The notes beneath the pieces are model-generated. The model was given only the letters and a program-made list of their open reading frames with translations, was not told where the DNA came from and searched no databases. The position numbers and the translations under genes are program-made. A stretch of 55,947 nucleotides of DNA, from positions 1-55,947 of the forward strand of contig SVBJ01000012.1 in the NCBI GenBank assembly GCA_015058955.1. Reading direction: 5' to 3'. Each line of letters opens with the position of its first letter. The stretch's first letter is position 1. Below are positions 1-55,947 of this stretch, one piece after another. This DNA comes from Erysipelotrichaceae bacterium (GTDB lineage: Bacteria; Bacillota_I; Bacilli_A; Erysipelotrichales; Erysipelotrichaceae).

Positions 1-28
1 TCCCGTACAGGCTACCATTGTTAATTAA

Positions 29-52
29 CCTGCCGAAAGGCAGGGTTTTTTA
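29..52 (+). terminator. Intrinsic terminator of an upstream gene
   Basis: A 6-bp stem CCTGCC/GGCAGG closed by a GAAA tetraloop is followed by seven T residues. It ends a transcript that enters from the left of the window; that gene is not in view. Confidence 0.85.
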
Positions 53-61
53 TAGTTAACG

Positions 62-79
62 AAGTGAAATAATTCACAA
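62..79. promoter_or_regulatory. Rex-like redox operator
   Basis: The sequence AAGTGAAATAATTCACAA matches 16 of 18 positions of the Gram-positive Rex operator TTGTGAA-N4-TTCACAA; only the two outermost bases on the left differ. A perfect half site TTGTGAAAT lies at 127-135, next to the predicted transcription start. Rex senses the NADH/NAD+ ratio, and the downstream gene encodes an NAD(P)H-flavin enzyme, so the context fits. Binding by Rex is inferred. Confidence 0.5.
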
Positions 80-118
80 ATTGATGCTTCCAGAGTAATA
101 TAAGCAGGAATAATAATA

Positions 119-124
119 TATAAT
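119..124 (+). promoter_or_regulatory. -10 element for the flavin oxidoreductase
   Basis: A consensus TATAAT sits 28 nt before the start codon, but no convincing -35 box lies 17 nt upstream. The promoter may therefore be weak or activator-dependent. A Rex-type half site at 127-135 would cover the start of transcription. Confidence 0.4.
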
Positions 125-151
125 GATTGTGAAATAAAAGGAGAAAATAAT

Positions 152-2101
152 ATGACTTATCAAAAACTGTTTGAGCAGGGCAGGATTGGCAATCTTGAAC
201 TGAAGAACCGTATTGTCATGCCGGCAATGGGATGCTCATTCGCTGAAAGCAGCGGTGAAGCCGGACCTCGCATGATCAAATACTATGCCGACAGAGCCAG
301 AGGCGGAGCCGGACTGATCATTACCGAGATCACCAGAGTTGATGATGAAACAGGAGTAGGAACTCCTAATCAGCTCAGTGTGACCAATACTCATGTAATT
401 CCGCAGCTGCAGCGCCTGGTTGAAGCAGTACATGCCTATAATACCAAGCTGTTTGTTCAGCTGCATCATCCTGGCAACCAGACTCCAAGCCGTCTTATCG
501 GCGGTAAGCAGCCGGTAAGTGCCAGTGATGTTACCTGCAAGGTTATCGGTGAACAGCCAAGAGCCTTGAGTACGGAAGAAGTTGAGACCATGGTCAGAAA
601 GTTCGTAACCGGTGCCGTCATTGCCCAGAAAGCCGGTGCTGACGGCGTTGAGATCCATGCTGCTCATGGTTATCTGGTATCACAGTTCCTTTCACCATAC
701 ACCAACAAGAGAGAAGACAAGTATGGAGGAAGCTTTGAGGGACGATTAAGATTCATTACCGAGATCATCTATGGCATCAAGGCATATTGCGGGCCTAAGT
801 TCCCGATATCGGTCAGAATGAACGGCGATGACTTCCTGCCGGGCGGCCTGGTACTGGAAGATGCCGTAAAGATCGCCAAGTATCTGGAAACACTGGGAGT
901 TTCCTGCATCAATGTAAGCTGCGGCATGTACGATTCCGGTTCAACGATCATTGAACCTTCATATTTCGCTGAAGGATGGAAAAAGCATCTTGGTGCAGCT
1001 GTAAAGGCAGCAGTAGGAATACCGGTAATTGCGGTTGACAACATCAAGCATCCTTCAGTAGCTGAAGCTCTGCTGGAAGAAGGATGCAGTGACTTTGTCG
1101 GTATTGCCAGAGGTTTCCTGGCTGATGCTGACTGGGGTCTGAAGGCTTATCTGGGACAGGATAAGATGATCAGAAAGTGTCTGGGATGCATGGAGTGCTT
1201 CCGCATTCTCAATGACGGAAATCCTCTGGGCTGTACACTTAACCCGGTACTGGGACGTGAATTTGAATACGGTGAAGAAAAGCTGGTTAAAAACGGTAAC
1301 GGACGCAAGGTTGCCGTCATCGGCGGCGGTCCGGCCGGCATGCAGGCAGCAGCAGTACTGGCAAAGAGAGGATTCAAGCCGGTTCTGTTTGAAGCCAAGG
1401 ATAAACTGGGCGGAACCGTAAACCTGGCAGCAATACCTCCATATAAGGGAATGCTGAACGAATTCGTGGAAACACAGGCAGCGGAACTGGAGGCTCTGGG
1501 AGTTGAAGTAAGGCTCAATACTGCGGCAACGATGGAATTAATCAGAGAAGCCGGTGTGGAAGCAGTATTTGTGGCTGCAGGCGGTACTGCCGTCAGACCG
1601 AACATTGAAGGAATTGAAAAGGCAGTAACAGCTGAGGATGTTCTGGCCGGCAAGGAAGCCGTTAACGGTGAAAACATCGTTGTTGTCGGCGGAGGCGTCA
1701 CAGGTCTGGAAACAGCTGAATGGCTGTGTACAATGGGAAAGAAAGCTGTCGTTGTTGAAATGCTTGACAAGGTTGGCGGCAATCTCTATCCAAGTGTCGT
1801 AATGCATCTGGCACAGGAAATCATGAAACGGGGCGGTACGATCCTGAAGGGCAAGGCTCTCTGCGGTGTCTATGACGGTAAGGTTGCCGTTAAGGATACC
1901 AAGAGCGGTGAAGTCAGTGAAATCCCGGCTGATCAGGTAATTCTGGCCATGGGTGTAAGACCATGCAGACCGCTGATTGATGAGCTGAAGGAAGAATTCG
2001 GCAACAAGGTCATTCTGGTTGGCGACAGTGACAGGACAGGTCAGATCTATGATGCGATGCATTCAGCATATGACCGTGCCTTTGTCTATGAAAACAGATA
2101 A
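152..2101 (+). CDS. NADH:flavin oxidoreductase / 2,4-dienoyl-CoA reductase-type enzyme
   Basis: The 649-residue protein has the layout of the FadH/trimethylamine dehydrogenase/BaiCD family. An N-terminal FMN-binding Old Yellow Enzyme TIM barrel (about 1-330) is followed by a 4Fe-4S cysteine cluster (C343, C346, C349, C361) and two Rossmann folds with GGGPAG near 390 and GGGVTG near 511 for FAD and NAD(P)H. The family reduces activated C=C bonds such as enoyl-CoA, enoate or steroid substrates; the substrate here cannot be read from sequence. An AAAGGAG ribosome site lies 8 nt before the ATG. It appears monocistronic, with a Rex-like operator upstream and a terminator at 2113. The cytoplasmic location is inferred from the absence of a signal peptide. 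Confidence 0.92.
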   Translation: MTYQKLFEQGRIGNLELKNRIVMPAMGCSFAESSGEAGPRMIKYYADRARGGAGLIITEITRVDDETGVGTPNQLSVTNTHVIPQLQRLVEAVHAYNTKLFVQLHHPGNQTPSRLIGGKQPVSASDVTCKVIGEQPRALSTEEVETMVRKFVTGAVIAQKAGADGVEIHAAHGYLVSQFLSPYTNKREDKYGGSFEGRLRFITEIIYGIKAYCGPKFPISVRMNGDDFLPGGLVLEDAVKIAKYLETLGVSCINVSCGMYDSGSTIIEPSYFAEGWKKHLGAAVKAAVGIPVIAVDNIKHPSVAEALLEEGCSDFVGIARGFLADADWGLKAYLGQDKMIRKCLGCMECFRILNDGNPLGCTLNPVLGREFEYGEEKLVKNGNGRKVAVIGGGPAGMQAAAVLAKRGFKPVLFEAKDKLGGTVNLAAIPPYKGMLNEFVETQAAELEALGVEVRLNTAATMELIREAGVEAVFVAAGGTAVRPNIEGIEKAVTAEDVLAGKEAVNGENIVVVGGGVTGLETAEWLCTMGKKAVVVEMLDKVGGNLYPSVVMHLAQEIMKRGGTILKGKALCGVYDGKVAVKDTKSGEVSEIPADQVILAMGVRPCRPLIDELKEEFGNKVILVGDSDRTGQIYDAMHSAYDRAFVYENR

Positions 2102-2112
2102 TATACTGATGA

Positions 2113-2136
2113 AAGGCTGTTAAGACAGCCTTTTTC
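2113..2136 (+). terminator. Terminator of the flavin oxidoreductase gene
   Basis: The stem AAGGCTGT/ACAGCCTT has a TAAG loop and is followed by a run of T. It lies 11 nt after the stop codon. Confidence 0.9.
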
Positions 2137-2222
2137 TATTGTTTAGAGTAACTCTAATGCGTGAAAATGTTCTTCAATTACAGAGAAAATATGATAATAT
2201 AATAAACAGAGGTGAAGTTAAC

Positions 2223-2933
2223 ATGAAATATGAAATTTTTGGCGGCGATTTTCCAGCTGTAACAATTTTCCTGGAAGATGGCGAAAGCATTTATACCCAG
2301 GCCGGTGGTTTAGCCTGGATGAGCGACCAGATCAGAATGGATACCAATGTAAAGGGCGGACTGCTGGCAGGCTTCAAGAGAATGCTGTCAGGCGATTCAC
2401 TGTTCATTGCTGACTATGTTGCCGAAGCTCCTAATCAGGAGATTACTCTGTCAGCCAGCCTTCCTGGAACCATTCTTCCAATGGTAATTGATGAAGATCA
2501 TCATTACATATGCCAGAAGGGTGCTTTCCTGGGCGCTACTCAGGGAACGACTGTAGACATGGCTGCTACCAACTCATTCTGGGCTGGTCTGTTCGGCGGT
2601 GAAGGTTTCTTCCTGCAGCATCTGACTGGTGAAGGCCTTGTCTTCGTTGAACTTGACGGTTCAATCAGAGAAATCGATCTTAAGCCTGGTCAGACCATCA
2701 AGGTCGACAGCGGCAACGTTGCCATGTTTGAAGACTGCGTTCAGTATGACATTGAATCAATCAAGGGATTCAAGAACGTTCTGTTCGGCGGTGAAGGTCT
2801 GTTCTTAACTACTCTGACCGGACCTGGTAAGGTATGGCTGCAGACCATGACTGCCAAGGACCTGGCCGGCAGACTTGTTCCATTCCTGCCTACTCCGTCA
2901 TCAACCACAACAACGATTCATACAGGAGACTAA
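2223..2933 (+). CDS. AIM24 / TIGR00266 family protein
   Basis: The 236-residue protein is rich in short beta strands and glycine-containing turns, with repeats such as GGEGFFLQ and GGEGLFLT typical of the AIM24 (TIGR00266) fold. That is a tryptophan-RNA-binding-attenuator-like beta sandwich of unknown cellular role; the mitochondrial homologue is an inner-membrane organiser. The reading frame extends further upstream, but the ATG at 2223 has the better site (GAGGTGAAG, 7-11 nt upstream) and starts with the conserved MKYEIFGGDFPAV. A TATAAT at 2198-2203 is a plausible -10 box. A terminator follows at 2943. It is transcribed alone. Confidence 0.85.
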   Translation: MKYEIFGGDFPAVTIFLEDGESIYTQAGGLAWMSDQIRMDTNVKGGLLAGFKRMLSGDSLFIADYVAEAPNQEITLSASLPGTILPMVIDEDHHYICQKGAFLGATQGTTVDMAATNSFWAGLFGGEGFFLQHLTGEGLVFVELDGSIREIDLKPGQTIKVDSGNVAMFEDCVQYDIESIKGFKNVLFGGEGLFLTTLTGPGKVWLQTMTAKDLAGRLVPFLPTPSSTTTTIHTGD

Positions 2934-2942
2934 AAAAAACTG

Positions 2943-2963
2943 AGGAGGTTCGCCTCCTTTTTC
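2943..2963 (+). terminator. Terminator of the AIM24 gene
   Basis: AGGAGG/CCTCCT with a stable TTCG tetraloop, then T residues. The flanking A-run and CTGA/TCAG extension could let it work in both directions. The next gene's -10 box begins only 11 nt after the stem. Confidence 0.9.
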
Positions 2964-2980
2964 AGTAGTATAATAAATTT

Positions 2981-3523
2981 ATGAAAAATGTTTTGAATAC
3001 GGAAAGGCTGAAACTGAGAAAACTGCAGGAAAGTGATCTCGAGGACATCTTTGAGTGGGCCAGTGATCCGGAAGTAACCAGATACGTTACCTGGAATCCG
3101 CATGAATCCATTGAGGTGACCAGGACCATTCTTGATCTCTGGTTAAGAGAATATGATGATCCAGACTGCTATCGCTATGGCATTGAGCTGAAAGAAACAG
3201 GCAAGCTAGTCGGGATGATCGACGTGGTAGGTTACCGGGAAGGGGTTCCGGAAACAGGATACATTCTGAACAGGAAATACTGGAACAGGGGATACATGAG
3301 TGAAGCACTGGGAGCATTCAGAGATCATCTGCTGGAAAACTTTGATGAACTATTCATCAGGGCAGCCTGCGACAATCACGCCAGCAATGCTGTTATCAGA
3401 AAGAACGGATTTGAGTTTATCGGAACCGAAACGACCATCATGAAGAAAAGCGGACAGCCGGCAATGATTAACCGCTACCGCTATCTGAAGCAGAAAGGAA
3501 AAGCCCATGAAGAAGGCAATTGA
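2981..3523 (+). CDS. GNAT family N-acetyltransferase (RimJ/RimL-like)
   Basis: The 180-residue protein starts with the NTERLKLRKLQESD segment typical of the Acetyltransf_3 branch of GNAT enzymes, carries the WNRGYMSEAL acetyl-CoA-binding segment (RimJ/RimL-type variant of Q/R-x-x-G-x-G/A), and ends with ASNAVIRKNGFEFIG. Members acetylate N-terminal amines of proteins or small molecules; the substrate is unknown. No Shine-Dalgarno sequence precedes the ATG. A TATAAT at 2969-2974 ends only 6 nt upstream of it, so the transcript may be nearly leaderless. The end overlaps the next gene by 17 nt, which indicates co-transcription. Confidence 0.88.
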   Translation: MKNVLNTERLKLRKLQESDLEDIFEWASDPEVTRYVTWNPHESIEVTRTILDLWLREYDDPDCYRYGIELKETGKLVGMIDVVGYREGVPETGYILNRKYWNRGYMSEALGAFRDHLLENFDELFIRAACDNHASNAVIRKNGFEFIGTETTIMKKSGQPAMINRYRYLKQKGKAHEEGN

Positions 3524-3821
3524 AGCAATCAGAAAGTTTAACGAAGAAAGGGACTGGGACCAGTTTCACAGTCCGGCCAATCTGGCCAAGTCCATTTCAA
3601 TAGAAGCCGGCGAACTGCTGGAGTGTTTCCAATGGGGCGGCAGTTATGATAAGGAAGCCGTCTGTGAGGAACTGGCTGATGTCGTCAATTACTGCCTGGT
3701 CATGGCTGATCAGCTTAACGTTGATCTGGAAGAGATCCTGTTACGGAAACTGGAAAAGAACATAGCCAAGTACCCGGTTGAAAAAGCCCGCGGACGCAAT
3801 ACAAAGTACGATAAGCTGTAG
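3507..3821 (+). CDS. MazG-like nucleotide pyrophosphohydrolase
   Basis: This 104-residue all-alpha protein has the two acidic helices of the MazG/dCTPase/RS21-C6 superfamily: E33-x2-E36-x2-E39 in one helix and E54-E55-x2-D58 in the next. These hold the Mg2+ ions that hydrolyse (d)NTPs to NMP and pyrophosphate. The short single-domain form usually acts as a house-cleaning enzyme for non-canonical nucleotides; the exact base preference is not visible. Its start lies inside the acetyltransferase gene with GAAAGGA upstream, so the two are translated from one message. Confidence 0.85.
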   Translation: MKKAIEAIRKFNEERDWDQFHSPANLAKSISIEAGELLECFQWGGSYDKEAVCEELADVVNYCLVMADQLNVDLEEILLRKLEKNIAKYPVEKARGRNTKYDKL

Positions 3822-3826
3822 GGAAT

Positions 3827-3855
3827 TTGCCATAAGGATAAAAGTCTGCTAAAAT
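3827..3855 (+). promoter_or_regulatory. Sigma-A promoter of a leaderless gene
   Basis: TTGCCA, a 17-nt spacer and TAAAAT. The -10 box ends 6 nt before the ATG at 3862, so transcription should start at or within 1-2 nt of the start codon. No ribosome-binding site is present. Confidence 0.7.
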
Positions 3856-3861
3856 CACGTT

Positions 3862-4371
3862 ATGAGTGAACTTTCGGAAAACAAGGTATATCAGAGCTTA
3901 AGAACAGTTTTAGCCGCCGTAGCCGGCATTTCTTTGGCAAATGTCTTTCTGATCAAGATGGAGATTGAAAGGAATCTGCTGTTTTCGGCATTTCTGCCGG
4001 CATTGGGAGCTAACCGCACCGTTTATTTTGCCCCTGAGTTTAATCAGAACCGGGCCATTATCGGCGGAGTAATGCTGATAGGAGCCTTATTTACCTGCTA
4101 TGTGCTTTCCAATAAGAGATGGGTCTGGATGATGATAGCCTTCCTGATCTATCTGATCGATACCTGGTTCATGATCTGGTTCATAGAGGTCGGTGGATAC
4201 AGCTACGCTGAATGGAGCCTGGACATAATTGCACATGTCATCATATTGGCCATACTGCTGCGGGCTGCCGTGATCGGCAAGAACCGGGCAGAGAAAAAGC
4301 CGGTGGAAGAAATGTCCCAGCCGGCTGAAGAGAAAACTGATAATAAGATTGATTACTATGTAGATGATTAA
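3862..4371 (+). CDS. Hypothetical four-helix membrane protein
   Basis: I do not recognise the family. The 169 residues show four hydrophobic segments (about 14-32, 68-86, 89-110 and 122-138) and a charged cytosolic-looking tail of about 30 residues rich in E, K and D. The segment after helix 1 (about 36-66) is only mildly hydrophobic. The start is fixed by a promoter whose -10 box ends 6 nt upstream and by the absence of any other in-frame start with a ribosome site. It is convergent with ribU and shares a bidirectional terminator with it. Confidence 0.75.
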   Translation: MSELSENKVYQSLRTVLAAVAGISLANVFLIKMEIERNLLFSAFLPALGANRTVYFAPEFNQNRAIIGGVMLIGALFTCYVLSNKRWVWMMIAFLIYLIDTWFMIWFIEVGGYSYAEWSLDIIAHVIILAILLRAAVIGKNRAEKKPVEEMSQPAEEKTDNKIDYYVDD

Positions 4372-4399
4372 GACGGCAGAAATGCTGTCTTATTTTTTT
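4369..4399. terminator. Bidirectional terminator
   Basis: A 10-bp stem (one G-U pair) with a GAAA loop and seven T on the plus strand. The stop codons of both convergent genes overlap or touch it. The minus-strand tail is less U-rich, so it is stronger in the plus direction. Confidence 0.85.
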
Positions 4400-4986
4400 A
4401 ATAACGGTGAAACTCTCTTGTATACCAGAGCGGTAATGATTCCCACCAGAATTCCCTTGACCAGATTGAAAAGGGTAACACAGACCAGAACCAGGGAAAG
4501 AGTACTGTTGATGAACGGGAAGATTTTGGTGCCTGCCGCAATGATGGCTTCCAGAGGGAAGTGAGCAATTGAGACATAGGCCGGGATCAGCAGGAAGTAG
4601 TTAAGCAGGTCACCGGCTATTACCATGGAAATGATGCCAACGACGATGCTGATGACGGCACCTTTTCTGGTTCTGTTTTTTTGATAAATGAAGCCGGCCG
4701 GTACGACCAGAGCACATCCCATTAAGAAGTTGGCAAATTCACCGATAAAGGCTGTGTTGGTTCCGTTGAAGACCAGATTCAGCAATACTTTCAGCGCTTC
4801 AATGGCAATGCCAGCCAGAGGTCCTAAGGCAAATGATCCTATCAGGACCGCTACTTCCGAGAAGTCCAGCTTGTAGAAAGACGGGGCAATTGAAGGCAAC
4901 GGGAAGGAAACAAGCATGATGACTACTGCTACGGCAGCCATGATGGCGATCTTGGCTAATGTTTTGATACTGTTTTCTGATGACAT
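4390..4986 (-). CDS. ribU: Riboflavin ECF transporter substrate-binding component RibU
   Basis: The 198-residue protein has six hydrophobic segments and the RibU N-terminal signature, including FPLPSIAPSFYKLDFSEV, which lines the riboflavin site, and an LGPLAGIAIEALKNLL-like helix. As an ECF S component it would bind riboflavin in the membrane and pair with the general EcfT/EcfA energising module encoded elsewhere. The assignment is reinforced by an FMN riboswitch directly upstream. An AAGGAGG site lies 7 nt before the ATG. Excess FMN should switch it off through the hairpin at 5008-5034. Confidence 0.95.
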   Translation of the reverse strand: MSSENSIKTLAKIAIMAAVAVVIMLVSFPLPSIAPSFYKLDFSEVAVLIGSFALGPLAGIAIEALKVLLNLVFNGTNTAFIGEFANFLMGCALVVPAGFIYQKNRTRKGAVISIVVGIISMVIAGDLLNYFLLIPAYVSIAHFPLEAIIAAGTKIFPFINSTLSLVLVCVTLFNLVKGILVGIITALVYKRVSPLLKK

Positions 4987-5007
4987 TTCATATCCTCCTT
5001 AACCTCG

Positions 5008-5034
5008 AAAAAAGAGGTTCATATCAAAACCTCC
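5008..5034 (-). terminator. FMN riboswitch expression-platform terminator
   Basis: On the minus strand GAGGTT and AACCTC form a 6-bp stem around an 8-nt loop and are followed by six U. This is an intrinsic terminator between the aptamer and ribU. The AACCTC arm can also pair with a second GAGGTT at 5001-5006, just before the ribosome site, so the same arm may choose between a termination hairpin and a hairpin next to the Shine-Dalgarno. Confidence 0.7.
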
Positions 5035-5054
5035 AGTTTTTCGTGAAAAGAAAA

Positions 5055-5160
5055 TTCTTCTCTCATCCAGACTTTACTGTCGCCCATGGAATCGCACCAT
5101 GTCAGCCTTAGGCTCGTGGGGTATTACCACCGGTAAGGAATTTCACCTGTCCCTGAAGAT
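5055..5160 (-). promoter_or_regulatory. FMN riboswitch (RFN element)
   Basis: Read on the minus strand, the conserved RFN blocks appear in order: AGGGACAGGTGAAATTCC, ACCGGTGGTAATACCC, CACGAGCC, GGTGCGATTCC, GGGCGACAGTAAAGTC and GGATGAGAGAAGAA. FMN binding is expected to reduce expression of the downstream riboflavin transporter. Confidence 0.97.
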
Positions 5161-5169
5161 TTCCTTATA

Positions 5170-5198
5170 ATTATAGTTTCGTTATGTCAGTGTGTAAA
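5170..5198 (-). promoter_or_regulatory. Promoter of the RFN-ribU transcript
   Basis: On the minus strand TTTACA, a 17-nt spacer and TATAAT. The predicted start falls immediately before the 5-prime arm of the aptamer. Confidence 0.75.
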
Positions 5199-5216
5199 GA
5201 TTACTGCTCAATCATT

Positions 5217-6542
5217 TCAGATTTTCAGCAGATTGATCAGAGCCTTGGTGTAGATCTCGGTCTGCAGTTGCAGTGACTTGAGAGTTACGAATTCATTGTC
5301 ATCATGAATGTGCCAGTTGTATTCGCCGGTGTCACAGCCAAAGGCCACGATGTTCGGCATGCTTCTGGCATAGGTGCCTCCGCCCATGGTAATAGGCTTC
5401 TGATCAGATCCCGTTACTTCATAATAGGCATCCAGCATGCCCTTGATCATCGGATGATCAAGAGGGAAGAACAGAGGGTCGGCGCCTGCAACATTGATAA
5501 CGTGTCCTTCACCGTTGGCAACCAGCTTTTCAGCAATTGGTCCGTTGGTCATGGTTACCGGGAATCTGATGTCGATTGATGCGCAGATGCAGTCATCCTT
5601 CTTTTCAATGACGCCCATGTTGAAGGTCAGTCTGCCATATTGGTCAGCCAGATCAATGCCGAGCTTTTCTCCATAGTATCCGGTACCGATCTTGTTGTGA
5701 TACAAGGTGACGAAGCTGTCATCGATGCCAGCCAGGTATAATGCTTCAAAGCCATGTGACATGGCATTGATGCCTTCTTCCGGGGTGGAAGCATGGGCAG
5801 CCGTACCGAAGACGGTGAGTACGTCATTTTCATATGTATAGCTTAAGCCATTGCTTTTCAGATATTCTGCCAGAACCTTTTCGTCAAAGCAATCCGGAAC
5901 CAGTCTGAAGATGATCTTGGCACACACTGCATTGCCGGCAGTTCCGCCTTTGACATCAAGGATCTTTTCTGATTTTCCGCAGAAGGTCCCGTGCAGCATG
6001 CCTTTTTCACCGAAGACAACAGGGAAGGCGCCGTCAGGTGTAAAGCCGCAGTCAACCGCTCCTTCCTTCTGAACGTAATATCTTACGCAGGCAGAACCGC
6101 TTTCTTCATTGCAGCCCATGATCAGACGGATCCTTTTGTTTATTACCGGCTGGATCTCAGCCAGGATCTTCATGGCATACAGTCCGCACAGAACACCGCC
6201 CTTGTCATCGGAAGTACCGCGGCCATAATACTTGCCGTCAATTTCAACCATTTTGAACGGATCGGTCTTCCAGGTATCGGAAACCGGCACGACGTCGAGA
6301 TGGCCGACGATGCCGATAACTTCATCGCCCTGGCCCATTTCAATGTATCCGACGTAATTGTCAACGTTAACGGCCCTGAAACCTTCTCTTCTCCCCATTT
6401 CCAAAGCAGCATTGAGACAGTCGATGTTTGCCTGCCCGAAAGGCTTGACATCGTCACTGTAGACGGAAGGGTAGGACACCAGTCTGGCCAGATCTTTCAG
6501 CAGAGCCGGTGAATATTCCTGTACTTTTTCTTTTATTGACAT
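5217..6542 (-). CDS. pepV: Dipeptidase PepV (M20 metallopeptidase)
   Basis: The 441-residue protein matches the PepV/Sapep branch of M20 peptidases, which cleave Xaa-His and many other dipeptides in the cytosol with two Zn2+ ions. Visible metal and catalytic residues are H81 and D83 in GHLDVVP, D113 in GRGTSDDKGG and E146/E147 in NEESGS; a late histidine segment (NWHIHDDNE) completes the site. The length is slightly short of the usual ~465. AAAGGAG precedes the ATG by 9-10 nt. It lies 17 nt after the small gene at 6560-6898, so both probably share a transcript. Confidence 0.93.
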   Translation of the reverse strand: MSIKEKVQEYSPALLKDLARLVSYPSVYSDDVKPFGQANIDCLNAALEMGRREGFRAVNVDNYVGYIEMGQGDEVIGIVGHLDVVPVSDTWKTDPFKMVEIDGKYYGRGTSDDKGGVLCGLYAMKILAEIQPVINKRIRLIMGCNEESGSACVRYYVQKEGAVDCGFTPDGAFPVVFGEKGMLHGTFCGKSEKILDVKGGTAGNAVCAKIIFRLVPDCFDEKVLAEYLKSNGLSYTYENDVLTVFGTAAHASTPEEGINAMSHGFEALYLAGIDDSFVTLYHNKIGTGYYGEKLGIDLADQYGRLTFNMGVIEKKDDCICASIDIRFPVTMTNGPIAEKLVANGEGHVINVAGADPLFFPLDHPMIKGMLDAYYEVTGSDQKPITMGGGTYARSMPNIVAFGCDTGEYNWHIHDDNEFVTLKSLQLQTEIYTKALINLLKI

Positions 6543-6559
6543 GATGAATTCTCCTTTAT

Positions 6560-6898
6560 TCAGTTAATGATTCCGGTATTGAGCTCAGAGTCATATTCAG
6601 TGTAATGACGGCTGATCAGTTCCTTGGAATCGCTGATCAGCTGATCGATGAGCTGACGGAATTCTTCTGAGTCTGAATCCATGTCCTTGAGCTCCATGCC
6701 GCGCTGTATCAGGGAAATGATCTCACGGGAAAGAGAGAGCTCTTCAAAGATCTCGGCGGTCAGATCGGAAAGCCAGTAGCTTTCTGCCTGCCGGTAGGAA
6801 ATAAGCTCTTCCTTCAGTGAAACAAAAGTTCCCAGAATGCTGGTCAGCAGCATTGTTTCGAAGTCATATCCGTTCTCAAAGGATTTAGGTATTACCAT
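6560..6898 (-). CDS. Hypothetical small helical protein
   Basis: I do not recognise this 112-residue, acidic, predominantly helical protein. It has no signal or membrane segment. It begins MVIPKSFENGYDF and contains paired acid/leucine helices that could dimerise. A GAGGTG ribosome site lies 6 nt upstream and a TATAAT on the minus strand lies at about 6921-6926. It is the first gene ahead of pepV, but nothing in it suggests a peptidase-related job. Confidence 0.65.
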   Translation of the reverse strand: MVIPKSFENGYDFETMLLTSILGTFVSLKEELISYRQAESYWLSDLTAEIFEELSLSREIISLIQRGMELKDMDSDSEEFRQLIDQLISDSKELISRHYTEYDSELNTGIIN

Positions 6899-6963
6899 AG
6901 ATTCACCTCATTTAAACTTTATTATACAATATGTGGTTTAAAGGTTGCTTAAGAATTGCATAC

Positions 6964-6992
6964 TTGATATAAATTTTTTATAACTGTATAAT
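6964..6992 (+). promoter_or_regulatory. Sigma-A promoter with very short or absent leader
   Basis: TTGATA, 17-nt spacer, TATAAT. The -10 box ends 5 nt before the ATG at 6998 and 23 nt before an alternative ATG at 7016. Confidence 0.75.
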
Positions 6993-6997
6993 CATTT

Positions 6998-7624
6998 ATG
7001 AAAGTTGAGGCGCTTATGAGATTTTTGGAAAAGGTGATAACTACCTTATTAACATTTGTCTTCCTTTATACTCTCATCATGATAGGTGTATATCATTTCA
7101 TCTATCCTTATCCTGTCGGAGCACTTGATGAGATGGAGAGACGGGACGGAGCTTTAACGTACAGACTCATTGATTCCAGGTATCTTGACAAGGATACGAT
7201 CATATATTTCACCAGAAGCAAAAACGGTGCAGGGGACAGAGCTCATGTCGGAACCTATGATTCCCAGCTGCCTACCCTGATTGCCAACTTCAAGTGTGAA
7301 TCTACCAGTTCGCAATATCTGCCGATGGACAGTTACGGAATCCTGAAGACCAATAACCGGGATAATTACTATATTCTCTATGGCGGAACCCGTGACGAGA
7401 ACACCGTTGCGGTAAAGATAGTGTTCTATGGTGAAGATGACAACAACACCTCGATCAGGATCCCGGTAGATGATTTCTTCTTCTACACCGTGGGAATCAA
7501 TCCGGAACTGCTGAATCAGGAAAGCCGTATCTACGGTCTTAACTATGAAGACGGCATAACCTTTGAATACGGCGGTGACGCGCTGATCGAACCAGGATAT
7601 ATCTCAAAGTACAAGGAAAGCTAA
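6998..7624 (+). CDS. Hypothetical membrane-anchored protein
   Basis: The family is not recognised. The 208-residue protein has one N-terminal membrane helix (about 14-34) followed by a soluble domain of mixed strands, with motifs such as YDSQLPTL and DDFFFYTVGINPELL. Type II orientation is likely, placing the domain outside. Start choice is open. The ATG at 6998 would be leaderless, whereas the in-frame ATG at 7016 has GAGG 5 nt upstream and would give MRFLEKVITTLL. It is followed by tRNA-Trp, which has its own promoter. Confidence 0.7.
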   Translation: MKVEALMRFLEKVITTLLTFVFLYTLIMIGVYHFIYPYPVGALDEMERRDGALTYRLIDSRYLDKDTIIYFTRSKNGAGDRAHVGTYDSQLPTLIANFKCESTSSQYLPMDSYGILKTNNRDNYYILYGGTRDENTVAVKIVFYGEDDNNTSIRIPVDDFFFYTVGINPELLNQESRIYGLNYEDGITFEYGGDALIEPGYISKYKES

Positions 7625-7629
7625 AAGTC

Positions 7630-7657
7630 TTGTTAAATCCGGAAAATATGTTAATAT
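7630..7657 (+). promoter_or_regulatory. Promoter of tRNA-Trp
   Basis: TTGTTA and TAATAT separated by 16 nt, 12 nt upstream of the mature tRNA 5-prime end. Confidence 0.5.
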
Positions 7658-7669
7658 ATTAAGTGCTGT

Positions 7670-7743
7670 AGGGGTGTAGTTTAGTGGCAAAACAACGGTC
7701 TCCAAAACCGTTGATGGGGGTTCGATTCCCTCCACCCCTGCCA
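7670..7743 (+). tRNA. tRNA-Trp (CCA anticodon)
   Basis: A complete 74-nt cloverleaf: acceptor stem AGGGGUG/CACCCCU, anticodon arm ACGGU-CUCCAAA-ACCGU with CCA at positions 34-36, T arm containing GGUUCGAUUCC, discriminator G and an encoded 3-prime CCA. It is the only tRNA in the window. Confidence 0.97.
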
Positions 7744-7769
7744 TTTGGATAATGGCTGGCGCTTTTTTT
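7740..7769 (+). terminator. Possible terminator of the tRNA gene
   Basis: GCCATT/AATGGC forms a 6-bp stem that begins at the tRNA discriminator/CCA and is followed, after 6 nt, by seven T. The overlap with the tRNA CCA end makes the hairpin less certain. Confidence 0.4.
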
Positions 7770-7783
7770 ATAGGGAAAGAAAT

Positions 7784-8356
7784 ATGAAAGTACTGGCAAT
7801 TGATTTTGAAACCGCCAACGGTTCCTTCTGCTCAGCCTGTTCCATCGGATACTGTGTGATGAACAATGGGGAGATAGTGGAAAAGAATGAAATACTGATC
7901 AGACCGCATCCCCGCTACGGCTATTTTTCACCTGACAATACCAGGATCCATGGGCTGAAGAAACAGGATTGTGCCGGTGCAGACAGCTGGCCGTATGTCT
8001 TCAATGAGATATATCATCTGTTTGAAGACAGCATTGTTGTGGCTCATAATGCGCCATTTGATCTGAAGGTGCTGAAAAGCATCAATGCTCTTTATGGAAT
8101 AGACATGGCGGACTTCCCGTATCTGGATACCGTCTATCTGTCCCGCAAGATGTTTCCTCAGCTGCCTAATCACCGCCTGAATACGGTCTGTGAGTATCTG
8201 GGATTTCAGTTCAATCATCATCAGGCCGGGCAGGATGCCTTTGGCTGCATGGCTATCATTGAAGCCGTCATGGAGATGCTTAATGAGTATGACATTGAAC
8301 AGATTGTGAAGCGTACCGGCAGCAGATTGAAAATGTTTTCTGAAATTAATATATAG
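7784..8356 (+). CDS. DnaQ-like 3-prime to 5-prime exonuclease
   Basis: The 190-residue single-domain protein has the DEDDh exonuclease motifs: DFET near the N terminus (Exo I), HNAPFD with its aspartate (Exo II) and HxxxxD in HHQAGQD (Exo III). It resembles stand-alone polymerase III epsilon-like nucleases that trim single-stranded DNA or RNA ends. No helicase or polymerase domain is attached. Reading could begin upstream inside the tRNA terminator, but the ATG at 7784 with GGGAAAG upstream gives the usual MKVLAIDFETAN start. Confidence 0.88.
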   Translation: MKVLAIDFETANGSFCSACSIGYCVMNNGEIVEKNEILIRPHPRYGYFSPDNTRIHGLKKQDCAGADSWPYVFNEIYHLFEDSIVVAHNAPFDLKVLKSINALYGIDMADFPYLDTVYLSRKMFPQLPNHRLNTVCEYLGFQFNHHQAGQDAFGCMAIIEAVMEMLNEYDIEQIVKRTGSRLKMFSEINI

Positions 8357-8439
8357 AATTCTGTAAAATAGAGTTATTTTGATTGTTTTGTTTGCTGAAA
8401 GAACTTATAATAACTTTTATAACTGCAGGGGGAATTGAA

Positions 8440-8823
8440 ATGGAATTTGAAAATAATGCTTATTTCTGGCAGAAACTGGATACACTGTATCTTTCCAGTG
8501 ATCTGGTTATCGACAGGCCTAAGGGAACATGCCACCCATTTTACTCTAACCTCGTTTATCCTGTTAACTATGGCTATCTGAAGGACCCTAAGGATGATGA
8601 ACACATCGACTGCTACAGGGGAAGCAAAAATGAAAACAGTGTTAATGCCATGGTCGTCTGTGCTGACATTCTGAATAAGGACATTGAAGTCAAGCTTCTG
8701 GTTGGCTGTACGGATCAGGAAGAAATGGATATTCTGGGATTCCTTAATCAGACGGATTTCCAGAAATCCGTAATTATAAGAAGAGGATCTGCTATCCCTG
8801 ACTGGGGAAATACCAGTAACTGA
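8440..8823 (+). CDS. Inorganic pyrophosphatase-like protein (divergent)
   Basis: The 127-residue protein keeps the class I pyrophosphatase scaffold (LVIDRPKGTCHPFY, then YPVNYGYL) and the D/K of NKDIEVKLLVG. It is shorter than the usual 170-180 residues and has DDEHID where the metal site normally reads DGDPLD, so one catalytic Asp is Glu. It may be a degenerate hydrolase, a different phosphoryl hydrolase or a binding protein. AGGGGGAA lies 5 nt before the ATG; the open frame continues upstream but without a ribosome site. A terminator follows directly. Confidence 0.7.
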   Translation: MEFENNAYFWQKLDTLYLSSDLVIDRPKGTCHPFYSNLVYPVNYGYLKDPKDDEHIDCYRGSKNENSVNAMVVCADILNKDIEVKLLVGCTDQEEMDILGFLNQTDFQKSVIIRRGSAIPDWGNTSN

Positions 8824-8846
8824 TGTCTCGCAAGAGACATTTTTTG
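8823..8846 (+). terminator. Terminator after the pyrophosphatase-like gene
   Basis: ATGTCTC/GAGACAT with a GCAA loop and six T. The stem begins at the last base of the stop codon. Confidence 0.9.
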
Positions 8847-8847
8847 T

Positions 8848-8856
8848 TGGTATGAT
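8848..8856 (+). promoter_or_regulatory. Extended -10 promoter close to the rlmCD start codon
   Basis: TGG-TATGAT, an extended -10 element, ends 6 nt before the ATG at 8863. No -35 box is evident and no ribosome site precedes the ATG, so the message may be leaderless. Confidence 0.45.
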
Positions 8857-8862
8857 ATAGTT

Positions 8863-10176
8863 ATGAGAATGGAAATAAAAAAGACCGGCATTAACGGTGA
8901 AGGCATCGGTTATCTTAACAGGAAACCTGTATTTGTGACAGGCTGTTTTGCCGGTGAAACCGCTGATGTCAGGATCGTGGAAGACAGAGGAAAATACCTG
9001 CGCGGTAAAGCTGAGAAGATAATTGTCAGCTCTCCATACAGGACCGCCAGCATCTGCCCGTATTACAGGGATTGCGGCAGCTGTCCTTTCATTGATCTGA
9101 AATATGAAGCTCAGCTGAGGTATAAGGAAGAGATTCTTCAGGAGACCCTGCAGAAATACAGCGGCCTGAAAATCAAATGCGACCGCATCGTTCCTTCCCC
9201 GCAGTATCATTACCGCAACAAGATAAACCTTCCGGTAGCTGCTGATAAGAAGGGAAAACTGCATAATGCCATGTACCGTGCCGGCAGCAATATTCTGGTT
9301 CTGATCGATGAATGCCCTCTGCACGATGAAGAACTTGAAAGAGTCAGAAAAGCGGTGCTGAAGGCTTTAAACAGGGCGTCAATGATTTCCTATAGCCACC
9401 AGGATAAAAGCGGAATAAGACAGCTGGTCATCAGAGGATTTGAACAGTTCCAGGTTGTCCTGATCACCGGAAACGATGTGATTAACGAAAAGCTGACTAA
9501 TGACATCATGTCCATAGATAAGGTAGTTTCTCTCTGGCAGGGCATCAATGTCCGGAAGAACCCGGTAAATATGATGCCTGATAAGATAAAGCTGATAAGC
9601 GGCAGACAGGATATAGATCTCAGCATCTGCGGGTATGATGTTTCGCTACATCCGCAGGCTTTCTTCCAGCTCAACCGCCTCCAGGCAGAGGCCATCTATG
9701 AAAAGGTCAGCGAACTGATCAGTGAAAAGGTGTCTCTGGCCGTGGAAGCATATTGCGGCATCGGAGTCATGAGCATGATGATCCATGACAGGGCTGAAGA
9801 AGTCATCGGCGTTGAAATTGATGCCCGGGCAGTAGAATCAGCCAGACAAAACGCAAAAGCCAATGGAATAGAAAACGTATCCTTCCGCTGCAATGATGCC
9901 GGAAGTGAGCTGATCAGGCTGTCCCGCAAAAGAAAAACAGATATTCTGATTGCCGACCCGCCGCGTACCGGCATGTCGGAGAACTTCATTCAGTGTCTTC
10001 TGAAAAGCCCGGTCAGAAAGATCATCTACGTTTCCTGCAATCCAGCTACATTGGCCCGTAACATAAAAGAACTGTCACGGAAGTATGAGGTGGAAAGGGT
10101 AATGCCATATGACATGTTTCCAAATACACCGCATATTGAAACGATAACAGTTCTCCGTCTTAAAGAAAAAGGGTGA
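8863..10176 (+). CDS. rlmCD: 23S rRNA (uracil-C5)-methyltransferase, RlmCD/TrmA family
   Basis: The 437-residue protein has an N-terminal TRAM-like RNA-binding domain (about 1-55), a 4Fe-4S motif (C65, C71, C74, C151), an SAM fold around EAYCGIGVMS and ADPPRTG, and the catalytic Cys in VSCNPATLARN (C392). The family makes m5U at position 1939, or in Gram-positives at both 747 and 1939 (RlmCD). Which sites are modified here is inferred from the Firmicute background. The start lacks a Shine-Dalgarno, and an extended -10 box ends 6 nt upstream. Confidence 0.92.
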   Translation: MRMEIKKTGINGEGIGYLNRKPVFVTGCFAGETADVRIVEDRGKYLRGKAEKIIVSSPYRTASICPYYRDCGSCPFIDLKYEAQLRYKEEILQETLQKYSGLKIKCDRIVPSPQYHYRNKINLPVAADKKGKLHNAMYRAGSNILVLIDECPLHDEELERVRKAVLKALNRASMISYSHQDKSGIRQLVIRGFEQFQVVLITGNDVINEKLTNDIMSIDKVVSLWQGINVRKNPVNMMPDKIKLISGRQDIDLSICGYDVSLHPQAFFQLNRLQAEAIYEKVSELISEKVSLAVEAYCGIGVMSMMIHDRAEEVIGVEIDARAVESARQNAKANGIENVSFRCNDAGSELIRLSRKRKTDILIADPPRTGMSENFIQCLLKSPVRKIIYVSCNPATLARNIKELSRKYEVERVMPYDMFPNTPHIETITVLRLKEKG

Positions 10177-10190
10177 AGCTTTCTTCACCC
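10166..10190 (-). terminator. Terminator of the minus-strand small gene
   Basis: GGGTGAA/TTCACCC hairpin. On the minus strand it is followed by CTTTTTC, giving a U-tract; on the plus strand no T-run follows, so it mainly serves the gene at 10185-10415, whose stop lies inside it. Confidence 0.65.
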
Positions 10191-10415
10191 GTTGAAATAG
10201 CGGATCAGAATAAACCGTGACATTGTCAGCATCATTATCATTACCAGCGACATCATAATGATGAGGAATATCATCTGCTTTCTAAGAGCGGCTTTTTCCT
10301 CAGAAGATTCGATGGCTTTCAGTCTCAGACTTCTGAATCTCATCATCACGATTATCGACAGAAGCATCATTGTTCCCGTCAGTATCAGCATCACGGTTTT
10401 CAGCGAATTATTCAT
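10185..10415 (-). CDS. Small two-helix membrane protein
   Basis: This 76-residue protein of unknown family has two hydrophobic segments (about 6-25 and 48-70), very rich in Met, Ile and Leu. They are separated by a highly charged loop that contains RSLRLKAIESSEEKAALR. It therefore looks like a hairpin with a cytosolic basic/acidic turn. TGAGGT lies 8-9 nt before the ATG and a TATAAT is present further upstream, which supports real translation. It is divergent from the PhnD-like lipoprotein gene, with which it shares a short intergenic region. Confidence 0.65.
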   Translation of the reverse strand: MNNSLKTVMLILTGTMMLLSIIVMMRFRSLRLKAIESSEEKAALRKQMIFLIIMMSLVMIMMLTMSRFILIRYFNG

Positions 10416-10477
10416 AGATTTTACCTCAGTAAAATTATATTATATATGTAATGGATATTCAAATTCACAAAGGATAT

Positions 10478-11500
10478 ATGAAGAAGATACTTGTTTTATT
10501 AATATGTCTGATAATGATCATTCCTGTATCGGGCTGCCGTCAGAAGATGACGGAGATCGATTCGCTGGTGATCGGGTTTACCCCGAAGACAGATACCGGT
10601 GAGATACAGGAATTTTCGCGTGAACTGCAGAACATCATCAGAGAACAGATCTACGACCTGGGCTTTAACATCGGCAATGTCGAGATCGTCTTTACCACCA
10701 GCAATAAAGACCTGATCGATCAGATTGAAAATGGCAGTATTGATCTGGGGCTTGTCTCGCCGATTGGCTATCTGGACAATAAGGAAAGCCATGTAAAACC
10801 GCTGGCAGCCACCCTGACGCTGGACAACATTCTGGAAAGCACTGATCTCTCCTATGTCAATGACCACGGGAAGGAAATACAGGCTGACAGGGCTCCGGGT
10901 TACTATTCCTTCATCTATGTAAACATCGCTTCCCAAAATGGCCGCGACCTCTATGACAAGGCCATAAGTGACAGCATGAAATGGGATGATGTGAAGGATC
11001 TGAAATGGTGTGTGGGCTCACCGGCTTCCCTGGATACCTACATGTATCCGTCGTTATGGCTTAACTCGAAATTCGGCAAGGGTTTCGGCAATTCCCGCCG
11101 TACGGTCCGGGAACTGAATAATGTCGAGTCTCATCTGGGCTACTTTGAGATGATGCGCCGACTGATCAATCAGGAATGTGACGTGATGTGCCGGTATGCG
11201 GACATGCGCAAGGAGATCAGATTTGATGAAGTGATATTCAGCCGGTACGGCTCACAATATGATGACATGTATGATCTGATAAAGGTCATAGGGGTCACAC
11301 CGCTGATCTATAACGACATTGTCGTCTTCAATAACAAGAACATTTCCGCTCCATATCAGAAGGCTCTGCTGATGGTATTGCAGGCAATAGGGGAACCGGA
11401 TGACAGCATCCTGCGCAGGATCAACATCTACGGTTTCCAGGAAATAAGTGAAAAGGATCTTAAGGATGCACAGGACATGCTGAACCTGTTCGACAAGTAG
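10478..11500 (+). CDS. PhnD-like substrate-binding lipoprotein
   Basis: The 340-residue protein starts with a lipoprotein signal (VSGC, lipidated C20) and continues as a periplasmic-binding-protein type 2 fold of the PhnD/phosphonate family: GFTPKTDTGEIQEFSRELQ, then GLVSPIGYL, and a WCVGSPASLDTYMYPS segment where PhnD has FGDP-SSTSG. It should sit on the outer face of the membrane and bind a small ligand, possibly phosphate- or phosphonate-like. No ABC permease or ATPase gene is adjacent. The upstream ATG at 10451 lacks a ribosome site; AAAGGA lies 4 nt before 10478 and only that start gives a clean signal peptide. It is followed 12 nt later by tdk. Confidence 0.8.
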   Translation: MKKILVLLICLIMIIPVSGCRQKMTEIDSLVIGFTPKTDTGEIQEFSRELQNIIREQIYDLGFNIGNVEIVFTTSNKDLIDQIENGSIDLGLVSPIGYLDNKESHVKPLAATLTLDNILESTDLSYVNDHGKEIQADRAPGYYSFIYVNIASQNGRDLYDKAISDSMKWDDVKDLKWCVGSPASLDTYMYPSLWLNSKFGKGFGNSRRTVRELNNVESHLGYFEMMRRLINQECDVMCRYADMRKEIRFDEVIFSRYGSQYDDMYDLIKVIGVTPLIYNDIVVFNNKNISAPYQKALLMVLQAIGEPDDSILRRINIYGFQEISEKDLKDAQDMLNLFDK

Positions 11501-11512
11501 GAGGATAAATTT

Positions 11513-12100
11513 ATGGCAAAACTGTATTTCAAGTTCGGGGCAATGAACTCATCCAAGACCGCCAATGCCCTGATGACCAAGTTCAATTATGAGGAAAAGG
11601 GCAAGAAGGTCTGGCTGATCAAGCCTGCAATCGATAACAGAGACGGTGTGCAGATCATCAAGTCCCGCATTGGCTTGCAGGCGCCTTGTCTGGCCCTTAA
11701 GACTGATGACAGCATCATGCAGATGTGTCCGCATGATGAGATAGATGTAATAATATGTGATGAATGTCAGTTTCTGACGGTTGAGCAGGTCAATGACCTG
11801 CGTGTGATCGCAACTGACTTTGACATACCGGTATTATGCTTCGGTTTAAGAGCAGACTTCCTGACGAACCTGTTCCCAGGTTCCAAGAGACTGTTTGAGC
11901 TGGCTGACAGCATTGCCGAGATCAAGTCCATCTGCAAGTGCGGTTCCAAGGCCACGGTCAATGCCCGTTTCAATGAAAAGGGCGAGATCCAGGTGGAAGG
12001 CGAGCAGGTCTTCATCGGAGGCAATGAAAGCTATGAGGGGCTGTGCTGGCGCTGCTATCACCGCATGATTCTGGAAAGACAAAAAAAAAGAAGGAGTTAA
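11513..12100 (+). CDS. tdk: Thymidine kinase
   Basis: This is a 195-residue type II (TK1-like) thymidine kinase, which phosphorylates thymidine to dTMP in the salvage pathway. The P-loop reads GAMNSSKT (G9 to T16) rather than the usual GPMFSGKS. The Walker B/DECQF segment, the CKCGSKA and CWRC zinc-binding cysteines and the lasso-loop region are all visible. A GGAGG ribosome site lies 9 nt upstream. It probably shares a transcript with the preceding lipoprotein and ends at a strong terminator whose loop contains the stop codon. Confidence 0.95.
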   Translation: MAKLYFKFGAMNSSKTANALMTKFNYEEKGKKVWLIKPAIDNRDGVQIIKSRIGLQAPCLALKTDDSIMQMCPHDEIDVIICDECQFLTVEQVNDLRVIATDFDIPVLCFGLRADFLTNLFPGSKRLFELADSIAEIKSICKCGSKATVNARFNEKGEIQVEGEQVFIGGNESYEGLCWRCYHRMILERQKKRRS

Positions 12101-12116
12101 AGTCCTTCTTCTTTTT
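12088..12116 (+). terminator. tdk terminator
   Basis: AAGAAGGA/TCCTTCTT with a 7-nt loop that holds the tdk stop codon, then CTTTTT. The T-run is also the first part of the repeated unit that follows. Confidence 0.9.
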
Positions 12117-12155
12117 GTTAAGGGGGGATAAATTTAAAATAGAAAGGAGAATTCT

Positions 12156-12239
12156 ATGCAAATGCATTTCTTTATTTGCAATTATAATATATCAATAATG
12201 TTTCACGTAAATTTATGGAATATGTGTGAAATAATGTGA
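12156..12239 (+). CDS. Small ORF 1 in the repeat unit (27 aa)
   Basis: ATG preceded at 6 nt by AAAGGAG opens a 27-codon frame (begins MQMHFFICNYNI and ends WNMCEIM) that stops at TGA. No family is recognised. The U and G of the start codon and the next six bases form the 5-prime arm of an 8-bp hairpin (12157-12180). The frame length equals that of copy 2 read through one internal stop. It could be a true peptide, a leader peptide or simply part of a structured RNA. A strong terminator follows at once. Confidence 0.4.
   Translation: MQMHFFICNYNISIMFHVNLWNMCEIM
12157..12180 (+). promoter_or_regulatory. Start-codon hairpin, copy 1
   Basis: An 8-bp stem UGCAAAUG/UAUUUGCA closes an 8-nt loop. 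Its base contains the U and G of the start codon. The equivalent stem in copy 2 has A-U replaced by G-C at pair 5 and G-U replaced by A-U at pair 8, so pairing is preserved. Confidence 0.5.
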
Positions 12240-12244
12240 AAAAA

Positions 12245-12272
12245 AGGATCTCAGCTGAGATCCTGTTTTTTT
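12245..12272 (+). terminator. Terminator after small ORF 1
   Basis: AGGATCTC/GAGATCCT around AGCT (a 20-bp perfect palindrome), followed by GTTTTTTT. It separates the two copies of the repeat unit. Confidence 0.88.
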
Positions 12273-12297
12273 GCCTTTCGGAATTAAGGCACTTTTT
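12272..12297 (+). terminator. Second hairpin with T-run ahead of copy 2
   Basis: TGCCTT/AAGGCA with an 8-nt loop, then CTTTTTG. It occupies the same position relative to copy 2 as the tdk terminator does relative to copy 1, although the stems are unrelated in sequence. Confidence 0.55.
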
Positions 12298-12337
12298 GTT
12301 AAGGGGGATAAATTTTGAAAATAGAAAGGAGAATTCT

Positions 12338-12391
12338 ATGCAGATATCTCTTCTTATCTGCAACTATAATATAGCAATAATCTATCACTGA
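12338..12391 (+). CDS. Small ORF 2 in the repeat unit (17 aa, internal stop relative to copy 1)
   Basis: The same AAAGGAG-N6-ATG context opens MQISLLICNYNI, sharing the ICNYNI core with copy 1, but TGA replaces the codon after His17. If read through, the frame again ends at the same relative TGA (12419-12421) with the WNICEIM sequence. The hairpin at 12339-12362 covers the start codon. Either copy 2 is decaying or only the RNA structure and the N-terminal half matter. Confidence 0.35.
   Translation: MQISLLICNYNIAIIYH
12339..12362 (+). promoter_or_regulatory. Start-codon hairpin, copy 2
   Basis: An 8-bp stem UGCAGAUA/UAUCUGCA with an 8-nt loop, matching the geometry of the copy 1 hairpin while differing at two base pairs in a compensatory way. 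Confidence 0.5.
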
Positions 12392-12429
12392 ATTATATGG
12401 AATATATGTGAAATAATGTGATGGAAAAT

Positions 12430-12459
12430 TTGCCTTGATGCTGTCTTTTAGATTAGAAT
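12430..12459 (+). promoter_or_regulatory. Probable promoter of the recX-yhaM-trhP operon
   Basis: TTGCCT, 18-nt spacer, TAGAAT. The start of transcription would fall about 9 nt before the GTG of the first gene, leaving a very short leader. Confidence 0.45.
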
Positions 12460-12474
12460 AATGATGGTGATTAT

Positions 12475-13050
12475 GTGAACGTTTACGACTTTGACAAGAC
12501 GATTTACCGTAACGATTCAACGGTTGATTTCTATCTGTGGCAGCTGGCCAGACACCCGCTGCTGATACGCTTCCGGCCTAAGCAGCTGTTAGGCTTTTTT
12601 CTGTATTACGGCATCCACGTCATTAACAAGACCGAGATGAAGAACTATTTCTACTGTTACCTCAAGGCGATAAAGGACATCGATTCCGATGTCGTGACCT
12701 TCTGGGACAGCCACATTGACGGTGTCAATAAATGGTATCTGGAGAAACACCGTGATGATGATGTCGTGATCAGCGCTTCAGCCACTTTTCTGGTAAAAGA
12801 GGCCTGTCATCGACTGGGCATTAAGACAGTCATATGTTCAGAGGTCGATCCTTATACCGGAGAAGTCATGGGAGAAAACTGCAACGGTGCCCAGAAGCCG
12901 ATCCGTTTCCGGGAAGAAGGCTTCAAGGCTGAAGACATTGAGGAATTCTACAGCGATTCCTATGGCGACACTCCGATGGCCTTGCTGGCAAAGAAGAGCT
13001 ATCTGGTCAAGGGTGAAAAGCTGATCGACTGGGGAAGCGACAGAAAATGA
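12475..13050 (+). CDS. HAD superfamily IB phosphatase
   Basis: The 191-residue protein starts at GTG and shows HAD motif I as YDFDKTIY at its very N terminus, an ISAS motif II (serine), and DSYGDTPM as the motif IV/III aspartates, the pattern of subfamily IB (SerB-like) phosphohydrolases. Many clostridial homologues act on unknown phosphorylated metabolites. TGGTGA 4 nt upstream is a modest ribosome site. The stop overlaps recX as ATGA, so it heads a long operon that runs to 18447. Confidence 0.85.
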   Translation: MNVYDFDKTIYRNDSTVDFYLWQLARHPLLIRFRPKQLLGFFLYYGIHVINKTEMKNYFYCYLKAIKDIDSDVVTFWDSHIDGVNKWYLEKHRDDDVVISASATFLVKEACHRLGIKTVICSEVDPYTGEVMGENCNGAQKPIRFREEGFKAEDIEEFYSDSYGDTPMALLAKKSYLVKGEKLIDWGSDRK

Positions 13051-13877
13051 GCGAAGAGAATAAGGAATATACCGTAGTCAGATTAAGAGTCGATGACGAT
13101 TATACCTGGATATATGTGGCAGACGGTGACATGGAAACGGCTTTTACCATTCTGACCGATGATTACTTTGACTTAAGGATCACCCAGGATCAGGTAATTA
13201 ATGAAGAGCAGTATGCCCGGCTGGAAAAGCTGCATGCCTATGCCTACGGATATAAGCGTGCACTGAAAAAGCTTTCATATAAGGATCACAGCGTCAGGGA
13301 GATAGCTGATATGCTGGCTGGAATCCAGAATCTGGACGGTGTTTCCAGCAAACGCATCATAGACACACTGAAAAGCAGTGGCTTTCTCGATGATGAAAAG
13401 CTGGTGATCAATGAGATCGAAAATGATCAGATCAGACTTAACGGCCACCATAAGACCGCTGCTGATCTGGCTGACCGTGGCATTGACAGGGAACTGATCG
13501 ACCGTTATATCAACCGGATCGATCCGGCAACGGAACTGGAAATGGGCATTGAAAAAGCCGGCATGATCGTCAAGAGCATCCGCAACAGATCCCACAGGGA
13601 GACATTGGCTCTGTTAAAAAACAGGCTGCTGTCAGCCGGATATCCTTCCGGCATGATCCCTGATATCATTTCCGCCCTTGAACTGGAAAGTGATGAAGAA
13701 GCGGAAAGGGCAAATCTGAAACGCGAATTTGACAGGGCGATGAAGCGATACGCCAACAGGTATTCAGGCCACAGTCTGAAGACTCACATATATCAGAGCC
13801 TTTATGGAAAAGGCTATCACAGCGCAGAAATCAGAGCGCTGCTTGACACATTACGGGAGGAAGACAATGAAGATTAA
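13047..13877 (+). CDS. recX: Recombination regulator RecX
   Basis: The 276-residue protein consists of an N-terminal beta segment (about 1-60) and repeated three-helix units, with the typical YAYGYKRALKKLSYKDHS, LKSSGFLDDEKL and LYGKGYHSAEIRALL helices. RecX binds RecA filaments and limits recombination and SOS induction. The size matches long Firmicute RecX proteins (about 260-270). recA is not in the window. It overlaps the HAD gene by 4 nt and the yhaM start by 11 nt. Confidence 0.9.
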   Translation: MSEENKEYTVVRLRVDDDYTWIYVADGDMETAFTILTDDYFDLRITQDQVINEEQYARLEKLHAYAYGYKRALKKLSYKDHSVREIADMLAGIQNLDGVSSKRIIDTLKSSGFLDDEKLVINEIENDQIRLNGHHKTAADLADRGIDRELIDRYINRIDPATELEMGIEKAGMIVKSIRNRSHRETLALLKNRLLSAGYPSGMIPDIISALELESDEEAERANLKREFDRAMKRYANRYSGHSLKTHIYQSLYGKGYHSAEIRALLDTLREEDNED

Positions 13878-14799
13878 GGACATCAGAGAAAACATGGGTG
13901 TGGAATTTCTGGCACTGGTCACCATGGCCAACCAGGGTGTTACCAACAACGATTCCCCATATCTCAATCTGGAACTGAAGGACAATACCGGTACCATGGT
14001 AGCCAAGATGTGGAATGTTACCGCGGATACCGTAGCCAAGGTCAAGGTCGGATCCCTGGTCAAGGTCAGGGGCACGTCTCTTTTATACAAGGATCAGCTG
14101 CAGATGAAGGTGCTGGAAATCACACCGGTAGACACTGATGAAGTGGACATTTCGCAGTTTGTCACGGTATCACCGGTACCGGCAGCTCAGCTGCGTGAGA
14201 TCCTGCAGAGTGCAGTTGATTCCATCGAGAATGAGAAGATCAAGCGGATCGTTCAGCATATCTACCGTAAGTATGACCGCCAGATCTATTCCTCACCGGC
14301 TGCAACCCGCAACCATCACGAGTATTTCGGCGGACTGGCAACTCATGTTTCCGGAATGCTGAAGATGGCTGAAGCCGTCTGCATCAACTATCCGGAAGTA
14401 AACCGTGATTACCTGATTGCCGGTGTCCTGCTGCATGACGTCGGCAAGATCATTGAACTGGGCGGCAGCAGCATAGCTGAATATACAACGGAAGGAAAGC
14501 TGCTGGGTCACATTACGATCTCCCAGACCATGGTCCGGGAAGCCGCAGAAGAACTGGACATCGATTCTGAGGAAGTAATGGTTTTAAGACACATCATCCT
14601 GGCTCATCACGGCAAAAGAGAGTTCGGATCTCCGGTACTGCCGCTGACCATGGAAGCAGAAGTACTGCACATGATCGATGACATGGACGCCAAGATCAAC
14701 ATGATAGGCAAGGAACTGAAAGATACCAGAAAGGGCGAGTTTACCAAGAAGATATTCTCTCTTGATAACCGCAGTTTCTATAAACTCAAAGGAGAATAG
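13867..14799 (+). CDS. yhaM: 3-prime to 5-prime exoribonuclease YhaM
   Basis: The 310-residue protein has an N-terminal OB fold (about 1-90) and an HD hydrolase domain (about 150-285) with the HH of NHHEYFGG, the LLHDVGKI motif and HHGKREFG. The family trims single-stranded RNA and can act on DNA with Mn2+. Although the reading frame is open further upstream, the ATG at 13867 preceded by GGGAGGAAGAC gives the conserved MKIKDI start and overlaps recX by 11 nt. Confidence 0.93.
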   Translation: MKIKDIRENMGVEFLALVTMANQGVTNNDSPYLNLELKDNTGTMVAKMWNVTADTVAKVKVGSLVKVRGTSLLYKDQLQMKVLEITPVDTDEVDISQFVTVSPVPAAQLREILQSAVDSIENEKIKRIVQHIYRKYDRQIYSSPAATRNHHEYFGGLATHVSGMLKMAEAVCINYPEVNRDYLIAGVLLHDVGKIIELGGSSIAEYTTEGKLLGHITISQTMVREAAEELDIDSEEVMVLRHIILAHHGKREFGSPVLPLTMEAEVLHMIDDMDAKINMIGKELKDTRKGEFTKKIFSLDNRSFYKLKGE

Positions 14800-15666
14800 A
14801 TGATCACACTCCGGAATGATGAATTAATCAGCTTAGGCTATGATGAAGTTGCGGAAAGGCTGCCGAAAAGGCGAGTGCACTCACACAAGGGTGATTATGG
14901 CAAGGTCCTTCTGATTGGGGGAAGCGATAATACGGTGGGAGCCTGCATCCTGTGCGGGCGCATGATCCTTACTGCCGGGGCCGGGCTATTGACGATAATG
15001 TCCGTGCCGGAAGTGGTGTCAACCGTGCATCAGGTGCTGCCGGAGGCCATGACGATAACGCTTAGTGAAACCGGTCTGGACCGTCAGCTTTCAGAGTTTG
15101 ACTTAAGCAGATTCAACCTGATAGTCATGGGCCCGGGACTGGGACGCAGCGGGAATACGGAAAAACTGCTGAAGTACGTCCTTAAATCAGACAGGGATGT
15201 CATCCTTGATGCTGACGGGCTGTTTTATCTGGGAAAAAACCTTGATCTGCTGCAGCGTGAAAACCGGACGGTGATCACGCCTCATCTGGTTGAATATCAG
15301 AGAATATTTGAATATCATCCGGACACGATCGTCAAGGATCTTGTTACGGTAACCCAAAAGTATCCGTCTCTGACGGTTGTTCTTAAAAGCGAAAACACCC
15401 TGATAGCCCATCAGGGAAAAATGATCATAAACCGTGTCGGCAATAATGCCCTGGCCAAGGGCGGTTCAGGTGATGTTCTTACCGGGGTGATTGGGGGACT
15501 ATATGCACCAGGGCACTGCTGGGAAACCATACCTGCTGCCGTATACATCCATTCACTGGCAGCTGACCGCTGGCTGGAAAACCACAGCGCGTATTCACTG
15601 CTGGCCAGTGATCTGATCCAGCAGATCGAAAAAGTATTATTTGAAATGAGCAGAAATCGTAAATGA
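14800..15666 (+). CDS. nnrD: ADP-dependent NAD(P)H-hydrate dehydratase
   Basis: This 288-residue ribokinase-fold protein has HSHKGDYGKVLLIGGS at the N terminus, VMGPGLGR in the middle, LDADGL and the AKGGSGDVLTG anion-hole motif. It repairs hydrated NAD(P)H using ADP. The NnrE epimerase domain that is often fused in bacteria is missing. AAAGGAG lies 5 nt before the ATG, which directly follows the yhaM stop. Confidence 0.92.
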   Translation: MITLRNDELISLGYDEVAERLPKRRVHSHKGDYGKVLLIGGSDNTVGACILCGRMILTAGAGLLTIMSVPEVVSTVHQVLPEAMTITLSETGLDRQLSEFDLSRFNLIVMGPGLGRSGNTEKLLKYVLKSDRDVILDADGLFYLGKNLDLLQRENRTVITPHLVEYQRIFEYHPDTIVKDLVTVTQKYPSLTVVLKSENTLIAHQGKMIINRVGNNALAKGGSGDVLTGVIGGLYAPGHCWETIPAAVYIHSLAADRWLENHSAYSLLASDLIQQIEKVLFEMSRNRK

Positions 15667-16526
15667 AGACAATTTTGACGGTAATAAGGAAACAGGAAAA
15701 CATTGATAAGTTCGCCGACAGCTGTGCGGATGCTTTCATCATGGCTGACAGGATGTTTTCCTCCAGTTATGACCAAAATGACCTGAAGGAATGCATCAAG
15801 GCAGCCCACAGGCTGAACCGTAAACTGTATGTCAGATGTGACAGACTGTATGACCAGAATGAACTGGAAGCTTTGGAAGGTTTTCTTGTTAACATCAGTG
15901 AGTGGGGCGCCGACGGAATCATATATTCCGATATCGGAGTATTTTCACTGCTGGAAAAACTCAGCATTTCCTGTAAGGGGATCTATGCCCCGGAAACCCT
16001 GCTGACCAATTATCGTGACATTGCCGATCTGAAAGATGACGGTGTTGAGGGCTGCGTGATCTCCAAGGACATTCCGTTGGATGATGTCATTGAAATAGCG
16101 GAGAACTGCCCTGAATACTGTTATCTGCGCATTCACGGGCCGATCCTGATTGCCTATTCACACCGCCGCTACATTGCTTCCTATCTGCAGGAAGACCGGG
16201 AACATGCGGAAGGATATTATCTGCAGGAAGAAACCAGAGATACCAGACTGCCGCTGGTTGAGAAAAAGGAGGGCAGCTGGCTGTATGGAACCGTTCTGCA
16301 GAGCCTTAATGTGATAAAGATGCTGGAGGAGAAACCTTTTGCCGGTTTCATCGTTGACAATGTCTTTGATGATGATGAAGAAACCTTGAGGATCCTTGAC
16401 CTGTATGAAAAAGTAATAAAGGGTACACTGGATGGCAGGACTGCGCTGAATCAGCTTGATGGCAGCAGGGAATATACCGCCATTGAAGATGTCAGGAAGA
16501 CCTGGCTGGATAAGGAGCAGGAATGA
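15663..16526 (+). CDS. trhP1: U32 family protein, TrhP1/YrrN-like
   Basis: The 287-residue protein is the short, diverged partner typical of TrhP1 (Bacillus YrrN), encoded directly upstream of the full U32 protein TrhP2. The pair carries out prephenate-dependent hydroxylation of U34 in tRNAs in Bacillus. The TIM-like order is visible (KLYVRCDRLYDQNELE, then GADGIIYSDIGVFSLL and RIHGPILIAYSHRRYI), but the iron-sulfur cysteines of TrhP2 are lacking. It overlaps the preceding and following genes by ATGA. Confidence 0.82.
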   Translation: MKTILTVIRKQENIDKFADSCADAFIMADRMFSSSYDQNDLKECIKAAHRLNRKLYVRCDRLYDQNELEALEGFLVNISEWGADGIIYSDIGVFSLLEKLSISCKGIYAPETLLTNYRDIADLKDDGVEGCVISKDIPLDDVIEIAENCPEYCYLRIHGPILIAYSHRRYIASYLQEDREHAEGYYLQEETRDTRLPLVEKKEGSWLYGTVLQSLNVIKMLEEKPFAGFIVDNVFDDDEETLRILDLYEKVIKGTLDGRTALNQLDGSREYTAIEDVRKTWLDKEQE

Positions 16527-17728
16527 AAACGGAACTGCTGGCACCGGCGGGTGACATGGCCCGCCTTAAGACCGCAATCATATATGGGGCTGATGCTGTC
16601 TATTTTGGCGGCAAGCAGTTTTCATTGCGCTCACGTGCTTCCAACTTTACCCTTGAGGACATAAAGGAAGCTGTACAATTCGCTCACGGCTATGGCCGCA
16701 AGGTCTATGTAACGGTCAACATCATCCCGCATAATGATGACTTTGAAGGTTTACGGGAATACCTGGAAAAGCTCCAGGAGTTTGGGGTTGATGCCATAAT
16801 ATGTGCATCCCAGGCCATCCTGACCTTATGCAAGAAGGTGGCACCGAAACTGGAGGGACACATTTCCACCCAGCAGACTACGATCAATACCGCTGCCATT
16901 GAATACTGGCAGAAAAAGAAGGCAGACCGTGTGGTACTGGGAAGAGAGGTATCCTTACGGCAGTTAAGGGAAATAATGAAAGGGACAGACATGCCGATAG
17001 AGGTATTCATCCATGGCGGCATGTGTGCCAACTATTCGGGGCGCTGCACAATTTCCAACATGCTGACCAACCGTGATGCCAACAGAGGAGGATGTGCTCA
17101 TTCCTGCCGCTGGAATTATCACTTATGGCACGATGATCAGCTGCTGGACCGTGAAGACTATCTGTTCTCCATGGGTTCCAGGGACATGTGTGCGGCTGAT
17201 TATCTGGAAGATCTGCTGAAGCTTAATGTCGCTTCACTGAAGATCGAAGGACGCATGAAGACGGCGTTCTACATTGCCTGCGTTGTCAGAGGATACCGCT
17301 ATCTGATCGACTGCTATGATGCTCAGGGATTCATCAGTGAACGGCAGCTGGAAAAGGGCAGGGCCATGATAATGCTGGGAACCAACAGAGATGTTTTCCC
17401 TGGATTCTATCCTGGGTTTGACATAGGAGCCGGACAGCTTTACAACCTGCCGCAGACGGCATCTCAGAACTTCGTAGCCAATGTAAAGGGGTACGATGAG
17501 GAAACACGTACGGCAGTCATTGAGGTCAGAAATCACTTTGAGAAGGGTGACAGACTGGCCATCATTAATCCGGGTGAGGATGACGTTGTCTTTACCGTTG
17601 AAAAGATGCTGGATCTGCAGGGCAATGAAGTGGAGATTGCCAACAGACCGATGCAGTTATTGAAGATCACAGTACCGGTGGCTGTAAGTGAAAATACCTT
17701 CATCCACCTGATCAGGGAGCAGTTATGA
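16523..17728 (+). CDS. trhP2: U32 family tRNA hydroxylation protein, TrhP2/YrrO-like
   Basis: The 401-residue peptidase-U32-type protein begins MKTELLAPAGDMARLKTAI and has GADAVYFGG, FIHGGMCANYSGRC and the cysteines of GGCAHSCRW that form the family's 4Fe-4S cluster. It is about the length of YrrO. The gene pair with TrhP1 supports a role in ho5U34 tRNA modification rather than proteolysis. It overlaps the genes on both sides by 4 nt, which indicates coupled translation. Confidence 0.9.
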   Translation: MKTELLAPAGDMARLKTAIIYGADAVYFGGKQFSLRSRASNFTLEDIKEAVQFAHGYGRKVYVTVNIIPHNDDFEGLREYLEKLQEFGVDAIICASQAILTLCKKVAPKLEGHISTQQTTINTAAIEYWQKKKADRVVLGREVSLRQLREIMKGTDMPIEVFIHGGMCANYSGRCTISNMLTNRDANRGGCAHSCRWNYHLWHDDQLLDREDYLFSMGSRDMCAADYLEDLLKLNVASLKIEGRMKTAFYIACVVRGYRYLIDCYDAQGFISERQLEKGRAMIMLGTNRDVFPGFYPGFDIGAGQLYNLPQTASQNFVANVKGYDEETRTAVIEVRNHFEKGDRLAIINPGEDDVVFTVEKMLDLQGNEVEIANRPMQLLKITVPVAVSENTFIHLIREQL

Positions 17729-18447
17729 TTATTGAAGGAGCAATCGCCGTCAAGGCGGCAATGGACAGCAAATACCGCAAGGTAGAAACCATTTACATTG
17801 ATAAGGACAAACATACCTCTGATGTCGCTTTCATCGTTCATGAGGCCTATAAATGCCGTGTGAACGTCGAAAGAGTACCGCGTGAATTCATTGAGCAGAA
17901 TGCATTGGGGAGAACTCATGGCGGCATCATCCGGGAGGTTCAGCAGAGACGTTTTCAGTCCGTTACTTCACTGCTGGTAAAGGAAGAACCGTTCCTGGCT
18001 CTGGTGGAAGGAGTAGAGGACAGCTATAATCTGGGTTACATCCTGCGTTCGCTCTATGCCTTTGGCTGTGACGGTGTCATTCTGCCTTACAGGGAATGGG
18101 ATTTTGAGGATCAGACCATGGTAAAAAGCTCAGCAGGTGCTTCGGAATTCATTCCAATCCACCTCACGGAAGACCTGGCAGTAACTCTAAAGACACTTCA
18201 TGACAACAAATTCCGCATCATCAGTGCCTACAGAGGCAATGAACCAAAGGAAATATACAAAACTGACATGTCAAGAGGACCGATCCTGGTCTGCATAGGG
18301 GGACCGCTAAGAGGCTTATCCAGGGAAGTGCTGGACAATACCGATGAGTTTGTCTACATTCCTTATGACCGAGACTTCCGCAATGCTCTTAATGCCGCGG
18401 CAGCAACGGTGGTATTTGCCTCGGAGGTTTACCGCCAGAGACACTAA
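17725..18447 (+). CDS. TrmH/SpoU family RNA 2-prime-O-methyltransferase
   Basis: The 240-residue protein has a short substrate-binding N-terminal domain and a SPOUT domain with the three family motifs in altered form: DSYNLGYILRS (motif 1), VCIGGPLRGLS (motif 2) and IPYDRDFRNALNAAAATVV (motif 3, where RlmB/TrmH has S-L-N). It probably methylates a ribose in rRNA or tRNA; the target is not visible. The N-terminal GAIAVKAAM and THGG segments resemble RlmB. It is the last gene of the operon, with a terminator 11 nt downstream. Confidence 0.82.
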   Translation: MIIEGAIAVKAAMDSKYRKVETIYIDKDKHTSDVAFIVHEAYKCRVNVERVPREFIEQNALGRTHGGIIREVQQRRFQSVTSLLVKEEPFLALVEGVEDSYNLGYILRSLYAFGCDGVILPYREWDFEDQTMVKSSAGASEFIPIHLTEDLAVTLKTLHDNKFRIISAYRGNEPKEIYKTDMSRGPILVCIGGPLRGLSREVLDNTDEFVYIPYDRDFRNALNAAAATVVFASEVYRQRH

Positions 18448-18457
18448 CAGTAAAATG

Positions 18458-18478
18458 ACCCGGTGATCCGGGTTTTTC
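18458..18478 (+). terminator. Terminator of the recX-trhP operon
   Basis: ACCCGG/CCGGGT with a TGAT loop, then TTTTT. Confidence 0.92.
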
Positions 18479-18487
18479 TGTGGGCAC

Positions 18488-18516
18488 TTGCAATATGCTT
18501 GATATGGTTCTATAAT
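18488..18516 (+). promoter_or_regulatory. htpG promoter (sigma-A)
   Basis: TTGCAA, 17-nt spacer, TATAAT. The CIRCE element begins 2 nt after the -10 box and covers the transcription start. Confidence 0.85.
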
Positions 18517-18517
18517 A

Positions 18518-18544
18518 TTAGCAGTCAGATATATAGAGTGCTAA
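18518..18544. promoter_or_regulatory. CIRCE element (HrcA operator)
   Basis: TTAGCAGTC-N9-GAGTGCTAA, one mismatch from the CIRCE consensus TTAGCACTC-N9-GAGTGCTAA, with the exact 9-nt spacing. It sits at the start of transcription, as in dnaK and groE operons, so htpG should be repressed by HrcA and induced by heat. Confidence 0.93.
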
Positions 18545-18559
18545 AAACGAGGTGATATT

Positions 18560-20455
18560 ATGGCAAAGAAACAGTTTAAGACAGAATCAAAGAGACTGCT
18601 TGATCTGATGATAAACTCCATTTATACCAACAGAGAGATCTTTTTGCGTGAACTTATTTCCAATGCATCAGACGCTCTGGATAAAAGACATTTCCTGTCT
18701 CTGACCGATAAGGATTACCTGTATGACAAGCTGGAGATCCTGTTGGAACCTGATAAGGAAAAGGGAACATTAACAATTACCGATAACGGCATCGGCATGT
18801 CCAGGGAAGAACTGGAAAAGAATCTGGGTACAATTGCCCACAGCGGTTCAGAGGAATTCCGCCGGAAATATGATGAAAGCTCAACCGCCGACATCATCGG
18901 ACAGTTCGGTGTCGGTTTCTATTCATCCTTCATGGTAGCTGACAAGGTAGTCGTTGAAAGCAAGACCGCCAATCAGCCGGCCAGTCGCTGGGTCAGCAAC
19001 GGCCAGGATGGCTATACGATCGAAGACTGCGATAAGGAAGACATCGGTACCAGGATCACGCTTTACTTAAGAGCAGATACTGACGAAGTGAAGTATTCTG
19101 ACTATACCGACAGATATAAGATCCATGAACTGGTCAGAAAGTATTCCGACTATGTCCGTTATCCGATCATGATGGAAACCGAGAAGTCCGTTCCGAAGAA
19201 GGACAGTGAAGGTGAATATGAGACAGTTCTGGAAATGACCACTCTTAATTCAATGGTTCCTTTATGGAAGAGAAACAAGAAGGACATTACCGAGGACGAT
19301 TACAATAACTTCTATTCTTCCAAGTACTATGACTGGGAGAAGCCGTTAAAGACCGTTCACTATTCACTGGAAGGCAATGTTTCCTACACTGCTCTGTTAT
19401 ACATACCGTCAAGACTGCCTTATAACTTCTATTCCAAGGATTATGAAGCAGGTCTGCAGTTATACTCAAAGGGCGTCTTCATCATGGAACATGCCAAGGA
19501 CCTGCTGCCTGACTACTACTCATTTGTCAGAGGTCTGGTGGACAGCGACGATGTTTCACTGAACATTTCCCGTGAGATTCTGCAGCAGGATTCCCAGCTG
19601 CAGAGCTTACGCAAGTCCATAACCAGAAAGATCAAGAGTACGCTGGTTGACATGATGATCAAGGAAAGGGAACAGTATGAGATTTTCTATAAGACCTTCG
19701 GCAATTCCCTGAAGTACGGTGTCTATCAGAACTTCGGTGCTCAGAAGGATGAGCTGCAGGATCTGCTGATGTTCTATTCCTCCAAGGAAGACAAATATGT
19801 CACCCTGAAGGAATACAGGGAAAGAATGAAACCGCAGCAAAATGAGATCTACTACTGCACCGGTGAGTCAATTGAGAAGATAAAGAAGCTTCCTCAGATC
19901 GAAACCCTGCTGGATAAGGGATATGAGATCCTCTACTGCATTGATGAGATCGATGAATTCACCCTGATGATGATGCGTGACTATGACGGAAAGGCGTTCA
20001 AGAGTGCACAGAAGGCTGATGCCCTTGATGAGACTGAAGAGGAAAAGAAGCAGAAGGAAGAACTGCAGAAGGGCAATGAAGGCTTATTGCAGAAGATGGC
20101 TTCAGCCCTTTCAGATAAGGTCAAGGAAGTAAGAATATCCAGCCGTCTGAAGAACAATCCGGTCTGTCTGGTAGCTGATGAAGGCATTTCCCTGGAGATG
20201 GAGAAGTATCTCTCTCAGATGCCGGGAGATCAGAAGGCCAAGGCTACCAAGATCCTGGAGATCAATCCGAACCATGACATCTTCAAGGTACTGCAGAATG
20301 TCTATGAGAAATCTCCGGATGAACTGAATGAATATACCGACATTCTTTACCAGCAGGCAATGCTGATCGAAGGATTCACCCTGGATGATCCGGTTGAATT
20401 CTCCAACAAGATCTGCCGGTTAATGAAGAAGGCCAATGAACAGGCAGGGCACTGA
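18560..20455 (+). CDS. htpG: Molecular chaperone HtpG (Hsp90)
   Basis: The 631-residue protein is a full-length bacterial Hsp90: GHKL ATPase domain with ELISNASDALDK, DNGIGMSREEL and GQFGVGFYSSFMV (about 25-130), middle domain with the catalytic SDDVSLNISREILQQ arginine, and a C-terminal dimerisation domain. It folds client proteins in the cytosol with ATP. GAGGTGATATT precedes the ATG. It is transcribed alone from a CIRCE-controlled promoter, and its stop codon lies in the loop of its own terminator. Confidence 0.97.
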   Translation: MAKKQFKTESKRLLDLMINSIYTNREIFLRELISNASDALDKRHFLSLTDKDYLYDKLEILLEPDKEKGTLTITDNGIGMSREELEKNLGTIAHSGSEEFRRKYDESSTADIIGQFGVGFYSSFMVADKVVVESKTANQPASRWVSNGQDGYTIEDCDKEDIGTRITLYLRADTDEVKYSDYTDRYKIHELVRKYSDYVRYPIMMETEKSVPKKDSEGEYETVLEMTTLNSMVPLWKRNKKDITEDDYNNFYSSKYYDWEKPLKTVHYSLEGNVSYTALLYIPSRLPYNFYSKDYEAGLQLYSKGVFIMEHAKDLLPDYYSFVRGLVDSDDVSLNISREILQQDSQLQSLRKSITRKIKSTLVDMMIKEREQYEIFYKTFGNSLKYGVYQNFGAQKDELQDLLMFYSSKEDKYVTLKEYRERMKPQQNEIYYCTGESIEKIKKLPQIETLLDKGYEILYCIDEIDEFTLMMMRDYDGKAFKSAQKADALDETEEEKKQKEELQKGNEGLLQKMASALSDKVKEVRISSRLKNNPVCLVADEGISLEMEKYLSQMPGDQKAKATKILEINPNHDIFKVLQNVYEKSPDELNEYTDILYQQAMLIEGFTLDDPVEFSNKICRLMKKANEQAGH

Positions 20456-20471
20456 TGTGCTCTGCTTTTTT
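20444..20471 (+). terminator. htpG terminator overlapping the stop codon
   Basis: A 9-bp stem GCAGGGCAC/GTGCTCTGC (one G-U pair) with a TGAT loop and six T. The loop contains the TGA stop codon. Confidence 0.85.
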
Positions 20472-20474
20472 CAT

Positions 20475-20498
20475 GAAAAAACGCCGGTTATCCGGCGT
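20475..20498 (-). terminator. Terminator of the minus-strand phosphatase
   Basis: ACGCCGG/CCGGCGT hairpin; on the minus strand it is followed by TTTTTTC. Confidence 0.88.
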
Positions 20499-20501
20499 AT
20501 G

Positions 20502-21200
20502 TCATTCAGCTGTGTCAGAGCTGGAGAAGAACCGTTCTCCTGCCATTCTGTAGGAGATGTCGTTGTATTTCTCCAGATGGAATTTACCGTCTTGATATCT
20601 GATGATGCAGATGGAAGCATTATGAATCAGACCTCCGCGGTAGAACTCAGGGAACAGGGCTCCGAAGGTATCGTCAATGGCGACTGAACTGGTGGAGATC
20701 AGAACATTGCCGCCTTCCGGATTCTGCTCGATGATCATATCAATGCCCTTAAGCATTCTTTCTCTGACCTGTTCAACGGTTTCCACGCTTGGATCCATTA
20801 AGGCAACCCGCTGAGATATCTCAGTGGCGGTGAAATGCTGTTCCAGGATCTCAAAGCCGCCATAAGGAGTATTAATGGATTCAAACAGCGGATTCAGCAT
20901 GTCAATGTAATGTCTGCCCTGGAAGACCCCATAGCACATCTCACGGAAGTAAGGATACTGCTGAAGCTTGATGTCACCGTTTCCGCTGCACTGTAATACC
21001 AGACGTCCGGTATCATACTGTCTTTCCAGATCACCGCTGTATGCGGCATTAAATACTGTACCTCTTAATCCAATGCCGGTACAGCTGGCCTGATAGCGTC
21101 CCAGGGCAGTCAGAGGTGAATCGTTGTGACCCTGAACAACTTCTTCAACGTTGAAAACGGTCTGACCATGTCTTACGAAATAAATAAACAGCGGTTTCAT
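20502..21200 (-). CDS. Histidine phosphatase family protein (phosphoglycerate-mutase-like)
   Basis: The 232-residue protein begins with the catalytic FVRHGQTVFN (RHG motif) and has VLISTSSVAIDD where most members have the second catalytic His (family SHGG). Here the second His appears to be replaced, which may impair or change activity. The family removes phosphate from sugars, nucleotides or cofactors. The frame opens 6 codons earlier, but AGGAG lies 6 nt before the ATG at 21200, giving MKPLFIYFVRHGQ. Confidence 0.82.
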   Translation of the reverse strand: MKPLFIYFVRHGQTVFNVEEVVQGHNDSPLTALGRYQASCTGIGLRGTVFNAAYSGDLERQYDTGRLVLQCSGNGDIKLQQYPYFREMCYGVFQGRHYIDMLNPLFESINTPYGGFEILEQHFTATEISQRVALMDPSVETVEQVRERMLKGIDMIIEQNPEGGNVLISTSSVAIDDTFGALFPEFYRGGLIHNASICIIRYQDGKFHLEKYNDISYRMAGERFFSSSDTAE

Positions 21201-21280
21201 GGAATCTCCTGTATTCATATCTGGTTATATTATAATGTGTATCCTGAATAATAAACATCAAATTAGTTCCGGCGGTTTTT

Positions 21281-21293
21281 TATAATGTATAAT
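21281..21293 (+). promoter_or_regulatory. -10 boxes ahead of the Gfo/Idh gene
   Basis: Two overlapping TATAAT hexamers, about 31-38 nt before the start codon. No clear -35 box is seen. Confidence 0.35.
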
Positions 21294-21323
21294 ATCTATG
21301 ACCTGTAATGGAGGATTGATAAT

Positions 21324-22316
21324 ATGAAACTGGGAATTGTCGGTGCCGGACTTATCGTACGTACCTTGCTGGAATTCATTCATGAACTGCCGGAAATAGA
21401 ACTCGTTGCCATCTCGGGACTGCCTGTGGATGAGCCAACGCTGATCAGATGGAAAGAAGAACACGGATTCAGATATACCTATCTGGATTACAGTGAACTG
21501 CTGGCCAATGAGGAAGTGGATACCATTTACATCGGTGTCAATAACCACCTGCATTACCGCTTTGCCAAACAGGCTTTGCTGGCTGGCAAGCATGTCATTC
21601 TGGAAAAGCCTTTTACTTCCAATTACCGGCAGGCCTGCCGTCTTAAGGAAATTGCTGAGGAAAAGGGTCTGATGATCTTTGAGGCCATTTCCACCGTCCA
21701 CAATCCTAATTTTGTCAAGATAGAGGAACTGCTGCCGACACTGGGCGACATCAAGGTCGTTTCTCTTAATTATACTCAGTATTCTTCCCGTTACGATGCC
21801 TTTATGGAAGGTAACATCCTGCCGGCCTTCAACTATAAGATGAGCGGCGGAGCCTTAATGGATCTCAACATCTACAACATTCATTTCATTACCGAACTCT
21901 TCGGTGCCCCCAAAGATGTCCATTACATCGCCAACATGGAGAAGGGTGTTGATACCAGCGGTATCCTGACCATGGAATATGACACTTTCAAGGCTGTTCT
22001 GATTGGCGCCAAGGACTGCGGAGCTCCGTTGCTGAACTGCGTGCAGGGCAATAAAGGCTGCATCTATACCTCTTCACCTATGTTCACTCTCACTCACTTT
22101 GAATACCAGCTCAACAAGACTGAACCGGTTCATTACGATCTGACCAATAATGCTCACCGCATGAAGCATGAGTTCATTGACTTCCTGAAGATCTTCAATG
22201 AAAAAGACCTTACGGCTAACCGCAAGGCCCTGCAGCATTCTCTGGATGTAATGGCAGTTGTCACCAAAGCCCGTCAGGACATCAATCTGGTATTCCCGGA
22301 TGATGAAAACCTGTAA
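21324..22316 (+). CDS. Gfo/Idh/MocA family oxidoreductase
   Basis: The 330-residue protein has an N-terminal Rossmann fold (GIVGAGLIVRTLLEF, residues 4-18), the EKPFTSN motif near 95 that holds the catalytic lysine, and the C-terminal alpha/beta domain with MSGGALMDLNIYNIH. Members oxidise or reduce sugars and inositols with NAD(P). A GGAGG site lies 7-8 nt upstream. The gene stands alone; its stop abuts the stop of the convergent gene with no terminator between them. Substrate unknown. Confidence 0.9.
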   Translation: MKLGIVGAGLIVRTLLEFIHELPEIELVAISGLPVDEPTLIRWKEEHGFRYTYLDYSELLANEEVDTIYIGVNNHLHYRFAKQALLAGKHVILEKPFTSNYRQACRLKEIAEEKGLMIFEAISTVHNPNFVKIEELLPTLGDIKVVSLNYTQYSSRYDAFMEGNILPAFNYKMSGGALMDLNIYNIHFITELFGAPKDVHYIANMEKGVDTSGILTMEYDTFKAVLIGAKDCGAPLLNCVQGNKGCIYTSSPMFTLTHFEYQLNKTEPVHYDLTNNAHRMKHEFIDFLKIFNEKDLTANRKALQHSLDVMAVVTKARQDINLVFPDDENL

Positions 22317-22844
22317 TTAACGGTCCTCGTCCTTCAGCTTTACATTTGCCTGTTCGCAGATGTAGCTGGTGGCTTTGTCGGAATTGCCGATCTTATATCC
22401 GTTAAGATCAAGATATATCACATCTCTGTCCTTGAAGGTGATGACCAGCATTCCCTGAAAGCGGCTGATGGAAACGACCTGGTCAAAGTGATGAGCCTTG
22501 ACTATTCCGGCGGAATTATGAACGGTGATCTTATCGGTGATCTCCGTCGTGACGATCAGTTCACGCTTGCCGGTTTCTTCCATCAGTTTCTTATAATTTC
22601 TTCTGGCACTGTACTTAGGCAGAATGAAGGAAAAAAGCGGAATGATGAAAATGCCCATGAACATGTAAAGATAGCCCAGAGTATGGGATGTTGCGTTTCT
22701 GAAGTTTACCATGGCCAGAAAGATACAGACCGTGACAAACCGCATCATCAGATAGAAGTTTGTTCCCTTGATGTTGTTATAGCGGGAGATTTTTTCAAAA
22801 TAGGGAATCGTATAATTAGTCTTATTTACATATTTATTATTCAT
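22317..22844 (-). CDS. Two-helix membrane protein with YcxB-like domain
   Basis: The 175-residue protein has two membrane helices (about 31-48 and 56-74) and a soluble C-terminal beta domain ending with VVSISRFQGMLVITFKDRDVIYLDLNGYK, resembling YcxB-like/PH-like domains found in many Firmicute membrane proteins of unknown function. GAGGTAG lies 3-4 nt before the ATG. It follows lacI on the same strand with a hairpin between them. Confidence 0.65.
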   Translation of the reverse strand: MNNKYVNKTNYTIPYFEKISRYNNIKGTNFYLMMRFVTVCIFLAMVNFRNATSHTLGYLYMFMGIFIIPLFSFILPKYSARRNYKKLMEETGKRELIVTTEITDKITVHNSAGIVKAHHFDQVVSISRFQGMLVITFKDRDVIYLDLNGYKIGNSDKATSYICEQANVKLKDEDR

Positions 22845-22854
22845 TAGCTACCTC

Positions 22855-22874
22855 AGACATGCTGCTGCATGTCT
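22855..22874. other. 8-bp hairpin between lacI and the YcxB-like gene
   Basis: AGACATGC/GCATGTCT with a TGCT loop. A T-rich tail follows only on the plus strand, where no gene needs a terminator. On the minus strand the hairpin is followed by GAGGTAG, the next gene's ribosome site. It might reduce read-through or protect the lacI message. Confidence 0.5.
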
Positions 22875-22875
22875 T

Positions 22876-23892
22876 TTATTTCGTTGACTGACGGATGATA
22901 AGTTCCGGTTCCATTTCGTGGAACTGGGGCTGCGGCAAAGTGCCGTATTTGCGTTTGTATTCGATCTGTCTGATCAGGGCACGGCAGGCCGTGCGTCCGC
23001 CTTCATATGGCTGCTGGGACACTGTTGTAAGTGGAGGCTGGATCAGGGCGGAAACATCGATGTTGTCGAAACCGATGACACCAACGTCTTCAGGTATCCT
23101 GTAGCCTTTCTGATGCAGGGCTCTGATGACATATAAGGCCTTGCCATCAGAGGTACAGAAGATGGAGTCAAACTGGAGTCCTGAATCGATCAGGTCAATG
23201 GTTTTCTGATAGAAATCACGGTTATGCTTTTCAAAGTGCATTACCAGTCGTTCATCAAATTCGACGCCATGATCTTCCAGCGCCCGGCGGTAGCCTCGGT
23301 ATCTTTCCTGGGAATACATGATGCTTTCATCACCAAGAGCCAGGGCAACCTTACGGTAGCCGCGCTCAATCAGATAATTGCAGATCAGTCGGGATGCACG
23401 GAAGTTGTCAATGGAGCATATTTCAAAATTACCAACATCTTCTTTGTTATAGCGGGCACAGAGAACTACCGGAACACCGCTGTTTTTCACGCTGGTCAGA
23501 TAGGTATGCCTTCCGGTTATCGCACAGGAAATAAAGCCGTCGATCATTAACGACTGCATTTTGTCGATGTAATTCTTTTCAATGGCCGGATCTTCGGAAG
23601 TATTACAAAGTACGACGGTATAGCCGTTTTCCCTGGCTTCATCTTCCACGCCCTGAGTTATCGGGGCATAAGCCGGATTCTGAATGTTAGGCAGTAACAG
23701 ACAGATGGCCTTGGTTGACTTGACCTTCAGACTCTTGGCAATGCTGTTGGGACGGTAGTCAGTTTCCTTTATGATATTGAGGACTTTCTGACGGGTCCGC
23801 TCGGTAATGCATTCACGTTCGTTCAGGACGCGGCTTACCGTACTGGGAGATACTCCGGCCAGTCTGGCGATTTCCTTTATTTTCAGCGGCAT
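22876..23892 (-). CDS. LacI family transcriptional regulator
   Basis: The 338-residue protein has the LacI DNA-binding helix-turn-helix and hinge helix (IKEIARLAGVSPSTVSRVLN at 4-23, then DYRPNSIAKSLK) and a periplasmic-binding-protein-like effector domain ending PLTTVSQQPYEGG. AAGGAG lies 8-9 nt upstream of the ATG. It is divergent from a PTS/aldolase operon whose leader contains a perfect LacI-type palindrome, so it is very likely the local repressor. The effector is presumably the PTS substrate or its phosphate. Confidence 0.93.
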   Translation of the reverse strand: MPLKIKEIARLAGVSPSTVSRVLNERECITERTRQKVLNIIKETDYRPNSIAKSLKVKSTKAICLLLPNIQNPAYAPITQGVEDEARENGYTVVLCNTSEDPAIEKNYIDKMQSLMIDGFISCAITGRHTYLTSVKNSGVPVVLCARYNKEDVGNFEICSIDNFRASRLICNYLIERGYRKVALALGDESIMYSQERYRGYRRALEDHGVEFDERLVMHFEKHNRDFYQKTIDLIDSGLQFDSIFCTSDGKALYVIRALHQKGYRIPEDVGVIGFDNIDVSALIQPPLTTVSQQPYEGGRTACRALIRQIEYKRKYGTLPQPQFHEMEPELIIRQSTK

Positions 23893-23989
23893 TTATGTTT
23901 CTCCTTGTAAACAATTATATACCAATAAGCACAGCAGGGGAATTACCCAAAAACTGACAATGTGTTAAGAAAAAGTGTTTCGTAAATAA

Positions 23990-24020
23990 TTGATGACAGC
24001 GTTTTCAATTATGCTATAAT
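23990..24020 (+). promoter_or_regulatory. Promoter of the PTS-aldolase operon
   Basis: TATAAT at 24015-24020 with TTGATG 19 nt upstream; the long spacer suggests a modest promoter. The spacer carries a cre-like site and the leader carries a LacI-type palindrome. Confidence 0.55.
23994..24007. promoter_or_regulatory. cre-like site (CcpA operator)
   Basis: TGACAGCGTTTTCA fits the degenerate cre consensus TGWNANCGNTNWCA at every fixed position. It lies between the -35 and -10 boxes of the PTS operon, a position where CcpA would block RNA polymerase. Confidence 0.6.
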
Positions 24021-24078
24021 GATTTCAGATAACGAGCATAAGATAATTAATCAAAGTAATGATTTTATATTTTGGAAA

Positions 24079-24100
24079 TTCATGAAATCGATTTCATGAA
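24079..24100. promoter_or_regulatory. LacI-type operator palindrome
   Basis: A perfect 22-bp palindrome with arms TTCATGAAATC and GATTTCATGAA meeting at a central CG, the hallmark of LacI-family operators. It lies 59 nt after the -10 box and 18 nt before the first PTS gene, so a bound repressor would act as a roadblock. Confidence 0.8.
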
Positions 24101-24117
24101 ATGGAAAGGGGAAAAAC

Positions 24118-24585
24118 ATGATATTTGACAAGAAAATCGCAATTTTCAACGGACATGCTGAAAGCTGCAAGGATGCTCTGAGAATCCTCTCGGAGAAATT
24201 CGTGGAAGCCGGTGTCGTTGAGGATAATTTCCTGGAAGGACTGCTCAAGAGAGAAGCAGTATTCCCGACAGGACTATTGCTGGATGACAGAGATTTCGGT
24301 GTAGCCATTCCGCACACAGATCCTGAGTATGTCAGAACTACTCAGCTGGGATTCATGACACTTGATGAACCGGTTACTTTCCGTTTCATGGCTGATCCGG
24401 AAACTGAAGTACCGGTAAGGATCATCTTCATGATGGCCATCAAGGAAGCTCACGGTCAGGTCGAAATGCTGTCAAAGCTGATGGAGATCTTCGCCGACAG
24501 CACCATGGTTGACCGCTTCCGGGCAGTCGACAACATTGACGACTTTCTGGCCATCGTTTCTGAACTCGGACTTGATCAGTTTTAG
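24118..24585 (+). CDS. PTS sugar transporter subunit IIA (GatA/fructose type)
   Basis: The 155-residue cytosolic protein is a PTS EIIA of the mannitol/fructose superfamily. The phosphoryl-accepting histidine is H66 in GVAIPHTD. The nearby MMAIKEAHGQVEMLSKLMEIF helix is typical of the GatA branch. It accepts phosphate from HPr and passes it to the IIB encoded downstream. Its leader holds the operator palindrome; AAAGGGG is the ribosome site. Confidence 0.92.
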   Translation: MIFDKKIAIFNGHAESCKDALRILSEKFVEAGVVEDNFLEGLLKREAVFPTGLLLDDRDFGVAIPHTDPEYVRTTQLGFMTLDEPVTFRFMADPETEVPVRIIFMMAIKEAHGQVEMLSKLMEIFADSTMVDRFRAVDNIDDFLAIVSELGLDQF

Positions 24586-24611
24586 AAGAATAACAGGGGG
24601 ATATAAATAGA

Positions 24612-25463
24612 ATGTTAGTTACAACAAAGGAAATGTTCGCCAAGTCAAGAGAGAATGGCTATGCCATCGTCGCTCCTGATTTCTGGGATTCAAACTCATG
24701 CAAGGCATATGTTGAAACCGCTGAAGAACTGGGTGTTCCGGTAATTCTGAGTTTCGCACAGGCTCATGATGACATGCTGTCAATTGAAGAAGCCTACACA
24801 CTGGCCAAGTATTATGGCGAAAAGGCCAGTGTACCTGTTGCCATTCACCTGGACCACGGTCTGGATGTAGAGACGGTCAAGAAGGCTGTAGACATCGGCT
24901 ATACCTCTGTAATGATCGATGCTTCTGCCCAGCCATATGAAGTCAACGTAGCCAGGACAAAGGAAGTCTGCGATTACGCTCATGCCCATGGTGTGGTAGT
25001 AGAAGCAGAACTGGGACATGTCGGCTCCGGTGATGTCATTACTTCTGAAAACAAGGAAGCCTTACGGGATGACCACAGCATCTATACTGATGTTGAAATG
25101 GCCAAAAAGTTCGTTGAGGAAACCGGTGTTGACTCACTGGCTGTCTCAATCGGAACCTCTCATGGTCTCTACAAGGGCACTCCGGTAATCGATTTTGACA
25201 GACTGCATGACCTGAGAGCAGCTCTCAGTATTCCACTGGTACTGCATGGCGGTTCCGGTTCCGGTGATGACAACCTGGAAAGATGCGCTACAGAAGGCAT
25301 TTCCAAGATCAATGTATTCACCGACTTCACCGTTGCAGCCATTAATGCAACCAAAGATGAGAAATACGTTAACTGGTACAAGCTGCTGAAGGATTCCAAT
25401 GCAGCAATCAGGGAAAAGCTGAAATTCTATTTCCGTCTGTTCCATACCGGACAGGAGAAGTAA
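24612..25463 (+). CDS. Class II fructose/tagatose-bisphosphate-type aldolase
   Basis: This 283-residue zinc aldolase has HLDHG with the base D81 and Zn ligand H82, EAELGHVG, a second Zn ligand H184 in GTSHG and the third H212 in LHGGSGSGD. The family splits ketose (bis)phosphates to dihydroxyacetone phosphate and an aldehyde. The N-terminal APDFWDSNSCKAYVETA differs from standard fructose-bisphosphate aldolase, suggesting another substrate, for example a ketose 1-phosphate or tagatose 1,6-bisphosphate. It follows the IIA gene by 26 nt. Confidence 0.9.
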   Translation: MLVTTKEMFAKSRENGYAIVAPDFWDSNSCKAYVETAEELGVPVILSFAQAHDDMLSIEEAYTLAKYYGEKASVPVAIHLDHGLDVETVKKAVDIGYTSVMIDASAQPYEVNVARTKEVCDYAHAHGVVVEAELGHVGSGDVITSENKEALRDDHSIYTDVEMAKKFVEETGVDSLAVSIGTSHGLYKGTPVIDFDRLHDLRAALSIPLVLHGGSGSGDDNLERCATEGISKINVFTDFTVAAINATKDEKYVNWYKLLKDSNAAIREKLKFYFRLFHTGQEK

Positions 25464-25832
25464 ATGCTGTCCAAGGTAAACCACATCGCCCTGATCGTTT
25501 CCGGAGAACCGACGATCGATTTCTATAAAAAACTCGGATTCGTCGAATTATCCCGAAAGTTCAGACCTGAAAAAAACGACCATCTGATAATGCTGTCGGA
25601 CAGCAATTCCACTCTGGAAGTCTTCCTGAATGATCATGCTCCGAAAAGGCTGTGTGCACCGGAAGCCTACGGCTGCCGTCATATCGCCTTCGAAACACCT
25701 GATCTGGACATGATCCTGGAAACCCTGAAAGACTATCCGCAGCAGAACGTCCGCTATAATGAAAGCGGCGCTAGATTTGTATTTGTGACTGATCCTGACG
25801 GTCAGCCCGTAGAATTCATGGAGGTTAAGTAA
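25464..25832 (+). CDS. VOC family (glyoxalase-like) protein
   Basis: The 122-residue single-domain protein starts directly after the aldolase stop and has the beta-alpha-beta-beta-beta fold motifs of the vicinal oxygen chelate family: VNHIALIVSGEPTIDFYKKLGF, CRHIAFETPDLD and FVTDPDGQPVEFMEV. Potential metal ligands are H7, H74 and E118-type residues. Its place inside a sugar operon suggests a role on an aldehyde or sugar-phosphate isomer, but the reaction is not evident. Confidence 0.82.
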   Translation: MLSKVNHIALIVSGEPTIDFYKKLGFVELSRKFRPEKNDHLIMLSDSNSTLEVFLNDHAPKRLCAPEAYGCRHIAFETPDLDMILETLKDYPQQNVRYNESGARFVFVTDPDGQPVEFMEVK

Positions 25833-25834
25833 TC

Positions 25835-26533
25835 ATGAAAAAAGCACAGTTAAGAAGACCATTCTTCGTCTGCAATCCTAAGGCATATCTGTACGGTGAG
25901 GAATCACTCAAACTGGCCAAGAAGTGTGATGAACTGGCTGTCAAGTATGACTTCGATGTCATCTTCACGGCACAGCACGTTGATCTGGCCATGATCGCCA
26001 GGGAATGTCCTCATCTGATCGTTACCGCTCAGGCCATGGAATCATTGAAGCCGGGACGTGGCATGGGACATATCCTGCCTGAAGCATTAAAGGCAGCAGG
26101 CGTAAAAGCCACATTCCTAAATCATGCAGAAAACCCTCTGACCATCAATGAACTGGCAAAGGCCATTGACAGAGCCAATGAACTGGGAATTCTGACAATC
26201 GTCTGCTCAGATGAAGTAGCTGATACCAAGGCCATTGCCTCACTGCATCCTGACTGCATGGTATGTGAGCTGACCAGCCTGATCGGCACCGGTAAGACTG
26301 CTGATGAGTCTTACATGGTTGCCACAAACGAGATCGTCAAGTCAGTATCTCCTGACATCAAAGTACTGCAGGCAGCCGGTATCTCAACCGGTGCCGATGT
26401 ATACAAGGCCATCAAGTCCGGCGCTGATGCAACAGGCGGAACTTCAGGTATCGTATGTGCACCTGATCCGTTTGCCAAGCTGGAAGAGATGTTTGAAGCT
26501 CTGGATAAAGCCAGAACTGATTTCTGTAAGTAA
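25835..26533 (+). CDS. Triosephosphate isomerase-like protein
   Basis: The 232-residue TIM-barrel protein keeps the catalytic set of triosephosphate isomerase: N14 and K16 in CNPKAYL, H97 in LNHAEN and E145 in CELTSLIGTGK, with the phosphate-gripping GTSGIVC near the end. It is shorter than ordinary TpiA (about 250) and resembles isomerases of tetrulose/pentulose phosphate pathways. The operon position beside an aldolase fits either DHAP/GAP interconversion or isomerisation of another phosphorylated sugar. It follows the VOC gene by 2 nt. Confidence 0.82.
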   Translation: MKKAQLRRPFFVCNPKAYLYGEESLKLAKKCDELAVKYDFDVIFTAQHVDLAMIARECPHLIVTAQAMESLKPGRGMGHILPEALKAAGVKATFLNHAENPLTINELAKAIDRANELGILTIVCSDEVADTKAIASLHPDCMVCELTSLIGTGKTADESYMVATNEIVKSVSPDIKVLQAAGISTGADVYKAIKSGADATGGTSGIVCAPDPFAKLEEMFEALDKARTDFCK

Positions 26534-26546
26534 GCAGATCCTATTC
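26529..26546 (+). other. Intercistronic hairpin between the TIM-like gene and IIB
   Basis: AGCAGA/TCTGCT with a 6-nt loop and no T-run. It may stabilise or process the polycistronic message. Confidence 0.4.
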
Positions 26547-26580
26547 TGCTAAGTCATATTCATAAGGAGGAAAGTATATT

Positions 26581-26871
26581 ATGAAGAGAATCTTATTATG
26601 TTGTGGTACAGGTGTTGCTACCAGCACAGTAGTCAACAAGAAACTGGAACGGGAACTCAACAAAAGAGGTTACAAGGGCCAGTTCACCATCACTCAGTGC
26701 AAGGCAGTAGAAGTTCCGGGAAAATCTCCAAACTTTGACTTATGTGTAAGCACTATCGCAAACTCTTACACATGCCATTGCCCGATGATCGTAGCTACAA
26801 ACCTGATTCTGAACAGAAAAGTAGACGAAACATACGACAAGATCTGTGAAGCATTAGGATTTGTAAAGTAA
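26581..26871 (+). CDS. PTS sugar transporter subunit IIB (GatB type)
   Basis: The 96-residue protein has the IIB phosphorylation loop LCCGTGVATSTVV with active-site C8 and is the size of GatB. It would take phosphate from the IIA and give it to the sugar in the IIC channel. TAAGGAGGAAAG upstream is a very strong ribosome site. Confidence 0.92.
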   Translation: MKRILLCCGTGVATSTVVNKKLERELNKRGYKGQFTITQCKAVEVPGKSPNFDLCVSTIANSYTCHCPMIVATNLILNRKVDETYDKICEALGFVK

Positions 26872-26941
26872 TTCTGACTTAATTCCCTGGGGATAGGGGG
26901 ATTAACATATTTGCATACTAAGAAAATAAAAGGAGGTTATT

Positions 26942-28282
26942 ATGCAAGTTATATTGGATATCTTTAACTACATTAGCGGTTTAGGTTCTTCTGTAGTTAT
27001 GCCAATCATCATTGCCTTAATCGGTATCATTATGGGTGCCGGTTTCGGTAAGTCAATCCGTGGTGGCTTGATGGTCGGTGTTGGTCTGTTAGGCTTAGGT
27101 TTAGCTACCGGCTTAATGGGAACAATGGCTGATGCTGTTGCTGCCATGAGCGCACGTTTCGGTCTGACTCTGGGAACAATCGACGTAGGCTGGCCTGCAG
27201 CTGCTGCAATCGCAATGGCTACACAGGTTGGTGCCATGATCATCCCTGTATGTCTGCTGGTTAACGTTGTCATGATCCTGATCGGTGCAACTCAGACAGT
27301 TGACATCGATATCTGGAACTACTGGCATTTTGCTTTCACCGGTTCATTAATCGCTGCTGTTACCGGAAGCTTACTGTTAGGTATGATCGCTGCAATCTGC
27401 AACGAAATCATCATCCTGGTATTAGGCGACATTACTGCACCTGGTCTGGAAACAACATTACAGATGCCTGGTGTATCTCTGCCACATGGCTTTACTGCAG
27501 CTTTCGCACCATTTGCCCTGATTCTTAACTGGGTCATCGAAAAGATTCCTGGACTCAACAAGGTTGACTTCAACTTAGACGGTCTGCAGGACAAGATCGG
27601 TGTATTTGGCGAACCAGTTATCGTTGGCTTCGTATTAGGCTTAGTCATCGCTATCCTCGGTGGCTATGGCTTCAAGGATGCCATGAACTGTGCCGTAACT
27701 CTGGCTGCTACAATGGTTCTGATCCCAAGAATGGCTTCATTACTGATGGAAGGCTTAATGCCTGTATCTGATGCTGCCGGTGAATTCGTAGACAAGCACT
27801 TCTCTGGCAGAGGCAAGATCTATATCGGTCTTGACTCAGCATTAGGTGTTGGTCACCCAATGACAATTTCATTAGGTCTGATCTGCGTTCCTATCCTGGT
27901 ATTATTATCAGTAGTATTACCTGGCAACACTGTATTACCGGCAGTTGACCTGGCTGTATTACCATATGTATTTGTATTAGTACTGCCAATCTGCAAGGGT
28001 AACGGTTTCAGAAGCCTGGTTGTTGGTCTGATCTGCTGCATCTTAGGTCTGTACATTGCTACTGACTTAGCTGCTCCAATCACCAAGGTTGCTTCATCTA
28101 TCGGTTTCGATATGGGTGGTGCAAGCTCAATTTCTTCAATCTGTGACGGTGCTAACCCATTAACATGGGCACTGTTCAAGATTGGTACTCTGCCTCAGGT
28201 TGTAGCAATCGTTGTATTAGTTGCTATCTCATTAGCATGCATCGCATACAACTATCTGAGAATCAGAAAAGAAAACCATTAA
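26942..28282 (+). CDS. PTS galactitol-type permease subunit IIC
   Basis: This 446-residue integral membrane protein is of the GatC family, with about ten hydrophobic segments, an N-terminal GLGSSVVMPIIIALIGIIMGAGFGKS-type stretch and DSALGVGHPMT plus KGNGFRS motifs near the substrate path. It forms the channel of the sugar PTS with the IIA and IIB encoded upstream. Leucine codons shift to TTA compared with its neighbours, perhaps reflecting tuned expression. AAAAGGAGG is a perfect ribosome site. A hairpin at 28308 ends the operon. Confidence 0.92.
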   Translation: MQVILDIFNYISGLGSSVVMPIIIALIGIIMGAGFGKSIRGGLMVGVGLLGLGLATGLMGTMADAVAAMSARFGLTLGTIDVGWPAAAAIAMATQVGAMIIPVCLLVNVVMILIGATQTVDIDIWNYWHFAFTGSLIAAVTGSLLLGMIAAICNEIIILVLGDITAPGLETTLQMPGVSLPHGFTAAFAPFALILNWVIEKIPGLNKVDFNLDGLQDKIGVFGEPVIVGFVLGLVIAILGGYGFKDAMNCAVTLAATMVLIPRMASLLMEGLMPVSDAAGEFVDKHFSGRGKIYIGLDSALGVGHPMTISLGLICVPILVLLSVVLPGNTVLPAVDLAVLPYVFVLVLPICKGNGFRSLVVGLICCILGLYIATDLAAPITKVASSIGFDMGGASSISSICDGANPLTWALFKIGTLPQVVAIVVLVAISLACIAYNYLRIRKENH

Positions 28283-28307
28283 TCTAACCTGATTATTAGG
28301 CTTGAAA

Positions 28308-28334
28308 GAGGGACATGAAAATGTCCCTCCTTCT
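28308..28334 (+). terminator. Terminator of the PTS operon
   Basis: GAGGGACAT/ATGTCCCTC with a GAAA loop. The following tail (CTTCTC) is poor in T, so some read-through into the next gene is likely. Confidence 0.7.
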
Positions 28335-28349
28335 CAGACGGTGAAAAAC

Positions 28350-28841
28350 ATGAACGAAAAGATTTATACTTATGACCCTAAACGCTACGCTGTAAGAATT
28401 ACCGGAATCGGTTATTTTTCCGTGCTCATAATGCTGTACAGCATTTATCAGCTGATAGCAACAGGGAAACTGTATTTCATTGCAGTCATTGTCGTCTGTC
28501 TTTACATCGTCTGGGAATCATTCATCACCCTTGCTAATCCTGACAAGGTTATTATCAGCGATGATGCGATAGCCTTCAAAGTCAAGGACAGGGAAGACAG
28601 GTATCTCTGGAAGGACATCCGAGATTTCCGTGTCAAGGAGTTTATAGACCGTAAACAGGTCTATATCAGAATTAACAAGCAAAACCCAAGTCTTTTTAAG
28701 GGGAGATACTGGGTTTACTGCCGCTATTTCAATGATGCTGATGAACTGTTCATGTTCTTCATAAAGAAGGAAATGGAGATTCATCCTGATACCATCAAGG
28801 CTTATGCCAGAAGAGGTTCAAAGCCAGCTGAAAAGAAATAG
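28350..28841 (+). CDS. Two-helix membrane protein with PH-like domain
   Basis: The 163-residue protein has two membrane helices (about 19-37 and 42-61) and a soluble domain (KVIISDDAIAFKVKDREDRYLWKDI, about 67-150) like PH/YcxB-type beta barrels. It has the same architecture as the protein at 22317-22844, although identity is low. Function unknown. The in-frame ATG at 28302 lies inside the terminator hairpin and would not be a good start; 28350 has only a weak GGTGA site. Partly dependent on read-through. Confidence 0.65.
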   Translation: MNEKIYTYDPKRYAVRITGIGYFSVLIMLYSIYQLIATGKLYFIAVIVVCLYIVWESFITLANPDKVIISDDAIAFKVKDREDRYLWKDIRDFRVKEFIDRKQVYIRINKQNPSLFKGRYWVYCRYFNDADELFMFFIKKEMEIHPDTIKAYARRGSKPAEKK

Positions 28842-28864
28842 CAGATATAACAAGGGGGTTGATT

Positions 28865-29389
28865 ATGGCAGTTTACAAGGAAACCATCACAAACATTCAT
28901 TCCAAAGGTGGATCACCTACATATATTAACATTACCGCAGAAGTAAAGGACATCATTGCACGCAGTGGCATTAAGAATGGCATCGTCTGTGTAATATCTC
29001 CGCATACTACCTGTTCCGTTTTCTTTGAAGAATATGTTCATGATGAAATGCCGAATGGCAAGGAATTCATTCAGCAGGATCTGGACAACTGTCTGGAAAA
29101 AATTATCCCTGACCAGACAAAATGGGGCCAGTATTTCTATCCGGGAGTCAAGCATTTTGAAGAAGTTGAATCCTGGCCTGATTATCTGAGCTACCTGCCT
29201 AGCGGTACCAGAGAAGAGCTGTTCAATGCTGACGCTCATCTCAAGGCTACCATTCTGGGGAACTCAGCTACTTTTGAAGTAGATGAAGGAAAACTGGGCG
29301 TAGGTAAGACCGGTTATGTCTACTTTGTTGACTTTGACAGAACACATCCGCGTAACCGCAGATGCAAAGTCGTCGTCATTGGTGAATAA
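28865..29389 (+). CDS. YjbQ / UPF0047 family protein
   Basis: The 174-residue protein has the family signature ISPHTTCSVFFEE with its conserved His, Thr and Cys, a late GxxQ/VDFDRTHPRNRRCKV stretch and an overall beta-sandwich pattern. Members are annotated as secondary thiamine-phosphate synthases, though the physiological role is unproven. AAGGGGG lies 7-8 nt before the ATG at 28865. An internal insert around DLDNCLEKIIPDQTKWGQYF makes it longer than the ~135-residue typical form. Confidence 0.87.
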   Translation: MAVYKETITNIHSKGGSPTYINITAEVKDIIARSGIKNGIVCVISPHTTCSVFFEEYVHDEMPNGKEFIQQDLDNCLEKIIPDQTKWGQYFYPGVKHFEEVESWPDYLSYLPSGTREELFNADAHLKATILGNSATFEVDEGKLGVGKTGYVYFVDFDRTHPRNRRCKVVVIGE

Positions 29390-29432
29390 CCTTAAGAATA
29401 ACTGAAAGTTCAGCGATGAAATTCACAATATG

Positions 29433-29466
29433 ACCCTCCGCTTTTGTAAGCACATGGAGGGTTTTA
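29433..29466 (+). terminator. Terminator of the yjbQ gene
   Basis: ACCCTCC/GGAGGGT outer stem with an inner GCTT/AAGC stem, followed by TTTTATT. Confidence 0.85.
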
Positions 29467-29517
29467 TTGTGCCTAAATCAGCAGGAAACGGTGTATAATT
29501 ACCGTGAGGATCAAAGG

Positions 29518-30837
29518 ATGAATGAATACTTTCTTAAGGAAATAAAACAGCTTTTCCCTGACGAATACCGGCAGTTTACTGAAAGTTTTTCCAGGGAGAT
29601 GTACAAATCAATCAGAATAAACAGTCTGAAGTGCAGCAAGAAAGAGCTGGAATCAGAAGGTTTTGTGCTGGAAGAAAACACTCCGTTTGATCCGGAATCA
29701 TATTATGTTGTCACTGAGGAGAAACTCGGCAATCATCCTTTTCATAATGCCGGATGTTACTATCTGCAGGAACCAAGTGCTGCTGCCCCGGTAAATGCCC
29801 TTGATATTCAGCCGGGCGACAGGGTAGCCGATCTGTGCGCTGCTCCCGGTGGCAAGAGTACGCAGATACTTAACAGGCTTAAGGGAAGCGGCATTCTCTG
29901 GAGCAATGAGATCATCTGGAAAAGATGTCAGACTCTGTTAGGCAATCTGGAAAGATGGGGCTATTCCAATTATCTGCTTACTTCAATGAATACCAATGAA
30001 ATGGCTGATATGGCTTCAGGATGGTTTGATAAGGTTCTTATTGATGCTCCTTGTTCCGGGGCTTCGATGTTCAAGAAATATCCGGAGAGCATAAATGATT
30101 ATAATGAAGCTGCCGTCAGAGCCTGTCGGAAAAGACAGCTGGAGATCCTGGAAAACGGCTATAGGCTGTTAAGGCAGGAAGGAACTCTTGTCTATTCAAC
30201 ATGTACCTATAATCTGGTTGAAAACGAAGAGACCATCTGGAATTTCCTGCAGCATCATCCGGATGTGGAACTGGTTGATACCGGTTTGAAATGCGGCAGA
30301 AAAGGTCTGGCATATAAAGATCTGAAGTCTGAATATCTGACCAGAATCACACCAATGGATAAAGGGGAAGGACACTTTGTGGCCAGAATGATCAAGCATG
30401 GGGAACAGAAGGAAAAACACATTCCTTCCATGCCGTTTGCCCATAACCGCATGATCGACGACTTTCTGAAGGAATATGGCATTAAGTGCAGCTATTATCT
30501 TAAGGGAAATGAAGCATACTATTGCAATGAACCGATAGATGTCCGTAGTGCCGTCAGACAGGGAGTTCTGCTGGGAACCCTGGAGAAAAACCGCTTTGAA
30601 CCGCATCACCACCTGTTTCTGTGCCCGGAGATCTCACGGCAGTTTAATAACAGCTATCAGATAACAGAAAGGGATGAGCTGATCAGATATCTGAAGGGCG
30701 AATCTCTGGCCGTATCCAGCATGAAAGGATATGTCAGGATCGCTTATAAGGGAAAGACCCTGGGGTTTGCCAAAGGTGATGGACGTCAGCTTAAAAACAG
30801 GCTTCCAAAGGGATTGAGAAATCTCAACGTGTTATAA
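29518..30837 (+). CDS. RsmF/NSUN-type rRNA (cytosine-C5)-methyltransferase
   Basis: The 439-residue protein has an N-terminal RNA-binding region (about 1-80), an SAM-binding fold with DLCAAPGGKS, DAPCSGASMF with one catalytic cysteine and YSTCTYN with the other, and a C-terminal PUA-like part ending in LKNRLPKGLRN. This is the RsmF/YebU layout that makes m5C in 16S rRNA; the Firmicute target is not certain. The frame continues upstream of 29518, but the ATG there has GAGGATCAAAGG and gives MNEYFLKEIKQL. Confidence 0.9.
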   Translation: MNEYFLKEIKQLFPDEYRQFTESFSREMYKSIRINSLKCSKKELESEGFVLEENTPFDPESYYVVTEEKLGNHPFHNAGCYYLQEPSAAAPVNALDIQPGDRVADLCAAPGGKSTQILNRLKGSGILWSNEIIWKRCQTLLGNLERWGYSNYLLTSMNTNEMADMASGWFDKVLIDAPCSGASMFKKYPESINDYNEAAVRACRKRQLEILENGYRLLRQEGTLVYSTCTYNLVENEETIWNFLQHHPDVELVDTGLKCGRKGLAYKDLKSEYLTRITPMDKGEGHFVARMIKHGEQKEKHIPSMPFAHNRMIDDFLKEYGIKCSYYLKGNEAYYCNEPIDVRSAVRQGVLLGTLEKNRFEPHHHLFLCPEISRQFNNSYQITERDELIRYLKGESLAVSSMKGYVRIAYKGKTLGFAKGDGRQLKNRLPKGLRNLNVL

Positions 30838-30858
30838 TTAAATAGGGGGGGGAAGTAT

Positions 30859-31386
30859 ATGAAATCAACTATTGAAGAAATCATAAGCAGAAGAAGCATC
30901 CGTAAATATACTGATGAACCGGTCAGTGAAGAAGATCTCAACATGATCATTGAAGCCGGTCTTTACGCAGCCAGCGGTTCAGGGAAACAACAGGCAATAA
31001 TGCTGGTGGTACAGGATCCTGTCCTGCTGGAAAAACTGGAAAGAATGAATGCGGAAGTGGTCGGCAGAGATCCGGATGCAGTTCACAATTTTTACGGCGC
31101 CAGAACCGTAATAGTGGTACTTGCCCCAAGAAACAATAACAATTCAGTGGCAGACGGTTCACTGGTGATGGGTAATATGATGCTGGCAGCTCATGCCTTA
31201 GGTTTGGGTTCATGTTGGATAAACAGAGCCAGAGAGACTTTTGATACTGATGAAGGTAAAGAGATACTGTCTGATCTGGGCATTGAAGGCGACTACATTG
31301 GCATCGGCAATCTTATTGTCGGTCATATTGCCGGTGAATATCCGGTGGCTGCAGCCAGAAAGGAAAACAGGGTTTTCAGAGTATAA
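30859..31386 (+). CDS. Nitroreductase family protein
   Basis: The 175-residue FMN-dependent protein has the SRRSIRKYTDEPV start that binds the FMN phosphate, ASGSGKQQ, and GLGSCWINRAR near the dimer interface. It belongs to the short NfsA/NfnB-like branch with a dimeric active site and uses NAD(P)H; the natural acceptor is unknown. A G-rich GGGGGGG ribosome site lies 8 nt upstream. It starts 21 nt after the methyltransferase gene and precedes the HAD gene by 1 nt. Confidence 0.9.
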   Translation: MKSTIEEIISRRSIRKYTDEPVSEEDLNMIIEAGLYAASGSGKQQAIMLVVQDPVLLEKLERMNAEVVGRDPDAVHNFYGARTVIVVLAPRNNNNSVADGSLVMGNMMLAAHALGLGSCWINRARETFDTDEGKEILSDLGIEGDYIGIGNLIVGHIAGEYPVAAARKENRVFRV

Positions 31387-31387
31387 C

Positions 31388-32188
31388 ATGTATAAGGTTT
31401 TAGCATTTGACATAGATAATACCCTGATAATGAGGGGTAAATCAACAATAGAGGAAAGTGCTCTGGCAGCTATCAGAGAATGCCACGATAAAGGATATGA
31501 AATCGTGATCAGTACCGGACGTACGATCAATGCCGTTCATCCTGACATAAAGGCCCGCATGCCGGCAAACTACTTCATCGGAGTTAACGGAGCCTGTCTG
31601 AACACAATGGACGGAAAGATCCTGAAGTGTTTCTACATGCCCCGGGAATCTGTGGAAAAGATCATCGATATTTCCCTGAAACATGATTATCCGCTGGGAT
31701 TCAAGTTTGCGGATTCCTTCCAGATATACAACCGTTATGAGGAGTTCGTTACCAGATACTGCAAGAACGGGATTACCAGGGACATGCTTAAGGATTGTTC
31801 AGATCGTGATTATCACATAAAGACTGGCATGATGCCTCTTGATGCCTTCATATACGCTGACGATAACCGGCTGCCGCAGTACTTTGACCAGTTCCCTGAT
31901 CTCAAGTTCATCAGAGCCAACAGCCGGAAGATCATCTATGAAGCTTTCAATAAACAGTCTGATAAAGGCGTCATGCTGAAGTTCCTTACGGAAAGACTTG
32001 GCTATACAATGGAACAGGTCATTGCGTTTGGAGACAGTCAGAACGACAGCGAAATGATTATGCGGGCCGGATTAGGCATCTGCATGGGCAACGGAACCCC
32101 GGAAGCCAAGGCAGTGGCGGATTATGTTACCGATGACATCGATAAGGATGGTATCCGGAAAGCCCTGAAGCACTTCGAAATCATCTAG
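31388..32188 (+). CDS. Cof-type HAD-IIB hydrolase
   Basis: The 266-residue sugar-phosphatase-like protein has DIDNTL (motif I), STGRT (motif II), a C2-type cap (about 85-180), KQSDKGVMLKFL with the motif III lysine and GDSQNDSEM (motif IV). Members dephosphorylate sugar phosphates, PLP or FMN. Only 1 nt separates it from the nitroreductase stop and there is no Shine-Dalgarno, so it depends on translational coupling. An upstream ATG at 31241 lies inside the nitroreductase gene and is unlikely. Confidence 0.9.
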   Translation: MYKVLAFDIDNTLIMRGKSTIEESALAAIRECHDKGYEIVISTGRTINAVHPDIKARMPANYFIGVNGACLNTMDGKILKCFYMPRESVEKIIDISLKHDYPLGFKFADSFQIYNRYEEFVTRYCKNGITRDMLKDCSDRDYHIKTGMMPLDAFIYADDNRLPQYFDQFPDLKFIRANSRKIIYEAFNKQSDKGVMLKFLTERLGYTMEQVIAFGDSQNDSEMIMRAGLGICMGNGTPEAKAVADYVTDDIDKDGIRKALKHFEII

Positions 32189-32199
32189 GAAGAAAAAAC

Positions 32200-32233
32200 A
32201 CCTCCGACAATTAAGTATTGAAGGAGGTTTTTT
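32200..32233 (+). terminator. Terminator hairpin that contains the next Shine-Dalgarno
   Basis: ACCTCC/GGAGGT with an inner CAAT/ATTG stem, then six T. The 3-prime arm GGAGG is also the ribosome site of the small gene whose ATG lies 8 nt further on, so forming the hairpin both ends transcription and hides the site. Confidence 0.75.
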
Positions 32234-32235
32234 AT

Positions 32236-32406
32236 ATGCGACTAACAGAAAGACAATGCCGCAGGCTGTATGGACTGGGACTTACCGGAGGATCACTGCT
32301 GCTGTATTTTGCCCTGGCGGCCATAGGTGCCGGGATACTGAAGATCCTGTGTTCAAAAAGAGGCAGAGTACAGGTTGGCGGGGTATCGATGAGCTGGGGT
32401 AATTAA
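32236..32406 (+). CDS. Small membrane protein upstream of radC (56 aa)
   Basis: The 56-residue protein has a basic N terminus (MRLTERQCRRLYG), one hydrophobic segment (about 19-43) and a C-terminal basic stretch SKRGRVQVGG. The family is not recognised. It has a full AAGGAGG site 8 nt upstream, embedded in a terminator hairpin. Its TAA shares one base with the radC ATG, and radC has no good ribosome site of its own, so coupling supports real translation. Confidence 0.6.
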   Translation: MRLTERQCRRLYGLGLTGGSLLLYFALAAIGAGILKILCSKRGRVQVGGVSMSWGN

Positions 32407-33089
32407 TGGTGGCAGTTACTGTCAAGGACATGCCTTTGCACCTTCGTCCCAGAGAAAAGGCTCTTAATCTGGGGTTTGGGGCTCTCTCGGACAGCGAACT
32501 GCTGGCACTGATAATATCAAGCGGCATTCCCGGTACCAACAGCATCTCTCTGGCCAATGACATACTTATCAGAACGGATGGGTTAGGCGGTTTAATGAAA
32601 ATGTCACTGCAGCAGATAATGGAACTGAAGGGAATAGGACTGGCCAAGGCTTCCCAGATACTGGCTTCTCTGGAACTGATAAGAAGACTGAGCTATGTTA
32701 ACATGATCAACAGTGATGTTCTCTCAGATCCCAGAATGCTGGTTACCTGGCTGCAGAAGAATTACGGTTCCCGCAATCAGGAATACTTCGTAGCTGTCTT
32801 TCTCAACAGCCGCGGGCAGGTAAAAGGGTGCAGGGAAATCTTTGTGGGAACCCGGGAGCGGGTAACGATAGAAGTAAGGGAGCTGTTCAATGAGGCATTA
32901 CGCTGCAATGCCAGCCGCATGATCATTGCCCATAATCATCCCAGTCAGATCACTGAGCCCTCCAAGGCTGACATCAATATGACTCTGACTCTTCATCAGG
33001 CCGGTGAAATAATGGGAATCAGTCTTGTTGACCATGTAATAGTCAGTTATGACCGTTATTACAGTTTCCGTGAAAACGGGCGAATATGA
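32406..33089 (+). CDS. radC: RadC family JAB-domain protein
   Basis: The 227-residue protein has the N-terminal RPREKALNLGFGALSDSELLALIISSG helix-hairpin-helix region and a C-terminal JAB/MPN metallo-domain with HNHPS and the later D of SKAD. Its historical role in DNA repair is doubtful; the biochemical activity remains unclear. It overlaps the preceding small gene by one base. Confidence 0.93.
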   Translation: MVAVTVKDMPLHLRPREKALNLGFGALSDSELLALIISSGIPGTNSISLANDILIRTDGLGGLMKMSLQQIMELKGIGLAKASQILASLELIRRLSYVNMINSDVLSDPRMLVTWLQKNYGSRNQEYFVAVFLNSRGQVKGCREIFVGTRERVTIEVRELFNEALRCNASRMIIAHNHPSQITEPSKADINMTLTLHQAGEIMGISLVDHVIVSYDRYYSFRENGRI

Positions 33090-33110
33090 GGTGTTGTGAG
33101 GTTCATTCTG

Positions 33111-33119
33111 TGCTATAAT
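33111..33119 (+). promoter_or_regulatory. Extended -10 promoter of the ZnuA-like gene
   Basis: TGC-TATAAT is an extended -10 motif located 24 nt before the start codon. No good -35 box is seen, as is common for extended -10 promoters. Confidence 0.55.
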
Positions 33120-33142
33120 TCTAAAAGGAGGCACAGACATAA

Positions 33143-34111
33143 ATGAAAAGAAAAGTTATTATCCTGATCTTAATATCTATGTTGCTTGGCATGCTTTCCG
33201 GATGTAACACCAAAAAGGCTACCATCGTTACGACGGTATATCCTGTGAAGTATATTGTAGAACAGCTGGCTGGAAACAGAGTTAAAGTAGAATGCATCAG
33301 CGATGATGAATTCATTCAGAGAGCAACCCTGAAAAGCGGTTATGACAAGATATTTGAAGACACGGCTCTGTTTTTGTACATTGGCGAACTGGAACCATAT
33401 CTCAAGATATATGAAGAACACATTCAGTCATACGATTTCAACATCATAAATCTGGCTGCGCTTTCCGCAATTGACGAGTTCAAGAGATATACTCTGTCAA
33501 CGACACCGACCGGCCAGACCGTGGTAACGGAATCAAAATACTATGAATCATCATTGTTTGACATGGTAGACACCTATAAGAAAGACCCGTTCATCTGGCT
33601 CGACCCGATTGCTGCCAGCTCCATGGCTGCTACCATCAAGGACTGGCTGCAGAACTATTATCCGGAAGAATCACTGTCCATCGAAAACAACTTCAAGAAC
33701 CTGCAGGCTCAGCTGGTCAGACTTGACTCTGAATATCAGGAGTTAAAGACCATGCCTGACAAGAAGATAGTTACCGTTGCCTGTACTTTCGGCAACTGGC
33801 AGAAGACCTATGGCATTGAAGTTTATCCGCTGGTTCTATCTGAATATGGCGTACTGCCTGATGAGGAACAACTGAACTATATTAAAGAAGAAATCAAGAA
33901 GAACAATGTCAAGTACATTGTCTGTGACGATACCTTGCCTGAAGACATGCAGGAACTCTACCGGAGTGTCCGTGATGAACTGAAACTCACGCCGCTCAAT
34001 CTTTCCAGTCTGACCAAACTGTCAGAAAAGAACGTGGAAAGCAACATGGACTACATGACCATCATGTATCAGAATCTAAAGGCTCTGACAGACGCTTTTG
34101 CAGGTGAGTAA
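33143..34111 (+). CDS. ZnuA-like substrate-binding lipoprotein lacking metal ligands
   Basis: The 322-residue lipoprotein has a signal with SGC (lipidated C21) and the cluster A-I (ZnuA/MntC) fold: IVTTVYPVKYIVEQLAGN, then FIWLDP, TVACTFGNWQKTYG and VCDDTLPEDMQ. The histidines that hold Zn2+ or Mn2+ in this family are absent: the usual NPHIWLDP reads DPFIWLDP (F150), and the SHxAFxYF position reads ACTFGNW. No permease or ATPase gene is adjacent. It may bind something else or have a non-transport job. AAAAGGAGG precedes the ATG by 9-10 nt. Confidence 0.78.
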   Translation: MKRKVIILILISMLLGMLSGCNTKKATIVTTVYPVKYIVEQLAGNRVKVECISDDEFIQRATLKSGYDKIFEDTALFLYIGELEPYLKIYEEHIQSYDFNIINLAALSAIDEFKRYTLSTTPTGQTVVTESKYYESSLFDMVDTYKKDPFIWLDPIAASSMAATIKDWLQNYYPEESLSIENNFKNLQAQLVRLDSEYQELKTMPDKKIVTVACTFGNWQKTYGIEVYPLVLSEYGVLPDEEQLNYIKEEIKKNNVKYIVCDDTLPEDMQELYRSVRDELKLTPLNLSSLTKLSEKNVESNMDYMTIMYQNLKALTDAFAGE

Positions 34112-34112
34112 T

Positions 34113-36671
34113 ATGAAAAAACTATTACTTATCGATGGCAACTCGATGCTCTTCAGAGCTTATTTTGCGACCGCTTATGGCAGACCGATGTCGACTTCCT
34201 CAGGAATACCGACAAATGCCATTTTTGGTTTTGCTTCAATGCTGCACAAGGCGCTGGAAGTAATAGCGCCTGATTTTGTTGTGGTTGCCTTTGACCATGA
34301 CAAGAAGAATTTCAGGCGGGAGATATATCCTCAATACAAGGGAACCAGGCAGAAGACACCTGACAACTTGGTGGCTCAGTTCCCAATCATCCGTGAATAT
34401 CTTGATGCGATTGACATGACGCAGTATGAACAGCATGGCATTGAGGCTGATGACATCATCGGTTCCCTGGCCAAGCAGAAGACTGATTATGATATTAACG
34501 TCTTAACTTCAGACCGTGACCTGCTGCAGATCGTTGATGACAGGATCAAGGTCTGGCTGATGGTCAAAGGCATAACTGAAATGGATCTGATGGATCCGCA
34601 GGCCATCATGGACAAATATCAGCTGAAACCTCTGCAGATAATTGACCTGAAGGGACTGGCCGGGGATACCAGTGACAATATTCCGGGCGTAACCAAGGTC
34701 GGTGACAAGACCGCTATCAAGCTGCTGAACGATTACGGTACCGTTGAAGGTGTCTATGAGCACATAGATGAGATAAAGGGCAAACTGCAGGAGAATCTGA
34801 TCAAAGATCATGAAATTGCCCTGCTTTCAAAACAGCTGGCAACCATCAAGATCGATGCCGACATCGACATTGACATTACGAAGTGTGATTATGACCTTTA
34901 TGGTGAAAATGCCATGAAGTTCTACAGCAAGTATGAGATGCGTTCCTTCCTGAAAAACGTAACGGTCGCAGAACCAGAAACAAAGAAGGAAGAACCGGCA
35001 GTCATGAAGAAAGTCAGAAAATTTGATAATGACATGCTGAGTGACGACATGGCCATGCATCTTAATAACCGGGGCATCGGCTTAAGTGACGGACGCCACA
35101 GCTATTACATCACAATTGCTGATGCCGTAAAGGATCCTGTCTTCACTGACTGGCTTAATAAAAATACCGAAAAGACCGTCCACAATGTAAAGCACTGGTA
35201 TCATGTGCTTGATCAGTATGGCCTGACGGTAAAGGGAAACATAAACGATACCATGATCCAGGCTTTCCTGGTTGACGGCAAGATCAAGAATCTGGAAGCA
35301 CTGCTTCTGAAATATCACCTGACAGTTACTGCCGGGTCTGATCAGAACAGACAGATTGCTCTGTTTGAAGAGGAAGACGGAGATGAAAGTGATTATCTCT
35401 GTCAGCTGGCAGCCAATCTGCTCAAGGTAAAGGAAACCCTGAAGAAGGAACTGGCTGTCTATGGAATGACCAGCCTGTACAGGGAAATCGAGCTTCCTCT
35501 GGCGGAAGTCCTGTTTGACATGGAAAAGACCGGTGTCAGAGTTGATGCAGGTGTTCTGGACAGGATAGCCCGGGAAACCTCGGTAAAGATCGCTGCTCTT
35601 GAGCAGGAGATTTATCAGCTGGCTAACCGTCAGTTTAACATCAATTCACCTAAGCAGCTGGCTGAAGTCATTTACGATGATCTGGCTTTGATGCGCTCTA
35701 CCAAGCGCTCAACAGATGCTTCCGTGCTAAAGAAGATTGAAGACAGACATCCGATCATTCCGGCCATTCTGGAATACCGCAAATATGCCAAACTGAACAG
35801 TACCTATGCAATAGGTCTGAAGAAATACATACAGGATGACAGCAAGATCCACACTGAATTCAATCAGTGCATTGCCGAGACCGGCAGACTGTCCAGTTCA
35901 AATCCGAATCTGCAGAATATTTCCGTCCGCAATGAAGAAGCTCAGATGATCAGAGCCGCCTTCATTCCGGAACCGGGATGCGTCTTTGTTGGTGCTGACT
36001 ATTCACAGGTTGAATTGAGAATACTGGCTCATCTGGCTGATGAAAAGGGTCTGATAGATGCCTTTAAAGCCGGCATGGACATTCATACCAGAACAGCCAT
36101 GGACGTTTTCAATGTTCCTGAAGAAGAAGTTACGCCTTTATTGAGAAGACAGGCCAAGGCCATCAACTTCGGCATTGACTACGGCATGAGTGATTTCGGT
36201 CTGGCTGAAAGACTGGAAATCCCTGTATATAAGGCCAAGGAATTCATTGAATCATATTTCCGTAAATATCCTAATGTGCGTCGCTTCATGGATCAGACCA
36301 TCGCCCAGTGCCGGGAAGACGGTTATGTCACTACAATGTTGAACAGACGCCGTGACATTCCGGAAATCAAGAGTTCCAACCATTCATTAAGAGAATTCGG
36401 CAAGAGAGCAGCGATGAATGCTCCGGTTCAGGGAAGTGCTGCTGATCTGATCAAGATTGCCATGATAAACGTATATAACCGCATCAACAGGGAAGGCCTG
36501 AAATCCAAGATGATCCTGCAGATACATGACGAACTGATACTAAATGTACCGAAGGAAGAAGAAAAGATCATCATGAAACTTGTTGAAGAAGAAATGGAAA
36601 ATGCCATGGAACTGAAGGTACCGCTGCTGGCTGAATCCGAAAGCGGTAATAACTGGCTGGAGGTCAAGTAA
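34113..36671 (+). CDS. polA: DNA polymerase I
   Basis: The 852-residue protein has a 5-prime nuclease domain (about 1-290, with DGNSMLFRAYFA and DGDxxxN-type acids), a middle domain in which the DxE proofreading residues are not conserved, and a polymerase domain with motif A VGADYSQVELRILAHL, motif B RRQAKAINFGIDYG and motif C QIHDELI. It fills gaps and removes RNA primers. The lack of proofreading is common in Firmicute PolA. The ATG at 34113 with AGGTGAG upstream is preferred over 34098, which lies within the previous gene. The stop is 2 nt before mutM-coaE. Confidence 0.96.
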   Translation: MKKLLLIDGNSMLFRAYFATAYGRPMSTSSGIPTNAIFGFASMLHKALEVIAPDFVVVAFDHDKKNFRREIYPQYKGTRQKTPDNLVAQFPIIREYLDAIDMTQYEQHGIEADDIIGSLAKQKTDYDINVLTSDRDLLQIVDDRIKVWLMVKGITEMDLMDPQAIMDKYQLKPLQIIDLKGLAGDTSDNIPGVTKVGDKTAIKLLNDYGTVEGVYEHIDEIKGKLQENLIKDHEIALLSKQLATIKIDADIDIDITKCDYDLYGENAMKFYSKYEMRSFLKNVTVAEPETKKEEPAVMKKVRKFDNDMLSDDMAMHLNNRGIGLSDGRHSYYITIADAVKDPVFTDWLNKNTEKTVHNVKHWYHVLDQYGLTVKGNINDTMIQAFLVDGKIKNLEALLLKYHLTVTAGSDQNRQIALFEEEDGDESDYLCQLAANLLKVKETLKKELAVYGMTSLYREIELPLAEVLFDMEKTGVRVDAGVLDRIARETSVKIAALEQEIYQLANRQFNINSPKQLAEVIYDDLALMRSTKRSTDASVLKKIEDRHPIIPAILEYRKYAKLNSTYAIGLKKYIQDDSKIHTEFNQCIAETGRLSSSNPNLQNISVRNEEAQMIRAAFIPEPGCVFVGADYSQVELRILAHLADEKGLIDAFKAGMDIHTRTAMDVFNVPEEEVTPLLRRQAKAINFGIDYGMSDFGLAERLEIPVYKAKEFIESYFRKYPNVRRFMDQTIAQCREDGYVTTMLNRRRDIPEIKSSNHSLREFGKRAAMNAPVQGSAADLIKIAMINVYNRINREGLKSKMILQIHDELILNVPKEEEKIIMKLVEEEMENAMELKVPLLAESESGNNWLEVK

Positions 36672-36673
36672 TC

Positions 36674-38047
36674 ATGCCTGAACTTCCGGAAGTTGAAACA
36701 GTGGTCAGAACCCTGGAACATAAGATAAACAGCAGAATTATAAAGAATGTAAACATACTGTATGAAAGAATCGTGGCTCAGCCTGATGCCATGACTTTTT
36801 CACGTTGCCTGCTTAATCAGCGCTTTGAGAAGTTTGACCGTCGCGGCAAGTTTCTGATTTTTGAACTTACCGATTATGTTCTGGTAGCTCATCTGCGCAT
36901 GGAAGGCAAGTTCTATGTATATCCTGAACACACTGAACCGGATAAACATACGCACATTGTCTTTGTCCTTGATCAGGGTGAACTGCATTATAACGATGTC
37001 AGAAAGTTCGGACGCTTCTATCTGTATGAGAAAGGTGCCCCGCTTAAGGCTCTGGAGTCTCTTGGGTATGAACCTTTTGATGAAAAGCTGAACAGTGAGT
37101 ATCTTAAGAGTTACTGCCAGCATAGAAAAACGGCAATCAAGACTCAGCTTCTTGATCAGTCCATGATAGCCGGAATAGGCAACATCTATGCCAATGAGAT
37201 ATGTTTTGACGTAAAGCTCAACCCTGAGCATCCGGCATGCTTCATATCCCGTCGGAAATGGGATGATATCATTGAAAGCACCAGGAAGATCCTGAGTGAA
37301 GCAATTGCAGCCGGGGGAACCACGATCCGTTCCTATACAAGCTCGCTTGGTGTTACCGGCATGTTCCAGCAGAACCTACACGTTCACAGCCGTGAAGGCG
37401 AACCGTGTGAATGCGGATGTGAGATAGTCAAATGTTTTGTAAACGGACGCGGTACGTATTACTGCCCGCAGTGTCAGAAGGAAAGGGCACTGCTGGTGGG
37501 CGTTACCGGAAACATTGGTTCAGGCAAATCAACAGTAAGTGAACTGATGAAAGATCTCGGTTATTCAGTAATCAGCTGTGATGAGATCAACTCTCAGCTG
37601 TGGGATCAGCCTGATATCGTTGAAGAAATAGGGAGAATAACCGGTAAGACCGATAAGAAGAAAGTCAGTGAAGTCATTTACCGTGATCCGCAGATCAAGA
37701 AGGAACTGGAAAATTATCTTCATGCAATGATCTGGGAGCATGTACAGAATTTCTATCAGGAACACATTAATGAAAAGGCAGTTATCGTTGAGGTGCCTCT
37801 GCTGTTTGAAACAGACTGGTACCGTTACTTTGACTGCAATATCCTGGTTACCTGCAGCGTGGAAACCGCAATTGACAGACTGCAGCGTACCAGAGGAATG
37901 AGCGAGGAAAACATCAGACTGGTACTGGACAATCAGATGCCGGATGGTGAAAAGAGAAAAATGGCTGACATCGTAATAGTGAACGATTCCAGTCTGGACA
38001 AGTTGAGTGAGTCCGTTGAAAAAACGATCAGCACTATTGTAAAATGA
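36674..38047 (+). CDS. MutM-CoaE fusion: formamidopyrimidine-DNA glycosylase and dephospho-CoA kinase
   Basis: One uninterrupted 457-codon frame joins two enzymes that are normally separate. Residues 1-268 are MutM: P2/E3 catalytic start PELPEVETV, K59 in RRGKF, helix-two-turn-helix IAGIGNIYANE and a zinc finger with CxC (C245, C247; usually CxxC) and C264/C267. Residues 272-457 are CoaE: P-loop GNIGSGKST (279-287), VEVPLLFET and the LQRTRGMSEE lid. MutM excises 8-oxoG; CoaE makes coenzyme A from dephospho-CoA. In Bacillus the genes are neighbours in the polA operon. An AAGGAAAGG stretch and an in-frame GTG (codon 275) at the junction could be a relic or a working internal start for CoaE. Confidence 0.93.
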   Translation: MPELPEVETVVRTLEHKINSRIIKNVNILYERIVAQPDAMTFSRCLLNQRFEKFDRRGKFLIFELTDYVLVAHLRMEGKFYVYPEHTEPDKHTHIVFVLDQGELHYNDVRKFGRFYLYEKGAPLKALESLGYEPFDEKLNSEYLKSYCQHRKTAIKTQLLDQSMIAGIGNIYANEICFDVKLNPEHPACFISRRKWDDIIESTRKILSEAIAAGGTTIRSYTSSLGVTGMFQQNLHVHSREGEPCECGCEIVKCFVNGRGTYYCPQCQKERALLVGVTGNIGSGKSTVSELMKDLGYSVISCDEINSQLWDQPDIVEEIGRITGKTDKKKVSEVIYRDPQIKKELENYLHAMIWEHVQNFYQEHINEKAVIVEVPLLFETDWYRYFDCNILVTCSVETAIDRLQRTRGMSEENIRLVLDNQMPDGEKRKMADIVIVNDSSLDKLSESVEKTISTIVK

Positions 38048-38072
38048 AGTACAGGGAAATCAGAGTAATAAC

Positions 38073-39221
38073 ATGGTATTAAAGGGAAAAAGCAAGTTCA
38101 GAGTTATCCATCCGCAAAGCTTGAATACCGATCAGCAGAAGTCTCTGGCAGAACTGTATCTGCCGTTAATGGGACAGCAGGCTTATGCGTTATATCATCT
38201 TCTCAATGCAGAAGGTTATTTTACTGATGAAATAAACACGATTTCCCGTCTTATTCTGATCCTTGATACCAACATTGACGGCATAAATGAAAGCTTTAAG
38301 ATCCTGGAACAGTTCAAGCTGATCAGGACCTTCTATAACCGCAATACTGAACTGCTGCATTTTGAGATCCAGTTCCCGATGAACGGATCTGATTTCCTGA
38401 TGCAGGCAGCCTTTGGACGCTTCTTCATCAAGAAGATGGGCAAGCTGCAGTACAGACAGACCAGCAAGCTGTTCCAGGTCAAGGAACTCAGCGAAGATGA
38501 TCTGGAGATCACCAGCAATTTTGACGTTTCCGTGCTGAAGGACTGGGACGATGAAAATGAACGGTCCTTTGAGGAACTCAGGCGGAAGCTGTACGAGACG
38601 ACTCATATTGAATTTGACATCAAGGCCTTTGTGACCGGATACAGCACGCTGCTGCTGCCTTCATCTTTAAGGACAAAGGATAATCTTAAGATGATCGCCC
38701 AGATGGGAACGGTCTACAGCATTGACATTCCAACCATGCGTAAGATTGTAGCTCAGTCTGTCAACATTGATGAGGGAACCATCGACATGGAAGCTCTGAG
38801 AAAAAGATGCATTGCCGTCCGCAGCAAGGGTGCCCAAAGCAATCCGGACGACTATGATGTGACACCGGTCCAGTATCTTTACAATCTCAAGGGTCAGCAG
38901 GAAGTTGAACCGTGGGAAAAGAAGCTGCTGGAGGAAATCAGCATGGAATATCATCTGAGCACAGAAGTGACCAACTATCTGCTCAGATACGTATATGAAA
39001 ATCATGACAAACGCATTACCAGCAATCTCACCAAGGCCGTAGCCCGGGACTGGTCAGTTCATAACGTTACAAATGTAGAACAGGCTCGGGATTACGTTAA
39101 CAGCCTGTCAAAGAAGAGCAAGAGCAGCAGGGTTCCTGACTTCACCATCAAGAAGACCCCTAAGGAAAAGGTCAGCATTGATGAGATCAGAAGCAGGATC
39201 TTCCAGGAGGATGGAGAATGA
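38073..39221 (+). CDS. dnaB: DnaB/DnaD family replication initiation and helicase-loading protein
   Basis: The 382-residue protein has a DnaB-type N-terminal winged-helix (LNTDQQKSLAELYLPLMGQQAYALYHLL) and a C-terminal DnaD/DnaB2 helical domain with YLLRYVYENHDKRITSNLTKAVARDW. In Firmicutes it works with DnaD and DnaI to load replicative helicase. The neighbouring dnaI overlap (ATGA) is conserved in many Firmicutes. No ATP-binding site is present, so it is not the DnaB helicase of proteobacteria. Confidence 0.92.
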   Translation: MVLKGKSKFRVIHPQSLNTDQQKSLAELYLPLMGQQAYALYHLLNAEGYFTDEINTISRLILILDTNIDGINESFKILEQFKLIRTFYNRNTELLHFEIQFPMNGSDFLMQAAFGRFFIKKMGKLQYRQTSKLFQVKELSEDDLEITSNFDVSVLKDWDDENERSFEELRRKLYETTHIEFDIKAFVTGYSTLLLPSSLRTKDNLKMIAQMGTVYSIDIPTMRKIVAQSVNIDEGTIDMEALRKRCIAVRSKGAQSNPDDYDVTPVQYLYNLKGQQEVEPWEKKLLEEISMEYHLSTEVTNYLLRYVYENHDKRITSNLTKAVARDWSVHNVTNVEQARDYVNSLSKKSKSSRVPDFTIKKTPKEKVSIDEIRSRIFQEDGE

Positions 39222-40144
39222 AACAGTTTGAATTTGAAATTCCGGTAGATACGGATGCCCGGATCAGGGAAGCAGCTGCTGAAGTTCTCAAGGACGTTCG
39301 CATCCAGAAAATGCTGGAAAGAAATCCTGGGCTAAGGAAGCACATTGAAGACAATCCGTATATTTTCAGAAGATGGATCGCCAATAACGAGACCTGCCGT
39401 AACTGTCCGGGATTATGGGCCTGCTGTAATATTCCGAAAGGATACATGGAAACAATAGAGATGAGCGGTTCATCCGTAAGTAACATCCTGCAGCAGTGCC
39501 GTTATCTGGCTAAAGAAGAGAGCACGGTTGCCCATAAGAAGAAATATCTGATATGCGATCTTTCTGATAAGGAACTTAAATATTCAATTGAAACCACGGA
39601 CACCAGCAAAGAAGAAAGCGATTATGTGGATGTTTTCAATCTGGTCAGCGACTGGATCATACATCAGCCCAAGCAGGGGCTTTATCTGTACGGTTCCTTT
39701 GGTACGGGCAAGACCTATCTCGCTGCCTGCATTACCAACCGGCTGGCCAAGAAGGGTACCAGAGTTGCCTTTGTCAACATCCCACAGTTTTTTACCAGAT
39801 GCCGCAACAGCATCGGAGCTGACTACAGTAATCCGGATGCCCGTGATTACGTAGATAATTCCATTGACCGTCTTAAGAGGGCGGAAGTGGTGGTCCTGGA
39901 TGACATCGGAGCGGAAAACACGACCAACTGGGTCCGTGATGACATTCTGCTGCCGGTACTGGATTATCGCTGTGCCAATGAAAAGAGAACGATTTTTACC
40001 AGCAATCTCGATCTGAGTGAGCTGGAAACCAAACTGGCGTATAACCGGAGCGGACATAAAGATGAGATAAAGGCCGGGAGAATACTTTCACGAATCAGGG
40101 CAATGGCCATACCGGTGGAAGTTCCCGGTAACGACCGCAGATAG
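39218..40144 (+). CDS. dnaI: Primosomal helicase loader DnaI
   Basis: The 308-residue protein has an N-terminal zinc-binding/helicase-interacting part with C-x2-C and CC residues (ETCRNCPGLWACC), and an AAA+ domain with Walker A GSFGTGKT, Walker B VVVLDDIG and sensor/arginine segments (TSNLDLSELE, AGRILSRI). It delivers the replicative helicase to single-stranded DNA. It overlaps dnaB by 4 nt, so the two are co-translated. Confidence 0.95.
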   Translation: MKQFEFEIPVDTDARIREAAAEVLKDVRIQKMLERNPGLRKHIEDNPYIFRRWIANNETCRNCPGLWACCNIPKGYMETIEMSGSSVSNILQQCRYLAKEESTVAHKKKYLICDLSDKELKYSIETTDTSKEESDYVDVFNLVSDWIIHQPKQGLYLYGSFGTGKTYLAACITNRLAKKGTRVAFVNIPQFFTRCRNSIGADYSNPDARDYVDNSIDRLKRAEVVVLDDIGAENTTNWVRDDILLPVLDYRCANEKRTIFTSNLDLSELETKLAYNRSGHKDEIKAGRILSRIRAMAIPVEVPGNDRR

Positions 40145-40152
40145 GAGGATCT

Positions 40153-41115
40153 ATGAAAAGAAGTATAGGCATATTGACAAGCGGTGGAGATGCACCAGGA
40201 ATGAACGCTGCCATCAGAGCAGTAGCCCGTTCAGCCCTGGCCCGTGACTTTGATGTTTACGGTATTTATGACGGTTATCTTGGACTTTACGAAGGTAATT
40301 TCTTCAAGATGAACAAAGGAAGTGTTTCAGACATTCTGTTTAAGGGCGGCACCATTCTCGGTACTGCACGTTTCCCGCAGTTCACTGATCCTGAGGTTCA
40401 GGATAAGGCCATTGAACAGATGCGCAAGGTGGGAATGGATTCCCTGGTAGTAATCGGCGGAGATGGTACCTACAGAGGTGCCGGGGATCTGTGCAAGAAG
40501 GGGATCAGCTGTATCGGCATTCCGAGCACCATTGACAACGACTGTCCGGGCACTGACTATACCATCGGTTTTGAAACGGCTTTAAACACCATTGTCGAAG
40601 CGGTCGACAAGCTGAGAGATACCTCAGCCAGCCATCACAGATGTTCAGTCGTGGAAGTAATGGGCAACCACTGCGGAGATCTGGCCTTGTATGCCGGCAT
40701 CTGCTGCGGTGCTGAAATTGCCATTACCCCGGAAGTTGGTTTCTCGGAAGAGGAAGTAATTGCCAGACTGCAGCATTTTGATGCCATCAAGAAGCACAGA
40801 CATGCTCTGGTAATTGTCTCGGAAAAGCTTACTGACGTTGAGAAACTGGCCGAAGTGATCAGCCAGAAGACTTCATTCTCCGGACGTGCAACCGTACTGG
40901 GACACATCCAGAGAGGCGGCTCACCGGTTCCTTATGACCGTCTGCTGGCCAGCAGAATGGGGGACTATGCCATCGAAGTACTGGGAAACGGCGGCTCCAA
41001 TTTCTGCATCGGCATCAGAGATGACAAGATGATTGCGACTCCGATAGCTCAGGCTCTGATTCAGCCTAAGAACTTCGACCAGAATTTATACGACATGTTT
41101 GAAAGGTTGGCTTAA
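40153..41115 (+). CDS. pfkA: 6-phosphofructokinase
   Basis: The 320-residue ATP-dependent enzyme has GILTSGGDAPGMNAAIR, GGDGTYRGA, PSTIDNDCPGTDYT with the catalytic Asp and EVMGNHCGDLALYAG, and ends with the allosteric-site pattern of bacterial PfkA. It phosphorylates fructose 6-phosphate in glycolysis. An AGGAGG site lies 5 nt before the ATG, and it is followed 3 nt later by pyk, the common Firmicute pfkA-pyk pair. Confidence 0.97.
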   Translation: MKRSIGILTSGGDAPGMNAAIRAVARSALARDFDVYGIYDGYLGLYEGNFFKMNKGSVSDILFKGGTILGTARFPQFTDPEVQDKAIEQMRKVGMDSLVVIGGDGTYRGAGDLCKKGISCIGIPSTIDNDCPGTDYTIGFETALNTIVEAVDKLRDTSASHHRCSVVEVMGNHCGDLALYAGICCGAEIAITPEVGFSEEEVIARLQHFDAIKKHRHALVIVSEKLTDVEKLAEVISQKTSFSGRATVLGHIQRGGSPVPYDRLLASRMGDYAIEVLGNGGSNFCIGIRDDKMIATPIAQALIQPKNFDQNLYDMFERLA

Positions 41116-41118
41116 CAT

Positions 41119-42546
41119 ATGAGAAGAACGAAAATAATCTGCACGATCGGACCGGCTTCCGAAAGTGAGGAAATGCTGACAAAGCTGTATCAGGCTGGCA
41201 TGAACATGGCCAGACTGAACTGCTCACATGGCAATCACGAGGAAAAGCTGGAAAAGATCAAAAGAATACATAAACTTAATAAGAAGCTTGGTGCTCACAT
41301 CGGCATCATGCTTGATACCAAGGGCCCTGAGATCAGAGTCGGCGAAATGGAAAACGGTTCCGTTGACTTCGTCAAGGGAGACATCGTAAAAGTTGTCAAG
41401 AAGAAGGTCGTCGGCAATAAGGAAAGATTCCACATTGACTGTCCGGAAGTCTACAAGGATGTCAACCCGGGCAAGAAGATCCTGATCAATGACGGCAAGA
41501 TCACTCTGGCTGTCAAGGCCAAGGGCAAGGATGAACTGACCTGTGAAGTCCTGAACAGCGGTCCTATCGCCACCAGAAAGGGCGTTAACCTGCCTGGTGT
41601 CGTGCTGACCATGCCGTTTGTTTCCGAGCAGGACGAAAAAGACGTCCGTTTCGGAGCCCGTAACGGGGTCGACTTCATTGCTGCCAGCTTTGTCAGAAGA
41701 GCTTCCGACGTCAAGGAGATCAAGAGGATCCTGGCTGACGAAGGCCGTCCTGACATTGAAGTAATTGCCAAGATCGAAAACAAGGAAGGCTATGATAACC
41801 TCAATGCCATCCTTAACGTAGCTGACGGTGTCATGGTTGCCAGAGGAGACCTGGGCGTGGAAGTTTCCTTCCAGCTGGTTCCACTGTATCAGAAGCATAT
41901 CATTGACATTGCCAACAAGACCGGCCGTCCGGTCATTACCGCAACCCACATGCTGGAAAGCATGGTATCAAACCCAAGACCGACCAGAGCGGAAGCTTCT
42001 GACGTTGCCAATGCGGTATTTGACGGTTCCGACTGCATCATGCTGTCAGCTGAGACTGCCAGCGGTGAATATCCGGTTGAAGCTGTTCAGACCATGGCTA
42101 CCATTGCTGAAGAATGCGAACGCATGTATGGCTATGAGGAATTCCTGGAAAACATGATTTCTCATTCCGACCGTTCCATGAGTGATGCCATCGGCATTTC
42201 CGTTGCGGAATCATGCCTGACCATGCATAACGTTTCAGCCATTCTGGCCTTTACGGAAACAGGTGGAACGGCAAAGAGACTGTCAAAGTACAAACCGTTT
42301 GCACCTATCATTGCCGCTACCAACTCCGAGGAGACCTGCCGCAGAATGTCACTGTATTCTGACGTGTTCCCTGTATTCTCCAAGGACATCACGGATGCTT
42401 CGCTGTATGACAATACGGCAAATCAGATCGTCAAGGAAATGAATCTGGCCAGAGGCAGCATGTACATCATCTGCGCCGGCTGGCATTCAGGACACGGCAA
42501 TACCAATACCATGAGATTTGCGACCGTAGGAGACAATGATGACTGA
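41119..42546 (+). CDS. pyk: Pyruvate kinase
   Basis: The 475-residue enzyme has TKIICTIGPASES at the N terminus, MLDTKGPEIRVG with the K+ and ADP site, IAKIENKEG with the catalytic lysine and MVARGDLGVEV. It makes pyruvate and ATP from PEP. The extra C-terminal PEP-utiliser domain seen in Bacillus is missing. The start follows pfkA closely with GAAAGG upstream. Confidence 0.97.
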   Translation: MRRTKIICTIGPASESEEMLTKLYQAGMNMARLNCSHGNHEEKLEKIKRIHKLNKKLGAHIGIMLDTKGPEIRVGEMENGSVDFVKGDIVKVVKKKVVGNKERFHIDCPEVYKDVNPGKKILINDGKITLAVKAKGKDELTCEVLNSGPIATRKGVNLPGVVLTMPFVSEQDEKDVRFGARNGVDFIAASFVRRASDVKEIKRILADEGRPDIEVIAKIENKEGYDNLNAILNVADGVMVARGDLGVEVSFQLVPLYQKHIIDIANKTGRPVITATHMLESMVSNPRPTRAEASDVANAVFDGSDCIMLSAETASGEYPVEAVQTMATIAEECERMYGYEEFLENMISHSDRSMSDAIGISVAESCLTMHNVSAILAFTETGGTAKRLSKYKPFAPIIAATNSEETCRRMSLYSDVFPVFSKDITDASLYDNTANQIVKEMNLARGSMYIICAGWHSGHGNTNTMRFATVGDNDD

Positions 42547-43771
42547 AGAAATTTTAAGAAAATATGCCAGACTGGCAGTCGTATCCGGCAGTAACGTTCA
42601 GCCGGGCCAGCTGCTGGTCATCCGTGCCAGTGTACGCGACTGGCAGTTCATCGAATACTGCGTACAGGAGGCCTATAAAGCCGGTGCCAAAGCCGTAATG
42701 GTTGACTGGAATGATGAAAACATCAGCCACATGCATTACGAATATCAGTCGGTGGACACCTTATGTGAGATCCCTGACTGGTCAGAAGAAAAGGTCAAGT
42801 GGGAACAGGACAGCAAGTGTGCCTATCTTAATGTTTCTTCCGGAACACCTGGTCTGATGGCTGACATTGACCAGCAGAAGATGCAGAAGTCAATGATGGC
42901 CAGAATGAAGAGAATGCGGAAATATCAGCCATATACCATGAATAACCTTGGCCAGTGGTCCATCGTAGCGCTGCCTAATCCTAAATGGGCTAAGAAGGTA
43001 TTCCCCGAGATGAGTGAAGAAGATGCCGTCAACGCCTTATGGCAGGCAATTCTGTTTTCTGTCAGAGTCAGGGAAGACAATGATCCGGTAAAGGAATGGG
43101 AACAGCATGACCGGGAACTGGCAAAACACTGCGATGTGCTTAATAGCCATCAGTTCAGGGCTCTGCATTTTGAAAATGCCAGAGGTACTGATCTGACCGT
43201 CAATCTGGTAAAGAATCACATCTGGGTTGGGGGAGGCTGCAGTACTCCTGAAGGAGTATTCTTCAATCCCAACATGCCTACGGAAGAGTGTTTCTGCATG
43301 CCTGACAGGAATAATGTCAACGGTAAGGTATATGCTTCAAAGCCTCTGAACTATGCCGGCAAGCTGGTAGAAGACTTCTGGTTTGAGTTCAAAGATGGAA
43401 AAGTTGTTGATTACGGTGCATCCAATGGCAGGGAAGCTCTGACTCAGCTGCTGGATACTGATGAAGGAGCCAGACATCTGGGTGAGGTTGCCCTGATCTC
43501 CTATGATTCACCGATCTCCAATCTGAACATTCTTTTCTACAACACGCTGTTTGATGAAAATGCTTCCTGCCATCTGGCTTTGGGCAGATGCTATCCGGAA
43601 AATGTCGCAGGCGGCATTGAAATGAGCGATGAGGAGTTACTGGAAGTTGGCGGCAACAGTTCCATGGAACATGTCGACTTTATGTTCGGTACTTCTGACA
43701 TGACGGTAACCGGCATTAAGGAAGACGGCAGTAAAGTAACTGTTTTTGCCAACGGCAACTTCGCCATTTAG
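42539..43771 (+). CDS. M29 family aminopeptidase (AmpS/PepS-like)
   Basis: The 410-residue metallo-aminopeptidase has the M29 layout: an N-terminal ATP-grasp-like lid domain (about 1-180), LTVNLVKNHIWVGGG, then FFNPNMPTEECFCMPDRN and HLALGRCYPE containing metal ligands (E, E, H, D). It removes N-terminal residues from peptides in the cytosol. Two overlapping ATGs occur; 42539 is 6 nt after AGGAG and is favoured over 42536. It overlaps pyk by 8 nt, so it is coupled to glycolytic genes, an unexpected but stable operon mate. Confidence 0.9.
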   Translation: MTEEILRKYARLAVVSGSNVQPGQLLVIRASVRDWQFIEYCVQEAYKAGAKAVMVDWNDENISHMHYEYQSVDTLCEIPDWSEEKVKWEQDSKCAYLNVSSGTPGLMADIDQQKMQKSMMARMKRMRKYQPYTMNNLGQWSIVALPNPKWAKKVFPEMSEEDAVNALWQAILFSVRVREDNDPVKEWEQHDRELAKHCDVLNSHQFRALHFENARGTDLTVNLVKNHIWVGGGCSTPEGVFFNPNMPTEECFCMPDRNNVNGKVYASKPLNYAGKLVEDFWFEFKDGKVVDYGASNGREALTQLLDTDEGARHLGEVALISYDSPISNLNILFYNTLFDENASCHLALGRCYPENVAGGIEMSDEELLEVGGNSSMEHVDFMFGTSDMTVTGIKEDGSKVTVFANGNFAI

Positions 43772-43800
43772 TTGACTTTCAGTTTTAATTGTTATTAAAT
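43772..43800 (+). promoter_or_regulatory. Promoter of the T-box/thrS transcript
   Basis: TTGACT immediately after the aminopeptidase stop, a 17-nt spacer and TTAAAT. Transcription would begin just before the T-box leader. Confidence 0.5.
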
Positions 43801-43807
43801 ATTATTA

Positions 43808-44017
43808 AATACGTTGAGTAAGACAACAGGTTTCAGAAACTGATCAGAGAGAGCCGTGGCTGGTGGAAACGGCTTGAGGTGCTGATACCTTACCGCTTAG
43901 GAGTAGATCTTCGAAAAGAATCCGCTGACGACGTTACAGTCATTGAGTGCATGTCTTTTCAGATGTGAAAAAAGGTGGTACCGCGTTAATGACGTCCTTT
44001 TACGGGACGTTTTTATA
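43808..44017 (+). promoter_or_regulatory. T-box riboswitch, threonine-specific
   Basis: The leader contains the AGAGAG block and GGTGGAAAC distal part of stem I, ACC codons in a GATACCTTACC region that can serve as threonine specifier, the antiterminator bulge AAGGTGGTACCGCG at 43971-43984 (UGGU for the tRNA end) and the terminator ACGTCC/GGACGT with TTTTTA at 43992-44016. Uncharged tRNA-Thr should stabilise the antiterminator and turn on thrS. Which of the two ACC triplets is the specifier was not settled. Confidence 0.93.
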
Positions 44018-44032
44018 TTTTTGGAGGTTTTT

Positions 44033-45883
44033 ATGAGCAATATCAAGATGAACGAACTTAACATCAGGGAAATGCCGGAGTTATCCGTGCTGAACCACTC
44101 CTGTGCCCATCTGCTGGCTCAGGCTGTCAGACATTTATACCCTCATGCCAAATTCTGGGTAGGACCGGTCATTTCCGACGGATTCTACTATGACATTGAC
44201 CTGGGTGCTGATGTCATTACCGAAGACGATCTGCCAAGGATCGAGAAGGAAATGAAGAAATGCGCCAAGGATAACAAGAGGATCGTCAGAGAAGAGATTT
44301 CCAAGCAGCAGGCTCTGGAAATGTTCCAAGATGATGAATACAAGGTTGACCTGATCAACAACATGGATGAAAACGAAGTAGTAATCTCCTGTTACCGTCA
44401 GGGTGACTTTGTTGACCTGTGCCGTGGACCGCATGTTGAAAACACCAAGCAGATGAAGTACTTCAAGCTTCTCAAGGTTTCCGGTGCTTACTGGAAGGGC
44501 GATTCCAAGAACAAGGTTCTCCAGAGAGTTTATGGTGTCTGTTTTGAAAACCAGGAAGACCTGGATGCCTATCTGCGGTATCTGGCTGAAGCCAAGGAAA
44601 GAGATCACCGCAAGATTGGCCGTGACATGGATATCTTCATGCTCAGCGATCTGGTCGGCAAGGGACTGCCTATGTGGCTGCCAAACGGCTATGTAATGTG
44701 GAGAACACTGAACAACTACATTACCGATATGGAAATTGCCCGCGGGTATCTGCACGTTCATACTCCTGATTTAGGCTCTGTAGAATTATATAAGACTTCC
44801 GGGCACTGGGATCATTACAAGGATGACATGTTCTCTCCAATGTACCAGTTAAGCGAAGAAGAAGAAAAGAACATGACCGTTCGTCAGGTCAAGGACAGAA
44901 TTGACGCCAGCAGAAGCGACGATGTCTATGTCTTAAGACCGATGAACTGTCCTCATCACATGGTAATATTCGGCAGAAGAGCACACTCCTACCGTGAACT
45001 GCCAATCAGGATTGCTGAAATAGCCCATGACTTCCGTTACGAAGCACAGGGCGCGGTAAAGGGAATTGAAAGAGCAAGATCATTCACCCAGAATGACTCT
45101 CACATCTTCTGTACACCGGCTCAGATCGAAGAGGAATTCAAGGGTGTTCTTGATCTGATCATGGATGTATACAGGGACTTCGGCATCAAGGATTACAAGT
45201 GCCGTCTGTCCTTAAGAGATCCTGAAGACCATGAAAAGTACTTCCCGGATGATGACATGTGGAACGGTGCCGAGAGTGCTCTCAGAAACGTTCTGGATGA
45301 CCTCAGGCTGGATTACTTCGAAGCAGTAGGTGAGGCGGCCTTCTACGGTCCAAAGCTTGACGTTCTGGTCAAGCCGGCTGTCGGTAATGAAGTGGCTTTA
45401 TCAACGATTCAGCTGGACTTCCTGCTGCCGCGCCGTTTTGAACTGACCTATGTTGATGAAGCAGGTGTCAAGCAGACCCCGGTAGTAATTCACCGTGCCA
45501 TTCTTGGTTCACTGGACAGATTCATTGCCTTCTTACTGGAAGAAACAAAGGGAAGACTGCCGTTATGGCTGGCACCGCAGCAGTTTGCAGTAATTCCGGT
45601 AAACCCGAATGTTCATACCGAATATGCTGCTGAAGTAACTGATCTGCTTAACAGAAATGGCTTCAGAGCCAAACTGGATGACCGCAATGAAAAACTGGGA
45701 TACCGTATCAGAGAAGCCCAGGTCAAGAAAGTATCAGTACAGCTGGTAATCGGTGACAAGGAAATCGAAAACAGAACCATCACCATGAGAAGATATAATC
45801 ATCAGGAATCCGAAACCTATACCCTGGATGAATTCATCGCATTGGTAAAGGCAGAGGTTGACAACAAGGAATTGGCCAAATAA
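44033..45883 (+). CDS. thrS: Threonyl-tRNA synthetase lacking the N-terminal TGS domain
   Basis: The 616-residue synthetase has the editing (N2) domain with HSCAHLLA and CRGPH, the class II core with motif 2 FRYEAQGAVKGIERARSF and PMNCPHH, an HRAILGSLDRF motif 3 and the anticodon-binding domain. Normal ThrRS begins with a TGS domain of about 60 residues before HSTAH; here HSCAH starts near residue 22, so TGS is missing. An unusual charged insert (LSEEEEKNMTVRQVKDR) sits before PMNCPHH. GGAGG lies 5 nt before the ATG; upstream frame in the leader is ignored. Confidence 0.95.
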   Translation: MSNIKMNELNIREMPELSVLNHSCAHLLAQAVRHLYPHAKFWVGPVISDGFYYDIDLGADVITEDDLPRIEKEMKKCAKDNKRIVREEISKQQALEMFQDDEYKVDLINNMDENEVVISCYRQGDFVDLCRGPHVENTKQMKYFKLLKVSGAYWKGDSKNKVLQRVYGVCFENQEDLDAYLRYLAEAKERDHRKIGRDMDIFMLSDLVGKGLPMWLPNGYVMWRTLNNYITDMEIARGYLHVHTPDLGSVELYKTSGHWDHYKDDMFSPMYQLSEEEEKNMTVRQVKDRIDASRSDDVYVLRPMNCPHHMVIFGRRAHSYRELPIRIAEIAHDFRYEAQGAVKGIERARSFTQNDSHIFCTPAQIEEEFKGVLDLIMDVYRDFGIKDYKCRLSLRDPEDHEKYFPDDDMWNGAESALRNVLDDLRLDYFEAVGEAAFYGPKLDVLVKPAVGNEVALSTIQLDFLLPRRFELTYVDEAGVKQTPVVIHRAILGSLDRFIAFLLEETKGRLPLWLAPQQFAVIPVNPNVHTEYAAEVTDLLNRNGFRAKLDDRNEKLGYRIREAQVKKVSVQLVIGDKEIENRTITMRRYNHQESETYTLDEFIALVKAEVDNKELAK

Positions 45884-45894
45884 GGAGGATATAT

Positions 45895-47268
45895 ATGGAA
45901 ATCGCCTGGAAAAAATACAATCAGAAACAGAAGAAGGAAGTCTTTGCCTTTGCTGAGACTTACCGCAAGTTCCTTTCCGACTGCAAGACCGAAAGAGAAT
46001 GCGTCAACGAAGGAATCAGAATTGCTGAAGCACATGGATTCAAGAACATTGAAGACTGCATTAAAAACAGAACAAAACTGCAGCCTGGTGACAAGGTCTA
46101 CCTCAACAACAAGGGCAAGGATCTGGCTCTGTTCATCATCGGCAGAAAACCGTTGAGTGAAGGCATGAACATTCTCGGCGCTCACATTGACTCACCGAGA
46201 ATCGACTGGAAGCAGCATCCGTTCTATGAAGACCATGACATCGCTCTGGCTGACACTCACTACTATGGCGGCATCAAGGCCTATCAGTGGGTAACACTGC
46301 CATTAGCCCTACACGGTGTTGTCTGCCGCAAGGACGGCTCTAGTGTAAATGTCGTCATAGGTGAAAAGGCCAGTGACCCAGTTGTCGGTATTTCTGACCT
46401 GCTGATCCATCTCTCCAGAGAACAGCTTCAGAAAACCGCCAGCAAGGTTATTGAAGGGGAAGACCTCAATGTCACCTTAGGCTCAATTCCGCTGGAGAAG
46501 GCCGAAAAAGAGGCTGTAAAGGCTAATATCCTGAAACTGCTGAAAAAGAAGTACGACATTGAAGAAGATGACTTCATTTCCGCTGAAATCGAAGTCGTTC
46601 CAGCCGGTCCGGCCCGTCATTATGGTCTGGATGAATCAATGATCATGGGATATGGCCATGACGACAGAGTATGTGTCTATACTTCATTAATGGCCTTAAT
46701 GGAAATTGAAAATCCGGAGAAGACCGTTTCCTGCATGCTGGTTGACAAGGAAGAAGTCGGTTCAATCGGTTCTACCGGAATGCAGTCCTACTTCTATGAA
46801 AACATCGTGGCTGAACTGGTTGATCTGGTTGAAGGCTATGACTATCTGACTTTCAGAAGATGTCTGGCCAACAGCAAGATGCTGTCAAGCGACGTATCTG
46901 CTGCCTACGACCCTAACTATCCTTCAGTTAACGAAATGAAAAACACTGCCTTCTTCGGCTACGGCATCGTCATAAACAAGTATGTCGGCAGCGGCGGCAA
47001 GAGCGGCAGCAATGATGCTCATCCGGAATACATTGCCGAGATCCGCAAGGTCTGGGATGAAGCAGACATTTCATGGCAGACAGCTGAGCTGGGACGCGTC
47101 AACCGGGGTGGAGGCGGCACGATCGCCTACATCATGGCCAAGTATAACATGCAGGTAATTGACAGCGGTGTTGCCGTTCAGAACATGCATGCACCTTGGG
47201 AAGTTGTTTCCAAGGCTGACGTATACGAAGCCAAGAATGCCTACGTGGCCTTCTGCAAGAACATCTAA
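45895..47268 (+). CDS. M18 family aminopeptidase
   Basis: The 457-residue metallo-aminopeptidase has the M18 metal sites: GAHIDSPR, YGHDDRVC, VDKEEVGS and SNDAHPEY, with the catalytic Glu in the EE pair. It is a large self-compartmentalised cytosolic enzyme that prefers acidic or neutral N-terminal residues. AAGGAGG precedes the ATG, which follows thrS by 11 nt with no terminator between them. A third aminopeptidase/dipeptidase type in the window besides PepV and the M29 enzyme. Confidence 0.93.
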   Translation: MEIAWKKYNQKQKKEVFAFAETYRKFLSDCKTERECVNEGIRIAEAHGFKNIEDCIKNRTKLQPGDKVYLNNKGKDLALFIIGRKPLSEGMNILGAHIDSPRIDWKQHPFYEDHDIALADTHYYGGIKAYQWVTLPLALHGVVCRKDGSSVNVVIGEKASDPVVGISDLLIHLSREQLQKTASKVIEGEDLNVTLGSIPLEKAEKEAVKANILKLLKKKYDIEEDDFISAEIEVVPAGPARHYGLDESMIMGYGHDDRVCVYTSLMALMEIENPEKTVSCMLVDKEEVGSIGSTGMQSYFYENIVAELVDLVEGYDYLTFRRCLANSKMLSSDVSAAYDPNYPSVNEMKNTAFFGYGIVINKYVGSGGKSGSNDAHPEYIAEIRKVWDEADISWQTAELGRVNRGGGGTIAYIMAKYNMQVIDSGVAVQNMHAPWEVVSKADVYEAKNAYVAFCKNI

Positions 47269-47270
47269 AC

Positions 47271-47621
47271 ATGTACAGTTACATATTGCTGGCCAATCTG
47301 GAAGAAAACTTTCTTAAGCAGACAGTCATTTCCCTGGATAAGGAAGGATATGTTCCTCTTAAATCCAGAGGTGACTGGCTGATAATGAAAAAAGGTGATG
47401 ATGACCGTAACCGTGAAGATGAGGAGAAGATGGCAGAAGTCATGTTTCAGATGATGAAAAGAATGAGATTTGACGTTCCTTTCAGCGATGATATTTCCAA
47501 TATCTTCAACCGACATTATGACAGGCTTCATCAGGAAGAGTTCTCCCGCCTGAAATTCAATGACAGTTTCATCTGGGAACTCAGACAGTTTCTGGCCATA
47601 GCCAAGTTAAAAGACAGATAA
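47271..47621 (+). CDS. Hypothetical protein
   Basis: I do not recognise this 116-residue protein. It has no membrane segment. It is rich in Asp, Glu, Lys and Arg, with a central charged stretch (MKKGDDDRNREDEEKM) and a C-terminal helix ELRQFLAIAKLK. It starts 2 nt after the M18 gene without a ribosome site, so it is probably translated by re-initiation. Coding potential is supported by continuous frame and operon position only. Confidence 0.6.
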   Translation: MYSYILLANLEENFLKQTVISLDKEGYVPLKSRGDWLIMKKGDDDRNREDEEKMAEVMFQMMKRMRFDVPFSDDISNIFNRHYDRLHQEEFSRLKFNDSFIWELRQFLAIAKLKDR

Positions 47622-47655
47622 GCGACTAAGATCAAAGATCTATACGGAGAAAACA

Positions 47656-48816
47656 ATGATAATCAGGAACGCAAAGGTATTCATAGACGGTAAATTCCAC
47701 GACGTTGATGTCAGATTTGATGAAAAATGCATTACTGAGATCGGAAAGAATCTTTCCGGTGATCAGATAATTGATACTGAAGGCAACGAACTGTATGCCG
47801 GCATCATTGACGCGCACTGCCATGGCGGATTCATGCGCAGCTTTGGCTATGAAAGCCGTACGGAAGCATCAGGAACCCGCGATGAGCAGATTGAGTTTCT
47901 CAGTAACAAATTGCCTGAAACCGGAGTCACCACGGTATTCCCGACATTAGCCAGTGACCTGAGCAACTTTGAAGAATCAAGAGAAGCAGTACTGCATATC
48001 CGTTCAATGCGACCAAAGCTAAAGGGAGCCGATCTGATGAAGTTTCATTTTGAGGCCACCTATCTCAATCTGGACCGCTATATTGAAGAGGGAGGGGAAT
48101 ATCCTCTGCCGACCAGAGAACACTCTGACTGGCTCGTCAGCAACGATTACAGTGATGTAGCCTTCATCTGCGTGGCCCCGGACATGCCAGGTGCCATGGA
48201 ATGGATCAGATATGTATCTTCCAGAGGCATAATTCCTGAGATCGGCTATACCAAGTGTACGGCTGAACAGGTAATTGAAGCGGCTGATAATGGGCTGGGC
48301 ACCTGTTCACACATCTTCAACGGCTATGTACCGATGCATCACAGAGATTCCTCAGCCGTAGCCGGCATCATGCTTGATGACAGAGTAAAGGCTCAGATAA
48401 CCATGGATGGCTATCATGTTGCCCCGGCCTGGGTCAAGCTGGTAATCAAAGCCAAGGGAATTGAAAACTGCTATGGCATTACAGATCTCTCCAGCGTATC
48501 CGGTCTGCCGGATGGTGAAAATGTGCTGCCTGACGGTACCGTCGTGGTAACAAGGGACGGTTTCAACTGGCGAACGGACGGACACATCCTGAGCGGTAAC
48601 AATACGATGAATCAGATCATGTACCGTGCTCATAATACCGTGGGATTAAGCAGGGAACAGGTAGGCCTTCTGTACACGGAAAACCCGGCCAGCTGCTTAA
48701 GGATCACTGACCGTGGTAAAATTGAGGTAGGCCGCAAGAGTGACTTTGTGATAATGGATCAGGACTACAACGTTATAAAGACGATCATAAACGGTCAGAT
48801 CTTCTATCAGAATTAA
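47656..48816 (+). CDS. nagA: N-acetylglucosamine-6-phosphate deacetylase-like amidohydrolase
   Basis: The 386-residue TIM-barrel amidohydrolase has GIIDAHCHGG (HxH metal site), HFEATYLN with the metal-binding Glu (usually HLEGPF), HIFNGYVPMHHRD, DGYHVAP and ITDLSS with the catalytic Asp, in the order of NagA. It would deacetylate GlcNAc-6-phosphate to enter glycolysis or cell-wall recycling. No nagB is adjacent. The altered EATYLN motif leaves some doubt about exact substrate. CGGAGA lies 6 nt upstream. Confidence 0.85.
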   Translation: MIIRNAKVFIDGKFHDVDVRFDEKCITEIGKNLSGDQIIDTEGNELYAGIIDAHCHGGFMRSFGYESRTEASGTRDEQIEFLSNKLPETGVTTVFPTLASDLSNFEESREAVLHIRSMRPKLKGADLMKFHFEATYLNLDRYIEEGGEYPLPTREHSDWLVSNDYSDVAFICVAPDMPGAMEWIRYVSSRGIIPEIGYTKCTAEQVIEAADNGLGTCSHIFNGYVPMHHRDSSAVAGIMLDDRVKAQITMDGYHVAPAWVKLVIKAKGIENCYGITDLSSVSGLPDGENVLPDGTVVVTRDGFNWRTDGHILSGNNTMNQIMYRAHNTVGLSREQVGLLYTENPASCLRITDRGKIEVGRKSDFVIMDQDYNVIKTIINGQIFYQN

Positions 48817-48820
48817 AAAG

Positions 48821-48849
48821 AGCCAGTATCCTTATGAATACTGGCTTTA
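48821..48849. terminator. Bidirectional terminator between nagA and the beta-helix gene
   Basis: AGCCAGTAT/ATACTGGCT with an 8-nt loop; T residues follow on the plus strand, and CTTTTTAA follows on the minus strand. Confidence 0.88.
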
Positions 48850-48859
48850 ATTATGGCTT

Positions 48860-50329
48860 TTACCAGCCCGGACGTCCGCCTCCGGGATTGCCTCCCTGAT
48901 TGCCCCAGCCACCTGGCTGACCGCCCGGTCCCATTCCGCCACCACCAAACTGGTTGGTCAGCTGGGTTATCTGAGTTCCGTTTACGATGACTGTACCGCC
49001 ATTGAGCTGTCCCTGACCGTCATAGTCAAACGGTGACTGAGCAGAGATGACGATATAACCGCCATTGATGATCAGATTGCCGTTGGAATCAAGGGCATCG
49101 GTATCGCCCTGACCCATGTTTACGGTCAGTTCACCATCATTAATTGTAATGGTTGGAGTAATTCCGTTTACTTTCTGAGCGGCGTTTATGCCGTCGTCAG
49201 AAGCATTAACAGTGATGTCGCCGCCGTTAATAGTTACCACTGTAGCTTCCAGACCTTCCGCGGAATTGATTACGATTGTTCCGTCATTGATTTCCAGCGT
49301 ATGGTCAGCGTGGATTGCATCATCACCGGCCTTGATGGAGATTTCACCGCCGTTGATCACGATCACATTATCACTGTGCAGACCGTCTTCGGTAACGGTA
49401 AGAGTGATGACACCGCTGTCAATGATGATTGCCTGTGTTGACTGAATGCCCTTATCGCCAGCTTGAACGGTAATGGTTGAACTGTTTACATAGATGAAAC
49501 CTTTTGTATTGTCTTCGTCATTATCGGCCTTGATGCCATCTGTGCCTGCTTTGGCAGTAACTGTGGCATTTACCAGCTTGAGTGCATCGTTTACATTGAC
49601 GGCTGTCTTGACAGCTGTGACCTTGACGGTTGCCCCGGCAAGGGTCAGTTCATCCTTGCAGACGATACCGTGCTTGTAATTGCCGTTGACGATCAGAGTA
49701 CCGGTTCCGTTAATGGTCAGGTCATCCTTGCTGAAGATGGCACCGTCAACCTCTGATTCATCATAGCTTACACTGTAGGAAGAACCGTCAGAGATGGTAT
49801 TGACTGTATTGTCTGCCAGAGTAATGAAGACCTTGTCAGCCTGTCCGACCAGGATGGCTGCATTGTCACTGGCTGTAAGTGTCAGGTTATTGAGGATAAG
49901 CTGAACCTTAGAGTCACTGTCAGCCTCAATAAGCACGGTTCCGTTTCCGTCGCCTGAGAGTACATAAGTACCGGCAGAGGTGATTTTTACCGTGTTTTCC
50001 GTAACGGTAATGCCGTTTCCGGAAGTGTTGACGGCATTTCCGGAGAAAGTAACTGTTCCGGTAATCTCATCATAGCTGGCTGATAAGTCACGCTTGCTGA
50101 CTGATGTATCATACTCAACACCGTTGAAGGTGAAAGTATCTCTAAGACTTGAATTTTCGACAGCTGAGACAGTGGCATCGACGTTTTCAACCGGTGTAAC
50201 TGTTTCGACTGTTTCTGTCTGCTGCTCTGTTGGTGTTTCGTTATTGATTTCCGTATCGTTATTCTGCTGTTTTGCCCCACATCCTGTTAACAGGAGGGCG
50301 GCCAGCAGTATTGTCAGTGCTTTTTTCAT
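48860..50329 (-). CDS. Secreted Cthe_2159/DUF4353-type beta-helix lipoprotein
   Basis: The 489-residue protein has a lipoprotein signal (LLTGC, C17), an acidic Thr/Glu linker, and a repetitive region (about 85-455) of short strands with G-D-G/DDAIHAD/DDGIN turns typical of parallel beta-helix proteins of the carbohydrate-binding DUF4353 (Cthe_2159) family, where Asp-rich turns bind Ca2+. The last 30 residues are almost only Gly, Pro, Gln and Trp. It is attached to the outer membrane face and may bind polysaccharide. The start at 50329 follows the DUF4956 stop by 1 nt; GGAGG lies 12 nt upstream, and an in-frame GTG at 50338 is possible. Confidence 0.85.
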   Translation of the reverse strand: MKKALTILLAALLLTGCGAKQQNNDTEINNETPTEQQTETVETVTPVENVDATVSAVENSSLRDTFTFNGVEYDTSVSKRDLSASYDEITGTVTFSGNAVNTSGNGITVTENTVKITSAGTYVLSGDGNGTVLIEADSDSKVQLILNNLTLTASDNAAILVGQADKVFITLADNTVNTISDGSSYSVSYDESEVDGAIFSKDDLTINGTGTLIVNGNYKHGIVCKDELTLAGATVKVTAVKTAVNVNDALKLVNATVTAKAGTDGIKADNDEDNTKGFIYVNSSTITVQAGDKGIQSTQAIIIDSGVITLTVTEDGLHSDNVIVINGGEISIKAGDDAIHADHTLEINDGTIVINSAEGLEATVVTINGGDITVNASDDGINAAQKVNGITPTITINDGELTVNMGQGDTDALDSNGNLIINGGYIVISAQSPFDYDGQGQLNGGTVIVNGTQITQLTNQFGGGGMGPGGQPGGWGNQGGNPGGGRPGW

Positions 50330-50330
50330 A

Positions 50331-50999
50331 TTACTCACTCACCTCCGGGAATACTCCCAAACTGATTTCCAGATTGCTGTTTCTGATGCGTAATTCATTA
50401 ATGAAATTCTGGATCTCTTTTCTGTCCTTTAATACTATATCATAGGTAAGCTTGTACAGGCTTCCCATATTTGTAGTTCTTACCGTCAGCAGTTCGCTGC
50501 TTACGGTATATCTGTCCATCAGATCGCTGAATTCTTCAGTGTAATTCATGCCTTCAGGGCAGGTGATCTTTAACTCCTGATGTCTCTGTCCTAACTGTCC
50601 TTCCAGTTTGTGGAATACAGCCATGATGACACATACCAGTAAAGTAAACAGGGTGGCAAAGCCAATGTATCCGATGGAAGTTGCCAGACCGATGGTTACT
50701 GCCACAAAGATCAGCAGGATGTCTTCGGCCTTGTACTGCATGCTTCTGAATCTTACCAGTCCGAAGGCTCCGGCTACCGCAATACCGGTACCGACATTGC
50801 CATTGACCATCATGATGACTGTCTGAGCCACTACCGGCATCAGGATCAGGGTCATCTGATAACTTGGATTGCTCTTGTTAAGACGTCCCTGTAACAGTGC
50901 CAGCAGGGTTCCTAAAACGACTGATGCAGCTGTACAGATGAGGAATACCTCAAGTGTGATTGTTGATGAATATATTGATGTGAATAACTGTTCAAACAT
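50331..50999 (-). CDS. DUF4956 family membrane protein
   Basis: The 222-residue protein has about four membrane helices (about 15-35, 48-63, 68-85, 93-130) with the family motif GAFGLVRFRSMQYKAEDI between them, then a soluble C-terminal domain of about 90 residues with alternating strands (ACT-like in appearance). DUF4956 genes are usually found with VTC polyphosphate polymerases; function unknown. AAAGGGG lies 7 nt before the ATG. Its first 88 nt overlap the end of the VTC gene in another frame. Confidence 0.85.
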   Translation of the reverse strand: MFEQLFTSIYSSTITLEVFLICTAASVVLGTLLALLQGRLNKSNPSYQMTLILMPVVAQTVIMMVNGNVGTGIAVAGAFGLVRFRSMQYKAEDILLIFVAVTIGLATSIGYIGFATLFTLLVCVIMAVFHKLEGQLGQRHQELKITCPEGMNYTEEFSDLMDRYTVSSELLTVRTTNMGSLYKLTYDIVLKDRKEIQNFINELRIRNSNLEISLGVFPEVSE

Positions 51000-51697
51000 G
51001 TTTTTACCCCTTTCATAATCTTTTTCGTATAAATCTGACCGTATTTGGAGAAGTTCCCCGGATGGATGCCCAGCTCATTGAGCCGTCTAGCCAGCCAGAG
51101 TTCCATGGAATTAAGGCATTTGATTTCCATGATGATGGTATCATCTTCGGTAAGCTTTTCCTCAGGTTCATCATTTTTCAGTAACAGGTTCTTCAGTGAA
51201 TATCTGATGTCATAGTCAAATGTGATTCTTACAGAAGGATCCCGTGTGCTTACGAAGCAGTCTCTCTGATAGCTGATCAGCACTCTTGGCTTTAGATCCT
51301 CATTTTTCGCAAACAGATAATCTATTTCCTTCATTATCTGACTGTTGCATTCATTGTGCTGAAACAGCAGATAGTTAATGGCATCACGGTAACTGAGGCC
51401 CTGTCTTCTTTTGTAGGTGACTCCCAGATACTTTTTCTTCAGTTCCAGGAATACTTCAGAGTTGTCGTCACGTAATCCATAGCTTCTTAATCTGAGCTTT
51501 TCGCGGTATCCGTTGCCGTCAAGCGAACCTCTGACCAGCTGATAGTCATCAGTGTCAAAGTAGATGCTTGAAATATTGCTGTGTGGAAACAGATCAGGCT
51601 GAATTCTGTCCTGGATCCTGTCCATCAGATTTTCATACTGCTGTCTTGTCAGAATGTACTTGGACTCAACTCTTTCAAAGATTGACTGATAATCCAT
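50912..51697 (-). CDS. VTC-domain polyphosphate polymerase-like protein
   Basis: The 261-residue protein has the VTC tunnel-fold motifs: ERVESKYIL at the N terminus, GYREKLRLRSYG, FLELKKKYLGVTYKRRQ, ISYQRDCF, VRITFDYDIR and IIMEIKCLNSME, which place basic residues and a metal-binding Glu inside the tunnel. The yeast homologue Vtc4 polymerises phosphate from ATP. Here there is no SPX domain. AAAGGAGG lies 8 nt upstream. The last 30 codons read into the DUF4956 gene, so the C-terminal LNSYSHQYIHQQS tail is not family sequence. Confidence 0.87.
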   Translation of the reverse strand: MDYQSIFERVESKYILTRQQYENLMDRIQDRIQPDLFPHSNISSIYFDTDDYQLVRGSLDGNGYREKLRLRSYGLRDDNSEVFLELKKKYLGVTYKRRQGLSYRDAINYLLFQHNECNSQIMKEIDYLFAKNEDLKPRVLISYQRDCFVSTRDPSVRITFDYDIRYSLKNLLLKNDEPEEKLTEDDTIIMEIKCLNSMELWLARRLNELGIHPGNFSKYGQIYTKKIMKGVKTCLNSYSHQYIHQQSHLRYSSSVQLHQSF

Positions 51698-51722
51698 AAC
51701 GGCTACCTCCTTTACGACTTCA

Positions 51723-51728
51723 ATTATA
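51723..51728 (-). promoter_or_regulatory. -10 box of the VTC operon
   Basis: TATAAT on the minus strand, 26 nt before the start codon. The expected -35 position (51746-51751, ATTCAA) is poor, which fits an activator-dependent promoter. Confidence 0.6.
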
Positions 51729-51748
51729 GGAAGCGAAAATAGAGATTG

Positions 51749-51786
51749 AATGAACCGGATGTGAAGAAAAATAAATTCTGTGTGAA
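51749..51786 (-). promoter_or_regulatory. Pho-box-like direct repeats upstream of the VTC operon
   Basis: On the minus strand TTCACA, TTTATT, TTCACA and TTCATT recur at 11-, 10- and 11-nt intervals, ending at the -35 position. PhoP of Bacillus binds four TTAACA-like repeats at about 11-bp spacing just upstream of or over the -35. The link to phosphate control is an inference. Confidence 0.4.
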
Positions 51787-51797
51787 GATTTGGTGTA

Positions 51798-51826
51798 TTG
51801 AGTTTTTTGTCATCAGACTGTATAAT
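51798..51826 (+). promoter_or_regulatory. Promoter of the GNAT gene
   Basis: TTGAGT, 17-nt spacer, TATAAT, 21 nt before the start codon. It is divergent from the VTC promoter, 12 nt from the repeats. Confidence 0.75.
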
Positions 51827-51847
51827 CTTTATTTGTGAGGGTTGGAC

Positions 51848-52315
51848 ATGGTCACTTTGAAATTAGCTAAACCTGAAAATGCCAAAGAACTCGGGAATCT
51901 GTTACACGAGTGCTTTGTTGAGTACCATGGCTGTGAAGTCCCGGGCTTTTCTCCGGAAGACTGCAGAGCTTATTTTTCCAACCGCAGATGCAGCGATACT
52001 GTTACCGGAATCTATGATGGCCACATCATCGGATTCTGTACTTTCGGCAAGGCAGAAGATGAGTACTTCAGAGATGCCGGAAGCATAGAGTACATCATGG
52101 TAAAGATGGAATACCAGAGACTGGGAGACGGCAGACGCATTCTCCATGAAGCAGTCAGACAGCTGCGCCGCCAGGAATACAGCCGGGCAATGTGCTGGAT
52201 CGACCGGGAAAATGAAGATGCCATATCATTTTTCAAGGCTCTTGGCTTCATCTTCACCGGAGAGGAAAAGGAAAAAGGGGAATTGACCCTGCAGAAATAT
52301 TTCAGAACGATATAA
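51848..52315 (+). CDS. GNAT family N-acetyltransferase
   Basis: The 155-residue protein has the GNAT core with IEYIMVKMEYQRLGDGRRILHEAV, which contains the acetyl-CoA loop (QRLGDGR, family Q/RxxGxG/A), and NEDAISFFKALGF near the end. The acceptor is unknown. A GAGGG site 7 nt upstream supports ATG 51848 rather than the TTG at 51842. Monocistronic, with its own promoter and terminator. Confidence 0.87.
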   Translation: MVTLKLAKPENAKELGNLLHECFVEYHGCEVPGFSPEDCRAYFSNRRCSDTVTGIYDGHIIGFCTFGKAEDEYFRDAGSIEYIMVKMEYQRLGDGRRILHEAVRQLRRQEYSRAMCWIDRENEDAISFFKALGFIFTGEEKEKGELTLQKYFRTI

Positions 52316-52333
52316 AGGCTGTAATGGCCTTTT
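52314..52333 (+). terminator. Terminator of the GNAT gene
   Basis: AAGGCT/GGCCTT (one G-U pair) with a GTAAT loop and a short T-run; it overlaps the end of the coding region. Confidence 0.65.
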
Positions 52334-52338
52334 CACTT

Positions 52339-52364
52339 GTTATGATTTGACAATGAATCATAAC
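52339..52364. promoter_or_regulatory. Perfect inverted repeat over the -35 box
   Basis: GTTATGATT-N8-AATCATAAC, a 9-bp perfect inverted repeat centred on the TTGACA of the CNNM promoter. It looks like an operator for a dimeric repressor. It does not match Fur, PerR, Zur or MntR consensus sequences that I know. Confidence 0.55.
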
Positions 52365-52376
52365 AGGCCTTATTAT
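52347..52376 (+). promoter_or_regulatory. Promoter of the CNNM/CorC gene
   Basis: Consensus TTGACA, an 18-nt spacer and TATTAT, 34 nt before the start codon. Confidence 0.7.
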
Positions 52377-52409
52377 ATATACATTGAAAAAGGGAGTTGA
52401 TGTTTCAAT

Positions 52410-53783
52410 ATGGATCCGCTTTCGTGGACTTTGACTAATGCAGATGTGACCCTGCCGGAAAACGGTGTAATGGGTTATGTAATTCTTTTGATCGGACTTA
52501 TTGCCGTTAATGCGTATTTTGCAGCCAGTGAGCTGGCAATCGTTTCGCTTAATGACGCCAAACTGGAAAAGATGGCTCAGGAAGGAAACAGAAAGGCCAA
52601 GATACTGTATGCCATGACAACTCAGCCGACGACTTTTCTGTCAACAATTCAGATCGGTGTAACACTGTCAGGATTCCTGTCAAGTGCCGTTGCCGCTGAT
52701 ACCTTCGCTGACTACATTGTTTATTTATTCAGAAACTTATCTGTTGATTTATCAATAGTTAGAATAATATCCATCTTTGTCATTACCTTACTGCTGTCAT
52801 TCGTGACACTTGTTTTTGGTGAACTTCTGCCAAAGAGAGTTGCGATCAGGGATCCGGAAAAAGTAGCATTCGCTGTCTGCGGTTCACTTAAGTTTTTCTA
52901 TTCAATATTCAAGCCGCTGGTATGGCTGGTATCCAAGACAGTCAATGCTGTAGCCAATGCTCTCGGTGTCAAGGAAACCGACAACCAGTCTGAATATACT
53001 GAAGAAGAGATAAGGATCCTGGTTGATGCCGGCAATGAGAAGGGTCTCATTGAAACCGAGCGGAAGGAAATGATCAATAACGTCTTTGAATTCAATGACC
53101 GTACCGTCGGTGAGATCATGACCCACAGAACTGACATGGAGGCCCTGGAACTGACTGAAAACCTCAATGAGGTATTCAAGCGGTTTAATGATTCAGGTCA
53201 TTCCCGTATTCCCGTATATGATGAAAACATCGATGACATTGTCGGCATGCTCTATGTCAAGGACCTGCTGGAACTGTTTGTCGATGAAAAGAAGAGAGAG
53301 AAGTTCACGATCCGGAATTACATGCGCGAACCGTTGTTCGTCTATGAAAACATGAAGTGCGATGATCTGTTTGATGAATTCCAGAAAACCAAGGTTCAGG
53401 TAGCCATCGTTCTTGATGAATATGGCGGAACCTATGGCATCGTTTCCATGGAAGATTTGCTGGAATCAATCGTCGGTGACATTCAGGACGAATTTGACGA
53501 TGAGGAACAGGAGTTCCAGGAACTGACTGAAAACCACTTCATCGTTGACGGTGCGGCCATCATTGATGATGTCAGCAAGCTCATTGGTGTTGAACTTGAT
53601 GACAGCATGAATGACACCATCGGCGGACTGGTCATGGACAAGCTGGGTTATGTTCCGGAAGAGGATGAGCATCCAAGCGTGACCATTGGAAACGCCGTGT
53701 TCACCATCAAGTCCATGGATGAAAGGTCCATTGACAAGATCGACGTGGTCATCAATCCGGTAGAAAAGGAAGAAGAGAAGTAA
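52410..53783 (+). CDS. CNNM/CorC-type transporter (DUF21, CBS pair, CorC domain)
   Basis: The 457-residue protein has a DUF21 membrane domain of four hydrophobic segments (about 18-190) with AYFAASELAIVSLNDAKLEKM and the LVFGELLPKR motif, two CBS domains (about 220-340; VGEIMTHRTDMEAL and VAIVLDEYGGTYGIVSMEDLLE) and a C-terminal CorC/HlyC domain. Bacterial relatives export Mg2+ (CNNM) or are tied to Mg2+/Co2+ resistance. The only ribosome site (GGGAG) lies 11-12 nt upstream, a long but usable spacing. Monocistronic. Confidence 0.92.
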   Translation: MDPLSWTLTNADVTLPENGVMGYVILLIGLIAVNAYFAASELAIVSLNDAKLEKMAQEGNRKAKILYAMTTQPTTFLSTIQIGVTLSGFLSSAVAADTFADYIVYLFRNLSVDLSIVRIISIFVITLLLSFVTLVFGELLPKRVAIRDPEKVAFAVCGSLKFFYSIFKPLVWLVSKTVNAVANALGVKETDNQSEYTEEEIRILVDAGNEKGLIETERKEMINNVFEFNDRTVGEIMTHRTDMEALELTENLNEVFKRFNDSGHSRIPVYDENIDDIVGMLYVKDLLELFVDEKKREKFTIRNYMREPLFVYENMKCDDLFDEFQKTKVQVAIVLDEYGGTYGIVSMEDLLESIVGDIQDEFDDEEQEFQELTENHFIVDGAAIIDDVSKLIGVELDDSMNDTIGGLVMDKLGYVPEEDEHPSVTIGNAVFTIKSMDERSIDKIDVVINPVEKEEEK

Positions 53784-53799
53784 AATTCTCTTTTTTTTT
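53773..53799 (+). terminator. Terminator of the CNNM/CorC gene
   Basis: AAGAGAA/TTCTCTT with a 6-nt loop, followed by a run of nine T that overlaps the stem. Confidence 0.8.
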
Positions 53800-53905
53800 C
53801 GCTTTTGCCGTCTTAAAGAATATATATAATACAGCCTGAAAACGCTGAATAAACAGTGGAAAAATTCATATTTTTTTTGTTGCAAACTCCCGGCAAATGT
53901 GGTTT

Positions 53906-54010
53906 TATAATACTAGTAACTTTGAAGACGGTACTGTGATGCCGACAAGTTCGATGACATTTTTAAAACGAAATGTAACAGGGTCTTGTCGTGCACAAGA
54001 CCCTTTTTTC
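53906..54010 (+). promoter_or_regulatory. PyrR-dependent transcription attenuator
   Basis: A TATAAT at 53906-53911 starts a leader with a PyrR-binding hairpin (stem CGGTA/TGCCG, loop CTGTGA fitting CNGNGA) at 53929-53944. GACAAG (53944-53949) can pair with CTTGTC (53985-53990) as antiterminator, and GGGTCTTGT/ACAAGACCC plus six T (53981-54009) is the terminator. PyrR bound to UMP would hold the first hairpin and allow termination. A palindromic ACATTT/AAATGT stem (53957-53975) lies between. Confidence 0.82.
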
Positions 54011-54020
54011 CGGAGGATGT

Positions 54021-54557
54021 ATGGAGTTTAAAGCCAGGATCATGAGTAAGGAAGATGTTGAAAGAACGCTTGTAAGACTTGCTCATCAGATTATTGAAAA
54101 AAACAAAGGCACCGAAAACCTCTGTTTTGTCGGCATTAAGACAAGAGGAGTTCCGCTGGCTGAAAGACTGGCTGAAAACATCTTTGCCATTGAAGGCAGT
54201 CGTATTCCTGTCGGAACACTGGACATTACACTGTACCGCGATGACTTATCCAAGATAAACATTGATCCTGTCATTAATCAGACCAATATTTCTTTTCCGA
54301 TTGAGGGAAAGACGGTTGTTCTGGTTGATGACGTTATTTTTACCGGCCGCACGGTAAGAGCGGCACTGGATGCCCTGGTGGAAGTAGGAAGGGCAGCCAA
54401 AATACAGCTTTGTGTTCTGATTGACAGAGGACATACGGAACTGCCGATCAAGGCCAATTACGTAGGCAAGAACATCCCGACATCAACTGATGAAGTGGTT
54501 TCCGTCAGACTGGAGGAAACCGACGGTGTAACGGATGTCTGCATAAATCAAATTTAA
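54021..54557 (+). CDS. pyrR: Bifunctional pyr operon regulator / uracil phosphoribosyltransferase PyrR
   Basis: The 178-residue PRTase-fold protein has the PRPP motif [17 protein letters not shown] and [10 protein letters not shown], and an N-terminal [23 protein letters not shown] start typical of PyrR. It binds pyr leader RNA and also makes UMP from uracil. The preceding leader is its own target. CGGAGG lies 6 nt before the ATG at 54021; the frame above it is terminator sequence. Confidence 0.96.
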
Positions 54558-54573
54558 AAGGGGGAAGAGATTT

Positions 54574-55947
54574 ATGACTTCAAAGAAAGACTCTTACGGC
54601 TATCTGCCAGAAGAAAAACCTGAATTAGGGAAATTGCTGATTTACGCTTTACAGCAGGTTATCGTAATGTTCCCGGCAACAATTACAGTTGCCCTGATCA
54701 CCGGTTTCCAGGTATCAACAACCATCTTTGCTTCAGGTCTGGCCACATTATGTTTCATCCTGATCACAGGCAAGAGAATTCCATTATACTATGGATCAAG
54801 CTTTGCCTATCTGGCAGCTGTCAGTGCCATGGCCATGGCTGAAGGAACAGCTGATCAGATCGCTCAGTGGAATGCAACAGGCATCCTGCCGGCTGAACTT
54901 ATTTCCAAGGCTCAGTTCGGTATCATCATGAGCGGCTTCGTATCAATCGCTGCCGGTTTACTAGTAAGAAAGTTCGGCAAGGACACCATCGAAAAGATCC
55001 TGCCTGCTTCAATCACCGGTCCGGTTTCCATGATCATCGGCTTAACACTGGCCGGTAACGCTCTGGGCGATGCCGTATCAAAGGACGGTTCATCATTAGG
55101 AACAGCCTGGCTGATCGTTTCATTGGTTACCTTATTATCAACAGTATTCTTCTCAAAGTATCTCAAGGGATTCCTCGGACAGATCCCTCTGCTGTTAGGC
55201 GCTGCCTGCGGCTGTGTTGCTGCTGCACTGTTCTACTTCGGTGGAATCAATCTGTTCAGAACCATTTCTGACGAATCACTGAATTCACTGGCAAGCTTCG
55301 GACCATTTGCCGTCCCGGCATTCACCTTACCTAAGTTCTCACTGAACGCTCTGGTAGGCATCATGCCAATTGCCATTGCTACAATTCCTGAATCAACAGC
55401 TCACATGTATCAGCTGGACATCTATGTAAATGACGTTGCCAAGAAGAAAGGCAAGAAGATGGGATACAGTCTGATCGATCTGCTCGATATCAACCTGATC
55501 GGCGACGGTATCTGCGACATGGTTGCCGGTGTTATCGGCGGTCCTGCCGGAACAAACTACGGTGAAAACATTTCCACAATGGCCATCACCAAGGTCTTCT
55601 CAGTACCGGTATTAATGGCTGCATCAGTAATCGCCATGATAGTTGCCTGCTTCACACCTCTGATCAAGGCTATCTACGGCATTCCTCTGGCAGTTATCGG
55701 CGGTCTGGAAGTATATCTGTTCGGTGCTATCGCAGCACAGGGTATTGCCATCATGATCGACAAGAAGGTAGACATGTTCTCCAGCAAGAACATCGCCGTA
55801 ATCGCTGTAATCATGGTCATCGGCTTAGGCGGACAGTATGCATTCGGCGGTAACATCCCATTCTTCGGCCTGAACATTCCATGCGTTGCCGGCGCTTCAG
55901 TATTCGGCATTCTGTTAAACGCCTTACTGTCAATCGGTGAAAAGAAA
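54574..55947 (+). CDS. Uracil-xanthine permease (UraA/PyrP-like), 3-prime end outside the window
   Basis: 458 codons are visible with no stop before the window edge. The protein is a nucleobase-cation symporter 2 (NAT) carrier with many membrane helices, YYGSSFAYLAAVSAM near 77 and ATIPESTAHMYQLD plus GGPAGTNYGENIS motifs in the centre, where the family has the substrate-binding Glu/Gln and ENxG. It imports uracil with H+ and is co-transcribed with pyrR 16 nt upstream, the classical pyrR-pyrP order. AAGGGGG is the ribosome site. Confidence 0.93.
   Translation, partial: MTSKKDSYGYLPEEKPELGKLLIYALQQVIVMFPATITVALITGFQVSTTIFASGLATLCFILITGKRIPLYYGSSFAYLAAVSAMAMAEGTADQIAQWNATGILPAELISKAQFGIIMSGFVSIAAGLLVRKFGKDTIEKILPASITGPVSMIIGLTLAGNALGDAVSKDGSSLGTAWLIVSLVTLLSTVFFSKYLKGFLGQIPLLLGAACGCVAAALFYFGGINLFRTISDESLNSLASFGPFAVPAFTLPKFSLNALVGIMPIAIATIPESTAHMYQLDIYVNDVAKKKGKKMGYSLIDLLDINLIGDGICDMVAGVIGGPAGTNYGENISTMAITKVFSVPVLMAASVIAMIVACFTPLIKAIYGIPLAVIGGLEVYLFGAIAAQGIAIMIDKKVDMFSSKNIAVIAVIMVIGLGGQYAFGGNIPFFGLNIPCVAGASVFGILLNALLSIGEKK

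What the first reader, a model, noticed from the sequence alone, without database searches (positions are those of the whole stretch)
48860..51786. VTC polymerase - DUF4956 - Cthe_2159 beta-helix lipoprotein operon with Pho-box-like repeats
Seen: three minus-strand genes with overlap or 1-nt spacing; the enzyme retains the VTC tunnel motifs, the second is a four-helix DUF4956 protein with GAFGLVRFRS, and the third is an anchored Asp-rich beta helix with a Gly-rich tail. Upstream, TTCACA/TTTATT/TTCACA/TTCATT repeat every 10-11 nt and end at a weak -35. Inference: phosphate-starvation (PhoP-like) activation of a membrane machine that makes polyphosphate and links it to a surface polymer-binding protein. 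No such system has an established function that I know of.
Basis: partly seen in the sequence, partly recalled or inferred. Interest (0 to 1): 0.8.

Follow-up and report, generated by a model that had tools for sequence, protein, structure and literature searches.

The report
Envelope-stress polyphosphate-synthase operon with exchangeable partner
A gut bacterium and many relatives carry a three-gene operon that pairs a yeast-like polyphosphate-making enzyme with a membrane protein and a surface lipoprotein, and its control sequences match those of a protein-quality-control (stress) regulon rather than the phosphate-starvation regulon, which gives a testable role to a widespread module of unknown function.

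Summary
Window 48860-51697 (minus strand) encodes a VTC-type polyphosphate polymerase, a DUF4956 membrane protein and a Cthe_2159 beta-helix lipoprotein, with an 11-nt-period TTCA repeat array upstream and a terminator downstream.

In 148 genomes of the order, 90 of 96 VTC hits have an adjacent DUF4956. The third gene is Cthe_2159 (39) or CotH (46), never both. VTC and DUF4956 trees both split by partner, with one apparent partner swap. All VTC catalytic landmarks are invariant, and the best structural match is yeast Vtc4. DUF4956 is a distant MgtC/SapB-like protein with an ACT-like domain.

The phosphate-starvation reading is not supported. TTCA repeats at exactly 11 nt precede 23/36 Cthe-type operons, 21/28 htrA genes and 12/20 close orthologues of one PhoB-class response regulator, but 1/23 pstS and 0/20 CotH-type operons. 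pstS promoters carry TT(A/T)ACA instead (16/23; 0 in the other groups). The operon therefore looks like a member of an htrA/two-component (envelope or secretion stress) regulon.

Best mechanism, partly inferred: ATP-driven phosphate-polymer synthesis at the membrane, handled outside by the lipoprotein. Polymer identity and export are untested. The CotH version is known from Pel loci; the Cthe_2159 version was not found in the literature searched.

The parts
50912..51697 (-). VTC-type (TTM-fold) polyphosphate polymerase, cytosolic, no SPX and no membrane domain; R9 E11 K13, K67 R69 R71, E85 K87 K89, K96, R145, R157, E191 K193, S217 K218 invariant
   Evidence: PF09359 E 2.5e-41; invariants; alignment to Vtc4 with R69/R71 at the R264/R266 pair mutated in 7ytj; fold best match Vtc4 3g3r
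50331..50999 (-). DUF4956 membrane protein: four long TM helices, Gly-rich short helix ending in invariant R83-F-R85, C-terminal ACT/ferredoxin-like domain; distant MgtC/SapB-like
   Evidence: PF16316 E 1.2e-13; model pLDDT 85; charges; MgtC matches below cut-off, reversed controls negative, 2lqj Z 8.7
48860..50329 (-). Cthe_2159-family beta-helix lipoprotein (lipobox LTGC, acidic ladder, Gly-rich C-terminus)
   Evidence: PF14262 E 9.1e-86; 4peu/4phb E 2.6e-29; alignment
51749..51786 (-). Direct-repeat array TTCACA/TTTATT/TTCACA/TTCATT, about 11-nt period, putative OmpR-family response-regulator site shared with htrA and RR promoters
   Evidence: sequence; conservation and specificity
51745..51750 (-). 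weak -35-like TTCAAT, 16 nt before the -10, overlapping the last repeat
   Evidence: read; inference
51723..51728 (-). -10-like TATAAT
   Evidence: read; inference
48821..48846 (-). intrinsic terminator, 11-bp stem, T-run

Best explanation
The operon encodes one version of a two-gene core (VTC-type polymerase + DUF4956) that works with an exchangeable extracytoplasmic third protein. Most likely mechanism: the cytosolic TTM enzyme builds a phosphate polymer (polyphosphate) from ATP at the inner face of the membrane. The MgtC-like DUF4956 protein docks or regulates the enzyme, and may pass the chain outward past its invariant R83/R85. The anchored Cthe_2159 beta-helix, rich in conserved acidic positions, holds or organises the polymer at the cell surface, perhaps through divalent cations. 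Expression is switched by an OmpR-family response regulator that also controls htrA and its own gene, that is, an envelope or protein-secretion stress response, not the Pho regulon. Shown by computation: module integrity, partner exclusivity, catalytic-residue conservation, fold match to Vtc4, and promoter sharing with htrA and RR genes. Inferred: product, export, surface retention, and the identity of the regulator.
For: Co-localisation: 90 of 96 VTC hits have same-strand DUF4956; 39 Cthe_2159, 46 CotH, 0 both, against about 0.1-0.2 chance co-localisations of each kind. Trees of VTC and DUF4956 both split by partner. 60 of 80 named DUF4956 loci, nearly all Bacillota outside the order, have Cthe_2159 on the same strand downstream and none has CotH by own HMM. 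VTC catalytic residues invariant in 27 and 62 sequences. Foldseek best hits are Vtc4 polymerase structures (E 4.6e-14), ahead of other TTM enzymes. Own genome lacks Ppk1. Promoters: TTCA repeats at exactly 11 nt in VTC-Cthe 23/36, HtrA 21/28, RR 12/20 (close orthologues), PstS 1/23, CotH-type 0/20; TTWACA repeats in PstS 16/23 and 0 in the others. Own-genome htrA promoter has four repeats at exactly 11 nt.
Against: No polymerase assay exists here. TTM-fold enzymes do several other chemistries. No fold match of the DUF4956 membrane part to the VTC membrane domain was found (inconclusive). MgtC proteins are better known as regulators than as channels (own knowledge; Salmonella work cited in PMC12345266), so export is a guess. 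In Streptococcus intermedius, deletion of the polymerase gene of the CotH version gave no reported change in Pel or aggregation, while the DUF4956 and CotH deletions did (PMC12345266). The response regulator belongs to the PhoB/PhoP class and in one relative (G091) lies behind pstSCAB-phoU, so a phosphate link is not excluded.
Confidence: 0.5

Rival explanations
1. One reading: PhoP-controlled phosphate-starvation operon that makes polyphosphate.
For: 11-nt direct repeats are the Pho-box type of architecture; the RR best matches PhoB (TIGR02154) and its kinase PnpS/WalK/PhoR, all below cut-off; G091 orthologue lies in the pst operon.
Against: pstS promoters of the same genomes use TTWACA, not TTCANA (16/23 against 0); htrA and RR share the operon's motif; in G084 the pst operon carries a different RR while the TTCA-linked orthologue lies elsewhere; no pst operon seen in the own genome.
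Confidence: 0.1
2. Accessory or regulatory module for an exopolysaccharide: the VTC/DUF4956 pair tunes or modifies a surface polysaccharide and Cthe_2159 is its carbohydrate-binding anchor; polyphosphate is only a local signal or phosphate donor.
For: CotH-PPP-DUF4956 is an accessory group of Gram-positive Pel clusters (PMC7112168); DUF4956 and CotH deletions alter Pel amount and aggregation (PMC12345266); Cthe_2159 is described as binding cellulose and polygalacturonate (PMC6712302); CotH-type operons here follow sigma/RsgI-like anti-sigma genes.
Against: No polysaccharide synthase in or next to the window operon or in the CotH-type neighbourhoods read here.
Confidence: 0.28
3. The VTC-like protein has left polyphosphate synthesis and hydrolyses triphosphates or makes a signal nucleotide, with the MgtC-like protein as the effector in the membrane.
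For: TTM fold is shared with tripolyphosphatases, thiamine triphosphatase and class IV adenylyl cyclases.
Against: Vtc4 structures rank clearly first, and the Vtc4 R264/R266, E426/K428 and K458 equivalents are invariant.
Confidence: 0.12

Closest known systems
CotH - polyphosphate polymerase - DUF4956 accessory group of Gram-positive Pel clusters (SIR_1592-1594 of Streptococcus intermedius)
   Same: Same VTC + DUF4956 core; secreted third protein; DUF4956 described there as an MgtC-like TM domain plus ACT domain (PMC7112168, PMC12345266).
   Different: Third protein is Cthe_2159, not CotH; VTC and DUF4956 form their own deep clades; no Pel genes nearby; different promoter control. That paper reports not finding the CotH synteny outside Pel, whereas it is found outside Pel here.
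Yeast VTC complex (Vtc1/3/4)
   Same: TTM-fold polymerase with conserved catalytic residues next to a dedicated membrane protein.
   Different: No SPX domain; enzyme and membrane part are separate proteins; membrane part is MgtC-like rather than shown to be VTC-like; third partner is an extracytoplasmic lipoprotein.
CssRS (Bacillus subtilis) and CiaRH (Streptococcus) htrA-controlling two-component regulons
   Same: Two-component system controls htrA (both) and is autoregulated (CssRS) (PMC12826053); here htrA, RR gene and operon share one repeat motif.
   Different: RR sequence is closest to PhoB-class models below cut-off; no polyphosphate-type operon known to me in those regulons.
Cthe_2159 of Clostridium thermocellum (4peu, 4phb)
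   Same: Same beta-helix family, E 2.6e-29.
   Different: Here a lipoprotein in a VTC/DUF4956 operon with extra C-terminal repeats and Gly-rich tail.

Membership tests
VTC polyphosphate polymerase domain (PF09359) | profile match above curated cut-off | tested here: met
   142 bits against cut-off 23
VTC polyphosphate polymerase domain (PF09359) | Vtc4 catalytic landmarks (R264/R266, E426/K428, K458 equivalents) | tested here: met
   R69/R71, E191/K193, K218 invariant; alignment to Vtc4 incl. the mutant chain of 7ytj. The C-terminal part of that alignment scores weakly on its own.
VTC polyphosphate polymerase domain (PF09359) | synthesises polyphosphate from ATP | not testable with these tools
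   no assay
Eukaryotic VTC complex | SPX domain and TM helices on the polymerase chain | tested here: not met
   261-aa protein with only the TTM domain
MgtC/SapB family (PF02308) | profile match above curated cut-off | tested here: not met
   best 26.4 bits against 31.4; window protein 11.2 bits
MgtC/SapB family (PF02308) | TM bundle followed by C-terminal ACT-like domain, matched in register | tested here: met
   NF007431 in 8 of 27, best 5.9e-8, in-register stretches; 2lqj Z 8.7, 3.1 A over 87 residues, many other ferredoxin-like folds score alike; own DUF4956 HMM hits a genuine MgtC at 2.6e-6; 0 of 10 reversed controls
Cthe_2159 family (PF14262) | profile match above curated cut-off and solved homologue | tested here: met
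Cthe_2159 family (PF14262) | binds cellulose / polygalacturonate | not testable with these tools
   literature only
Pho regulon (PhoP/PhoB box) | same repeat unit as pstS promoters of these genomes | tested here: not met
   TTWACA at 11 nt in 16/23 pstS promoters and 0/36 Cthe-type promoters; TTCA at 11 nt in 1/23 and 23/36
Pho regulon (PhoP/PhoB box) | induction by low phosphate | not testable with these tools
   no expression data
htrA/two-component (CssRS/CiaRH-like) regulon | operon, htrA and regulator gene share one response-regulator-type repeat | tested here: met
htrA/two-component (CssRS/CiaRH-like) regulon | regulator orthologous to CssR or CiaR | tested here: inconclusive
   NCBIfam best models PhoB/YycF/MtrA, all below cut-off; no CssR or CiaR model among the 25 shown
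Gram-positive Pel accessory group | CotH and pel genes in the locus | tested here: not met
   neither is seen in the ORFs read around the window operon; the window VTC locus has no CotH match nearby

The most novel reading that the evidence does not exclude
A bacterial, envelope-stress-induced machine that makes a phosphate polymer at the membrane and delivers it to the cell surface, built from a Vtc4-like polymerase and an MgtC-like membrane protein, with interchangeable outside clients (a Cthe_2159 beta-helix or a CotH kinase that could use the exported polymer as phosphate donor), each client type wired to a different trans-envelope sensor (htrA two-component system or SigI/RsgI-like sigma/anti-sigma pair).
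Probability: 0.25. Interest if true: 0.85.

Novelty: new variant of a known kind. Interest (0 to 1): 0.6.

Why it matters
VTC-type polymerases occur in many bacteria that have no proven VTC function. Tying them to a fixed membrane partner, to mutually exclusive surface partners and to an envelope-stress regulon makes the function of three 'unknown' families (bacterial VTC, DUF4956, Cthe_2159 lipoproteins) directly testable. It corrects a plausible phosphate-starvation reading, and it shows that the CotH-VTC-DUF4956 synteny is not confined to Pel loci.

Tried and rejected
Phosphate-starvation control: rejected as the best reading after comparing pstS, htrA, RR, CotH-type and Cthe-type promoters. 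DUF4956 as a homologue of the VTC membrane domain: no sequence match in the PDB and no VTC row in the fold lists; this is inconclusive, as the membrane part was barely tested by those searches. VTC-DUF4956 fusion proteins: none seen in the open-frame lengths. TTCA arrays in Clostridia: only 7 of 60 Cthe-type promoters, so the regulon wiring is a feature of this order, not of the module. Some pattern hits lie upstream of unrelated genes and are probably chance. The Ppk1 link is weak: 13 of 39 Cthe-type genomes have Ppk1 against 61 of 109 others, p 0.024, not corrected for relatedness.
Full report
WHAT IS THERE. The window lies in an Erysipelotrichaceae genome held as 1.78 Mb in 37 contigs. On the minus strand lie VTC (50912-51697), DUF4956 (50331-50999; 88-nt overlap) and a Cthe_2159 lipoprotein (48860-50329; 1-nt gap). 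An 11-bp-stem terminator at 48846-48821 ends the operon.

IS THE MODULE REAL. I searched the same 148 genomes of the order for VTC, Cthe_2159, DUF4956 and CotH and joined the places. Of 96 VTC hits, 90 have a same-strand DUF4956 next to them. Of these, 39 have Cthe_2159 downstream, 46 have CotH (30 downstream, 16 upstream), 5 have neither and none has both. Random placement would give about 0.1 (VTC-Cthe) to 0.2 (VTC-DUF4956, VTC-CotH) co-localisations, and independence of the two partners would give about 20 loci with both. Only 1 of 91 DUF4956 genes lacks a VTC nearby. Eight genomes, including the window's own, carry both types. The own second pair lies behind a CotH gene on contig C27. Trees of VTC (careful) and DUF4956 (quick) each show two deep clades. 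One contains only Cthe-type rows (36). The other holds all CotH-type rows plus three Cthe-type rows nested among them, which points to one swap of the third gene. A named scan gave 80 DUF4956 loci, nearly all from other Bacillota (Clostridia, Lachnospiraceae, Oscillospiraceae and others); 60 have Cthe_2159 on the same strand downstream and none has CotH by my own profile. Several of the rest are cut by contig ends.

THE ENZYME. All tunnel residues are invariant across both clades and in 62 further sequences. The profile aligns with yeast Vtc4. In the 7ytj chain, whose sequence carries the arginine changes that PMC9911596 names as the R264A/R266A/E426N mutant, the two mutated arginines fall on R69/R71 of the window protein. 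The C-terminal E426/K428 and K458 equivalents (E191/K193, K218) rest on a low-scoring stretch of the alignment but are strictly conserved. The predicted model (pLDDT 87) finds Vtc4 structures first (3g3r, E 4.6e-14), ahead of all other TTM proteins. The own genome has no Ppk1 match, so this enzyme and its paralogue are the only polyphosphate-polymerase candidates I found; Ppk2 was not searched.

THE MEMBRANE PROTEIN. The model (pLDDT 85) shows four long helices, a short Gly-rich helix ending in R83-F-R85, and a C-terminal alpha/beta domain. R83, R85, an acidic residue at 93 and a basic one at 174 are kept in both clades. Several lines point to a distant relation to MgtC/SapB: sub-threshold Pfam hits in 13 of 27 and 32 of 69 members, NCBIfam hits down to 5.9e-8, none in ten reversed sequences, a DUF4956 profile that hits a genuine MgtC protein at 2.6e-6 among 130 ORFs, and a C-terminal domain that superposes on mycobacterial MgtC (2lqj, Z 8.7), though many ACT/ferredoxin folds do as well. 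PMC12345266 had already described the streptococcal homologue as MgtC TM plus ACT. Membership is not claimed because the curated cut-off is not met.

THE LIPOPROTEIN. Most homologues show a cysteine at a lipobox-like place at the end of the signal peptide (my simple pattern missed several such as LCGC); two (L042, L061) have only an N-terminal hydrophobic segment. Invariant positions are mainly Gly, Asp, Glu and Asn in the helix turns, as expected of a cation-binding beta helix (inference). Cthe_2159 itself is described as binding cellulose and polygalacturonic acid (PMC6712302).

REGULATION. In the window the repeat array alone is weak (p 0.03). Over 36 Cthe-type loci a TTCANA triple at 11 nt is far above shuffles (Fisher 3e-14 and 7e-14), while the reversed sequences, the CotH-type loci and the Clostridia loci are not. 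A pattern scan of 35 genomes and the genes behind the hits pointed to htrA, response-regulator/kinase pairs and further Cthe_2159 genes. I then collected promoters without regard to motif: pstS, orthologues of the own response regulator and htrA. TTCA...TTCA at exactly 11 nt occurs in 23/36 VTC-Cthe, 21/28 htrA, 12/30 RR, 1/23 pstS and 0/20 CotH-type promoters; shuffled means are 0.7 or less. Among RR genes the signal is confined to close orthologues (12/20) and absent from the paralogue (0/10). TTWACA repeats at 11 nt occur in 16/23 pstS promoters and in none of the others. A search that left the third base free gave C in 36/44 repeats for VTC-Cthe, 23/30 for htrA, and A/T in 31/35 for pstS. 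The own htrA promoter reads TTCAGT/TTCAAT/TTCATT/TTCACA at exact 11-nt spacing. These promoter sets come from related genomes, so the counts are not independent events, but the contrast between sets from the same genomes is not explained by relatedness. htrA control by two-component systems (CssRS, CiaRH) is established elsewhere (PMC12826053).

CAVEATS ON REGULATION. Which regulator binds is inferred from autoregulation-like sites. Its class is PhoB-like, and in G091 the orthologue sits behind pstSCAB-phoU. In G084, by contrast, the pst operon has its own different regulator. The window's own array has one 10-nt step and one TTTATT unit, so it is a weaker example than many of its relatives.

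HOW IT PROBABLY WORKS. ATP-driven phosphate-polymer synthesis at the membrane (sequence and fold evidence), coupled to an MgtC-like partner (co-localisation; interaction inferred), with a surface beta-helix as client (lipobox; binding inferred), switched on with htrA under envelope or secretion stress (promoter evidence; condition inferred). The CotH version, with DUF4956 and CotH mutants altering Pel and aggregation while the polymerase mutant showed no reported effect (PMC12345266), warns that the polymerase may act under conditions not yet tested.

NOVELTY. The CotH version is known from Pel loci (PMC7112168, PMC12345266). The literature searches returned no description of the Cthe_2159 version, of the mutual exclusivity or of the htrA-type regulon; the library covers open-licence papers only.

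Noticed in passing
L305-L310 (CotH-type loci) and L003 6811-13233: Many CotH-type VTC-DUF4956 operons lie behind a sigma factor and RsgI-like (PF23750) anti-sigma genes, and none of the neighbourhoods read holds recognisable Pel genes; this contradicts the published remark that the three-gene synteny is not found outside Pel loci.
   Followed up: partly
L258 (G091) 2682-8849: The orthologue of the TTCA-linked response regulator and its kinase lie directly behind pstSCAB-phoU, so the regulator may have been recruited to phosphate control in that lineage.
   Followed up: no
G119:C59, G134:C5, G143:C15: htrA lies within about 2-5 kb of the Cthe-type triad, divergently transcribed, in three genomes of one genus (places).
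   Followed up: no
L176 (G107:C12): TTCANA repeats precede what reads as the start of a VTC-like gene broken into short frames, apparently a decayed copy.
   Followed up: no
L178 (G116:C21): A stand-alone secreted Cthe_2159-like protein with a Gly/Pro-rich stretch has three perfect TTCANA repeats upstream, so the regulon may include further proteins of this family.
   Followed up: no
VTC_Cthe promoter set: TTCA pairs are also over-represented at spacings 6 and 17 in these promoters (9 and 8 of 36), suggesting extra half-sites.
   Followed up: no
L308 12617-13309: A genuine MgtC/SapB gene lies directly next to a CotH-VTC-DUF4956 operon.
   Followed up: no
PMC6712302: Cthe_2159 and CotH are both listed among the domains unique to anaerobic gut fungi (there, Cthe_2159 is attributed to transfer from bacteria); the two alternative third partners here therefore also turn up together in those fungi.
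   Followed up: no
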